Part shown: positions 1-37,854 of the stretch, in pieces
How the letters are laid out: every line of letters begins with the position of its first letter
How positions within the stretch are numbered: the stretch's first letter is position 1
DNA from: Verrucomicrobiota bacterium
GTDB taxonomy: Bacteria; Verrucomicrobiota; Verrucomicrobiia; Opitutales; Opitutaceae
Assembly: GCA_016235555.1 (NCBI GenBank)
Contig: JACRKC010000062.1
Location: 1-37,854 of the forward strand
Direction of reading: 5' to 3'
DNA: 37,854 nucleotides
Program-made: the position numbers and the translations under genes
The notes under the pieces: generated by a model
What the model saw: only the letters and a program-made list of their open reading frames with translations
What the model was told of the DNA's origin: nothing
Databases searched by the model: none

Positions 1-40
1 GGGGCACTGGGAGGTGCCCGCCCACCCCACCTCCATCATG

Positions 41-88
41 CAACCCGGTCGCTCTGGGGTAGCCCTCGGGTTGGGGTGCACTCGGCTA
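41..88. repeat. stem-loop sequence just past the yqeY stop
   Basis: Seven-base arms CAACCCG (41-47) and CGGGTTG (67-73) form a perfect inverted repeat, with GGGGT/AGCCC-type pairing possible inside. A second, wider pair is GTAGCC (59-64) with GGCTAC (84-89). The yqeY stop codon (86-88) lies inside the right member of that wider pair. There is no T tract, so an intrinsic terminator is not supported. It may be the edge of another interspersed palindrome, since the left edge of the window cuts the context. Confidence 0.35.
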
Positions 89-535
89 CGGCAATTTCGC
101 CTGCACCAGCTTGCTCACCTGTCCGAAGTCGATGAGGCCCGCGTCCGGATGCTTCTTGAGCGCACCAATCACCTTGCCCATCTCCTTCTTCGATTGCGCG
201 CCGGTCTCCTGAATCGCGGCGACGATGAGCGCCTCGAGTTTCGCGGCATCAAGGCCGGCGGGGAGATATTTTTGCAGAAGCTTCAACTCGGCCTCGTTGG
301 CTGCCACGAGATCAGCCCGCCCCGCCTTCTCAAACTCGACCTTCGCGTCAGCAAGATTTTTCACCGACTTCCGGATCGTCGCGATGACCATCGCCTCGTC
401 GATGTCCTTGTTCGCATCGATGGAAGCCTTCTTGATCGCCGCGTCGGCGGTGCGCAGCGCCGTGGTGGCGACTGAGTCGCGGGCTTTCATGGCGGCGATG
501 ATATCGGCGCGGAGAGTTTCGTAGGTGGAAGCCAT
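86..535 (-). CDS. yqeY: YqeY-like (GatB/YqeY domain) protein
   Basis: A 149-residue protein of the GatB/YqeY family, the usual length for stand-alone YqeY. The family shares the tail domain of the GatB amidotransferase subunit and is suspected to act on tRNA or amide metabolism; its exact role is not settled. Visible features are the N-terminal 'LRADIIAAMKARD' helix, the 'LLQKYLPAGLD' segment and the C-terminal 'KKEMGKVIGALKKHPDAGLIDFGQVSKLV' region (quoted in part: GKVIGALKKHPDAGLIDFG), all typical. The ATG at 535 starts the conserved N-terminus. A longer reading from 577 adds 14 unconserved residues and is not preferred. It is divergent from the Ada/AlkA gene with about 113 bases between the two starts. 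The stop is TAG preceded by G, inside a small inverted repeat. Confidence 0.9.
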   Translation of the reverse strand: MASTYETLRADIIAAMKARDSVATTALRTADAAIKKASIDANKDIDEAMVIATIRKSVKNLADAKVEFEKAGRADLVAANEAELKLLQKYLPAGLDAAKLEALIVAAIQETGAQSKKEMGKVIGALKKHPDAGLIDFGQVSKLVQAKLP

Positions 536-648
536 GGCGGGATGCTGGGTCAATGGCGGGCATTGTCCAGCGGGCAACTCGTGCGGGGAAAAAATTGCGC
601 CGAAATTTCCCGGACGACGGCCTGCGCGCGTTGTGCTACCGTGCCGTC

Positions 649-2148
649 ATGCGAATGACCAATGCCACGATGTATGCTCGCGTGTTCGCCAGCGACGCGA
701 GCTGCAACGGCCGCTTTTTCTTCGGCGTGACGAGCACCGGCATCTACTGCCTCCCATCGTGCCACGCGAAGAAACCCAAACCTGAAAACACGCGCTTCTT
801 CCCAACCGTCGAGGCCGCCCGCGCCGCGGGCCTGCGCGCGTGCAAGAAATGCCACCCGGACGACTTCGCCCGCGGCGCCGATCCCGTGCTCGAAACAATC
901 GAGTCGCTCGTCGCCGAAGTGCGCGCCGCGCCGCAGAATTTTCCCGATGCCCGCGCCATCGTGCGGCGCTCGGGCTTCGGGGCGACGCGCGCCTTCGAAC
1001 TCTTCCGGCAACATTACCACACCACGCCCGCCGATCTGTTGCTGCGCGCCCGGCTCGATGCAGCAAAGGCGTTACTTGTAGGTCGGGCTTTACGCCCGAC
1101 AGAAAGTGTCGGGGATAAACCCTGGTCGCCTTCGGCGCCGCCGGAGGCGGGTAAACCCCGACCTACAGATTCGCTTGCGGCGATCTCCGCCGAGGTGGGC
1201 TTCGAGTCGCTCTCGGTTTTCCACGACCACTTCCGCCGCCTCAATGGTCTCACGCCCGCGGCCTATCGCGAGTTGCGCTCCGCGCACGGCTTCGAGGTCG
1301 CGCTGCCCGAAGGTTACCTGCTGGGCTATCTGCGGCGGGCATTGAGCCGCGATATTCACAGCCTCACCGAGCGACTCAGCGGCGACGTTTATACCACGGT
1401 GGCGCAATTCAGCACCGGACCGGCGTTGATGACATTGCGCCTCTCGCCCACGTCGGTCCGCGCGGAAATCAGTGGCGGGCCGGCCTTGGAAGCCCATGCC
1501 CTCGTCGTCGGTCTGCTCGGGCTCGATGAAGAGGCCGCCGCCTTTGCGCGCCTCGCCAGACGTCTCGGCCTCGCCCGCCTCGTCACCGGCCGCCCCGAAC
1601 TCCGCATCAGCCAGACGCCTTCGGTCTTCGATGGTCTCCTCTGGTCGATCATCGGGCAACAGATCAACTTCCCATTCGCCTGCCTGCTCAAGCGCCGCCT
1701 GATCGAACGCACGAGCCAGCCGTTCGCCGAGGGACTCTACGCCCCGCCCACACCCGCGGCGGTGGCCGCCCTCGAACCGGGCGATTTGCTGCCCCTCCAG
1801 TTTTCGCGCCAGAAAGCCGACTACGTGATCCAGACCGCGCGTCTCGTGGCCGAAGGCAAACTCGATCTCGCCGCGCTGCACTCGATGTCGGCCACGCGCG
1901 CCGAGCGCACACTGCTCGCCGTGCGCGGACTCGGCCCGTGGTCGGTGAATTATCTCATGATGCGCTCGCTCGGTTTCCCCGACTGCGTGCCACTCGGCGA
2001 CACCGGCGTGACGAGCGGCCTGCAAGCCCTTCTCAAACTCGAAGTGCGCCCGGACCTCGACGCCACGCGCCGCCTCATGGCCGTCTTTTCGCCTTACCGC
2101 AGTCTCGCGACGGCCCACCTGTGGCAATTTAACCAGCCCATTCCATGA
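649..2148 (+). CDS. alkA: Ada/AlkA fusion: alkylation-responsive regulator and 3-methyladenine DNA glycosylase
   Basis: A 499-residue three-part protein. An Ada-type zinc domain comes first (about residues 5-75), with 'CLPSC' and 'CKKC' supplying the four cysteines that bind zinc and accept methyl groups from phosphotriesters. An AraC-type helix-turn-helix follows (about 90-215), then an AlkA glycosylase (about 225-495). The glycosylase has the helix-hairpin-helix '[14 protein letters not shown]' and, in 'PLGDTGV', the aspartate expected to be catalytic. It should sense alkylated DNA, activate repair genes and remove alkylated bases. ATG 649 gives a normal Ada N-terminus; a start at 553 would add 32 unlikely residues. 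The stop overlaps the ogt start (ATGA). The oddity is at residues about 143-173: between 'DAAKALL' and '[11 protein letters not shown]', where the family is continuous, the gene encodes about 30 extra residues from a palindromic repeat (1077-1167). The frame is intact. Whether DNA binding survives is unknown. Confidence 0.9.
1077..1167. repeat. REPIN-like doublet inserted in frame in the Ada/AlkA gene
   Basis: The 17-base ends (1077-1093 and 1151-1167) are inverted copies with 16 of 17 matches, each carrying TGTAGGTCGGG. The left half is a GTAG head followed by a perfect 7-bp hairpin, GTCGGGC / GCCCGAC with loop TTTAC. The right half is a longer, diverged version with extra sequence between its GTCGGGG and CCCCGAC parts. 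The same family occurs at 5453-5513 and 20594-20640 between genes. Here it is read through without a stop. Being an insertion is inferred from those other copies and from the usual shape of AraC domains. Confidence 0.9.
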
Positions 2149-2642
2149 GCACCCATTACTATTCTACTTTCACGACCGCCTTCGGTGACTTCTCCGTTGC
2201 CGTCGATCAAGCCGGCGCCGTTGTCGGCACCGCCTTCGGCGACGAAACCGCGCTCCGCTCCCGCCTCGGAAAGTGTCACCTAATGGGTGACACTTCCGCT
2301 ACGCGCCAAGTGCGCGAGCAAGTGCTCGCCTACTTCTCCGGTGAACGGCGCACGTTTGATCTTCCGCTCGCCCCTGCGGGCACAGCCTTTCAACAAAAAG
2401 TCTGGGCGACGCTCCAACGCATCCCGTTCGGCGAGACCCGCACCTACGGCGGGCTGGCCGAAAAACTCGGCAACGCCTCCGCCTCGCGCGCCGTCGGCCG
2501 CGCGAACGCCACCAATCCCATCTGCCTCATCGTGCCCTGCCATCGCGTGATCGGCGCGGACGGCTCGCTCACGGGCTTCGCCTTCGGCGAAGACATCAAG
2601 CGCCGACTGCTCGAACACGAGGGCGCGCTGACGGCGGCTTAA
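2145..2642 (+). CDS. ogt: methylated-DNA--protein-cysteine methyltransferase
   Basis: A 165-residue suicide repair enzyme that transfers the methyl group from O6-methylguanine to its own cysteine. The acceptor is Cys132 in '[20 protein letters not shown]', the family signature. The '[24 protein letters not shown]' segment (positions 79-102, cited here only by its start GTAFQQKVW) is the helix-turn-helix DNA-binding part. Length is normal for Ogt. The start ATG overlaps the stop of the upstream Ada/AlkA gene, so the two are translationally coupled and supply the glycosylase and methyltransferase arms of one alkylation response. Residues 43-50 (KCHLMGDT) are encoded by a perfect palindrome (2271-2295) in the loop between the N-terminal domain and the '[15 protein letters not shown]' segment, a second in-frame palindrome in the same operon. 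The stop TAA abuts the nested repeat at 2642. Confidence 0.93.
2271..2295. repeat. perfect palindrome inside ogt
   Basis: Ten-base arms AAGTGTCACC (2271-2280) and GGTGACACTT (2286-2295) are perfect inverted copies around a 5-base loop. They begin exactly on a codon boundary and encode residues 43-50 of Ogt. This is far longer than chance coding sequence usually gives and resembles a short mobile palindrome, but no second copy was found in the window. Confidence 0.8.
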
Positions 2643-2758
2643 GGTAGGAGCGTGCTTGCACGCGATTTCGTGGCACGGGTCTCCCGACCCGTGAGTCCGA
2701 ACACGGCTCAGGAGGCTCGTGCCACTCCAAGCAGTCGCCTGCAAGCAGGCGCCTACCT
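2642..2758. repeat. outer REPIN-like doublet between convergent ogt and trpF
   Basis: The 24-base arms 2642-2665 and 2735-2758 are inverted copies with 21 of 24 matches. Each is a GTAG head followed by a short hairpin with a TT loop: GCGTGC/GCACGC on the left, GCCTGC/GCAGGC on the right. The paired differences keep each hairpin paired, that is, compensatory changes. The right head supplies the trpF stop codon (2753-2755). The head-plus-hairpin resembles Pseudomonas REP sequences as I remember them. A different doublet sits inside it. Confidence 0.88.
2670..2725. repeat. inner REPIN-like doublet nested in the 2642-2758 element
   Basis: The two ends are inverted copies beginning GTGGCACG. Left: GTGG then CACGGGT / ACCCGTG around CTCCCG (2670-2690). 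Right, read on the minus strand from 2725: GTGG then CACGAGC...GAGCCGTG around CTCCT. It lies wholly between the arms of the outer element, so it probably inserted later. Confidence 0.82.
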
Positions 2759-3409
2759 GCTGCCCTGCGAGCGATGAAGGGCGACCACGAACGCCTTCAA
2801 CTTCGCGTGATCCTTCACGCCGGGCGCGGACTCGACACCGCTGTTGACGTCCACCCACCGCGCACCGCTCGCCCGCAAAGCTTCACCGATGTTGTCGGGA
2901 TTGAGCCCGCCGGAGAGAATCCAAGTCTTGTCGGCGTGCGACTGTTGGTGCCGGGAAAACTTCGCCCAGTCGCCCGTCAGGCCCGTGCCTCCGAATTTCT
3001 CCGCGTGAAACGTATCGAGCAGGAAAAACTTCGCGAACGGCAGCAGCGCTGGCGGCACATCGGCCGCGGGCGGCAACTTCGGCGCCAGCCAGAGTTTGTC
3101 GGCCCCGACCGTCGCGGACCATGCGGCGACGGCTTCAAGCGCGAGGTCGTGCTTGAAGTGAACCTGGAAGAAATCGAAACCCGCCGCCTTCATCTCCATC
3201 AACTCGGCTGCGGTCGGCTCGACCGACACCGCGACTTTCTTCCGATCCGGGAGGTGCTTCGCCATCGCACGAATCGTTTCCAACGCGACGAAGCGCGGCG
3301 ATTTCGGATAGAGGATGAACCCAAGATAATCGGCGCCGCAGCGATCGGCGAACTCCGCATCCACGAGCGAAGTGAGCCCGCAGACTTTGATTCTGATGCC
3401 ATCGATCAT
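2753..3409 (-). CDS. trpF: phosphoribosylanthranilate isomerase
   Basis: A 218-residue TIM-barrel enzyme converting phosphoribosylanthranilate to CdRP, the third step of tryptophan synthesis. The N-terminal 'IRIKVCGLTSLVDA' carries the catalytic cysteine in the family 'KxCG' motif. 'GADYLGFILYPKSPRFV' and 'ILSGGLNPDNIGEAL' (phosphate-binding) are also characteristic, and the 'DVNSGVESAPGVKDHAKL' ending contains the conserved S-G-V-E. The catalytic aspartate is expected in 'FLLDTFHAEKFGGTG'. The ATG at 3409 gives a normal start; a longer reading from 3442 would be translated from the upstream interspersed repeat and is rejected. No other trp genes are nearby. It follows the aminotransferase gene on the same strand across a 63-bp repeat. 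The TAG stop comes from the right head of the downstream REPIN-like element. Confidence 0.93.
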   Translation of the reverse strand: MIDGIRIKVCGLTSLVDAEFADRCGADYLGFILYPKSPRFVALETIRAMAKHLPDRKKVAVSVEPTAAELMEMKAAGFDFFQVHFKHDLALEAVAAWSATVGADKLWLAPKLPPAADVPPALLPFAKFFLLDTFHAEKFGGTGLTGDWAKFSRHQQSHADKTWILSGGLNPDNIGEALRASGARWVDVNSGVESAPGVKDHAKLKAFVVALHRSQGSR

Positions 3410-3420
3410 CGGAGGAGAGC

Positions 3421-3483
3421 CCACGAAACACACCAAAGACACGAAACGCCAAACTACTTTCGTGTGGTTCGTGTGTTTCGTGG
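3421..3483. repeat. 63-bp interspersed repeat, copy 1
   Basis: Perfect 13-base inverted arms (3421-3433 and 3471-3483), each CCACGAAACACAC or its complement, enclose a partly palindromic centre. It is identical at 61 of 63 positions to 4589-4651, in the same orientation. It sits one base past the aminotransferase stop and 11 bases before the trpF start, and its minus-strand translation gives false N-terminal extensions such as MSLVCFV. Confidence 0.93.
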
Positions 3484-3484
3484 G

Positions 3485-4579
3485 CTAAAAAGAATTGATG
3501 CTGTTGATCACATGCTCGACCTGCGCGTCGGTGAGCTCAGGGAAGATCGGCAGGCTGACACACGTCGCCGCCGCCTTCTCGGCCACGGGATACGAGCCCT
3601 GGCCGCGACCGAGGTGGGCGTAGCATTTCTGCAGGTGAAGCGGCACGGGATAGATGAGGTCGGTGCCGACATCGTGCTTCGCGAGGTGCTCGCGCAGCGC
3701 GTCACGCCGCGGGTGACGGATCGTGAATTGATGGAAGACCGACGGGCCGTAGCCGGGCTGGTCGGGCAGGCGCACGTCGGCGAGCTTGATCCCGGCGAGA
3801 TAGCGTCCGGCGATTTCGCGACGGCGCGCGGTCCAAGCGGCGAGATGCGGGAGCTTCACGTTGAGCAGCGCGCCTTGGAACCCATCCATCCGAAAATTAC
3901 CGCCGACGATGTCGTGATAATAACGCCGATCCGAGCCATGCACGCGGATGTGGCGGGCGCGAACATGCGTCGCCTCGTCCTTCGCGACGAGCGCCCCACC
4001 CTCGCCGCAACCGCCGAGGTTTTTAGTCGGGTAAAAGCTGAACGTGCCGGCGTCGCCAAACAGGCCCACCGGCGTGCCGCGGTAACTCGCGCCCACGGCC
4101 TGCGCGCAATCTTCGATCACGAAGAGCCGATGCTTGCGCGCGAGGGCCATGATCTCGTCCATGCGCGCGGGCTGGCCGAAGAGGTGCACCACGATGAGTC
4201 CTTTCGTGCGTGGCGTGATAGCGGCCTCGATTTTCGCCGGGTCGAGATTGAACGTGCCTTCCTCAACGTCGACGAAACGCGGCGCCGCGCCGACGTAGCT
4301 CACGCCCCAGACCGTCGAGATGAACGTGAACGGCGGCGCGATCACTTCGTCGCCCGGCCCGAAGCCCGCGATCATGCAGGCAATATGAAGCGGCGAGGTG
4401 CCGCTGTTCAGTGCCAGTGCGCGGGGGTAGCCTAGCGTGGCGGCGAAGTTCTTCTCGAAATCCTCGACGTCCTTGCCGAGGCAGAAGCGCGTGGCGTCGT
4501 AGGTCGCCGCAAGCGCGGCGAGCGCCGGTTCGCGCAGCGCGCGGTGTTGAAGAGAGAGATCGAGAAACGGGACCTTCAT
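3485..4579 (-). CDS. DegT/DnrJ/EryC1/StrS-family PLP aminotransferase
   Basis: A 364-residue aminotransferase of the family that usually aminates nucleotide-linked keto-sugars for cell-surface glycans or secondary metabolites. The PLP Schiff-base lysine is Lys186 in 'SFYPTKNLGG'. 'NSGTSPLHIA' (58-67) binds the cofactor phosphate, and Asp157 in 'VIEDCAQAVGA' contacts the pyridine nitrogen. Full length and with a normal N-terminus 'MKVPFLDLSLQ'. No sugar epimerase, dehydratase or glycosyltransferase is nearby, so the substrate cannot be given. It sits between hemD and trpF on the same strand, and 61/63-identical repeats flank it in the same orientation, one ending next to its stop and one 9 bases before its start. 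That suggests a cassette inserted into, or removable from, the hem-trp run. Confidence 0.9.
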   Translation of the reverse strand: MKVPFLDLSLQHRALREPALAALAATYDATRFCLGKDVEDFEKNFAATLGYPRALALNSGTSPLHIACMIAGFGPGDEVIAPPFTFISTVWGVSYVGAAPRFVDVEEGTFNLDPAKIEAAITPRTKGLIVVHLFGQPARMDEIMALARKHRLFVIEDCAQAVGASYRGTPVGLFGDAGTFSFYPTKNLGGCGEGGALVAKDEATHVRARHIRVHGSDRRYYHDIVGGNFRMDGFQGALLNVKLPHLAAWTARRREIAGRYLAGIKLADVRLPDQPGYGPSVFHQFTIRHPRRDALREHLAKHDVGTDLIYPVPLHLQKCYAHLGRGQGSYPVAEKAAATCVSLPIFPELTDAQVEHVINSINSF

Positions 4580-4588
4580 TGAGGGAAA

Positions 4589-4651
4589 CCACGAAACACA
4601 CCAAAGACACGAAACGACAAACTACTTTCGTTTGGTTCGTGTGTTTCGTGG
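4589..4651. repeat. 63-bp interspersed repeat, copy 2
   Basis: Inverted 13-base arms at 4589-4601 and 4639-4651. It differs from the copy at 3421-3483 at two positions only and points the same way. It ends directly against the hemD stop codon (4652-4654). Confidence 0.93.
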
Positions 4652-5449
4652 TTACTTAAACTTCTTTACGAGCGCCTCAACCAAGCTGTCGAGACTGGGC
4701 GTCTTCGCCTCGAACGCGATCGGCAGGCCGACCTTCTTCATCGTCTCGCTCGTTTGCGGGCCGATGCTGCCGGCAAGCGGCCGCTTCGCGTTGGCGCCGA
4801 GCTTCAGCGCGACCGCCTGATCGGTGAACGATTGCACGGCGGACGAACTTGCGAAGAGGATCGCGTCGGCGCCACGCTCACGGAAATCGGCGGCGGCCGC
4901 GTCGGCGCTCAGGTCGGTTTTCTCCGTCTTGTAGACCGGCATGCGATCGACGATGGCGCGGGCTTCCTCGAGTTTTACGACGAGCGTGTCGCGGTTGAGG
5001 TTGCCGGTGATGATGAGGAGCCTCGCGCTGTCGAGGCTGCCGGTGGCGATGAGTTCGTCGGCGAGGGCTTCGGCGGTGGCGACCTTTGGCTGGCACTCGA
5101 CCTTCAGGTGCAGCTCCGTGATCGCCTTCGCGGTAGTGTCACCGATGCAGGCGAAGCGAAGCAGGCCGAGTGAGCGGATGTCGTCGAAGATGCGGAAAAA
5201 TTCCTCGAAGAAAAAACGCACGCCATTGGCGCTCGTGAACACGATCCAATCGTAGCCGCCGAGCTCGAGAAACACGTCCGCTTCGGTGTGCTTGTCGATG
5301 TCCTTCACGACCGAGATGAGCGGCAGCTCGATCACCTCGGCGCCGAGCGCGGTGAGTTTGCCGGAGAGTTCGGAGGCTTGCTCGCGGGCGCGCGTGACGG
5401 CGATTCGACGGCCGGAAAGAAGCTGATTGTTCGGTGCGGTGTGGCTCAT
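4652..5449 (-). CDS. hemD: uroporphyrinogen-III synthase
   Basis: A 265-residue HemD, which closes and inverts ring D of hydroxymethylbilane to give uroporphyrinogen III in heme and siroheme synthesis. Sequence identity in this family is low, so the call rests on the pattern 'RRIAVTRAREQASELSGKL' at the N-terminus, 'YDWIVFTSANGVRFF' (the S/T-A-N-G signature), 'FACIGDTTAKAI', 'ILFASSSAVQSF' near the C-terminus and 'AGSIGPQTSETMKKVGL'. Its place 60 bases downstream of hemC on the same strand agrees. Start ATG 5449 is the first in frame with a conserved N-terminus. The spacer to hemC is filled by a REPIN-like element, and the stop is flush against the 63-bp repeat at 4589-4651. Confidence 0.92.
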   Translation of the reverse strand: MSHTAPNNQLLSGRRIAVTRAREQASELSGKLTALGAEVIELPLISVVKDIDKHTEADVFLELGGYDWIVFTSANGVRFFFEEFFRIFDDIRSLGLLRFACIGDTTAKAITELHLKVECQPKVATAEALADELIATGSLDSARLLIITGNLNRDTLVVKLEEARAIVDRMPVYKTEKTDLSADAAAADFRERGADAILFASSSAVQSFTDQAVALKLGANAKRPLAGSIGPQTSETMKKVGLPIAFEAKTPSLDSLVEALVKKFK

Positions 5450-5452
5450 CAG

Positions 5453-5513
5453 GTAGGTCGGGCTTTACGCCCGACGTGGGCGTTAAAGATGTCGGGCATG
5501 AAGCCCGACCTAC
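5453..5513. repeat. REPIN-like doublet between hemC and hemD
   Basis: Perfect 13-base inverted ends, GTAGGTCGGGCTT and complement (5453-5465 and 5501-5513). It is the same family as the insertion in the Ada/AlkA gene. The left unit shows the GTAG head and the 7-bp GTCGGGC/GCCCGAC hairpin. The right head overlaps the end of hemC: its TAG is the stop codon and its G is the third base of the last Met codon. Confidence 0.92.
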
Positions 5514-6376
5514 ATCAGTCCGAGTTTCTTGAGCACGCGGGTCGCGGTGGCGGCGGGCGCGGCGAAATCGGCCTCCGCCAGCGCCTCGCTGCGGTAGCCG
5601 ATGTTTTCGTGGAAGAGATGAAGCGTGGTGCCGCTCACATGCGCGGCAAAAGCCGTGTGGCAGCCGCCGCCAAGTGCGTTCTGGAACGCCCGCTCGACCG
5701 ACAGCGCACGCGCCGTCGGCGCATCAAAGACCGCGGCAAACTTCGCCGCATCCGCCGTGCGGCACTGGATCGCAATCGCGGCCTGGCCGACCGCCGGGAC
5801 CATCTGCTCGAACGCAAACGGGCGAAACTCCGCGCCGGGCCAGTCCTTGATGCCGAGGCGCGCGAGGCCGGCGGCGGCGAGGACGGTGGCATCGGCGAGC
5901 TGGTCGGTGGCGATCTTGCGGAGGCGGGTGTCGACGTTGCCGCGGATGGTCGTGAACTCGGTGCCGGGCGCCTGCGCGAGCAATTGCAGGCGGCGGCGCG
6001 GGCTGCTGGTGGCGACGAGCTTCGGCGTCGCGACGCCATTGCGGACCACGAGCACATCGCGTGCATCCGCCCGCGGCATGTAGCCGGCGATCGCGAGGCC
6101 CGCGGGCATGTCGCCGGGGAGATCCTTGGAACTGTGCACGGCGACGTCGGCTTCGCCACGCAGCAGCGCCGACTCGAGTTCGCTCGTGAAGAGGCCCTTG
6201 CCGCCGCGCTGCTCGAGCGACCATTCGGTCTGTTTGTCGCCGGTCGTTACGATGCGCAGTTGCTCGGTTTCGACGCCGAGTTTCGCACCGAGATGCGCTG
6301 CGACCATCGTCGTCTGCGCAAGCGCGAGCGGGCTCTTGCGAGTTGCGAGAATGAGTTTTTTTGAACCGCTAATCAT
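5510..6376 (-). CDS. hemC: hydroxymethylbilane synthase (porphobilinogen deaminase)
   Basis: A 288-residue enzyme that joins four porphobilinogens into hydroxymethylbilane. Cys239 in 'ALGGGCHTAFAAH' anchors the dipyrromethane cofactor. Asp85 in 'VHSSKDLPGDMP' is the catalytic aspartate, and arginines in 'SSPRRRLQLL' and 'IRGNVDTRLRKI' bind the substrate carboxylates. Slightly shorter than the E. coli enzyme because the C-terminal domain is trimmed. It leads hemD on the same strand. Both ends are shaped by repeats: the start ATG (6374-6376) lies in a GATTAGCG-rich repeat, which may have supplied residues 1-5 (MISGS), and the TAG stop is part of a REPIN-like head. The conserved reading begins at 'KLILATRKSPLALAQ', so the exact start is less certain than the gene. 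Confidence 0.94.
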   Translation of the reverse strand: MISGSKKLILATRKSPLALAQTTMVAAHLGAKLGVETEQLRIVTTGDKQTEWSLEQRGGKGLFTSELESALLRGEADVAVHSSKDLPGDMPAGLAIAGYMPRADARDVLVVRNGVATPKLVATSSPRRRLQLLAQAPGTEFTTIRGNVDTRLRKIATDQLADATVLAAAGLARLGIKDWPGAEFRPFAFEQMVPAVGQAAIAIQCRTADAAKFAAVFDAPTARALSVERAFQNALGGGCHTAFAAHVSGTTLHLFHENIGYRSEALAEADFAAPAATATRVLKKLGLM

Positions 6377-6460
6377 CGCTCATCATCGCTAATCTTTGAA
6401 AAAATCGGCGCTAGCGAGCTCTCACCCAGTAGCGCCGATCAGCGAAGATTAGCGGTTAAA
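6366..6460. repeat. compound inverted repeat between ilvC and hemC
   Basis: Two perfect 10-base inverted pairs are nested: CGCTAATCTT (6388-6397) with AAGATTAGCG (6445-6454), and ATCGGCGCTA (6404-6413) with TAGCGCCGAT (6430-6439). A further copy of the outer unit lies at 6366-6373, in the hemC start region. It has no GTAG head, so it is a different type from the REPIN-like elements. It reaches to within a few bases of the ilvC stop. Confidence 0.85.
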
Positions 6461-6462
6461 GC

Positions 6463-7488
6463 TCAGTAGCTCGCTTGGACGCCCTTGATGTTCTTCTTGG
6501 TCATCCAAGGCATCATGCTGCGGAGGTAGAGGCCGGTCTTCTCGATCTGGTGCTTTTCGCCCTTCTTGAGGAGGGCGTTATAGTTCTTCAGGCCGCCCTT
6601 GTATTCCTTGACCCACTGCTTGGTGAATTTGCCGGACTGAATCTCGCCCAGGATTTTCTTCATTTCCTTTTTCGTCGCCTTGTTGACGACGCGCGGGCCG
6701 CGGGTGATGTCGCCGTATTTGGCGGTCTCGGAGATCGAGAAACGCATGCCGGCGATGCCGCTCTCATACATGAGATCGCAGATGAGCTTCAGCTCGTGGA
6801 GGCACTCGAAGTAGGCCATCTCGGGCTGATAACCCGCCTCGACGAGCGTCTCGAAGCCCGCTTGCACGAGCGCGCTGGCGCCACCGCAGAGGACGGCCTG
6901 CTCGCCGAAGAGATCGGTTTCGGTCTCTTCCTTGTAGGTGGTCTGGAGCACGCCGGCGCGCGTGGAGCCGATGCCCTTGGCCCAGGCGAGCGCCTGCTTC
7001 TTGGCCGTCTTGGACTTGTCCTGGGCGACCGCGATGAGCGCGGGCATGCCTTTGCCTTCGACGTAGAGGCGGCGCACCATGTGGCCGGGGCCCTTCGGGG
7101 CGACCATGATGCAGTCGATGTCCTTGTGGAGCTTGATGAGGCCGAAGTGGACCGAGAGGCCGTGCGAGAAGAGGAGCGTCTTGCCCTTCGAGAGATTCGG
7201 GAGGATGTCCGAGTTGTAGACATCGGCCTGCTTCATGTCGGGCAGGCCAACCATGATGACGTCGGCGCGACGGACGGCTTCGCCCGTGTCGACGACTTCG
7301 AAGCCGTGCTGCTCAGCGACGGCGCGCGATTTCGATCCCGGATAGAGGCCGATGATGACCTTGCAGCCGCTGTCCTTGAGGTTGAGCGCGTGGGCGTGGC
7401 CCTGCGAACCGTAGCCGAGGACGGCGAGCGTTTTGTTTTTGAACACGCCGAGATCGGCGTCTTTGTCGGTGTAGACTTTGGCGGGCAT
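6463..7488 (-). CDS. ilvC: ketol-acid reductoisomerase, class I
   Basis: A 341-residue class I enzyme that isomerises and reduces acetolactate or acetohydroxybutyrate in valine, leucine and isoleucine synthesis, using Mg and NAD(P)H. The N-terminal Rossmann part shows 'LAVLGYGSQGHAHALNLKD'. The following loop 'LYPGSKSRAVAEQHGF' sets cofactor preference; its serines and arginine fit NADPH, which is inference. 'APKGPGHMVRRLY' and the metal-binding 'DLFGEQAVLCGG' and 'CLHELKLICDLMYE' regions are in place. It is 42 bases downstream of ilvH on the same strand and is likely co-transcribed with it. The synthase large subunit (ilvB) is not in the window. Confidence 0.96.
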   Translation of the reverse strand: MPAKVYTDKDADLGVFKNKTLAVLGYGSQGHAHALNLKDSGCKVIIGLYPGSKSRAVAEQHGFEVVDTGEAVRRADVIMVGLPDMKQADVYNSDILPNLSKGKTLLFSHGLSVHFGLIKLHKDIDCIMVAPKGPGHMVRRLYVEGKGMPALIAVAQDKSKTAKKQALAWAKGIGSTRAGVLQTTYKEETETDLFGEQAVLCGGASALVQAGFETLVEAGYQPEMAYFECLHELKLICDLMYESGIAGMRFSISETAKYGDITRGPRVVNKATKKEMKKILGEIQSGKFTKQWVKEYKGGLKNYNALLKKGEKHQIEKTGLYLRSMMPWMTKKNIKGVQASY

Positions 7489-7530
7489 GTGAAGAGGTGG
7501 GAGGGTTCAGGTCGGAGGGTTGAGGGATTC

Positions 7531-8001
7531 CTAGCGTTTCAGCGCGAGTCGGCCGGTGCGGGCGAGTTCGAGGATGCCGAAGGGTTCGAGCAGGCCGAGC
7601 AGCGCCGAGATGTTGGCATCGGAGCCGAGCATCTCGACGATGGCGTGATCCGCCGCGAGGCTCACGATCTTCGCATCGTAGGCATTGGCGATAAGGGCGA
7701 CCTCGGCACGGGTTTTCGAGTCGGCACGCACTTTCACCAATACGAGTTCGTGGGTGTAGGCCTGGCCTTCCTTGAAATCCTCCACCTCGACCACGTTGAC
7801 GAGCTTCCGGAGCTGCTTGATGCAAAGATCGAGCTGCGCCTCGTCGCCACGCATCACGGCGGTGATGCGCGAAAGCGACGCGTCGTGCGTCGGCGCGACG
7901 TTGAGCGAGTCGATGTTGAAGCCGCGGCCCGAGAACATCCCGGACACGCGCGCCAGAACGCCGAACTTGTTCTCAACGAGGACGGAGATCGTGTGTCGCA
8001 T
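7531..8001 (-). CDS. ilvH: acetolactate synthase small (regulatory) subunit
   Basis: A 156-residue regulatory subunit that activates the catalytic IlvB subunit and gives it valine feedback inhibition. The N-terminal ACT domain is clear: 'HTISVLVENKFGVLARVSGMFSGRGFNIDSL' contains the valine-binding loop around 'ENKFGVLARV'. The C-terminal half has the usual 'FGILELARTGRLAL' ending. Length is normal. The start ATG (8001) is only 26 bases from the CCA end of a tRNA-Val gene on the same strand, leaving almost no room for a separate promoter, so transcription probably enters through the tRNA. ilvC follows after 42 bases. Confidence 0.95.
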   Translation of the reverse strand: MRHTISVLVENKFGVLARVSGMFSGRGFNIDSLNVAPTHDASLSRITAVMRGDEAQLDLCIKQLRKLVNVVEVEDFKEGQAYTHELVLVKVRADSKTRAEVALIANAYDAKIVSLAADHAIVEMLGSDANISALLGLLEPFGILELARTGRLALKR

Positions 8002-8027
8002 GTGGTGTGTGGATGGGAAAGTGTGAA

Positions 8028-8104
8028 TGGTGGACGCTGAGGGACTCGAACCCCCGACCCCCTCGGTGTAAACGAGATGCTCTAACCAACTGAGCTAAGC
8101 GTCC
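8028..8104 (-). tRNA. tRNA-Val (anticodon UAC)
   Basis: A 77-base cloverleaf on the minus strand with the 3' CCA encoded (8028-8030). The acceptor stem GGACGCT/AGCGTCC is perfect. The D arm is GCTC...GAGC, the anticodon stem TCTCG/CGAGG (with one G-T pair) around loop TTTACAC, and the T arm GGGGG-TTCGAGT-CCCTC. Anticodon TAC reads valine codons. It lies directly upstream of the valine-pathway genes ilvH and ilvC. Confidence 0.96.
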
Positions 8105-8182
8105 GAGCCAAGGGCAGAGCAAAACGGGCGGGGAGCAGTGGTGACAAGGAACAATTTAGGCATGACGCGGGCGATGCGAAAA

Positions 8183-8252
8183 CTGTAGGAGAGGCTTTAT
8201 GCCCCGACACATCGCGGCCGAGATCGGTCGGGGCGTAAAGCCCCTCCCACAG
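8183..8252. repeat. REPIN-like doublet between asd and tRNA-Val
   Basis: Ends starting CTGTAGGAGAGGC (left) and CTGTGGGAGGGGC (right, minus strand) are inverted near-copies. Heads are GTAG and GTGG. Each is followed by a hairpin with loop TTTAT or TTTAC and stems of the GGGGC/GCCCC type. This is the same family as 9889-9953. Confidence 0.87.
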
Positions 8253-8273
8253 TTCACATATTCGTCCGCGCCG

Positions 8274-9299
8274 TCAGGCCTTCAGCATGCCCTCCCGCAC
8301 CATGAGCTCGGCGTTCTGGATGGCGTTCAGGGCGGCGCCTTTCCAGAGGTTGTCGCCGCTGACCCACAGCGCGAGGCCGTTGTCGAAGGCGGTGTCGATG
8401 CGGATGCGGCCCACCCCGCACTTCACCTTTTTGGAAAAATCGAGCGGCGTCGGATAGACCTTGTTGGCTGGATCGTCGATCAACTCGGCCCCCTCGAACG
8501 CCGCGACCGCGGCCCGGGCGGCCTCCACCGAGACGGGACGCTCGAACTCGGCGTTGACCGCGACCGAGTGGGCGCGCACGACCGGCACGCGGACGGTGGT
8601 CGACGAGACCTTGAGATCCGGGAGCCCCATGATCTTGCGGCTCTCGAGCATCATCTTGGTCTCCTCACCCGTGTAGCCATTGGCGCCGAACGAGTCCACC
8701 TGCGGGATCACGTTGAACGCGATCTGGTAGGGGTAAACTTTCTTGGTGAGCGGCGCGCCCTTCGCATACGCGTGGACCTGGTCGTCGAGTTCGCGAATCG
8801 CCTCGGCGCCCGTGCCCGAAACCGACTGGTAGGTGGCGCAGAAATAACGCTTCAGGCCAAAGGCCTTGTGCAGCGGCCATAGCGCCATGAGTGTGACCGC
8901 CGTCGAACAGTTCGGGTTGGCGATGATGCCCTTGTGCTGGCGCAGCTCCTGCGGGTTGATTTCCGGGATGACGAGCGGGACATCGGGGTCCATCCGATAG
9001 TGCGAACTCTTGTCGATCACGAGACAGCCGGCCTTGACCGCATCCGGTGCCAGCGCGCGCGTCACCGAACCGCCGGCCGCGAAAAACGCCACCTGCACGC
9101 CGGCAAACGCACCCGGCTTGGCCTCTTCCACCGTGTATTTTTTCCCGGCACACTCGACGACCTTGCCCGCCGACCGCGCCGAGGCCAGGAGCCGCAGCGA
9201 GGACATGGGGAAGTTGCGTTGATGCAAGAGCTGTAGGAGCTCTTGACCGACGGCGCCGGTGGCGCCGACGATTGCGACATTGATGGATGCTTTGCTCAC
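8274..9299 (-). CDS. asd: aspartate-semialdehyde dehydrogenase
   Basis: A 341-residue enzyme that reduces aspartyl phosphate to aspartate semialdehyde, feeding lysine, diaminopimelate, methionine and threonine. The NADP-binding 'NVAIVGATGAVGQELLQLL' is at the N-terminus. 'IIANPNCSTAVTLMAL' holds the catalytic cysteine, and 'STTVRVPVVRAHSVAVNAEF' contains the substrate-binding arginine and catalytic histidine. The start chosen is GTG at 9299, where the conserved sequence begins (protein starts V-SKASIN) and which is preceded by GGAGA at a normal distance. An ATG at 9395 would add 32 foreign residues. The 5' end overlaps that of the divergent L,D-transpeptidase gene if the latter starts at 9283. 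asd provides diaminopimelate for peptidoglycan, and its neighbour acts on peptidoglycan. Confidence 0.95.
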   Translation of the reverse strand: MSKASINVAIVGATGAVGQELLQLLHQRNFPMSSLRLLASARSAGKVVECAGKKYTVEEAKPGAFAGVQVAFFAAGGSVTRALAPDAVKAGCLVIDKSSHYRMDPDVPLVIPEINPQELRQHKGIIANPNCSTAVTLMALWPLHKAFGLKRYFCATYQSVSGTGAEAIRELDDQVHAYAKGAPLTKKVYPYQIAFNVIPQVDSFGANGYTGEETKMMLESRKIMGLPDLKVSSTTVRVPVVRAHSVAVNAEFERPVSVEAARAAVAAFEGAELIDDPANKVYPTPLDFSKKVKCGVGRIRIDTAFDNGLALWVSGDNLWKGAALNAIQNAELMVREGMLKA

Positions 9300-9846
9300 A
9301 GGTGATTCTCCGTTGAAACAGGCCACAGAAAACTGCGCGCGTCTCGGCATCAAGCCCGGAGAACGCCTGCTCGTGGTCCGCATCGGCACAGCCACCCTCC
9401 AATTCTACCGAAAAGCTGTGCTCGTGAAGAGTTACGTGATTTCCACGTCGCGCCGCCCGCCCTCTAATATCAAGAACTCGATGGGCACCCCGCGCGGCCT
9501 CCACGAGATCGCCGAGCGCATCGGCGCCGGCCAGCCGCCGGGCATGGTGTTCAAGTCGCGCATCCCCACCGGCCGGCATTTTTCCGAAGTCGCCGGCACC
9601 GACCCCGACGATGCGAACTACAACCTTATCACCAGCCGCATCCTTTGGCTGCGCGGACTCGAACCCGGGGTAAACCGCGGCGGTGACGTCGACACCTACG
9701 AACGCTACGTCTACCTCCACGGCACCAACCACGAGGATCGTATCGGCCGGCCGCTGAGCGCCGGCTGCGTGCTCATGCGCAACCTCGACATCGTGGAACT
9801 CTACGAAGAAGTGCGCACGGGCGATCTCGTGTGGATCGCGGATTAG
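9283..9846 (+). CDS. L,D-transpeptidase (YkuD) family protein
   Basis: A 187-residue protein with the YkuD fold, which forms 3-3 crosslinks in peptidoglycan or attaches proteins to it. The signature 'YLHGTNHEDRIGRPLSAGCVLM' contains His146, the 'IGRPLSAGC' loop and catalytic Cys162. The upstream 'RLLVVRIGTATLQFYRKAVLVKSYVISTS' is the usual first strand pair, and 'TPRGLHEIAERIG' is typical. No signal peptide is visible, which is unusual for an enzyme that should act outside the membrane. The start is uncertain: ATG 9283 overlaps the asd start by 17 bases, while TTG 9313 would avoid the overlap. The last codons and TAG stop lie in the left arm of a long inverted repeat (9838-9982). Confidence 0.88.
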   Translation: MDALLTGDSPLKQATENCARLGIKPGERLLVVRIGTATLQFYRKAVLVKSYVISTSRRPPSNIKNSMGTPRGLHEIAERIGAGQPPGMVFKSRIPTGRHFSEVAGTDPDDANYNLITSRILWLRGLEPGVNRGGDVDTYERYVYLHGTNHEDRIGRPLSAGCVLMRNLDIVELYEEVRTGDLVWIAD

Positions 9847-9982
9847 GGAGTGTTTCCAAACTCATGAAATCGCGCGAAAGAGAATTGGGGGAGGGGCTTT
9901 ATGCCCCGACGGCCGGCGCACACCGAAGCCCGTCGGGGCATAAAGCCCCTCCCACAAGGTTTGACCACACTCCCTGATCCGC
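9838..9982. repeat. outer inverted repeat around the 9889-9953 element
   Basis: Arms at 9838-9853 and 9967-9982 are inverted copies with 15 of 16 matches, GCGGAT(T/C)AGGGAGTGT. The left arm includes the final codons and stop of the L,D-transpeptidase gene. The arms flank a perfect inverted repeat, giving a nested structure between two convergent genes. Confidence 0.75.
9889..9953. repeat. REPIN-like doublet with perfect 22-base arms
   Basis: Left arm 9889-9910 and right arm 9932-9953 are perfect inverted copies separated by 21 bases. Each contains a GGGGC/GCCCC hairpin with loop TTTAT. The right head is GTGG on the minus strand; the left head has drifted to G-rich sequence. Family mate of 8183-8252. 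It could act as a bidirectional stem-loop between the convergent genes, though there is no T tract. Confidence 0.92.
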
Positions 9983-10007
9983 ATCACCCGCGGCGCGATC
10001 AACTTCG

Positions 10008-10475
10008 TCAGCGTGCCGGCCGGATCACCGAATAGTCGTCGTCGCGCACGACCCTCGACCGGGAGTCACCCGTGAGCAGGCTGGGTTTTTCCCGCTGCAA
10101 CAAAACCCGTTCGCCCGGCGCAAGCGCGGGACTGCTGAGTTCCTGCACGACCACGATCAATTTGTCGCCCGCCAGCCGCACCGTGATCTCTTCGCCGGGC
10201 ACATCCTGCCGCTTCTCGCCCCCCAGTGCGATCGGCACCGCGACAGCGATCGGGCCAACGGGAATGTGTGGTGTGCGCACGGTCGCATCCGGTCCGCGAC
10301 CCGTCCGGCGATCCACCATGATATCCCGCACGGTCACGATCACCCCGCGCTCCTGCGATTCGACCTCGCCGAACGTGCGCGGCGGTGGCGGCGCGCTTTG
10401 CGATACCGCGCACCCGGCGCCCAAAACGAGCGCCGCCAAGAAACTCAACGCCCACCACTCCCGGCCGCGTTTCAT
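10008..10475 (-). CDS. small lipoprotein, paralogue of the upstream glycine-zipper lipoprotein
   Basis: A 155-residue protein with a lipoprotein signal: positive 'MKRGREWW', a hydrophobic stretch and the lipobox 'LGAGC' (Cys22), so it should be anchored to a membrane. The rest reads 'GVIVTVRDIMVD', a proline/valine stretch, then 'GDKLIVVVQELSSPALAPGERVLLQ'. These two parts match the order of the neighbouring protein ('GEVVSVREVEIS' and 'GSTVAVVQVLDNDGMFRVGERVQIF'), but the glycine zipper in between is replaced by 'HIPVGPIAVAVPIALGG'. It lies 6 bases downstream of that gene and is probably in the same transcript. Function is unknown; envelope lipoprotein is the safe call. Confidence 0.7.
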   Translation of the reverse strand: MKRGREWWALSFLAALVLGAGCAVSQSAPPPPRTFGEVESQERGVIVTVRDIMVDRRTGRGPDATVRTPHIPVGPIAVAVPIALGGEKRQDVPGEEITVRLAGDKLIVVVQELSSPALAPGERVLLQREKPSLLTGDSRSRVVRDDDYSVIRPAR

Positions 10476-10481
10476 CGCGGG

Positions 10482-10952
10482 TCAATAAAGCCGGCGGACG
10501 GTCGAACCATTTCCGCCATCGAAAATCTGCACCCGCTCGCCAACGCGAAACATCCCGTCGTTGTCCAGCACTTGCACGACCGCCACGGTGGACCCCTTGC
10601 TGGTTTTGATGGTGAGCTCTTGGGCGCGCTTGCGTGTCGCAGCTTCCTCCAGCGCCTCCCCCACCACCGCGCCGCCCACCGCACCGACGGCCCCAGCGAT
10701 CGAGGATCCCACGCCCTTGCCCATGCCCGAGCCGGCCGCATGTCCCACGACGGCTCCGCCGCCGACCCCGATGATGGTGGTGCGGCCGGATATCTCGACT
10801 TCACGCACGCTCACCACTTCACCGGTCTCGACCGACATCGTGTTACCCACGCTGCGGCGATCGTAGATCGTCTTACTGGACGGAAGCGTGCACGCCGCCA
10901 TCGCGATGGCGGCACTGGCGGCCGCGAGAAACTGGGGCAGTTTCGCATTCAT
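10482..10952 (-). CDS. glycine-zipper (SlyB/Pcp-type) outer membrane lipoprotein
   Basis: A 156-residue lipoprotein: signal 'MNAKLPQFLAAASAAIAMAAC' (to Cys21), then 'TGEVVSVREVEI', then a glycine zipper 'GVGGGAVVGHAAGSGMGKG' continuing through 'IAGAVGAVGGAVVGEALEEA', then a C-terminal beta part 'VAVVQVLDNDGMFRVGERV'. This order is that of SlyB/Pcp-like proteins, which sit in the outer membrane and support envelope integrity. The ATG at 10952 begins the signal peptide; the longer reading to 11045 is rejected. It is likely co-transcribed with the smaller paralogue downstream. Confidence 0.82.
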   Translation of the reverse strand: MNAKLPQFLAAASAAIAMAACTLPSSKTIYDRRSVGNTMSVETGEVVSVREVEISGRTTIIGVGGGAVVGHAAGSGMGKGVGSSIAGAVGAVGGAVVGEALEEAATRKRAQELTIKTSKGSTVAVVQVLDNDGMFRVGERVQIFDGGNGSTVRRLY

Positions 10953-11028
10953 GGTGGAAAGAAATAGGCTGCTCGGCGGTATTTTCGACAAAAAACCCAC
11001 AAGTTGGTTCGGGAAAATCTCCCGATCC

Positions 11029-13266
11029 TCACGCATTGCGACCAAACAGCAGCCGCAACGAATTCACGCACACCACCAGCGTGCTCCCCTCGTGCGCGGC
11101 CACGCCGACCGCCAGCGGCACCGCCCCGAACGCGGTCGCCACCACCATGACCACCACGACTCCGAGCGAGATGGCCAGATTCTGCCGGATCACGGCCCGC
11201 GCCCGCCGGCTCAACCGCTCGGCGGCCAGGAAGTTTTCGATCCGGTCGTGCATCAGGATCACCTCCGCCTGCTCCAGCGCGGCGTCGCTGCCCCGCGCGC
11301 CCATGGCCACGCTCACATCGGCCGCGGCGAGGCTCGGCGCGTCGTTCACGCCGTCGCCCACCATCGCGATGACCCTCCCCTGCGCCCGCAACGCCTGGAT
11401 GGCCGCCACCTTGTCCTCCGGCGACAGACCCGCGCGCACCTCGTCGAGCCCCAGTTCCTTCGCCACCGCCTCCGCCGCATGACGCCGGTCGCCCGTCAGC
11501 ATCACCGTGTGGAGGCCGGCGGCTTTGAGCTCCGCCAACACGCCGCGCGACTCGGCGCGAATCTGGTCCTTCAACAGCACGCGCCCGACCAGATCCTTGC
11601 CCAGGACCCACACCTCGCTCAGCTCCGCCGCCGCGGGCGGCAGCGCCTTCGCCCATTCTGCGAGCGGTCCGCTCTCCAGCAACTCGCGCCGCCCGAGCAG
11701 CAACGTCGCGCCCTCCACCTTTCCGCGCAGCCCTTGTCCGGTCAGCGACTGAAAATCCTCCACCGCGAGTTCGCTCAAACCCTCGTTCTTCGCGTGCCGC
11801 ACGATGGCTCGCGCGATCGGGTGATGCGATTTGGCTTCCAGCGTGTAGGCCAGCTGCAGCACCTCGCGCTCCCGGCCATGGGGATAACTCTCGCAACCGA
11901 CCACGGCGAGTTCCCCGGTCGTCAGCGTGCCGGTCTTGTCGAGCGCAACGGCATCGACCTCGGCGAGTTTTTCGATGGCCGCGCCGCCACGGAACAAGAC
12001 GCCGTGCCGCGCGCCCCACGCGATGGCGGCGAGGATCGCGGAGGGAATCGACAGCACCAAGGCGCAGGGACTCGCCACGACCATCAGCGTCATGGCCCGA
12101 TAAAACGCCGATCGCACCTCCGGGGTGTTCTCGAACGCCGGCAGCCGGAATCCCAGCCACCACACCAGAAACATCAGCGTCGCCCCGCCGATCACCGCAT
12201 ACGTGTAGCCGGTGCCGAATTTGTCCGTGAAGCGCTCGCTCGGCGCCCGCAGCTTCTGCGCCGTCTGGATGAGGCGGATGATTTTTTGCAGCGTGCTCTC
12301 GCTCGGCAGTCGCGCGACCTGATAGTCCATCGCGCCCCACAGGTTCAGCGTGCCGCTGAACACCTGATCGCCCTCGCGTTTCTCGACCGGGTTGGCTTCG
12401 CCGGTGAGCGCGGACTCATCACTCGCACTCTTGCCCGACAACACCACGCCGTCCGCCGCAAACGCCTCGCCGGGCTTCACCCGCACCCGCTGCCCGACCT
12501 GCAACCGCTCGACCGCCACTTCCTCCTCGCGTCCCTCCGCGGTCACGATCGTCGCGTGCTTGGGTGAGGTTTTCAGCAGCGCGCTCACCTCCCGCTGGGT
12601 GCGGTCGAGGGCGTATTCCTCCATCGCACCGGATGCCGAAAACAAGAACAGCAGCAACACCGCCTCGCCCCACGCGCCGATGCACACCGCGCCGACGGCC
12701 ACCGCCAGCATGAGGAAATGGATGTCAACTTCGCGCTTCTTGAGGTTTTCCCACGTGTCGACCGCGGCGTCCCAGCCGCCAGCCACCAGCCCGACGGCGA
12801 AAAACAGCTTCGCCGCCCACGGTGAGCCGTGCGCGAAAAACTCCAGCGACGCGCCGGCCAATCCCGCCACCCCGCACACCGTCGCCAACACCGCGAGGGT
12901 CCGCCACTCCTGCTCCTCCGGTGCGGGCTCGGCCTTGATCTCGGGCCATTCCATCTCGCGCCACAGCCACATCTTCTCCGCGGTGACGCACGAGTCACGT
13001 CCGAGCACCGTCGCCGTGCCCTCGGTGCGCAGCGAGAATCCCATGGGCGCATTTCCGCCCGCCCGGGCTGCGAGCTTGGCCTCGATGGCCGCGATCGTCT
13101 CCGCGAGTTTCGCCTCGAATCCCGCCAAATCGACCTGCCCGACGGTGGCCACGGAAACCTTGTGCGCGGCGGGATCGATGCGCACCGCGCTGACCCCCGG
13201 CTGCGTGCGGAGGAACCGCACCAGTTCATCCACCCACTCGCTGCCCGTGTGCGCTGGATTTGCCAT
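11029..13266 (-). CDS. P1B-type heavy-metal-transporting ATPase (P1B-4-like)
   Basis: A 745-residue metal-exporting P-type ATPase. Asp443 in 'LDKTGTLTTGE' is phosphorylated. 'SHHPIARAI' is the P1B nucleotide-binding HP motif, and 'MVGDGVNDAPSLAAADVSVAMG' the hinge. The membrane metal site reads 'SPCALVLS' (Cys401), not CPC, and the last helix has 'HEGSTLVVCVNSLRLLF' (725-729 HEGST). SPC plus HEG(S/G)T is the pattern of subgroup P1B-4, whose members export cobalt, iron, zinc or cadmium, so these are likelier than copper. The N-terminus (about 1-75) looks like a ferredoxin-fold metal-binding domain but lacks CxxC. The ATG at 13266 starts this domain; upstream residues to 13350 are rejected. It is divergent from the helicase gene across 86 bases. 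No metal-responsive regulator is adjacent. Confidence 0.93.
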   Translation of the reverse strand: MANPAHTGSEWVDELVRFLRTQPGVSAVRIDPAAHKVSVATVGQVDLAGFEAKLAETIAAIEAKLAARAGGNAPMGFSLRTEGTATVLGRDSCVTAEKMWLWREMEWPEIKAEPAPEEQEWRTLAVLATVCGVAGLAGASLEFFAHGSPWAAKLFFAVGLVAGGWDAAVDTWENLKKREVDIHFLMLAVAVGAVCIGAWGEAVLLLFLFSASGAMEEYALDRTQREVSALLKTSPKHATIVTAEGREEEVAVERLQVGQRVRVKPGEAFAADGVVLSGKSASDESALTGEANPVEKREGDQVFSGTLNLWGAMDYQVARLPSESTLQKIIRLIQTAQKLRAPSERFTDKFGTGYTYAVIGGATLMFLVWWLGFRLPAFENTPEVRSAFYRAMTLMVVASPCALVLSIPSAILAAIAWGARHGVLFRGGAAIEKLAEVDAVALDKTGTLTTGELAVVGCESYPHGREREVLQLAYTLEAKSHHPIARAIVRHAKNEGLSELAVEDFQSLTGQGLRGKVEGATLLLGRRELLESGPLAEWAKALPPAAAELSEVWVLGKDLVGRVLLKDQIRAESRGVLAELKAAGLHTVMLTGDRRHAAEAVAKELGLDEVRAGLSPEDKVAAIQALRAQGRVIAMVGDGVNDAPSLAAADVSVAMGARGSDAALEQAEVILMHDRIENFLAAERLSRRARAVIRQNLAISLGVVVVMVVATAFGAVPLAVGVAAHEGSTLVVCVNSLRLLFGRNA

Positions 13267-13352
13267 GCGCGGCAGTGTTCGCCGGCCGCCCCGGTGCGGC
13301 AATTTCATTTGCGCGAAATTAGCCGGCGCCTCTTGGTAGCGCCGCCTCACTC

Positions 13353-15416
13353 ATGATAGGCCTCCACGACGACCCCGCCCCACCTGCTCCGCCGGCGCAC
13401 GCGCCCGCGCTGGCGGCGAAGATTTTTGGCGACGGCGGCTGGCTCCACGACGCCCTGCAGTTGGAACACCGCCCGCAGCAGGAGCAGATGGCCCGCGCCG
13501 TCGCCGCCGCCATGCGCGACGATGCTCCCCTGCTCTTCGAAGCCGGCACCGGCGTCGGCAAATCCCTCGCCTACCTCGCCCCCGGCGTGATCCACGCCGT
13601 CGATCAATCGCGTCAACTCATCGTCTCGACGCACACCATTTCGCTCCAGGAGCAACTCGAGCAGAGCGACCTTCCGCTCTGCCGCCGCCTCTTCCGCGCC
13701 ATCCCGGCCCTCGCCCGCTACGCCGATTTCAAGAGCGCGGTGCTCGTCGGCAAGTCGAACTACCTTTGCACCACCCGTCTCGCGACCGCGATCAAGGACC
13801 AGCAGGAATTGTTCACCGGCCCGGAGCAGAGCGAACTGCTCCGCATCGTCGAGTGGTCGCGGACCACCGAGACCGGCCTGCGCCACGAAATGAAGCCGCG
13901 GCCTAGTGACGAAGTGTGGGAGACGGTGAACGCCGACTCCTCCGGCTGCTCCAAGAAATACTGCGATTGCGACCGGTGCTTCTACCAGCGCGCCAAGCGC
14001 CGCTGCGATTCGGCGCAAGTGCTCATCGTCAACCACAGCCTGCTCTTCGCCCTGATCAACCTCGGTGCCGCCCGCGGATCGTCGCTCGCGCGCGGAGTCG
14101 TGCGGCCGGACGATTTCATCGTGCTCGACGAGGCGCACACCGTGCCCGAGGTCGCCACCGACAATTTCGGACTCGCGATCACGAGCTTCGGCTTCGATCG
14201 GCTGCTGCGTTCGATCTACAATCCGAAAAAACGAAAGGGATTCCTTGCCAAGCTGGGCGATGCATCCGCCCTGCTCGCTGTGGAGGAATGCCTTGATGCC
14301 TCCCAGCAATTCTTCGCCTTTTTGCACGATCGTCTGCTCGCGACGCGCCCGATCCTGCGCATCCGCGAGTCGAACTTCGCCGAACCCCTCCTCGACGAGC
14401 CGCTCGCCAAGCTCCTCGGCCAACTCGGCCGCCTCGAGAGCCGGCTGCCCGAAGGCAAGGTGCGCGACGAACTCGGCGACAAGATGGTGCGGCTCGCCAC
14501 CTATCGCGCCGGCCTCGGCCAGTTTCTCACTCTGGCCGGCAAGGACCAGGTCTACTGGCTGGAACTCGCCGGCAAGCACCGCTCCGTCGTCGCCATCCGC
14601 AGCGCCCCGCTCGACGTGGCGCCGAAACTGCGCGAACTGTTGTTCTCCTGCCACACCAGCGTGGTCTGCACCAGTGCCACGCTCGCGCTCGGCGGCCGGA
14701 TGGAGCCCTTCGCGGCCCGCCTCGGCGCGGATGACGCCAAGGCCGTGATCGTGAAATCGCCGTTCGATTTCGCGCGCCACATGCGCGTCTTCATCGCCCG
14801 CGATGTCCCGCTGCCCTCGCCCGCCGACGCGAAGCTCGCCCTCGATGTGCTGGCCGACTACGTGGGCTTCTGCATCGAACGCGTCGCAGGCGGCACCCTG
14901 GTGCTGTTTACCAGCTACACGGATATGCGCGCCATCGCCACCACGCTCGAACCGGCGTTTCGCGCGGCCGGGCGTCCGTTTCTCATGCAAGGCGCGGAAA
15001 TGTCCCGCACCGAACTCGCCCGGCAGATGCGGGCGCACGGCAACGCGGTGTTGTTCGGCACCGACAGTTTCTGGACCGGCGTGGACGTGCCCGGCGACGC
15101 CCTGGCGCAGGTGATCATCACGCGCCTGCCGTTCGATCCGCCGACTCACCCGGTGACCGAGGCGCGGTGCGAGCACATCCGCGAGGCCGGCGGCAGCCCC
15201 TTCAACGACCTCACGCTGCCCGACGCGATCATCAAGTTTCGCCAGGGCATCGGCCGCCTCATCCGACGCGCCAGCGACCGCGGACTCGTCACGATCCTCG
15301 ATTCGCGGGTGCTCGCGAAGACCTACGGCAAGCTTTTTCTCGATTCGCTCCCGATTTCCGAATTCACCCCGCTCCTGCTAGAAACACGTAAACGAGAATT
15401 TCGTCCTTTCGCCTGA
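13353..15416 (+). CDS. dinG: DinG-family ATP-dependent DNA helicase
   Basis: A 687-residue superfamily 2 helicase of the XPD/DinG group, which unwinds DNA 5' to 3' and acts on R-loops, D-loops and G-quadruplexes. Walker A is 'EAGTGVGKS' (63-71), and the DEAH box is at about 259-262 ('VLDEAHTVPEV'). An iron-sulfur cluster is indicated by Cys139 ('YLCTTRLA') and the cluster 'CSKKYCDCDRCF' (Cys199, 204, 206, 209), as in XPD. The second helicase domain has 'LVLFTSYTDMRAIA', 'FGTDSFWTGVDVPGDAL' and 'RQGIGRLIRRASDRG' (motif VI). No exonuclease domain is present, so it is closer to E. coli DinG/YoaA than to the Gram-positive long form. It heads a plus-strand run with the phosphatase 33 bases downstream. 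Confidence 0.93.
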   Translation: MIGLHDDPAPPAPPAHAPALAAKIFGDGGWLHDALQLEHRPQQEQMARAVAAAMRDDAPLLFEAGTGVGKSLAYLAPGVIHAVDQSRQLIVSTHTISLQEQLEQSDLPLCRRLFRAIPALARYADFKSAVLVGKSNYLCTTRLATAIKDQQELFTGPEQSELLRIVEWSRTTETGLRHEMKPRPSDEVWETVNADSSGCSKKYCDCDRCFYQRAKRRCDSAQVLIVNHSLLFALINLGAARGSSLARGVVRPDDFIVLDEAHTVPEVATDNFGLAITSFGFDRLLRSIYNPKKRKGFLAKLGDASALLAVEECLDASQQFFAFLHDRLLATRPILRIRESNFAEPLLDEPLAKLLGQLGRLESRLPEGKVRDELGDKMVRLATYRAGLGQFLTLAGKDQVYWLELAGKHRSVVAIRSAPLDVAPKLRELLFSCHTSVVCTSATLALGGRMEPFAARLGADDAKAVIVKSPFDFARHMRVFIARDVPLPSPADAKLALDVLADYVGFCIERVAGGTLVLFTSYTDMRAIATTLEPAFRAAGRPFLMQGAEMSRTELARQMRAHGNAVLFGTDSFWTGVDVPGDALAQVIITRLPFDPPTHPVTEARCEHIREAGGSPFNDLTLPDAIIKFRQGIGRLIRRASDRGLVTILDSRVLAKTYGKLFLDSLPISEFTPLLLETRKREFRPFA

Positions 15417-15449
15417 GCGCGGGGCCGGCTAACGTTTCATCATAACCTC

Positions 15450-16172
15450 ATGCCATCGCTCCGCGCCGCCGCGCTTACCGACATCGGCCGTGTCCGCCGC
15501 CAGAACGAAGATCGATTTCTCCACGACGAGTCCGCCGGCCTGTTTGGCGTCGCCGATGGTGTGGGCGGTCTGCCGGGCGGTGCGGAAGCCGCCCAGCACG
15601 CCATCGACGTGGTCGCCGCCGGAATCCGCCAGACTCCCGCCGGCCAGCTGCCGGATCTCACCGCCATCGTGCTCAAGACCAATACGAGCGTCGCCGAACT
15701 GGGCCAGCGCATCAGCCCGGCGATGGGCATCGGCACGACGCTCACCTTCGGCCAGATCGTCGGCGACACCCTGCGGATCGCGCATATCGGCGATTCGCGC
15801 TGCTACGGCTGGCGCCGCGGCGAATTTCGCCGCCTCACCGAGGATCATTCCGTCGAAAACGAGGCCCGGCTCCGTCGCGCCCGCGGCGAAGTCGTCTACT
15901 ACCACGAGGCCAATCGCAACGCCCTCACCCGCTGCATCGGCCAGCCCACGCCACCGGAAGTCGATCTCGTGCCGCGGCAGATTGCCGTGGGTGATCGCTA
16001 CTTGTTCTGCACCGATGGCGTGACCCGCATGATCCCCGACAGCGAACTCGCCACCATGGTCGGGCAAAATGGCGAGCCCGCCGCGGTGCTCAAGGAGATC
16101 ATCGCCCTCGCGGTCCGCCGCGGCGGACCCGACAACGCCACCGGCGTGATCGTGTTCATCGACGCCGTTTGA
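15450..16172 (+). CDS. PP2C-family serine/threonine protein phosphatase
   Basis: A 240-residue bacterial PP2C (PrpC/Stp type) that removes phosphate from Ser/Thr in an Mn/Mg-dependent way, normally opposing a Hanks-type kinase. Motifs in order: 'RRQNEDRF' (Asp21 metal ligand), 'GVADGVGGLPGG' (36-40), 'GIGTTLTFG', 'RIAHIGDSRCYGWR', 'TEDHSVENEA', 'FCTDGVTRM' and 'PDNATGVIV'. All metal-binding aspartates are present. No membrane segment is seen, so it is likely cytosolic. No kinase is encoded in the window. It is followed after 4 bases by a small TPR protein and probably forms one transcript with it and perhaps with the helicase gene. Confidence 0.93.
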   Translation: MPSLRAAALTDIGRVRRQNEDRFLHDESAGLFGVADGVGGLPGGAEAAQHAIDVVAAGIRQTPAGQLPDLTAIVLKTNTSVAELGQRISPAMGIGTTLTFGQIVGDTLRIAHIGDSRCYGWRRGEFRRLTEDHSVENEARLRRARGEVVYYHEANRNALTRCIGQPTPPEVDLVPRQIAVGDRYLFCTDGVTRMIPDSELATMVGQNGEPAAVLKEIIALAVRRGGPDNATGVIVFIDAV

Positions 16173-16176
16173 GGCG

Positions 16177-16485
16177 ATGCCGTCCCGGGTGGAGCAGTTC
16201 CAGTCGCTCGTCGCGCGCCAGCCCGACAACGAACTTTTCCGTTTCAGCCTCGCGCAAGCGCTCGCAGCGGAGCATCGCGCCGCCGAGGCCGTGCCGCACT
16301 ACGAATACTGTGTCGCGAAAAAAGCCGACTGGATGATGCCGCGCATCCTCCTCGGCAAACTGCTCGTCCAACTGGACCGCCGCGCCGACGCCAAGCCCCT
16401 GCTGGCCGACGCGCTCCAACTCGCCATCGAGCAGCACCACGAAGACCCCGAGCGCGAGCTGCGCGCCTTGCTCGCGGAGTTGTAG
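16177..16485 (+). CDS. small tetratricopeptide-repeat protein
   Basis: A 102-residue protein made of about two to three helical TPR-like repeats. 'PDNELFRFSLAQALAAEHRAAEAVPHYE' has the TPR spacing of small and large residues (quoted in part: LFRFSLAQALAAEHR), followed by 'WMMPRILLGKLLVQLDRRADAKPLLADAL'. No enzymatic motif. It starts 4 bases after the phosphatase stop, so coupled translation is likely, and it may be a partner or scaffold for it; that is inference from position only. Confidence 0.75.
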   Translation: MPSRVEQFQSLVARQPDNELFRFSLAQALAAEHRAAEAVPHYEYCVAKKADWMMPRILLGKLLVQLDRRADAKPLLADALQLAIEQHHEDPERELRALLAEL

Positions 16486-16535
16486 GATCGGTCCGCACCG
16501 GGTCTTCGGCTCTCAGCCGGAACCTGGCCGCCGAG

Positions 16536-16599
16536 GTGGAGCGCGTTGACCCCAACGCGCTTTCAGCCGCCACGTCGTAGCCCGAGTGCGTTGCTCCAC
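16536..16599. repeat. palindromic element upstream of TonB receptor 1
   Basis: A GTGG head at 16536 is followed by a perfect 9-bp hairpin, AGCGCGTTG / CAACGCGCT, with a 4-base loop. The right end (to 16599) begins GGTGGAGC on the minus strand, matching the left head, but its hairpin is degraded. The 16486-16744 spacer holds this element and otherwise no clear promoter or riboswitch that I can recognise. Confidence 0.7.
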
Positions 16600-16744
16600 C
16601 GGCGACTCGTGCGCACCGGCGCACTTGCGCCGTCCTCCGCTTTCGGTATTCTCCGAGCCGTTCCCCACGCTTTCCTGCGCCACTCGCGCTCGCGAACGCT
16701 GCACCGATTCCGGCCCCCAACCGGATCGGAAAGTCCCCTGACCC

Positions 16745-19700
16745 ATGAGACCAACCCGCCCCCTCCCGGTTTTCCTGGCCCGGATTTTTTTCGTCGGTTG
16801 CGCGCCCCTGACCGCTGCCCAAACTACCGAGGACGAGAAGAAGATCACCGAGGAACAGCGCGTCGCCCTCTCGCCCTTCGTCGTCGAATCCTCCGATCAG
16901 GGTTACTACGCGTCCCAGACTCTCGGCGGCGGCCGGCTCAAGCAGGAGATCAAGGATCTCGGCTCGTCGATTCAGGTCGTGACCAAGGCGTTCATGGAGG
17001 ACCTCGCCATCACCGGCGTCGAGGAACTCTTCCAATACACCACCGGCACCGAGGTCGGCGGCATCCTCGGCAACTACACCGGAGCGAGCACCGGCGACGG
17101 CGGCGTCGAGACCAGCACCGGCGACGCCCGCCGCAATCCCGACGGCACTTCGCGCCTCCGCGGACTTTCCGCGCCGAGTCGCGCCCGCAATTTTTTCCAG
17201 ACCGACATTCCCTTCGACACCTACAACACCGAGCGCATCGACATCAACCGCGGCGCCAACTCCTTCCTCTTCGGCCTGGGCTCCCCTTCCGGTCTCACCA
17301 ACACCGGCCTCGATCGCGCCCGCTTCCGCAACGACAACGAGATCTCCACGCGCGTCGGCAGCGGCGGCAAGGTCCCCTCCGCCCGCGCCTCGCTGAAGCT
17401 CAACCGCATTCTCCTCAAGGACCGCGTCGCGCTTAACGTCGCGCTGCTCAACGACCGCACCACCTACCGCCAGGAACCCACCTACAAGAACGACGACCGG
17501 CAATACGCCGCCCTCACCGTCCGCCCGTTCCGCACCTACGACACCGTCATCACCGCACACGTCGAGAACGGCCGCATCCGCGGCAACGCTCCCGACACCC
17601 TCCTCCCGCAACAGAACCTCACCACCTTCCTCTACGACCCCGCCAACGCCCGCCTGTCGACCAACGCTTGGGACAATCTCCAACGTTTCAACCACGTCGA
17701 AGGCCCCACGCAGGCGCAGTGGAACGCCCTCTCCGCCGCCGAGCAGAAAAAATATCGCGTGCGCAACACCCCCGCCACCGGCTCGCTCGCCGCCTCCGCC
17801 TGGGGCAACGGCGCCTACGGCCTCATCTTCGACGGCACCAACGGCCGCCTGCCCGCGTTCGCCTACACCGACCTCTACCGCGCCGTCGACTACGCGCAGC
17901 GCGATCCGTTCTTCTCGCCCAATCGCACCGGCGGCGGCCAGCCCTACAGCCCGTATCACGGCAACGTCTCCGACATCAATCCCGTCGGCTGGCTCGACCA
18001 GGGATTCACCAACCTGAAGACCTTCGATTTCAGCCGGGCCAACCTGGCCTGGGACAACGATTATTACACCCGCGACTTCGTGAACTACAACGTCGCCCTC
18101 GAGCAGACCTTCCTCCGCGGTCGCCTCGGCTTCGAGGTCGCCTACGACTTCCAGGACCTTTACCGCCACGATTTCGTCTCGTTCAACGGCGCCAACGCCA
18201 AGGTGATCTTCGACACCATGGAGACGCTCTGGCTGCCCGCCGACCCCAATTACAAGGTCAGCGGCAACGCCACGCCGATCCGCAATCCGAACTACGGCCG
18301 CCCTTTCGTGCTCACCAAGCCGACCCGCCGCACCATCGACCAGCAGCGGGAAGCCACGCGCTTCACCGGCTTCGCCAAATACGATTTCAAGCAGCACGTG
18401 AAGAAGCCCTGGCTCGCCCGTATCCTCGGCCGTCACACCGTCACCGGCCTCGCCGACCGCTCCGTGTTCGACGAAAAGGTGCTCAACTTCGTGATGAACT
18501 CCTTCGGCGATCCCGAGCCCGCGCTCCACATCGGCCCGGCCAACGCCCGCCAGAGCAGCAACGGCGTCCGCAACGTCCCCCTCATCTCCTACATTGGCCC
18601 CGCCCAGCCGCGCGCGTTCACCGATCCGAATTTCTCGATGGCGGACTTCATCCTCTACCCGGCGAAATACCGGCTCCAGACGCCACCCGACTACTCCATT
18701 CGCAAACTCACGTGGAACCTCGGTCCCGACGCCACCAACGAGACCATCGGCCTCGACTCCCGCGCCAACGGCAACGAGGGCTTCGTCTGGGGCACCTTCC
18801 TGCCCCGCGAGGCGCCCACGAAGAACTACCGCATGGAGCACACCCAGGTCACGTCCTACGCCGTCAACACGCAGTCGTTTTTTTGGGACGGCCTGCTCGT
18901 CGCCAACCTCGGCTATCGCCGCGACCGGGTCGTCACCCAGCTCAACACCGAGGCGCCGCTCATCGGCCTCGACGAAATCCCCGACCTGTCGCCCAAGGCG
19001 TGGAAAGTGGAAAATGGCACCGTCACCCGCATCCGCTCCTCCGTCTTCGGCTACGGCGCCGTGCTCAACTGGCCGCGCAAACTCCTCAAGCTCCCCGACC
19101 ACACCAACGTCACCGTCCACTACAACCGCTCCAAAAACTTCGTCCCCGCCACCAACCGCGTCGACCAATACCGCCGCCCCATCCCTTCGCCCTCCGGTGT
19201 GAGCCAGGACTACGGCGTCACGATCTACCTCTTGGACAATAAAATCGTCGGCCGCTTCAACTGGTTCGTCTCCTCGCTGATCGGCGCCAGTTCCAACGTC
19301 TCCGATCTCTACAACGCGACCAACACCGACATCTTCAACCATTTCGGCAACCTCAACGCCGCCCTCCGCTCCATCGACGCCGACGACGACGGCGTGATCG
19401 ACCAGCGCATCAAAGACGCCGTCGCCGTCAACGCCGCCACCGGCCTCACCACCGCCGGCCTCACGCGCGATCAGGCCGTGGCCGCGCAGTATCCGTTTTT
19501 CGCGCAATCGCGCGCCGCGCGCGCCGCCATCGCGCCCTACCTCACGCCCGAACTCAAGACCGCCTACAATTACCGTATGACCGCCGACGGCGCCTCGCTC
19601 ACCCAATACGCCGGCACCATCACCGACACCAACGACGTCGAAGCCCGCGGCTTCGAAGCCGAGATCGTCCTCAACCCCACGCGCAACCTGCGCATCGCCT

Positions 19701-20302
19701 TCAACGCCGCCCGCTCGCAAACCATCAACACCAACATCGCGCCGTCGCTCACCACGCTGCTCAACACCGTCTGGCTCCCGCACCTCGCCAAATACGGCGC
19801 GCTCGACTGGAATCTCCCCACCGAAGTCGTCAACGGCAACAACACCGCGCAGCAGATCAACGCCCGGCTCCTCGACTACTACTCCGTCAAAGGCCAGGAA
19901 GGCCGCCCGCAGGCCGAGCAGCGCAAGTGGCGTCTCAACTTTGTCACCCGCTACGGTTTTTCCGAAGGCCGCCTCCGCGGGTTTTCCGTCGGCGGCGCCG
20001 TGCGCTGGGAAGACAAATACGCCACCGGCTATCCGCTCCTCAACGATCCGCGCGGCCTCATCCTGCCCGACATCCAGCATCCCTATTTCTCCACGCCCGA
20101 GACGAGCTACGATCTGAATTTCGGTTACCGCCGCCGCATCTTCGGCGGCCGCGATTGGACCGCCCAGGTCAACCTGCGCAATCTGCAAAACCTCGCGAGC
20201 CACCGCGTCTCAGCCCTGCGCATGCAACCCGACGGCACCGTCGCCCGCGCCCGTTTCGATCCGCCGTTCCAGATGCTGTTCACCAATACTGTGCGGTTCT
20301 GA
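16745..20302 (+). CDS. TonB-dependent outer membrane receptor 1
   Basis: An 1185-residue TonB-dependent transporter, larger than most siderophore receptors. N-terminal signal (about 1-25, ending near 'PLTAAQ'), then 'VALSPFVVES' (40-49), then the plug domain 'GGGRLKQEIKDLGSSIQVVTKAFMEDL', with 'TSRLRGLSAPSRARNFFQ' and 'TERIDINRGANSFLFGLGSPSGL' (cited by their starts), the usual plug signature. The remainder is a long beta-barrel with many aromatic and polar strands, ending in 'FQMLFTNTVRF' with the C-terminal Phe needed for barrel insertion. No SusD-like partner or substrate-specific enzyme is beside it. The substrate is unknown; large receptors of this style often import plant or algal glycans or their breakdown products. 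The stop codon is the first base of a 19-base direct repeat. Confidence 0.93.
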   Translation: MRPTRPLPVFLARIFFVGCAPLTAAQTTEDEKKITEEQRVALSPFVVESSDQGYYASQTLGGGRLKQEIKDLGSSIQVVTKAFMEDLAITGVEELFQYTTGTEVGGILGNYTGASTGDGGVETSTGDARRNPDGTSRLRGLSAPSRARNFFQTDIPFDTYNTERIDINRGANSFLFGLGSPSGLTNTGLDRARFRNDNEISTRVGSGGKVPSARASLKLNRILLKDRVALNVALLNDRTTYRQEPTYKNDDRQYAALTVRPFRTYDTVITAHVENGRIRGNAPDTLLPQQNLTTFLYDPANARLSTNAWDNLQRFNHVEGPTQAQWNALSAAEQKKYRVRNTPATGSLAASAWGNGAYGLIFDGTNGRLPAFAYTDLYRAVDYAQRDPFFSPNRTGGGQPYSPYHGNVSDINPVGWLDQGFTNLKTFDFSRANLAWDNDYYTRDFVNYNVALEQTFLRGRLGFEVAYDFQDLYRHDFVSFNGANAKVIFDTMETLWLPADPNYKVSGNATPIRNPNYGRPFVLTKPTRRTIDQQREATRFTGFAKYDFKQHVKKPWLARILGRHTVTGLADRSVFDEKVLNFVMNSFGDPEPALHIGPANARQSSNGVRNVPLISYIGPAQPRAFTDPNFSMADFILYPAKYRLQTPPDYSIRKLTWNLGPDATNETIGLDSRANGNEGFVWGTFLPREAPTKNYRMEHTQVTSYAVNTQSFFWDGLLVANLGYRRDRVVTQLNTEAPLIGLDEIPDLSPKAWKVENGTVTRIRSSVFGYGAVLNWPRKLLKLPDHTNVTVHYNRSKNFVPATNRVDQYRRPIPSPSGVSQDYGVTIYLLDNKIVGRFNWFVSSLIGASSNVSDLYNATNTDIFNHFGNLNAALRSIDADDDGVIDQRIKDAVAVNAATGLTTAGLTRDQAVAAQYPFFAQSRAARAAIAPYLTPELKTAYNYRMTADGASLTQYAGTITDTNDVEARGFEAEIVLNPTRNLRIAFNAARSQTINTNIAPSLTTLLNTVWLPHLAKYGALDWNLPTEVVNGNNTAQQINARLLDYYSVKGQEGRPQAEQRKWRLNFVTRYGFSEGRLRGFSVGGAVRWEDKYATGYPLLNDPRGLILPDIQHPYFSTPETSYDLNFGYRRRIFGGRDWTAQVNLRNLQNLASHRVSALRMQPDGTVARARFDPPFQMLFTNTVRF

Positions 20303-20444
20303 GAGGACGTCGAAAAAGCCGGTTCGTGGGTAGGGCCGGCTCTCCGAGCCGGCCTGAGTTGGCAGAGGCGCACGCGGGAACTCAGGCCCGCTCGGAGAGC
20401 GGGCCCTACCTTTTTCGACGCGCTTTGAGAGGACGTCGAAAAAG
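20300..20444. repeat. 19-base direct repeats flanking an inverted element
   Basis: The 19-mer TGAGAGGACGTCGAAAAAG occurs at 20300-20318 (overlapping the receptor stop) and again at 20426-20444. Its core CGTCGAAAAA (20308-20317) also has a perfect inverted copy, TTTTTCGACG (20411-20420). Between them is a REPIN-like doublet. This may be a duplicated unit or the remains of two insertions. Confidence 0.85.
20330..20409. repeat. REPIN-like doublet with TCC-loop hairpins
   Basis: Left unit: GTAG head then GGCCGGCTC / GAGCCGGCC with loop TCC, a perfect 9-bp stem. Right unit on the minus strand: GTAG then GGCCCGCTC / GAGCGGGCC with the same loop. The two differ only by paired, stem-preserving changes. 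Confidence 0.9.
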
Positions 20445-20456
20445 GGCTCACCGGTT

Positions 20457-20553
20457 TGTCATTCTGAGCGGCGCGAAGAATCCAGCAGGGTGTTCGCACC
20501 GCGGAGAATGCCGCGGAAATCCAACTGGATTCTTCGCTGCGCTCAGAATGACA
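20457..20553. repeat. interspersed inverted repeat of the GTCATTCTGAGCG type
   Basis: Ends TGTCATTCTGAGCG (from 20457) and CGCTCAGAATGACA (to 20553) are perfect inverted copies. The similarity continues inward through GAAGAATCCA and TGGATTCTTC. It has no GTAG head. I recall very similar sequences scattered in several bacterial phyla; that is memory, not a search. Confidence 0.85.
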
Positions 20554-20561
20554 GGCCTTTT

Positions 20562-20679
20562 TAGAGCGGTTTCAGAAATTCTGTAGCCGTTGGGTAGGTC
20601 GGGGTTTATCCCCGACACGTCGGGCGTAAAGCCCGACCTGCTTGTCGGTCGCGGCTACTCTTCAACTTAATCCGCTCTA
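20562..20679. repeat. nested inverted repeats with a REPIN-like core (20594-20640)
   Basis: Outermost TAGAGCGG (20562-20569) pairs with CCGCTCTA (20672-20679), next GTAGCCG (20583-20589) with CGGCTAC (20652-20658). The core 20594-20640 is the same family as 5453-5513: GTAG head plus GTCGGGG/CCCCGAC with loop TTTAT, and an inverted partner whose head has drifted to GCAG. With the elements at 20330 and 20457, essentially the whole 395-base spacer is repeat sequence. Confidence 0.82.
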
Positions 20680-20697
20680 GCCGCCCGCTGAGCCGCC

Positions 20698-22365
20698 TCA
20701 CTTCGCTTCGTAAACGACTTCCCCGCCCACGATCGTCATCACGCACCGCGCCTTCAGAATCTCCTCCTCGGGGATCGTCATGATGTCCGCCGAAAACACG
20801 GAAAAATCCGCGACCTTTCCCACCGCGATGCTTCCCCGCTCGTTTTCCTGAAACGAGGCAAACGCCGGCGCCATCGTGAACATCCGCAGCGCCTCCGCCC
20901 GCGTCACGCGTTGCTCGCGGTGCCAGTCCGCGTTGCTGAATCCGTCGATCGCCTTGCGCGCCACCGCGGCGTAAAACTCGATCAGCGGCTCGCCCCGCTC
21001 GACCGGCGCATCGCTGCCACCGCAGATCACCGCGCCGGAGTCGAGCAACGTCCGCCACGCATACGCGCCCTTCAGCCGCTCCGGTCCGAGGCGGCTCGGC
21101 GCAAAATAGAGATCCCCGATCGCGTGCGACGGCTGCATCGACGCGATCACGCCGAGCTTCGCGAACCGCGGAATGTCCGCCGGTGCGATCACCTGCGCGT
21201 GCTCCACCCGCCACCGCGGCTCGCGCACCGCCCGCTCCGCCGCCGGCACCGCCGCAAACGCCTGCTCGTAGAGATCGAGGATGAAGCGATTTCCCCGGTC
21301 GCCGATCGCGTGCGTCTCGATTTGCACGCCCCGGCGCAAGGCGGCCACGAGCACGGGCATGAGCTTGTCCTCCGTGTTCACGATCAAGCCCGTGCTCGCC
21401 GGCGCATCAGCGTAGGGCGCGAGTAGCGCGGCGCCGCGCGAGCCGAGCGCGCCGTCCACGTAGAGCTTGATGCCGCGCATCGTGAACCGGCTTCCGTCGC
21501 CCTCGCGTTGCGGCCCCGTTTTCAGCAATTCGTCCGCCGCGCGTCCCGGTCCGCTCACCGCGTCGTAGATGCGCAACTTGATTTTTCCTGCCACGACCAG
21601 CCGGCGCAGCGCCGCGGCCTCTTCGAGTCCGTTGCCCGCCACCTGCACTTGCGTCCAGCCGAGCGAGAGCTCCCGTGCCGCGCCGACCTCCAGCGCCCGC
21701 GCCACCTCCTCCGCCGAGTGATCCGGCACGAGCCGGCCCACCAACACCATCGCCCGATCAACCAGCATCCCCGTGGCTTCGCCCGTGCGCGCGTCGCGCA
21801 GGATCTCACCGCCACTCGGGTTCGGCGTGGAGCGATCGATCCCGGCAAGCTTGAGCGCGAGCGAGTTTACGACGATCGCGTGACCATCGGCCCGCCGGAG
21901 ACACACCGGATGGTTCGGGGCCACCGCGTCGAGGTCGGCCGCAGTGGGAAACACCGGCGGACTCCACTTCGACTCGATCCACCCGCGCCCCACGACCCAT
22001 GTGCCTCGCGCCGTCTGGGCCGCGCGTTCGCGGACGCGTTCCTGCAACGCGGCGAGACTCGGAGCGCCCTCAAGGTTGAACTCCAACTCGCGAAAACCGA
22101 TCCCTGCGAGGTGCACATGCGAATCGGTCAACCCCGGCAGCACGGTGCGCCCGCGCAAATCGATTCGCCGTGCATCGGCCGGCGCCATCCGGCCCGCCTC
22201 GGCGGCCGCGCCGGCGAACAGGATTTTGCCGTCCACGACTACGACCGCTTCCACCTGTGGCCGGCGGTTGTCCGCCGTGTAGATGTGACCACCGGTGAGG
22301 AGCAGGGGCTCCGCCCAAGCGAAGGTGGTGACAGCCATAACCAGGGCGGCGGCGGGGAAACGCAT
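20698..22365 (-). CDS. secreted YtcJ-type amidohydrolase
   Basis: A 555-residue metal-dependent hydrolase of the amidohydrolase superfamily, YtcJ/N-substituted formamide deformylase branch. The signal peptide 'MRFPAAALVMAVTTFAWAEP' suggests export. Metal ligands are His83 and His85 in 'GLTDSHVHLAG', with histidines in 'IETHAIGDRGNRFILDLY' and 'WRVEHAQVI' and the aspartate in 'ICGGSDAPVERGEPL'. 'RGIKLYVDGALGSRGAAL' holds the family lysine. 'GRTVLPGLTDSH' and the C-terminal 'GSIAVGKVADFSVFSADIM' form the small beta-sandwich seen in these enzymes. Substrates in this branch are poorly known amides. The ATG at 22365 begins the signal peptide. It converges with TonB receptor 1 across the repeat-filled spacer. 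Confidence 0.9.
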   Translation of the reverse strand: MRFPAAALVMAVTTFAWAEPLLLTGGHIYTADNRRPQVEAVVVVDGKILFAGAAAEAGRMAPADARRIDLRGRTVLPGLTDSHVHLAGIGFRELEFNLEGAPSLAALQERVRERAAQTARGTWVVGRGWIESKWSPPVFPTAADLDAVAPNHPVCLRRADGHAIVVNSLALKLAGIDRSTPNPSGGEILRDARTGEATGMLVDRAMVLVGRLVPDHSAEEVARALEVGAARELSLGWTQVQVAGNGLEEAAALRRLVVAGKIKLRIYDAVSGPGRAADELLKTGPQREGDGSRFTMRGIKLYVDGALGSRGAALLAPYADAPASTGLIVNTEDKLMPVLVAALRRGVQIETHAIGDRGNRFILDLYEQAFAAVPAAERAVREPRWRVEHAQVIAPADIPRFAKLGVIASMQPSHAIGDLYFAPSRLGPERLKGAYAWRTLLDSGAVICGGSDAPVERGEPLIEFYAAVARKAIDGFSNADWHREQRVTRAEALRMFTMAPAFASFQENERGSIAVGKVADFSVFSADIMTIPEEEILKARCVMTIVGGEVVYEAK

Positions 22366-22482
22366 GCACTGCTCATCGCGCGAAACCCGCCGCCGGGCCA
22401 CTCAAAACCGGCCGCGCGTTTTTTGGGCCGGAAATTTTGATTGGATTTTCCCGGACGAATCTGCACCGTTCGCGACCCGCCC

Positions 22483-22557
<75 letters not shown>

Positions 22558-22630
22558 ATTTCCGAACCGGGTCGGAGTCTGGGCACTGGTAACGCCGCCG
22601 CGGCTGTTTTCGCCCTCGCCTTCGGCGGAT

Positions 22631-25600
22631 TCACAACCTGGTCGTAAGCGTCAGCGTGTAATTGATGGGCTGCTTGAAGGCGAAGTAACGCGGGACGGTT
22701 TCGCGCGCGGGGCTCGTATAATCGTTGTTGAGCGGGCGCATCACGTGGGCGCTCTGCGCGGTCGAAGAGTAGGTGGCGCCGCGGTCATTGACGAGGTTGT
22801 TGATGACGAGGTTGGCGGTGACTTCGCGGCGGTTCTTGAAACGCCACGTGTAAGCCGCGGTGGCGGTGACGATCTTGTAGTCGTCGGGGGTGTAGGCGGG
22901 CGTGTAAGCATCCTTCGTCGGGTCGTCGATCGCGACGCGGGGATTGGCGGGATCGGGGATGGTGTCCTCGACCTTGGACCAGAAGATCTGCTTGCCGCGG
23001 TAGCGGACGCCGGCGCCGACGCGCAGGCCCTTGAGGCGGCCGGTCTGAATCGTGTAGTCGGCGAAGACATTGGCGACGGGCTGGTCCTGCTGGAGGCGTT
23101 TTCCGTCCACGATGTTCCGGCGGAAGCTGTAGATGTTGTTGTAGGCGGTGACGGCGTTGTTCACGTCGGACGAGCGCTGGTTGATCGGGATGGATTCGTC
23201 GACGCGCGCGAGGTTGTCGGGACCGACGATGACACCGGCGTCGCGGGCGATCTGCTTGAAGGCGTCGGCGTTCTTGTCGATATAAGCGCGCACGTCGGGG
23301 TAGGCGTTGGCCTCGTAAAGCTTGGGGAAGCCGACGTTGCCGGTGAGGCGGAGGGCGCGGGTGGGGTTGAAGGTGATCTCAATCTCGAAGCCGTCGCCGC
23401 TGCGGGTGCGGGTGTCGCGGTATTGGTTGGGGAGGCGGCCGAAGCCGCGGATGTTGCGGCCGGTGGCGGAGGTGTCGCCGACGACGTTGGCGTCGTAGAG
23501 ATTGTTGAAGAAGGCGGGGCCGTCCTGCGGGATGGTGTTGTTCACTTCCTCGGTGGTGTAATAGACGAAATTCAAGTTGAGCTTGTTCTCGAAGAGTTCG
23601 AGGCGGAGCGAGTAGTCGATGCCCGTCGCGACGGTGGGCTCGAGTGAGCGGCCATCGATGCGGACGATGGAGCCGGGTGGGTTGAAGGTCTCGGAAAAGT
23701 TGATCGCGGGGTTGAGCCAGCTCGCGAGGTGGAGGACGGTCCCCACGCTGCGCGTGACCTGTTTGCCCTCGACGGGCGGCGGATTGAAGTCGTCCTTGAA
23801 GCGGACGTTGGCGTATTGGGCGTCGCGCGTGCCGTTGGTGGCGTTGCGCGGGCGGATGGCAGCCTCTTGCACGGGGCCGGTGGCAACGCCGTTGATGTCG
23901 CGCGGCGTGAAAGTGAGCGAGGCGTAGTCGGCGGGGGCGTCGGGGCGGAGGATGCGATACTGCGCGTTCCAGTTCGAGGGGTAGTCGCCCTGGTGGATCT
24001 GCTGCTCGGACTTGAAGAAGTAGGAATCCTTGCGCACGGCGCCGAGGACGACCCAACGGCCTTTGAAGAGCTTCGCGTTGAGCGACGCGAGGGCGTAGTT
24101 GAAGCGGTTGGTGGAGATGTTCTGCGTGTCGCGGCGATCGGCCTCGATGGCCCAGATGGGCTGGATCTGGCGGCCGGAGGCGAACGTCGGATTGGGGTTG
24201 GGGTCGAAATAAGTGAGCGTGCGCAGCGAGAGGTCGGGCGTGGGCCGGGAATGGTTGTTCCAGTAGCGGCGGATGCGGATGCGCTGGTTGCTGAAGGCCC
24301 AGAGCCGCGGGTCGCTGCCCTGCGCGATGCTCAGGTAGCGATGGTCGCTGGTGTTCTGGCTGTTGTTGGAGCCGGCGAGCGAGTTGACGGTGAAGTGGCC
24401 GAAGCGCGTGGGCCACACGTAGGCGACGGCGGCGCGGGCGTTGTTTTCGGAAAACGTGCGGAAGCCGCGCATGAACTGGCCGTCGCCGTAGGGGACGAGG
24501 AAGTTGGGGTTGGGCCGGCCGTCGGGGAGGACGCGGTTGATGTCGATGTAGATGTTGGGCAGATCGCGGTTGGGCTCACCGTTGGTGACGGCGGCGGTGC
24601 GGTTGATGTCGCCGGCGATCTCGAAGTGGAGGTTGCCCCAGTGCTGGTTGAACGTGAGCTGCACATCCTTGAAGCGCTGCGCGAGGATCGGAAGATCGGG
24701 GGACATCGTGAACTCCTCGGGGGGCGTGCGAAACTGGGAGAAGCGCTCGGCGTTGGCGAAGCGGCCGGCGGGCACGTTGATCTCGTGGAGGAGGTTGGCG
24801 CCCGCGGTGTTGAACGAGACGTTGGTGCCGTAGGTGTAGCCGGCGATGGGCGTCTGCGCGGTGTTGCCGCCGGCGACGGTGATCGGGTCGTTTTGGTAGT
24901 GGAGGATCGTGTCGGGCGCGCTGAACGGCTGGTAAACAAAATAGTTCGCGCCCCGTCGGCTGATGCCCTGGGCGTTGGCCGTGGCGGGGAGCGTGGCGAG
25001 GGCGCGCGGGGCGTTGTAGGTGGTGCCGTCCCAGCCGGAGAAGCGGTCGTTGATAAACGTGGAGGCGGACTGGCGGGAGTTGGTGCCGTATTCGCCCTCG
25101 ACGCGGAGCTCGGCGTTGCGCCACGGCTTGAAGGTCGTGGTGAGAAACACGGCGTCACGCTTGTCGTAGTCCTTCATGCGCCAGCTCGAGGCGTCGCCCC
25201 AGACACCGGCGGCGCGCACGGCGAACTTGTCGGAGAGCGGCTGGTTCACGTCGAAGGTTGCGCGATAGTTGCGCCACGAGCCGACGGCGAACTGGACCTG
25301 GCGCGAGGGGCGGTTGGTCTGCGCGCGCTTCGTCGTGGAGGAGCTGATGCCGCCGAGCGAGCCGTTGCCGAAGAGGACGGCGTTGGGGCCGCGGCCGAAG
25401 TCGTAGCGCTCGAGGTTGTAGCTGTCGCCGTTGTTGAACTGCGGGAAAAAATTCCGCTGCGGCCGGCCGCCGCCCGCGCCACGCACGGTGTATTGGATGG
25501 GGCTGAAAAAGAAATTCTGCTGGCCGTTGTCCACGGCGACGGTGCTCGAGGTCGTCCACTCGGCGGCGCTCTGAAGATCCGTGAGATTGAGCGCGTCGAT

Positions 25601-25843
25601 GAAATCGCGCGTGATCACGGAATACGCGACGGGCGTGTCGCGCAGTTCGGTCGCGAGGCGGCCGCCGGCCATGGAGCTGGCGGCGGCGAAGCCCGCGTCG
25701 CGATCGGTGCTGACCTCGAAGGGCGACAGCGTGACGGGTTTGTCGTCGCCGGCCGGTTTCACCGCCGGAGGCAACGACTGGGCGAAGAGACAGGAAGCGG
25801 CCGGCAAAAGCAGCGCCGCGAAACGTTGCAGGGCGAGGGTCAT
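22631..25843 (-). CDS. TonB-dependent outer membrane receptor 2
   Basis: A 1070-residue TonB-dependent transporter. Signal peptide about 1-22 ('LLLPAASCLFAQ'), then 'VTLSPFEVSTDRDAGFAA' (37-54), then a plug with 'GGRLATELRDTPVAYSVITRDFI' (in part), 'QYTVRGAGGGRPQRNFFPQ' and 'LERYDFGRGPNAVLFGNGS', then a beta-barrel ending '...QPINYTLTLTTRL'. Architecture and the LSPF stretch match receptor 1, but overall similarity looks low, so the two are distinct transporters. The last residue is Leu, not the usual Phe. The upstream region holds two palindromes that could be operator or mobile sequence. No adjacent SusD or regulator gene is present; substrate unknown. Confidence 0.93.
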   Translation of the reverse strand: MTLALQRFAALLLPAASCLFAQSLPPAVKPAGDDKPVTLSPFEVSTDRDAGFAAASSMAGGRLATELRDTPVAYSVITRDFIDALNLTDLQSAAEWTTSSTVAVDNGQQNFFFSPIQYTVRGAGGGRPQRNFFPQFNNGDSYNLERYDFGRGPNAVLFGNGSLGGISSSTTKRAQTNRPSRQVQFAVGSWRNYRATFDVNQPLSDKFAVRAAGVWGDASSWRMKDYDKRDAVFLTTTFKPWRNAELRVEGEYGTNSRQSASTFINDRFSGWDGTTYNAPRALATLPATANAQGISRRGANYFVYQPFSAPDTILHYQNDPITVAGGNTAQTPIAGYTYGTNVSFNTAGANLLHEINVPAGRFANAERFSQFRTPPEEFTMSPDLPILAQRFKDVQLTFNQHWGNLHFEIAGDINRTAAVTNGEPNRDLPNIYIDINRVLPDGRPNPNFLVPYGDGQFMRGFRTFSENNARAAVAYVWPTRFGHFTVNSLAGSNNSQNTSDHRYLSIAQGSDPRLWAFSNQRIRIRRYWNNHSRPTPDLSLRTLTYFDPNPNPTFASGRQIQPIWAIEADRRDTQNISTNRFNYALASLNAKLFKGRWVVLGAVRKDSYFFKSEQQIHQGDYPSNWNAQYRILRPDAPADYASLTFTPRDINGVATGPVQEAAIRPRNATNGTRDAQYANVRFKDDFNPPPVEGKQVTRSVGTVLHLASWLNPAINFSETFNPPGSIVRIDGRSLEPTVATGIDYSLRLELFENKLNLNFVYYTTEEVNNTIPQDGPAFFNNLYDANVVGDTSATGRNIRGFGRLPNQYRDTRTRSGDGFEIEITFNPTRALRLTGNVGFPKLYEANAYPDVRAYIDKNADAFKQIARDAGVIVGPDNLARVDESIPINQRSSDVNNAVTAYNNIYSFRRNIVDGKRLQQDQPVANVFADYTIQTGRLKGLRVGAGVRYRGKQIFWSKVEDTIPDPANPRVAIDDPTKDAYTPAYTPDDYKIVTATAAYTWRFKNRREVTANLVINNLVNDRGATYSSTAQSAHVMRPLNNDYTSPARETVPRYFAFKQPINYTLTLTTRL

Positions 25844-25897
25844 AGGGGCAGGAGGACAATTTGGGACCCGGCCATTCCGAGGTCAACAGGTGGATCG

Positions 25898-25936
25898 AGT
25901 CAGAAAGGCGGCCGGGCGCAGCTCAGTTTTCTGACT
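25898..25936. repeat. inverted repeat upstream of TonB receptor 2
   Basis: Perfect 9-base arms AGTCAGAAA (25898-25906) and TTTCTGACT (25928-25936), 21 bases apart, lie about 55 bases before the receptor start. A shorter CTCAGT/ACTGAG pair overlaps the right arm. It could be an operator or the flank of the adjoining element. Confidence 0.5.
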
Positions 25937-25980
25937 GAGGCGGGACGCCTCAGCCACGTGGACGAGGCGTCCCGCCGCGT
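25935..25980. repeat. two REP-like units abutting head to head
   Basis: The centre is CCAC (25954-25957) directly joined to GTGG (25958-25961). Leftward, on the minus strand: GTGG then CTGAGGCG / CGCCTCAG with loop TCC, a perfect 8-bp stem. Rightward: GTGG then ACGAGGCG / CGCCGCGT with loop TCC, 7 of 8 pairs. Heads point to each other, opposite to the other doublets here. It lies between the divergent receptor and ychF genes. Confidence 0.8.
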
Positions 25981-26123
25981 CGATTGCAGAAAAATGAGAT
26001 GCGCCCAAGGCGGCCTCCGCATGGCCGACGGCCCGGGGCGCCCGCGTTCCCGTGCCGAGCCATCGGAGCCCATGTCATTTCCGTTGACCACCCTCCCGGC
26101 AATCGTGACGTTTTCCGTTTTCT

Positions 26124-27227
26124 ATGCTCAAAGCCGGCATTGTCGGACTCCCCAACGTGGGCAAGTCCACCCTCTTCAACGCGCTCACCCGCTCCCGCAA
26201 AGCGGAGGCGGCCAACTATCCGTTCTGCACCATCGATCCCAATGTCGGTGTCGTCACCGTGCCCGATGCGCGACTCTACGTCCTGCAGAAAATCGCCAAG
26301 ACCCAGGTCGTCATTCCGGCCGCCATCGAGTTCGTCGACATCGCCGGCCTTGTGAAGGGCGCAAGCCAGGGCGAGGGTCTGGGCAACCAGTTTCTCGCCA
26401 ACATCCGCGAGGTCGACGCGATCGTGCATGTCGTCCGGTGTTTCGAGGACCCCGATATTCTCCACACGATGGGTTCCGTTTATCCGGTGCGCGACATCGA
26501 TGTCATCACCACCGAGCTCATCCTCGCCGACCTCGACGCCGTCCAGAAGCGCATCGACAAGACCCAGAAGAAAGCCAAGTCCGGCGACAAGGAAGCCCAA
26601 GCCGAACTCGCGTTGCTCGAGCGCCTCGCCCCGCACCTCAATGCCAATCAGCCCGCCAATCTCCTCACGGTGAACGAGGAGGAGGCGCGCCTGCTGAAAC
26701 TCTTCCAACTCCTCAGCGCGAAGCCCGTGATCTACGCGTGCAACGTCGCCGAAAGCGATCTCGCCACGGCCGAGCAGAATGCGTTCGTGCAGGAGGTCGC
26801 GAAGTTCGTGCAGACCCACCACGATGCCGCCTACGTGCCGATCAGCGCCCGCATCGAGTCGGAACTCATCGATCTCTCGCCGGAGGAAGCGAAGGCGTTT
26901 CTGAAGGATCTCGGCGTCGACGACTCCGGCGTCTCCTCGCTCATCCGCGCGACGTATGCGCTGCTCGGCCTGCTCACCTATTTCACCGCCGGCGAAAAGG
27001 AAGTCCGCGCGTGGACGATCAAGAAGGGCTGGAAGGCCCCGCAGGCCGCCGGCGTGATCCACACCGATTTCGAAAAAGGCTTCATCAAGGCCGAAGTCGT
27101 CGGCTACGAGGACCTCTCCCGCCTTGGCTCGACGGCCGCCGCCCGCGAGGCTGGCAAATACCGGCTCGAGGGCAAGGAATACGTCTTCGAGGACGGCGAC
27201 GTTGCGCTGTTCCGCTTCAACAACTGA
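26124..27227 (+). CDS. ychF: redox-regulated ATPase YchF (OLA1 family)
   Basis: A 367-residue Obg-related P-loop ATPase. '[15 protein letters not shown]' (8-22) is the Walker A. '[15 protein letters not shown]' is the switch I region, '[22 protein letters not shown]' switch II (G3 as DIAG), and the family's altered G4 is in '[14 protein letters not shown]', consistent with ATP preference. A helical coiled-coil insert follows ('[21 protein letters not shown]'), and the TGS domain ends the protein ('[15 protein letters not shown]', '[17 protein letters not shown]'). Full length. YchF binds ribosomes and affects oxidative stress responses. It is monocistronic in appearance; the next gene starts 90 bases downstream. 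Confidence 0.97.
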
Positions 27228-27317
27228 CGCGGCGCCTCCGCATCACCCTGCACGCGGTGACGGCGCCCCGAATTTCACTGCAATCGCCCTGACGCGCGCC
27301 CACGCTTCCCTTCACTC

Positions 27318-28907
27318 ATGAGCGATGCGTCCGTCACCCCCGCTGCGCCGGCCACCGCCTCACTGGACGCCTCCATCCTGCACGTGTTGATGGAGACCAT
27401 CCCCGACCGGATTTACTTCAAGGACGTCCAGAGCCGCTTCGTGCGCAACAATGTCGCCCACGCGCGGTGGATCGGCGCGACCTCGCCCGACGCCTGCGTG
27501 GGAAAAACCGACTTCGACTTCTTCTCCCAGGAACACGCCACCCGGGCGTTTCTCGAAGAGCAGGTGATCATCCGCACCGGCCGGCCCATCATCAATCGGA
27601 TCGATCGCATCACCCGGCGCGACGGCACGCAGACGTGGGGCTCGGTCACGAAAATGCCGTGGTGCGACGCCGAGGGCCGCGTGATCGGCACGTTTGGGCT
27701 CACGCGCGACGTCACCGCCGCCAAAGCCGCCGAGGAGAAACTCACCGAGGAGCGCAATCTGCTCCGCACCATCATCGATCATCTCCCGAGCCGCGTCTAC
27801 GTGAAGGATACTTCGTCGCGCTATGTGCTGAACAACGAGGCGCATCTGCGGTCCCTCGGTGTGAAATTGCAGGCGGAGGCCGCCGGGCACATCACGACCG
27901 ACTTCTTTCCCGGCGAGCGCGGTCACCAGGCACTGGCCGACGACACGCAGGTGTTCGCCGGCCATCCCATCCTCAACCAGGAAAAATCCGACCACGGTGC
28001 CGCGGGTAACGTCCACTGGGCCCTCACCACGAAGGTGCCGCTCCACGATGTCCGCGGCCAGTTGGTCGGCCTTGTGGGCATCAGCCACGACATCACGCGC
28101 CGCAAGCTCGCCGAGCTGAAGCTCGAGCAGCACAACGCCGAGATGGAGGCCGATGTGCGCATGGCCCGGCAGATTCAGGAATCATTCCTCCCCCACGACT
28201 ACCCGGCGTTTCCCCGCGGCGCGGCGCGCAGCGCGCTGCGCTTCGCCCACCGCTACATCCCCGCCACGACCCTCGGCGGCGACTTCTTCGACCTCCTGCA
28301 ACTTTCCGACACCCAGTGCGGCATGCTCTTGTGCGATGTGATGGGGCACGGCGTGCGCGCCGGTTTGCTGACCGCCCTCATCCGCGGCGTGGTCGGGGAG
28401 ATGGGCCCGCGCGCCACCGATCCCGCGCATGTGCTCGCGGAGATCAATCACAGCCTCGATCCCATCCTGGCGCAGCTCGGCGAACCCGTCTTCGCCACCG
28501 CCTTTTTCGGCGTGATCGACACCGCCGCGCGCACCCTCACCTACGGCAACGCCGGCCATCCTCCGCCCTTCGTGCTCACCCCCGACGCGCCCGAACCGCT
28601 CGCCCTCGCCCCCGCCGATCCCGAGCCGGCCACCGGCCTTGTGCCCGGATTCCCCTACTCCAACGCCACGTGCGCATTTCCGCCGGGATCGATCCTGCTT
28701 GCCTACACCGACGGCGTGCTCGAAGCCGCCGATGCGGCCGGCAACCTCTTCGGCGACGCCCGCCTGCGCGCCGTGCTCACGCACAACCGGGGCCGCACGG
28801 GCGATGAAACGCTCGCGCAACTCGTCCGCGACGTGGAGACGTTTTCCGGCACGAGCGTGTTCGAGGACGACGTGTGTCTTGTCGCCGTCGAGGCCGCGCG
28901 CACCTGA
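27318..28907 (+). CDS. PAS-PAS-SpoIIE (PP2C-like) protein phosphatase
   Basis: A 529-residue signalling protein. Two PAS domains come first: residues about 20-140 ('IPDRIYFKDVQSRFVRNN', 'GKTDFDFFSQEHA', 'TFGLTRDVTA') and about 150-265 ('LPSRVYVKDTSSRYVLNN', 'LVGISHDITRRK'). They share the same FKD/VKD pattern, indicating internal duplication. A short coiled linker 'LKLEQHNAEMEADVRMARQIQ' follows (cited in part), then a SpoIIE/RsbU phosphatase with 'TTLGGDFFDLL' (Asp322), 'CDVMGHGVRAGLL', 'YGNAGHPPPFVL', 'LAYTDGVLEA' and 'FEDDVCLVAVE'. Such proteins dephosphorylate anti-sigma antagonists in partner-switching stress pathways. No STAS or anti-sigma gene is in the window. No membrane segment; probably a cytosolic sensor. 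It ends 3 bases from the convergent hydrolase gene. Confidence 0.93.
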   Translation: MSDASVTPAAPATASLDASILHVLMETIPDRIYFKDVQSRFVRNNVAHARWIGATSPDACVGKTDFDFFSQEHATRAFLEEQVIIRTGRPIINRIDRITRRDGTQTWGSVTKMPWCDAEGRVIGTFGLTRDVTAAKAAEEKLTEERNLLRTIIDHLPSRVYVKDTSSRYVLNNEAHLRSLGVKLQAEAAGHITTDFFPGERGHQALADDTQVFAGHPILNQEKSDHGAAGNVHWALTTKVPLHDVRGQLVGLVGISHDITRRKLAELKLEQHNAEMEADVRMARQIQESFLPHDYPAFPRGAARSALRFAHRYIPATTLGGDFFDLLQLSDTQCGMLLCDVMGHGVRAGLLTALIRGVVGEMGPRATDPAHVLAEINHSLDPILAQLGEPVFATAFFGVIDTAARTLTYGNAGHPPPFVLTPDAPEPLALAPADPEPATGLVPGFPYSNATCAFPPGSILLAYTDGVLEAADAAGNLFGDARLRAVLTHNRGRTGDETLAQLVRDVETFSGTSVFEDDVCLVAVEAART

Positions 28908-28910
28908 GGC

Positions 28911-30500
28911 TCACTCTTCCACCGGCTTCAACGCGAGGTGGTGAAAGTCGAAGCTGAAGTCCGTGGCCGGCGAGATCGCCGCCAGCTTCACGCGGTCGAT
29001 CTTCGCATCGGGCGTCAACGAAAACGTCACCCACGCATCCGCGTTCAGCGTGCGGTCGCGCCAGCGCACGATGAAGGTCTCCTGCTGCCAGTGCTCCAGA
29101 TCGCCAACCAACTGCGGCGTCTGGTCGAATCGCATCACGAGCCGGCCACCCTCCTCCGTCACGACCACATCGCCATACCACGCATCGCGCAGGCGGCCGG
29201 CGAAGCGGACGAGCGGCAGTGCCGGTTTCGCCTGTGGATCGCGGGCGGCCACGTGCTTCTGCCAGCTCGCCGCCGCGTCATCGGCGCCGCGCTTCACCGC
29301 GGCCGCATAGGCGGAAATCCAGTCCGAGGCCTCGGCGCCGAGAAACGCGTCGAGCACGTGCATGGTCACCGCATTGAAGGCCGCGCCTGCCTCCTGGTTC
29401 GTGAGCACGACCACGCCGAGTTTGCGCGCCGGCAGCAACGTCAGCCGCGACACCATGCCCGGCCAGCCACCGGTGTGATACGCCAGCTTGTGTCCGCGAA
29501 AGTCGGCCAGCACCCAGCCGTGGCCGTAGCCGAGAAAATTCGGCCGCACCGCGGCCAGGGCGGCGACCGGCGATTTGCCGATCGGCATCGGCGTCACCAC
29601 CGACCACATCTCCTCCTGTCGCGCGGTGCTGAACAGTGGCCGGCTCGCCCCACCCCCGCCCACGGGGAGCTGTCCGCCCGCGAGCTGGACGAGCATCCAC
29701 TTCGCGAGGTCATGCACACTGGAGTGGATGGTCGCGGCGGCGGGATTGTTCTCGAAGGCGGAGCCGTCCGGGATCGGGCGCAGATCCTTGAAATCAAACT
29801 TCGCGTGGCCCGTGGCGACGTTGGCGTCCTGGCGCGCGTCGAGCGGCAGCGCACTCGTCTCCGTCATGCCCGCCGGCACGAGGATACGCTCGCGCACGAA
29901 CTCGGCCCAGCTCCTGCCCGACACCTGCTGGATCGTGAGGCCCGCGACGCCGTAGAGGATGTTGTCGTAGGCATAGTTCGCCCGGAAGCTCGTCGCCAGT
30001 GGCACGAACCGCAGCCGCCGCCCAATCTCCTCCGCCGTGTAGCTCGTGGTCGGCCAATAGAGCAGATCACCCGCTCCGAGCGCGAGACCGCTCCGGTGCA
30101 CGAGCAAATCGCGCACCGTCATCTCCCGCGTCACATACGGGTCCGCCATCTGGAACCATGGCAGGTGCTCGATCACGCGGTCGGACCACTTGAGCCTGCC
30201 CTCGTCCATCAGGATGGCGAGCGCCGCGGCGGTGAACGCCTTCGTGTTCGATGCGATCGCGAAACGCGTGTGCGCGTCCACCCGCGCCGGCTCGCCAAGC
30301 TTCCGGACACCGAAGCCGCGCTCGAGCACGACGTCGCCGTCCTTCACGATCGCGATCGCGAGACCGGGCACCTCGAACTCGTTGAGCACGCGGCCCACAT
30401 ACTCGTCGAGATCGGCCAACCGCCCGGGCAGCGCGGCCGCCGCCAGGGCGATCGACCACCACGCCACCACCACGCACCGGAGCCGGCGAAAAGTCTTCAT
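28911..30500 (-). CDS. serine beta-lactamase-family hydrolase with C-terminal DUF3471-like domain
   Basis: A 529-residue protein of the class C beta-lactamase/penicillin-binding-protein-like esterase group. A signal peptide covers about 1-24. Catalytic Ser84 and Lys87 lie in 'FAIASNTKAFTAAAL', Tyr178/Asn180 in 'ANYAYDNILYG' (YxN), and 'YHTGGWPGMVS' supplies the KTG-like motif as HTGG. After the fold a C-terminal part ('RFAGRLRDAWYGDVVVTEEGGRLVM') matches the lipocalin-like tail seen on many such hydrolases. HTGG rather than KTG is usual for peptidases and esterases, so antibiotic resistance is not implied. It lies 31 bases downstream of pxpA on the same strand and may be co-transcribed; a D-amino acid or peptide-cleaving role next to 5-oxoproline use is speculation. 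ATG 30500 is chosen because it opens the signal peptide. Confidence 0.88.
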   Translation of the reverse strand: MKTFRRLRCVVVAWWSIALAAAALPGRLADLDEYVGRVLNEFEVPGLAIAIVKDGDVVLERGFGVRKLGEPARVDAHTRFAIASNTKAFTAAALAILMDEGRLKWSDRVIEHLPWFQMADPYVTREMTVRDLLVHRSGLALGAGDLLYWPTTSYTAEEIGRRLRFVPLATSFRANYAYDNILYGVAGLTIQQVSGRSWAEFVRERILVPAGMTETSALPLDARQDANVATGHAKFDFKDLRPIPDGSAFENNPAAATIHSSVHDLAKWMLVQLAGGQLPVGGGGASRPLFSTARQEEMWSVVTPMPIGKSPVAALAAVRPNFLGYGHGWVLADFRGHKLAYHTGGWPGMVSRLTLLPARKLGVVVLTNQEAGAAFNAVTMHVLDAFLGAEASDWISAYAAAVKRGADDAAASWQKHVAARDPQAKPALPLVRFAGRLRDAWYGDVVVTEEGGRLVMRFDQTPQLVGDLEHWQQETFIVRWRDRTLNADAWVTFSLTPDAKIDRVKLAAISPATDFSFDFHHLALKPVEE

Positions 30501-30531
30501 CGGCCCAACGTGGCCGCCGGCCCCCGGAGCG

Positions 30532-31284
30532 TCACGCCGATACTGGGACCACCGCGATGCCCGCGGCGGCCAGCCCGGCGCGCAGCCGCCGCGCGAAGCC
30601 GACCGGATCGGGCCCGTCGCCGTGCAGACAAACCGTGTCGGCCGCGATCGGCACATCGGTGCCGTCGGTCGCGCGCACGACGCCCTCGCGCACCAGGCGC
30701 AACGCCTGCGCCACGGCGACACGTTCGTCGTGAATGAGCGCGTCCGGCCGCGAACGCGGCGTGAGCGAACCGTCGCGCTGGTAGGTGCGATCGGCGAACA
30801 CCTCCGCCACGACTTTGATGTCCCCGTCCTCACGCGCGATTCGCTCAAGCACGCTGCCAGCCAAAACGAACAACGTCGGGGTTTTGTCCGTGACCCGCAC
30901 GGCCTCCACCACCGCCCGCGCCAGGCGCTCGTCACGCGACGCCAGGTTGTAGAGAGCGCCGTGCAGCTTGATGTGTGTGACCCAGGCACCGAAAGGGATG
31001 ACCAGTTCCTGGAGTTTCTGAATCTGAAGCAAAACCAGTCCGCTCGCTTCTCGCGGTGTCACCGCGAATTCCCGCCGTCCAAAATTCTCCCGATCCGCAA
31101 AACCCGGGTGCGCCCCGATGGCGACGCCGTGCTGCTTCGCCAGCGCGATCGTGGCGCGCATCGTCGTCTCATCGCCCGCGTGGGCGCCACACGCGATGTT
31201 GGCCGACGTGATGAGCGGCATCAGTGCCGCATCGTGGCCGGCGCCTTCACCGAGGTCGCAGTTGAGATCGATGCGCTGCTTCAC
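30532..31284 (-). CDS. pxpA: 5-oxoprolinase subunit A (LamB/YcsF family)
   Basis: A 250-residue subunit of the prokaryotic 5-oxoprolinase PxpABC, which opens 5-oxoproline (pyroglutamate) to glutamate using ATP. The N-terminal 'RIDLNCDLGEGAGHDAALMPLITSANIACGAHAGDE' (cited by its start, DLNCDLGEG and SANIACGAHAGD) is the family signature. 'GVAIGAHPGFADRENFGRRE' and 'VCLHGDGPDPVGFARRLR' are also diagnostic. The start is GTG at 31284, overlapping the pxpC stop (GTGA), so translation is coupled. It is the last of the three subunit genes. Confidence 0.95.
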   Translation of the reverse strand: MKQRIDLNCDLGEGAGHDAALMPLITSANIACGAHAGDETTMRATIALAKQHGVAIGAHPGFADRENFGRREFAVTPREASGLVLLQIQKLQELVIPFGAWVTHIKLHGALYNLASRDERLARAVVEAVRVTDKTPTLFVLAGSVLERIAREDGDIKVVAEVFADRTYQRDGSLTPRSRPDALIHDERVAVAQALRLVREGVVRATDGTDVPIAADTVCLHGDGPDPVGFARRLRAGLAAAGIAVVPVSA

Positions 31285-32204
31285 GAGAATTTCTGCGCCA
31301 AGCCTTCGCGCAGCATGCCGATGGCGCGTTCGCGGGCGCGCGCCGCATCATGCGCCTCCGCCAGCGACACTTCGCGGAAACACACCGTGTCGCCAGGCCG
31401 CAGTTGCGCGACCAGCGGCAGATCGACGCCGATGACATGGGCGGCCTGCGGATAACCGCCGATCGTCTGGGCGTCGGCCATCAGGATGATTGGGTTTCCG
31501 TCCGGTGGCACCTGGATCGTGCCTGGAAGCACCGTGGCCGACCCCAGCTCCGCGTTGCCATTGCGCGCAAGCGGCGCACCGCCGAGCCGCACCCCCATGC
31601 GGTCGGACTGGGCCGACACCTTGAAGACACCCTCAAAGAGCGCGCCGCCATATTCCGCCGCCTGCGCCCCGGCGACGACCCGCACCGTGGGCGCCGCGGA
31701 GTAGGCCGGCAGGATTCGCTCGTCGACGTGCCAGTGCCCCGCGACGTGGCGCGCAAATTCGCGGGCCGACAGCACATCGCCGTCCTTCAAGGCCCGTCCC
31801 TGCGTGCCGCCAAATTGGGCGCGCAGAAAGGTGCTGCCACTGCCCAGCACGCCCGGCACGGAGAGTCCTCCCGCCACGGCGAGATAACCGCGGCAACCGC
31901 GGCGCGCGGCATCGAGTCTCAGGGTCTCACCCGCGCGCCAGACCGATGGCTGCCAGAGCGGCAGTCCGGCGAAGTCCGCACCACCGAGAGCCACCAGGGT
32001 GTCACGGGTGAAAATCAGTTCGGGGCCGACGAGCGTGCACTCAAGACCGGCCGTGTTCTCGGCATTGCCCACGAGGAGATTGGCCACGCGCAGCGCGAAT
32101 GCATCCACCGCTCCGCTCAGCGGCACACCGATCGCGCGAAAACCACGGCGGCCGAGGTCTTGCACGGTCGTCAGCATGCCGGCCCTGGTGACGTTCACAT
32201 CCAT
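31281..32204 (-). CDS. pxpC: 5-oxoprolinase subunit C (carboxyltransferase-like)
   Basis: A 307-residue subunit related to the KipA/urea amidolyase carboxyltransferase-like domain. 'TRAGMLTTVQDLGRRGFRAIGVPLSGAVDAFALRVANLLVGN' (cited by VQDLGRRGFRAIGVPLSG) is the family N-terminus. 'SAQSDRMGVRLGG' and 'GTIQVPPDGNPIILMADAQTIGGYPQ' (in part) are typical of the active region. It works with PxpB to activate 5-oxoproline with ATP before PxpA completes hydrolysis. Its start overlaps the end of pxpB by 10 bases and its stop overlaps the start of pxpA. Confidence 0.95.
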   Translation of the reverse strand: MDVNVTRAGMLTTVQDLGRRGFRAIGVPLSGAVDAFALRVANLLVGNAENTAGLECTLVGPELIFTRDTLVALGGADFAGLPLWQPSVWRAGETLRLDAARRGCRGYLAVAGGLSVPGVLGSGSTFLRAQFGGTQGRALKDGDVLSAREFARHVAGHWHVDERILPAYSAAPTVRVVAGAQAAEYGGALFEGVFKVSAQSDRMGVRLGGAPLARNGNAELGSATVLPGTIQVPPDGNPIILMADAQTIGGYPQAAHVIGVDLPLVAQLRPGDTVCFREVSLAEAHDAARARERAIGMLREGLAQKFS

Positions 32205-32869
32205 CGGGCGAATTCCTCCCGGGTGATCGGCTTGAAGCGGACGCGGTCGCCGGGGTGCAGCAGCGCGGGTTCGGCGCGGACGGCATCGAAAAGTTTCAGC
32301 GGGGTGCGGCCGATCAGATTCCAGCCGCCCGGCGACCCGAGCGGATAGGCGCCCGTCAACGATCCGCCGATGCCCACGGCCCCGGCGGGCACGTGCGTGC
32401 GGGGCGTCGGGCGGCGCGGTGTGTGAAGCCTCTCCGGCAGGCCGCCGAGGTAACCGAATCCCGGCAAAAAACCGATCGCCTGCACAAAATAACGCCCGCC
32501 CTGGTGCAGGGCGACCGCCTCCTCACGGCTCAAGCCGGCCCGTGCCGCCACGTCGCCAAGATCGGGACCGAACTCGCCGCCGTAGCACACCGGAATCTCC
32601 ACCAGGCGGCCGGATTGCGCCGGGACCGCCGCCTCGGCCCGCAGCGCGCGCGCCTCGATGGCCGCGCAGAGCGCCGCGTAGTCCGTCAGGTGCGCCGGAT
32701 CATAATAAACGGTGACGCTGGCAAAAGCCGGCACCACCTCGACCACCCCCGGCGGCGGATCACGCTCGATGGCGGCGGCCACCTCCCGCACCCGGGCCAC
32801 CACGGCATCGTCAAGCCCCGCGCCCACGGCAACAACCACCGCGGAATCGCCGAGGGGGGTAAGCGTCAT
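32195..32869 (-). CDS. pxpB: 5-oxoprolinase subunit B (KipI-like)
   Basis: A 224-residue subunit of the KipI/allophanate hydrolase subunit 1 family. Signature parts are 'VVEVVPAFASVTVYYDP', 'IPVCYGGEFGPDL', 'FLPGFGYLGGLPERL', 'PRRPTPRTHVPAGAVGIGG' and 'GAYPLGSPGGWNLIGRTPL'. Historically KipI was named as a kinase inhibitor in Bacillus; complete pxpABC sets act as 5-oxoprolinase, and this set is complete. First gene of a tightly overlapping B-C-A operon. The spacer upstream to the CHRD gene is 100 bases and holds that gene's terminator, so the operon promoter must lie within it. Confidence 0.95.
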   Translation of the reverse strand: MTLTPLGDSAVVVAVGAGLDDAVVARVREVAAAIERDPPPGVVEVVPAFASVTVYYDPAHLTDYAALCAAIEARALRAEAAVPAQSGRLVEIPVCYGGEFGPDLGDVAARAGLSREEAVALHQGGRYFVQAIGFLPGFGYLGGLPERLHTPRRPTPRTHVPAGAVGIGGSLTGAYPLGSPGGWNLIGRTPLKLFDAVRAEPALLHPGDRVRFKPITREEFARWM

Positions 32870-32902
32870 GGCACGCTTATCAGGCCGCAGTCTCCTTTCC
32901 GC

Positions 32903-32937
32903 AAAAGAAAAAAGCCCGGCGCGTTGCCGCGCCGGGC
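32903..32937 (-). terminator. intrinsic terminator of the CHRD gene
   Basis: A perfect 10-bp stem (32914-32923 with 32928-32937, GCCCGGCGCG) and 4-base loop TTGC. Read on the minus strand it is followed by a T-rich run of 11 bases (plus-strand AAAAGAAAAAA, 32903-32913). It lies 32 bases past the CHRD stop and 34 bases before the pxpB start. It is the only textbook terminator I see in the window. Confidence 0.92.
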
Positions 32938-32969
32938 CGTGCGGGCGGTTGGTGTCAGGTCATACCACA

Positions 32970-34364
32970 CTAGCGCTTCACTGTGGTGACAGCGAGCGGG
33001 ACACCCACACAAAGTTCGATCGCGCTCGTGGCGACCGCCCGGCGTGGCGCCGGTGTCGGGCTCGCGGCGATGACCCCGCTGGTGGTGAGGTTGCCGTTTA
33101 GCGTGCGCAGATCGAGCGCCTCGAGGAGGGCGATGCCGGTCGCGGTGCCGTTGCCGGACACCACCGCGGTGTAGTTGCCCGGCGGCAGCACGACGACGAG
33201 GGCCGACTCGACCGAATTGGTCGGTGCGCCGGGAATCGCCGCGAGTTCGGACGTCGCGGCCACCGTGCCGATGTCGTTGTTGGTGGCGATCACCCGGCCC
33301 GCCGAATCGAAAAGCTGGAGGAACGGGTCGGCCAGCGCCCCCGTCACACCGAAGGCCGCCAGCGAAGGTCCCTTCGCGCTGATCAGAAGCCGGACCGGAT
33401 CGGGGCCATTGACCGACACTCCCTGAATCAGCACCTGATTTCCGGTCCCGACAAAACCGCGGGTGGAAATGTTGATCAGGCGGGAGCCCGGCACTTCCTC
33501 CGAGACCCGCACCTGGCCGCGGGTCTCGCCACCGGTGAAAGCCGTGCTGTGGAAATTGAGATAGGTCTGGCCCGTGAGCAATCCGACCGGGTCGACGCCG
33601 GTCATCGGGATGTCGAACACCCCGTGGATAAAACCGTTCGCCGTCGTGTAGGAACCGCCATTCGCAAACGTGGTGTTCGCGTTGTTGCCGAGGTTGACGA
33701 CCACCGCGCCGCTTACCGCCGGCGCCCCGGCGTGAAAATGGGAATTGCTCAGCGTGTTGGTGAAATTGAAGAGCGAGAGGCGCAGCCGGATGGTATTGGT
33801 GCCGGGATTGTAGGACATCACCGCGCCACCGTAGGACTGCGCCGTGGCGTTGAACGTCGTGGTGGGAAACGCGGCGCGCTCCTGCGCGTTGTCGATCACC
33901 GCGACGAGTTTCTTTGGCACCGCGATCAACTGGCCGCGCACTTCGCCGCCGGGAAATTGCGACGAATGGAAGTTCACGTAGGCCCCGTTTTGCAGGAGCC
34001 GCACTTTGTCCCCGCCGTGCGTGAGGCCCCGGAAACTGGCGGTCACCGTGTTGCCGGTGCGTTGGTAGACCGTCTCGCTGCCGAGATTCGTCACCACCGG
34101 GCCGGCGACGCCGGGCGCGGCTTCGTGGATGTGCGAGGCGGTGATCGTGTTGGCGAGATCGTTGATCGTGACGACGAGGTCGAACGTATTGGTCGCGACA
34201 TTGTAGAGCATCACCGCCGAACCGGTCGCGCCCGAGGTGCTGGCCGGCGTCTCCTGCGCCGAGTTGATGGTGGCGTTGAACTGCACGATTTGGGCGTGGC
34301 CGAAGCCAGCCAGGACGGTGAAACCGCCTGCCAGACAGAAGGAGCGAAGCGTTGTGAGGTTCAT
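32970..34364 (-). CDS. secreted protein with two CHRD domains
   Basis: A 464-residue exported protein. Signal peptide about 1-24 ('FTVLAGFGHAQ'). Two CHRD (chordin-like) domains follow: about 25-145 ('FNATINSAQETPA', 'ASHIHEAAPGVAGPVV', 'YVNFHSSQFPGGEVRGQL') and about 150-290 ('VIDNAQERAAFP', 'NSHFHAGAPAVSGAVVV', 'YLNFHSTAFTGGETRGQVR'). Each has the H-x-H and the N-F-H-S...F-x-G-G-E-x-R-G-Q motif. The last part (about 295-420: 'LINISTRGFVGTGNQVLIQG', 'LISAKGPSLAAFGV', 'LPPGNYTAVVSG') is a beta-sandwich-like domain I associate with verrucomicrobial and planctomycetal secreted proteins. Function of bacterial CHRD proteins is unclear. The gene is alone, divergent from resB and closed by a strong terminator. 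Confidence 0.9.
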   Translation of the reverse strand: MNLTTLRSFCLAGGFTVLAGFGHAQIVQFNATINSAQETPASTSGATGSAVMLYNVATNTFDLVVTINDLANTITASHIHEAAPGVAGPVVTNLGSETVYQRTGNTVTASFRGLTHGGDKVRLLQNGAYVNFHSSQFPGGEVRGQLIAVPKKLVAVIDNAQERAAFPTTTFNATAQSYGGAVMSYNPGTNTIRLRLSLFNFTNTLSNSHFHAGAPAVSGAVVVNLGNNANTTFANGGSYTTANGFIHGVFDIPMTGVDPVGLLTGQTYLNFHSTAFTGGETRGQVRVSEEVPGSRLINISTRGFVGTGNQVLIQGVSVNGPDPVRLLISAKGPSLAAFGVTGALADPFLQLFDSAGRVIATNNDIGTVAATSELAAIPGAPTNSVESALVVVLPPGNYTAVVSGNGTATGIALLEALDLRTLNGNLTTSGVIAASPTPAPRRAVATSAIELCVGVPLAVTTVKR

Positions 34365-34532
34365 GTGGGGTGGTGCACACCTGACGCCATCCCCCCTCCC
34401 GTCTCACGCGTCGAACGGTAACAACTCCGTCAGCATTGTGAAAAGCCCCGCCCATCCGGCCACCGCTGCGTCCTAATATCTCCTCCTAATGCATTGCACT
34501 TTTCCGCCGGGACGCAGACTTCGACCTCTCCC

Positions 34533-34592
34533 ATGTCCGCCCAACGATCGCTCACCGCGCTCGCCCGTCGCGTGCCGCCTTCCCGCGCATGA
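34533..34592 (+). other. possible 19-codon upstream reading frame before resB
   Basis: An ATG at 34533 opens 19 codons (MSAQRSLTALARRVPPSRA) whose TGA overlaps the resB ATG in the ATGA pattern used for coupling elsewhere in this window. There is no clear ribosome binding site before it, and chance is a good alternative. The rest of the 34365-34588 spacer holds the divergent promoters; a TAATAT at 34474-34479 could be a -10 box, but no matching -35 is evident. Confidence 0.2.
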
Positions 34593-35800
34593 ACGACACC
34601 GTCCGCCGATGCCGCGACTTCTTCGTGTCGCTCAAGCTGACCGTGGTGCTCCTCGCGCTCGGCATCATCCTCGTGTTCGTCGCCACGCTCGACCAGGTGA
34701 ACCTCGGCATCTGGGCCGTGCAGGAAAAATATTTCCGCTCTTTCTTCGTGCTGGCACGCGTCGGCGACATCCCGGTCCCGGTGTTTCCGGGCGGCTATCT
34801 GCTCGGCGGCCTGCTGCTCCTCAACCTCACCGCGGCCCATGTCGCACGCTTCCAGTTCACGTGGAAAAAGGCCGGCATCCAGCTTACTCACGCCGGACTC
34901 ATCCTGCTGCTCGTCGGCGAATTGCTCAGCGGGTTGCTGCAGGAAGACTTCGCCATGCGACTCGAGGAAGGCCAGCCGAAGGATTTTGCCGAAAGCTACC
35001 GGCTCAACGAGGTCGCGATCATCGACCGCACCGACCCGCAGCACGACGAGGTCGTCGTCATTCCCGAGGCGATCATCGGCCGGGGCGACCCGGTGCGGCA
35101 CGCCAAGCTCCCGTTCCGCGTCGTCATCAAATCCTACTATCCAAACTCGCGCACCCAGCCGAAGGCCCAGGTGCCGGATCCACCGCCGGCGCTCGCGACC
35201 CATGGATCTCTGGCCGGGCGCTACGTGGTCACGCCCCAGCCCGTCACCTACAAGCCGGACGATCGCAATCTCCCGGCGGCCGCCGTCGAACTCGTCGGCC
35301 CCGAGGGCCCGATCGGTTCGTGGCTGCTGCTGACCGCGGTGCCGGTGCTGGAACGCGCCCCCGACGGTTCCAGTTTCGTCGAGTGGAAGGAACCGCCGCC
35401 GCAGGCGTTCGACTATGCCGGCCGGCAGTGGCGGATCACGCTGCGCGCCCAACGCGCCTACAAGCCGTTTACCCTCACGCTGCTCAAGTTCAGCCATGAT
35501 CGCTACGCGGGCACCGAGATTCCCCGGAATTTTTCCAGCCGCGTGCGGTTGACCACGCCCGACGGCCAGGCGAACCGCGAGGTGCTCATCTACATGAACA
35601 ACCCGCTGCGCTTCGCCGGCCTCACGTTTTACCAGGCGAGCTTCGACCGCGCCAACCCCAAGGTCACGATCCTTCAGGTCGTGCGCAACCCCTCCTGGCT
35701 CCTGCCCTACCTCGCGTGCGCCGTGATGTCCGCCGGCCTCGTCTGGCAATTCGCCATCCACCTCGCCGCCTTTGCGCGCCAACGCCGGGCCGCCGCATGA
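34589..35800 (+). CDS. resB: ResB-like cytochrome c biogenesis protein
   Basis: A 403-residue membrane protein of the ResB/Ccs1 family, part of the system II machinery that delivers heme to apocytochromes c outside the cytoplasmic membrane. Membrane segments: about 15-33 ('LKLTVVLLALGIILVFVATL'), about 68-82 ('YLLGGLLLLNLTAAHVARF'), about 97-115 ('THAGLILLLVGELLSGLLQ'), and a last one near 370-395 ('YLACAVMSAGLVWQFAIHLA'). Between the third and fourth is the long extracytoplasmic domain typical of ResB, including 'NNPLRFAGLTFYQASFD', a well conserved family stretch. It is shorter than Bacillus ResB. It overlaps ccsA by ATGA, so the two are made together. Confidence 0.88.
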   Translation: MNDTVRRCRDFFVSLKLTVVLLALGIILVFVATLDQVNLGIWAVQEKYFRSFFVLARVGDIPVPVFPGGYLLGGLLLLNLTAAHVARFQFTWKKAGIQLTHAGLILLLVGELLSGLLQEDFAMRLEEGQPKDFAESYRLNEVAIIDRTDPQHDEVVVIPEAIIGRGDPVRHAKLPFRVVIKSYYPNSRTQPKAQVPDPPPALATHGSLAGRYVVTPQPVTYKPDDRNLPAAAVELVGPEGPIGSWLLLTAVPVLERAPDGSSFVEWKEPPPQAFDYAGRQWRITLRAQRAYKPFTLTLLKFSHDRYAGTEIPRNFSSRVRLTTPDGQANREVLIYMNNPLRFAGLTFYQASFDRANPKVTILQVVRNPSWLLPYLACAVMSAGLVWQFAIHLAAFARQRRAAA

Positions 35801-37704
35801 AGAAAATCCTGCCACTCCTCGCGCTCCTCGCCGGCCTGGCGCTCGCCGGCCGTTCCTTCCTGACGCCGCCGAGCACCGGCGCGTTCGACCTCGTCGGCTT
35901 CAGCCGCCTGCCCGTCCTCGCCAACGGTCGCATCAAACCCCTCGACACGGTCGCCCGCAGTTCACTCCTCCAGTTTCAGGGCCGCCAGCGCGTCAGCACA
36001 CCGGAAATCAGCGAACCCCTGGTCGCGTCGCCGGCCGAATGGCTGCTCGACGTCACCTTTCGTCCGGAAAAGGCCGATACCTATCCGACCTTCGCCGTCG
36101 ACCACCCCGAGTTGCTCGCCCTGATCGGCAAGAACGAGGACGCGATCCGGATCAACTATCGCGACCCGGCGAAGAAGATCCTGGCCATCGTCGGATTTCT
36201 GCCCAGCGCGCACCGGCGCTTCGCCTTCAACGAACTGAAGCCGCACTTCCAGGCGCTCGACGAACAGGCCAAACTCGCCGGTCAGGTCGAATCCGCGCTC
36301 CGCACGCCGTTTCAACGCGGGCTCCTCCAGCTCTACACCAACCTGATCGACTACCAGCGGCTGCGCTACGCCTTCGTGGCACCGGGTCGCGAGGATTTTC
36401 TGGGCGAACTCCTGCGTTTTCAGGATCAACTGGCCGCCGGCGTGGCGGCCGTGCGCGCGAAACAAGCGGGCCAGGCCGCCGATGAGACCGCGGTCGCGGC
36501 GATGACCGCAATGGGCGAACGTTTCATGGCGATGTCCGAGGCCGGCAATTTGCTGACCATTCCCTCGGAGACCGGGGAGCCGGCCGGATGGCGCACCACG
36601 GGAGCCGCGTTGCTGGCGGCCTTTCAACGCGGCGGCGTCGATCCGCATGCCCTGGCCTACGCCGGCCTGGCCCGTGCCTGGCGCGGGCAGGATCACACCC
36701 GCTTCAACACCCTCCTCAGTTTGTTCCAGGCCGACCTCGACAAACGCTACGGCCCCCAGATGGCAAAATCATCGGCCGAGGCCCGCTTCAACTCCGCCGA
36801 GCCATTCTACACCAGCATGTCCCTCTACGCGTTCGCCTTCTTGATTGCGATCGCGTCGTGGCTTGTCTGGCCGGCTTCGCTCGGTCGCGCGGCGTTCTAT
36901 CTCATCATCATCGCGTGGCTGCTCTCCACGGCGGGCATCGGCGCCCGCATGTGGCTCGAATCGCGCCCCCCGGTTACCAATCTCTATTCCTCCGCGCTCT
37001 TCATCGGCTGGGGCGCCGTCGCCCTCTGTGTCGTGCTCGAATATCTCTACCGCAACGCCATCGGTTCGGTGACCGCGGGCGTGGTGGGCTTTGGCACGCT
37101 CCTGGTCGCGCACCACCTTTCACTCGGCGGCGATACCCTCGAAATGATGCGCGCGGTGCTCGATTCCAACTTCTGGCTCGGCACGCATGTCGTGACCGTG
37201 ACGATCGGCTACTCCGCCACGTTCCTCGCGGGTTTCCTTGCCCTGCTCTATGTGATCCGGGGCGTCTTCACCCGCTCGCTGGATGCGGTGACCGCCGATG
37301 CGCTGGCGCGCATGGTCTACGGCATCGTGTGCTTCGCCACGCTCTTCAGCTTCGTCGGCACCGTCCTCGGCGGCATCTGGGCCGATCAGTCGTGGGGCCG
37401 TTTCTGGGGCTGGGACCCGAAGGAAAACGGCGCGCTGATCATCGTGCTCTGGAACGCCCTCATCCTGCATGCCCGCTGGGGCGGCCTGATCAAGCAGCGC
37501 GGCCTCATGGGCCTCGCGATCTTCGGCAACATCGTCACGAGTTGGTCATGGTTCGGCACCAACATGCTCGGTGTCGGCCTGCACAGCTACGGCTTCACCG
37601 ATGCAGCCTTCGTGGCGCTCTCCGGGTTTGTCCTCAGCCAGCTCGCCTTCATCGCCCTGGCCAACCTGCCGCTCGCGAAATGGCGGAGCTTTCAGCGAGG
37701 GTGA
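35797..37704 (+). CDS. ccsA: CcsA/ResC-type cytochrome c biogenesis protein with large N-terminal domain
   Basis: A 635-residue heme-handling protein. Residues 1-20 form a signal anchor. A 340-residue outer domain follows, opening with 'SRLPVLANGRIKPLDTVAR', a motif common in long CcsA proteins. From about 341 there are roughly eight membrane helices. The tryptophan-rich WWD heme-binding segment is 'WGRFWGWDPKENGALI'; candidate heme-ligand histidines are in 'VAHHLSLGG', 'LHARWGG' and 'GVGLHSYGF'. With ResB it forms the system II synthetase that exports heme and ligates it to CxxCH motifs. ATG 35797 is used because it overlaps the resB stop and opens the signal anchor; the longer reading from 35716 runs inside resB. 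Confidence 0.93.
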   Translation: MKKILPLLALLAGLALAGRSFLTPPSTGAFDLVGFSRLPVLANGRIKPLDTVARSSLLQFQGRQRVSTPEISEPLVASPAEWLLDVTFRPEKADTYPTFAVDHPELLALIGKNEDAIRINYRDPAKKILAIVGFLPSAHRRFAFNELKPHFQALDEQAKLAGQVESALRTPFQRGLLQLYTNLIDYQRLRYAFVAPGREDFLGELLRFQDQLAAGVAAVRAKQAGQAADETAVAAMTAMGERFMAMSEAGNLLTIPSETGEPAGWRTTGAALLAAFQRGGVDPHALAYAGLARAWRGQDHTRFNTLLSLFQADLDKRYGPQMAKSSAEARFNSAEPFYTSMSLYAFAFLIAIASWLVWPASLGRAAFYLIIIAWLLSTAGIGARMWLESRPPVTNLYSSALFIGWGAVALCVVLEYLYRNAIGSVTAGVVGFGTLLVAHHLSLGGDTLEMMRAVLDSNFWLGTHVVTVTIGYSATFLAGFLALLYVIRGVFTRSLDAVTADALARMVYGIVCFATLFSFVGTVLGGIWADQSWGRFWGWDPKENGALIIVLWNALILHARWGGLIKQRGLMGLAIFGNIVTSWSWFGTNMLGVGLHSYGFTDAAFVALSGFVLSQLAFIALANLPLAKWRSFQRG

Positions 37705-37740
37705 TATTTAATAAGGCTCGCACAATTGAGTGACACGCGG

Positions 37741-37854
37741 TGGTTCGGGGAGCGCCCGCGTCCCGCGGGCCGTCCTCGGCGTCTCGCCGAGGATTTCGGA
37801 GGTGTCGGCGAGACGCCGGCACCAGCACCCGAGACGGGTGCGCTCCCCGAACCA
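37741..37854. repeat. four-hairpin symmetrical palindromic element at the window end
   Basis: Perfect 15-base inverted ends (37741-37755 and 37840-37854, beginning TGGTTCGGGG) enclose four hairpins. GCCCGCG-TCC-CGCGGGC is at 37754-37770 and TCCTCGGCG-TCT-CGCCGAGGA at 37773-37793. Mirrored on the other strand are 37802-37822 (one mismatch) and 37825-37841, both with AGA loops on the plus strand. The left head is GTGG if the preceding G at 37740 is included. It lies 36 bases after ccsA and may continue past the window edge. Confidence 0.88.

Follow-up and report, generated by a model that had tools for sequence, protein, structure and literature searches.

The Ada/AlkA repair gene of this Opitutaceae genome contains, within the part encoding its AraC-type DNA-binding domain, a composite REPIN that is read in frame as part of the protein. 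We consider it quite probable that this reflects the in-frame insertion of a member of a REPIN family mobilised by REP-associated tyrosine transposases (RAYTs) into a loop that tolerates it. The window, by which we mean the whole stretch of 37,854 nt that was analysed, is contig 28 of a source genome of 8.03 Mb in 140 contigs, and contains the following features:

649–2148, plus strand: Ada/AlkA ORF of 499 aa with an Ada metal-binding domain, an AraC-type helix-turn-helix (HTH) domain and an AlkA-type glycosylase, assigned from the ORF, Pfam and homologues
1078–1166, plus strand: composite REPIN of 89 nt (1077–1167 including the complementary terminal T and A), read in frame as residues 144–173
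1078–1100, plus strand: left REP hairpin, 23 nt, with GTAG tail and 7-bp stem, sequence GTAGGTCGGGCTTTACGCCCGAC
1101–1107, plus strand: linker joining both REP units, delimited by comparison with the linkers of other copies
1108–1166, minus strand: right REP hairpin, in inverted orientation and with an interrupted loop, assigned from its sequence and comparison with other copies
1120–1155 (approximate), plus strand: nested second repeat of 36 bp, which folds alone as a stem-loop
5453–5513, unstranded: another REPIN copy, between hemC and hemD (minus strand)
20594–20640, unstranded: another REPIN copy, recognised by sequence match

The ORF encodes 499 aa when read from ATG 649, with an alternative start at ATG 553 giving 531 aa, and its best homologues are records titled Opitutae, Opitutaceae, Opitutus and Verrucomicrobia. 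Pfam recognised Ada_Zn_binding at residues 8–71, HTH_18 at residues 172–208 (covering only profile positions 43–79 of 80) and HhH-GPD at residues 332–477, and a PDB search with the HTH region gave no match at E 0.01. Counted from ATG 649, the REPIN insert makes up residues 144–173 (30 aa), and is located between the linker helix 'DAAKALL' of the AraC-type domain and its second helix-turn-helix. The initial annotation had placed about 30 in-frame residues between 'DAAKALL' and the next AraC segment, with a frame open through both arms and an intact glycosylase downstream, which agrees with the continuous ORF and the HhH-GPD match found here. A perfect palindrome within ogt (2271–2295; ogt 2145–2642) was also considered as an insertion, but was rejected as the aligned rows, with an alignable relative from 74/80 loci, show no such gap; its pattern occurs once in the genome.

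The inverted ends of the element (1077–1093 and 1151–1167) are arms of 17 nt with 94% complementarity, as in the 16/17 match first reported, and the left hairpin (1078–1100) is identical to 5453–5475 over 23 nt and 87% identical to 20594–20616, in line with the likeness to these two copies noted earlier. The copy at 5453–5513 had been described as intergenic, and it is indeed located between hemC and hemD, but it also provides the TAG stop codon of hemC. REPIN copies elsewhere consist of the left unit, followed by a linker and the inverted partner GTCGGGGATAAACCCCGACCTAC. The inverted partner in the Ada/AlkA gene carries a 36-bp repeat of an unrelated family in its loop, which is thereby split between GGGGATAAA and CCCCGAC. 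The element is thus of REPIN type and inverted, as first described, but the presence of a second repeat family inside the right hairpin rules out a plain 91-bp doublet. With TAAACCC present at both junctions, the ends of the nested repeat can shift by as much as 7 nt. The pattern used for this repeat found 18 copies in the genome, 14 of them within one larger repeat with common flanks and four (in the window and at loci L219, L223 and L224) with individual flanks, which indicates that the unit can stand alone. A search of the genome with the composite element returned the Ada/AlkA copy as the sole full-length match.

The REP half-site, in contrast, is abundant: a genome search for the repeat, as suggested with the initial annotation, gave 239 exact matches to the half-site pattern (123 forward, 116 reverse) versus 0 for the reversed control, and doublets with arms exactly like these number 59 across the genome. 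Among relatives, 6/56 have any half-site matches (2 to 31), and the rest have none. There are ten Y1_Tnp matches in the genome, and testing of three of these ORFs with the RAYT model NF047646 placed L175 and L176 above the curated cut-off and L180 at 79.5 versus a cut-off of 80, with REPINs flanking both sides of the L175 and L180 ORFs. The family thus combines the GTAG-tailed hairpin, the inverted pair with a short linker, the dispersed copies and the linked RAYT of GTAG-type REPINs, but departs from their extragenic position in that the Ada/AlkA copy is inside a conserved gene. A 48-bp form of the REPIN, corresponding to 16 codons, was present at 25/100 sampled sites.

Searching for homologues of the Ada/AlkA protein gave matches in 36/57 genomes, the source genome included, and 80 of the 87 loci found in GTDB genomes were kept. 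The alignment contained 99 rows, of which 95 were informative after setting aside L040 and L132 (broken ORF) and L134 and L135 (insertion site uncovered); these 95 rows represent 85 distinct homologues, with ten row pairs identical across the compared region. The REPIN insert was absent from 95/95 informative rows, ruling out an inherited, conserved insertion, and L132 (Umea2p1 bin-1006) lacks it at the DNA level as well. The span from R135 to G184 is 24 residues in 86/95 rows, 23–41 residues in nine rows and 50 residues in the window protein. The gap is therefore 26 residues (78 nt) rather than the 29–31 residues anticipated in the initial annotation, and since this net gain is smaller than the 89-nt element, the original loop has lost about 11–13 nt. 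In L132 (positions 3340–3700) and L040 (G025, contig C73, positions 13115–14525), an 8-nt gap directly after the HTH breaks the Ada/AlkA frame, which may mean that regulator and glycosylase are made as two products, or may be an assembly error.

Insertions in other genes were sought at 100 sites (fetched from 102 chosen; together 167 distinct exact half-sites), selected from the half-site listing for contigs 1–56 and, from contig 57 onwards, from doublets plus a few other sites. Ten of these 100 sites are inside conserved genes, and 10/10 are in frame and open, giving nine hosts besides Ada/AlkA, and a probable tenth:

In frame, by Pfam: Ada/AlkA
In frame, by NCBIfam: LeuS, GatB, PurL and a UvrA-like protein
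In frame, by NCBIfam: MsbA-like ABC exporter, CusA/CzcA efflux pump and xanthine dehydrogenase (XDH)
In frame, by NCBIfam: NAD(P)H-hydrate dehydratase (NnrD) and HrpA
In frame, probable eleventh host overall: histidine kinase at L278:575–2623, by HisKA (Pfam) and one distant homologue, L424

The exporter and xanthine dehydrogenase score under the curated NCBIfam cut-offs, and the TGA inside the match in CusA and NnrD is the gene's own end, 90 and 84 codons past the element, respectively. Relatives have gaps at these insertion sites, several of them where length varies, with the xanthine dehydrogenase comparison comprising two relatives only. The histidine kinase shows a 14-residue gap versus L424 at the REPIN, at 28% identity. 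Two further stretches of L278 (30–42 residues) are missing from L424 and partly match elsewhere in the genome, and we read these as more repeats within one frame. Another 62 open frames span an element, 20 of which were given to Pfam, with two matched (L278 and L270); L270 was left uncounted, its domains being well downstream of the element.

The frame was closed at eight same-strand sites flanked on either side by good coding signal (score ≥0.24), and all eight are gene junctions, with the upstream frame stopping at the element's own TAG in 8/8 and both neighbours matching gene families in 7/8. No clear frame-breaking insertion within a gene was found among the 100 sites, of which those with a good coding signal were resolved individually, and the in-frame position of all intragenic copies fits strong selection against frame-breaking copies. 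REPIN forms of 63 or 67 bp contributed 0/47 to the ten intragenic cases, versus 10/53 for the other forms (Fisher p 0.0014), a comparison chosen post hoc, after the data had been seen. The codon model was retrained on the ten genes, and its score for those ten gives no independent support; the support for the ten cases is nevertheless independent, as it comes from gene families and alignments, unlike the codon score. Before this retraining, the codon model had been led astray by antisense shadow frames: none of 20 ORFs picked by it had a Pfam match, and L262 and L255, in frame according to this first version, are actually gene junctions on the other strand.

Subtracting the net gain from the element length gives a shortfall of 11 nt in Ada (versus the length common to 86/95 rows), 12 nt in LeuS (11/13 relatives), 16 nt in GatB (7/7 relatives), 14 nt in NnrD (5/7 relatives), 1 nt in PurL (5/8 relatives) and 0 in XDH (2/2 relatives). 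For the UvrA-like protein, exporter, efflux pump and HrpA, loop length is too variable to give a shortfall, the value for HrpA being 27 by median. A speculative and on balance improbable reading of these numbers is that REPIN insertion here replaces a short stretch of target, which would suit the addition of peptides to permissive loops and the stacking of repeats. If true, it would, taken with the 48-bp form of the REPIN, make REPINs a mobile element that adds peptides to protein loops, including those of repair proteins.

We propose that a GTAG-type REPIN family multiplied in this genome, with a REP-associated tyrosine transposase very likely being the mover, and that one copy would have inserted into the short loop joining the linker helix to the second HTH. 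About 11–13 nt of the loop would have been lost at that step, for a net gain of 42 nt, and insertion alone does not account for these missing bases. The 36-bp palindromic repeat would afterwards have inserted into the right REP hairpin, within its loop, and the gene has kept a single open frame because each net change was a multiple of three and brought no stop codons. The glycosylase and metal-binding domains would be unaffected by these events, with the full-length protein probably produced and still working.

The effect of the insert on the protein was assessed with an AlphaFold model based on 50 sequences (the window protein plus 49 of the 80 loci; L127, which has a stop codon, and L137 were dropped). 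The model has a mean pLDDT of 83.7, with helices 127–145 and 176–183 retained on either side of the insert, residues 151–170 at a pLDDT of about 47–53, and the flanking HTH mostly >90. Most likely, the 30 added residues are disordered and make a tolerated loop ahead of the second HTH; the prediction lends this weak support, since the gap in the alignment itself favours such a loop. The conserved residues of the second helix-turn-helix are present in the window protein, and the relative ratio of its terminal branch was 0.98 for the HTH (rank 26 of 50), 0.86 for the second HTH (rank 27), 1.01 for the glycosylase (rank 31) and 1.33 for the metal-binding domain (rank 42 of 50, somewhat long). This test has low power, as the closest homologue lies at a distance of 0.32 substitutions per site.

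The initial annotation had suggested that the insert may disable the regulator while sparing the enzyme, in which case AraC-type promoter binding would be abolished within a protein that is still an active glycosylase. The site between both helix-turn-helices, where loop length is fixed in 86/95 rows, and the absence of about four loop codons give this reading some appeal, and the fixed length suggests some constraint. We nevertheless consider it unlikely, given the normal HTH residues and branch length, the preserved predicted fold, the 3 to 17 extra residues in the same loop of 5/95 homologue rows, and the nine other host genes that keep their frame, several of which are usually essential. 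Given so distant a nearest homologue, a regulator in decay after a recent insertion would present the same picture as one that tolerates it, but the suggested loss of regulation found no support in the features compared here.

The full-length protein could also be absent: a hairpin in the mRNA would then halt or fragment translation, leaving activity only in pieces of the fusion. The predicted RNA fold of the whole 91 nt is very stable (−55.2 kcal/mol, z −5.97), and such a strong hairpin could hinder translation; the frames of L132 and L040 broken right after the HTH also indicate that split forms may occur. This explanation is, however, very unlikely in our judgement, as the frame survived two insertions and no terminator-like site was found in 1000–1250.

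We give still less credence to the insertion being favoured, with repeat-tagged repair proteins altering activity and raising the mutation rate, as was speculated for REP-tagged repair genes by Di Nocera et al. (2013, PMC3733652). A REPIN is likewise present in the UvrA-like gene of this genome, and the Ada/AlkA gene of genome G003 (single contig, 5,957,605 bases) contains an insert of 29 residues in a different linker, at residue 279. A search with this insert gave 56 matches in G003, its own gene included (40/205 candidates scored); the other matches cover the first 16–30 nt of the insert, and some are both strands of one place. Different in-frame repeats are thus present in the Ada/AlkA gene of two genera, which together with the UvrA-like gene makes the older mutator speculation testable. 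However, loop tolerance accounts for these sites equally well, and only 1/9 well-supported hosts is a repair gene when Ada, which was chosen by the initial reader, is excluded, and for this reason we do not claim enrichment of repair genes. The linker between HTH and glycosylase (window residues ~270–279) also has extra residues in L049, L082, L086 and L098; the DNA of the inserts in L082, L086 and L098 appears palindromic by eye only, and the first part of that in L049 is a genomic repeat.

Misplacement of a repeat into the gene by the assembler is scarcely credible: repeats do mislead assemblers and the assembly consists of 140 contigs, but both flanks belong to the same gene and are colinear, the composite is the sole full-length match in the genome and is in frame, and nine further genes show the same pattern.

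The tolerated in-frame insertion can be compared with three known systems. Classical REPINs are intergenic; as in the REPINs associated with RAYTs in Pseudomonas and other bacteria, the family described here consists of an inverted REP pair with a short linker, has a high copy number and is linked to a RAYT, but the window copy and at least nine others are located within reading frames. The Rickettsia palindromic elements (RPE), rightly named in the initial annotation as a close parallel, are likewise palindromes read in frame in proteins that are likely still working, and in-frame insertion with the frame kept applies to 10/10 well-supported intragenic copies here and to the eleventh. Their CGTC tag is absent, however: RPE-4 and RPE-6 carry it, and CGTC repeats seem to have no transposase of their own according to Di Nocera et al. 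(2013, PMC3733652), whereas the present family has a GTAG tag and RAYTs.

The same paper reports REPs inside ORFs in several species, with most of those of the GTAG type in Opitutus terrae, and the original view that an in-frame position would be unusual for REP-type elements thus does not hold. Over half of the intragenic inserts described there are dimers or groups encoding 20–30 aa, many are in genes for DNA synthesis or repair, REPs provide TAG stops to neighbouring genes, and some genomes have REPs inserted within small palindromes. As far as that description goes, the O. terrae elements share with ours the GTAG hairpins, inverted dimers positioned wholly inside ORFs, an encoded length of 20–30 aa, repair and RNA genes as hosts, the association with RAYTs and the TAG stops. 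They differ in that the loop of one REP hairpin in the window harbours a nested repeat of a second family, and in that the host is an Ada/AlkA fusion, which is unnamed in the available text, the comparison being one of descriptions and not of consensus sequences. Neither the Ada/AlkA case nor the nesting of one repeat within the loop of a REP was found in the literature searched, including the available text of PMC3733652, and no other work on intragenic REPINs in Opitutaceae was recognised among the papers listed. In-frame REPs in Opitutaceae were therefore already known, and what is fresh here is the nested repeat and the loss of target bases. The present genome extends in-frame REPs in Opitutaceae beyond O. 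terrae, and indicates that conserved housekeeping enzymes accept them.

The peptides GRDGSPSRPE, GRLGE(A/P)SLP and HSERSEES recur in several ORFs (L416, encoding HrpA; L412, encoding the UvrA-like protein; and L178), which at the sequence level suggests that further repeat families are read in frame in this genome. An inverted repeat, TGTCATTCTGAGCG...CGCTCAGAATGACA, is located at 20457–20553 of the window, and we take it to be a possible member of the family from which the HSERSEES peptide originates.
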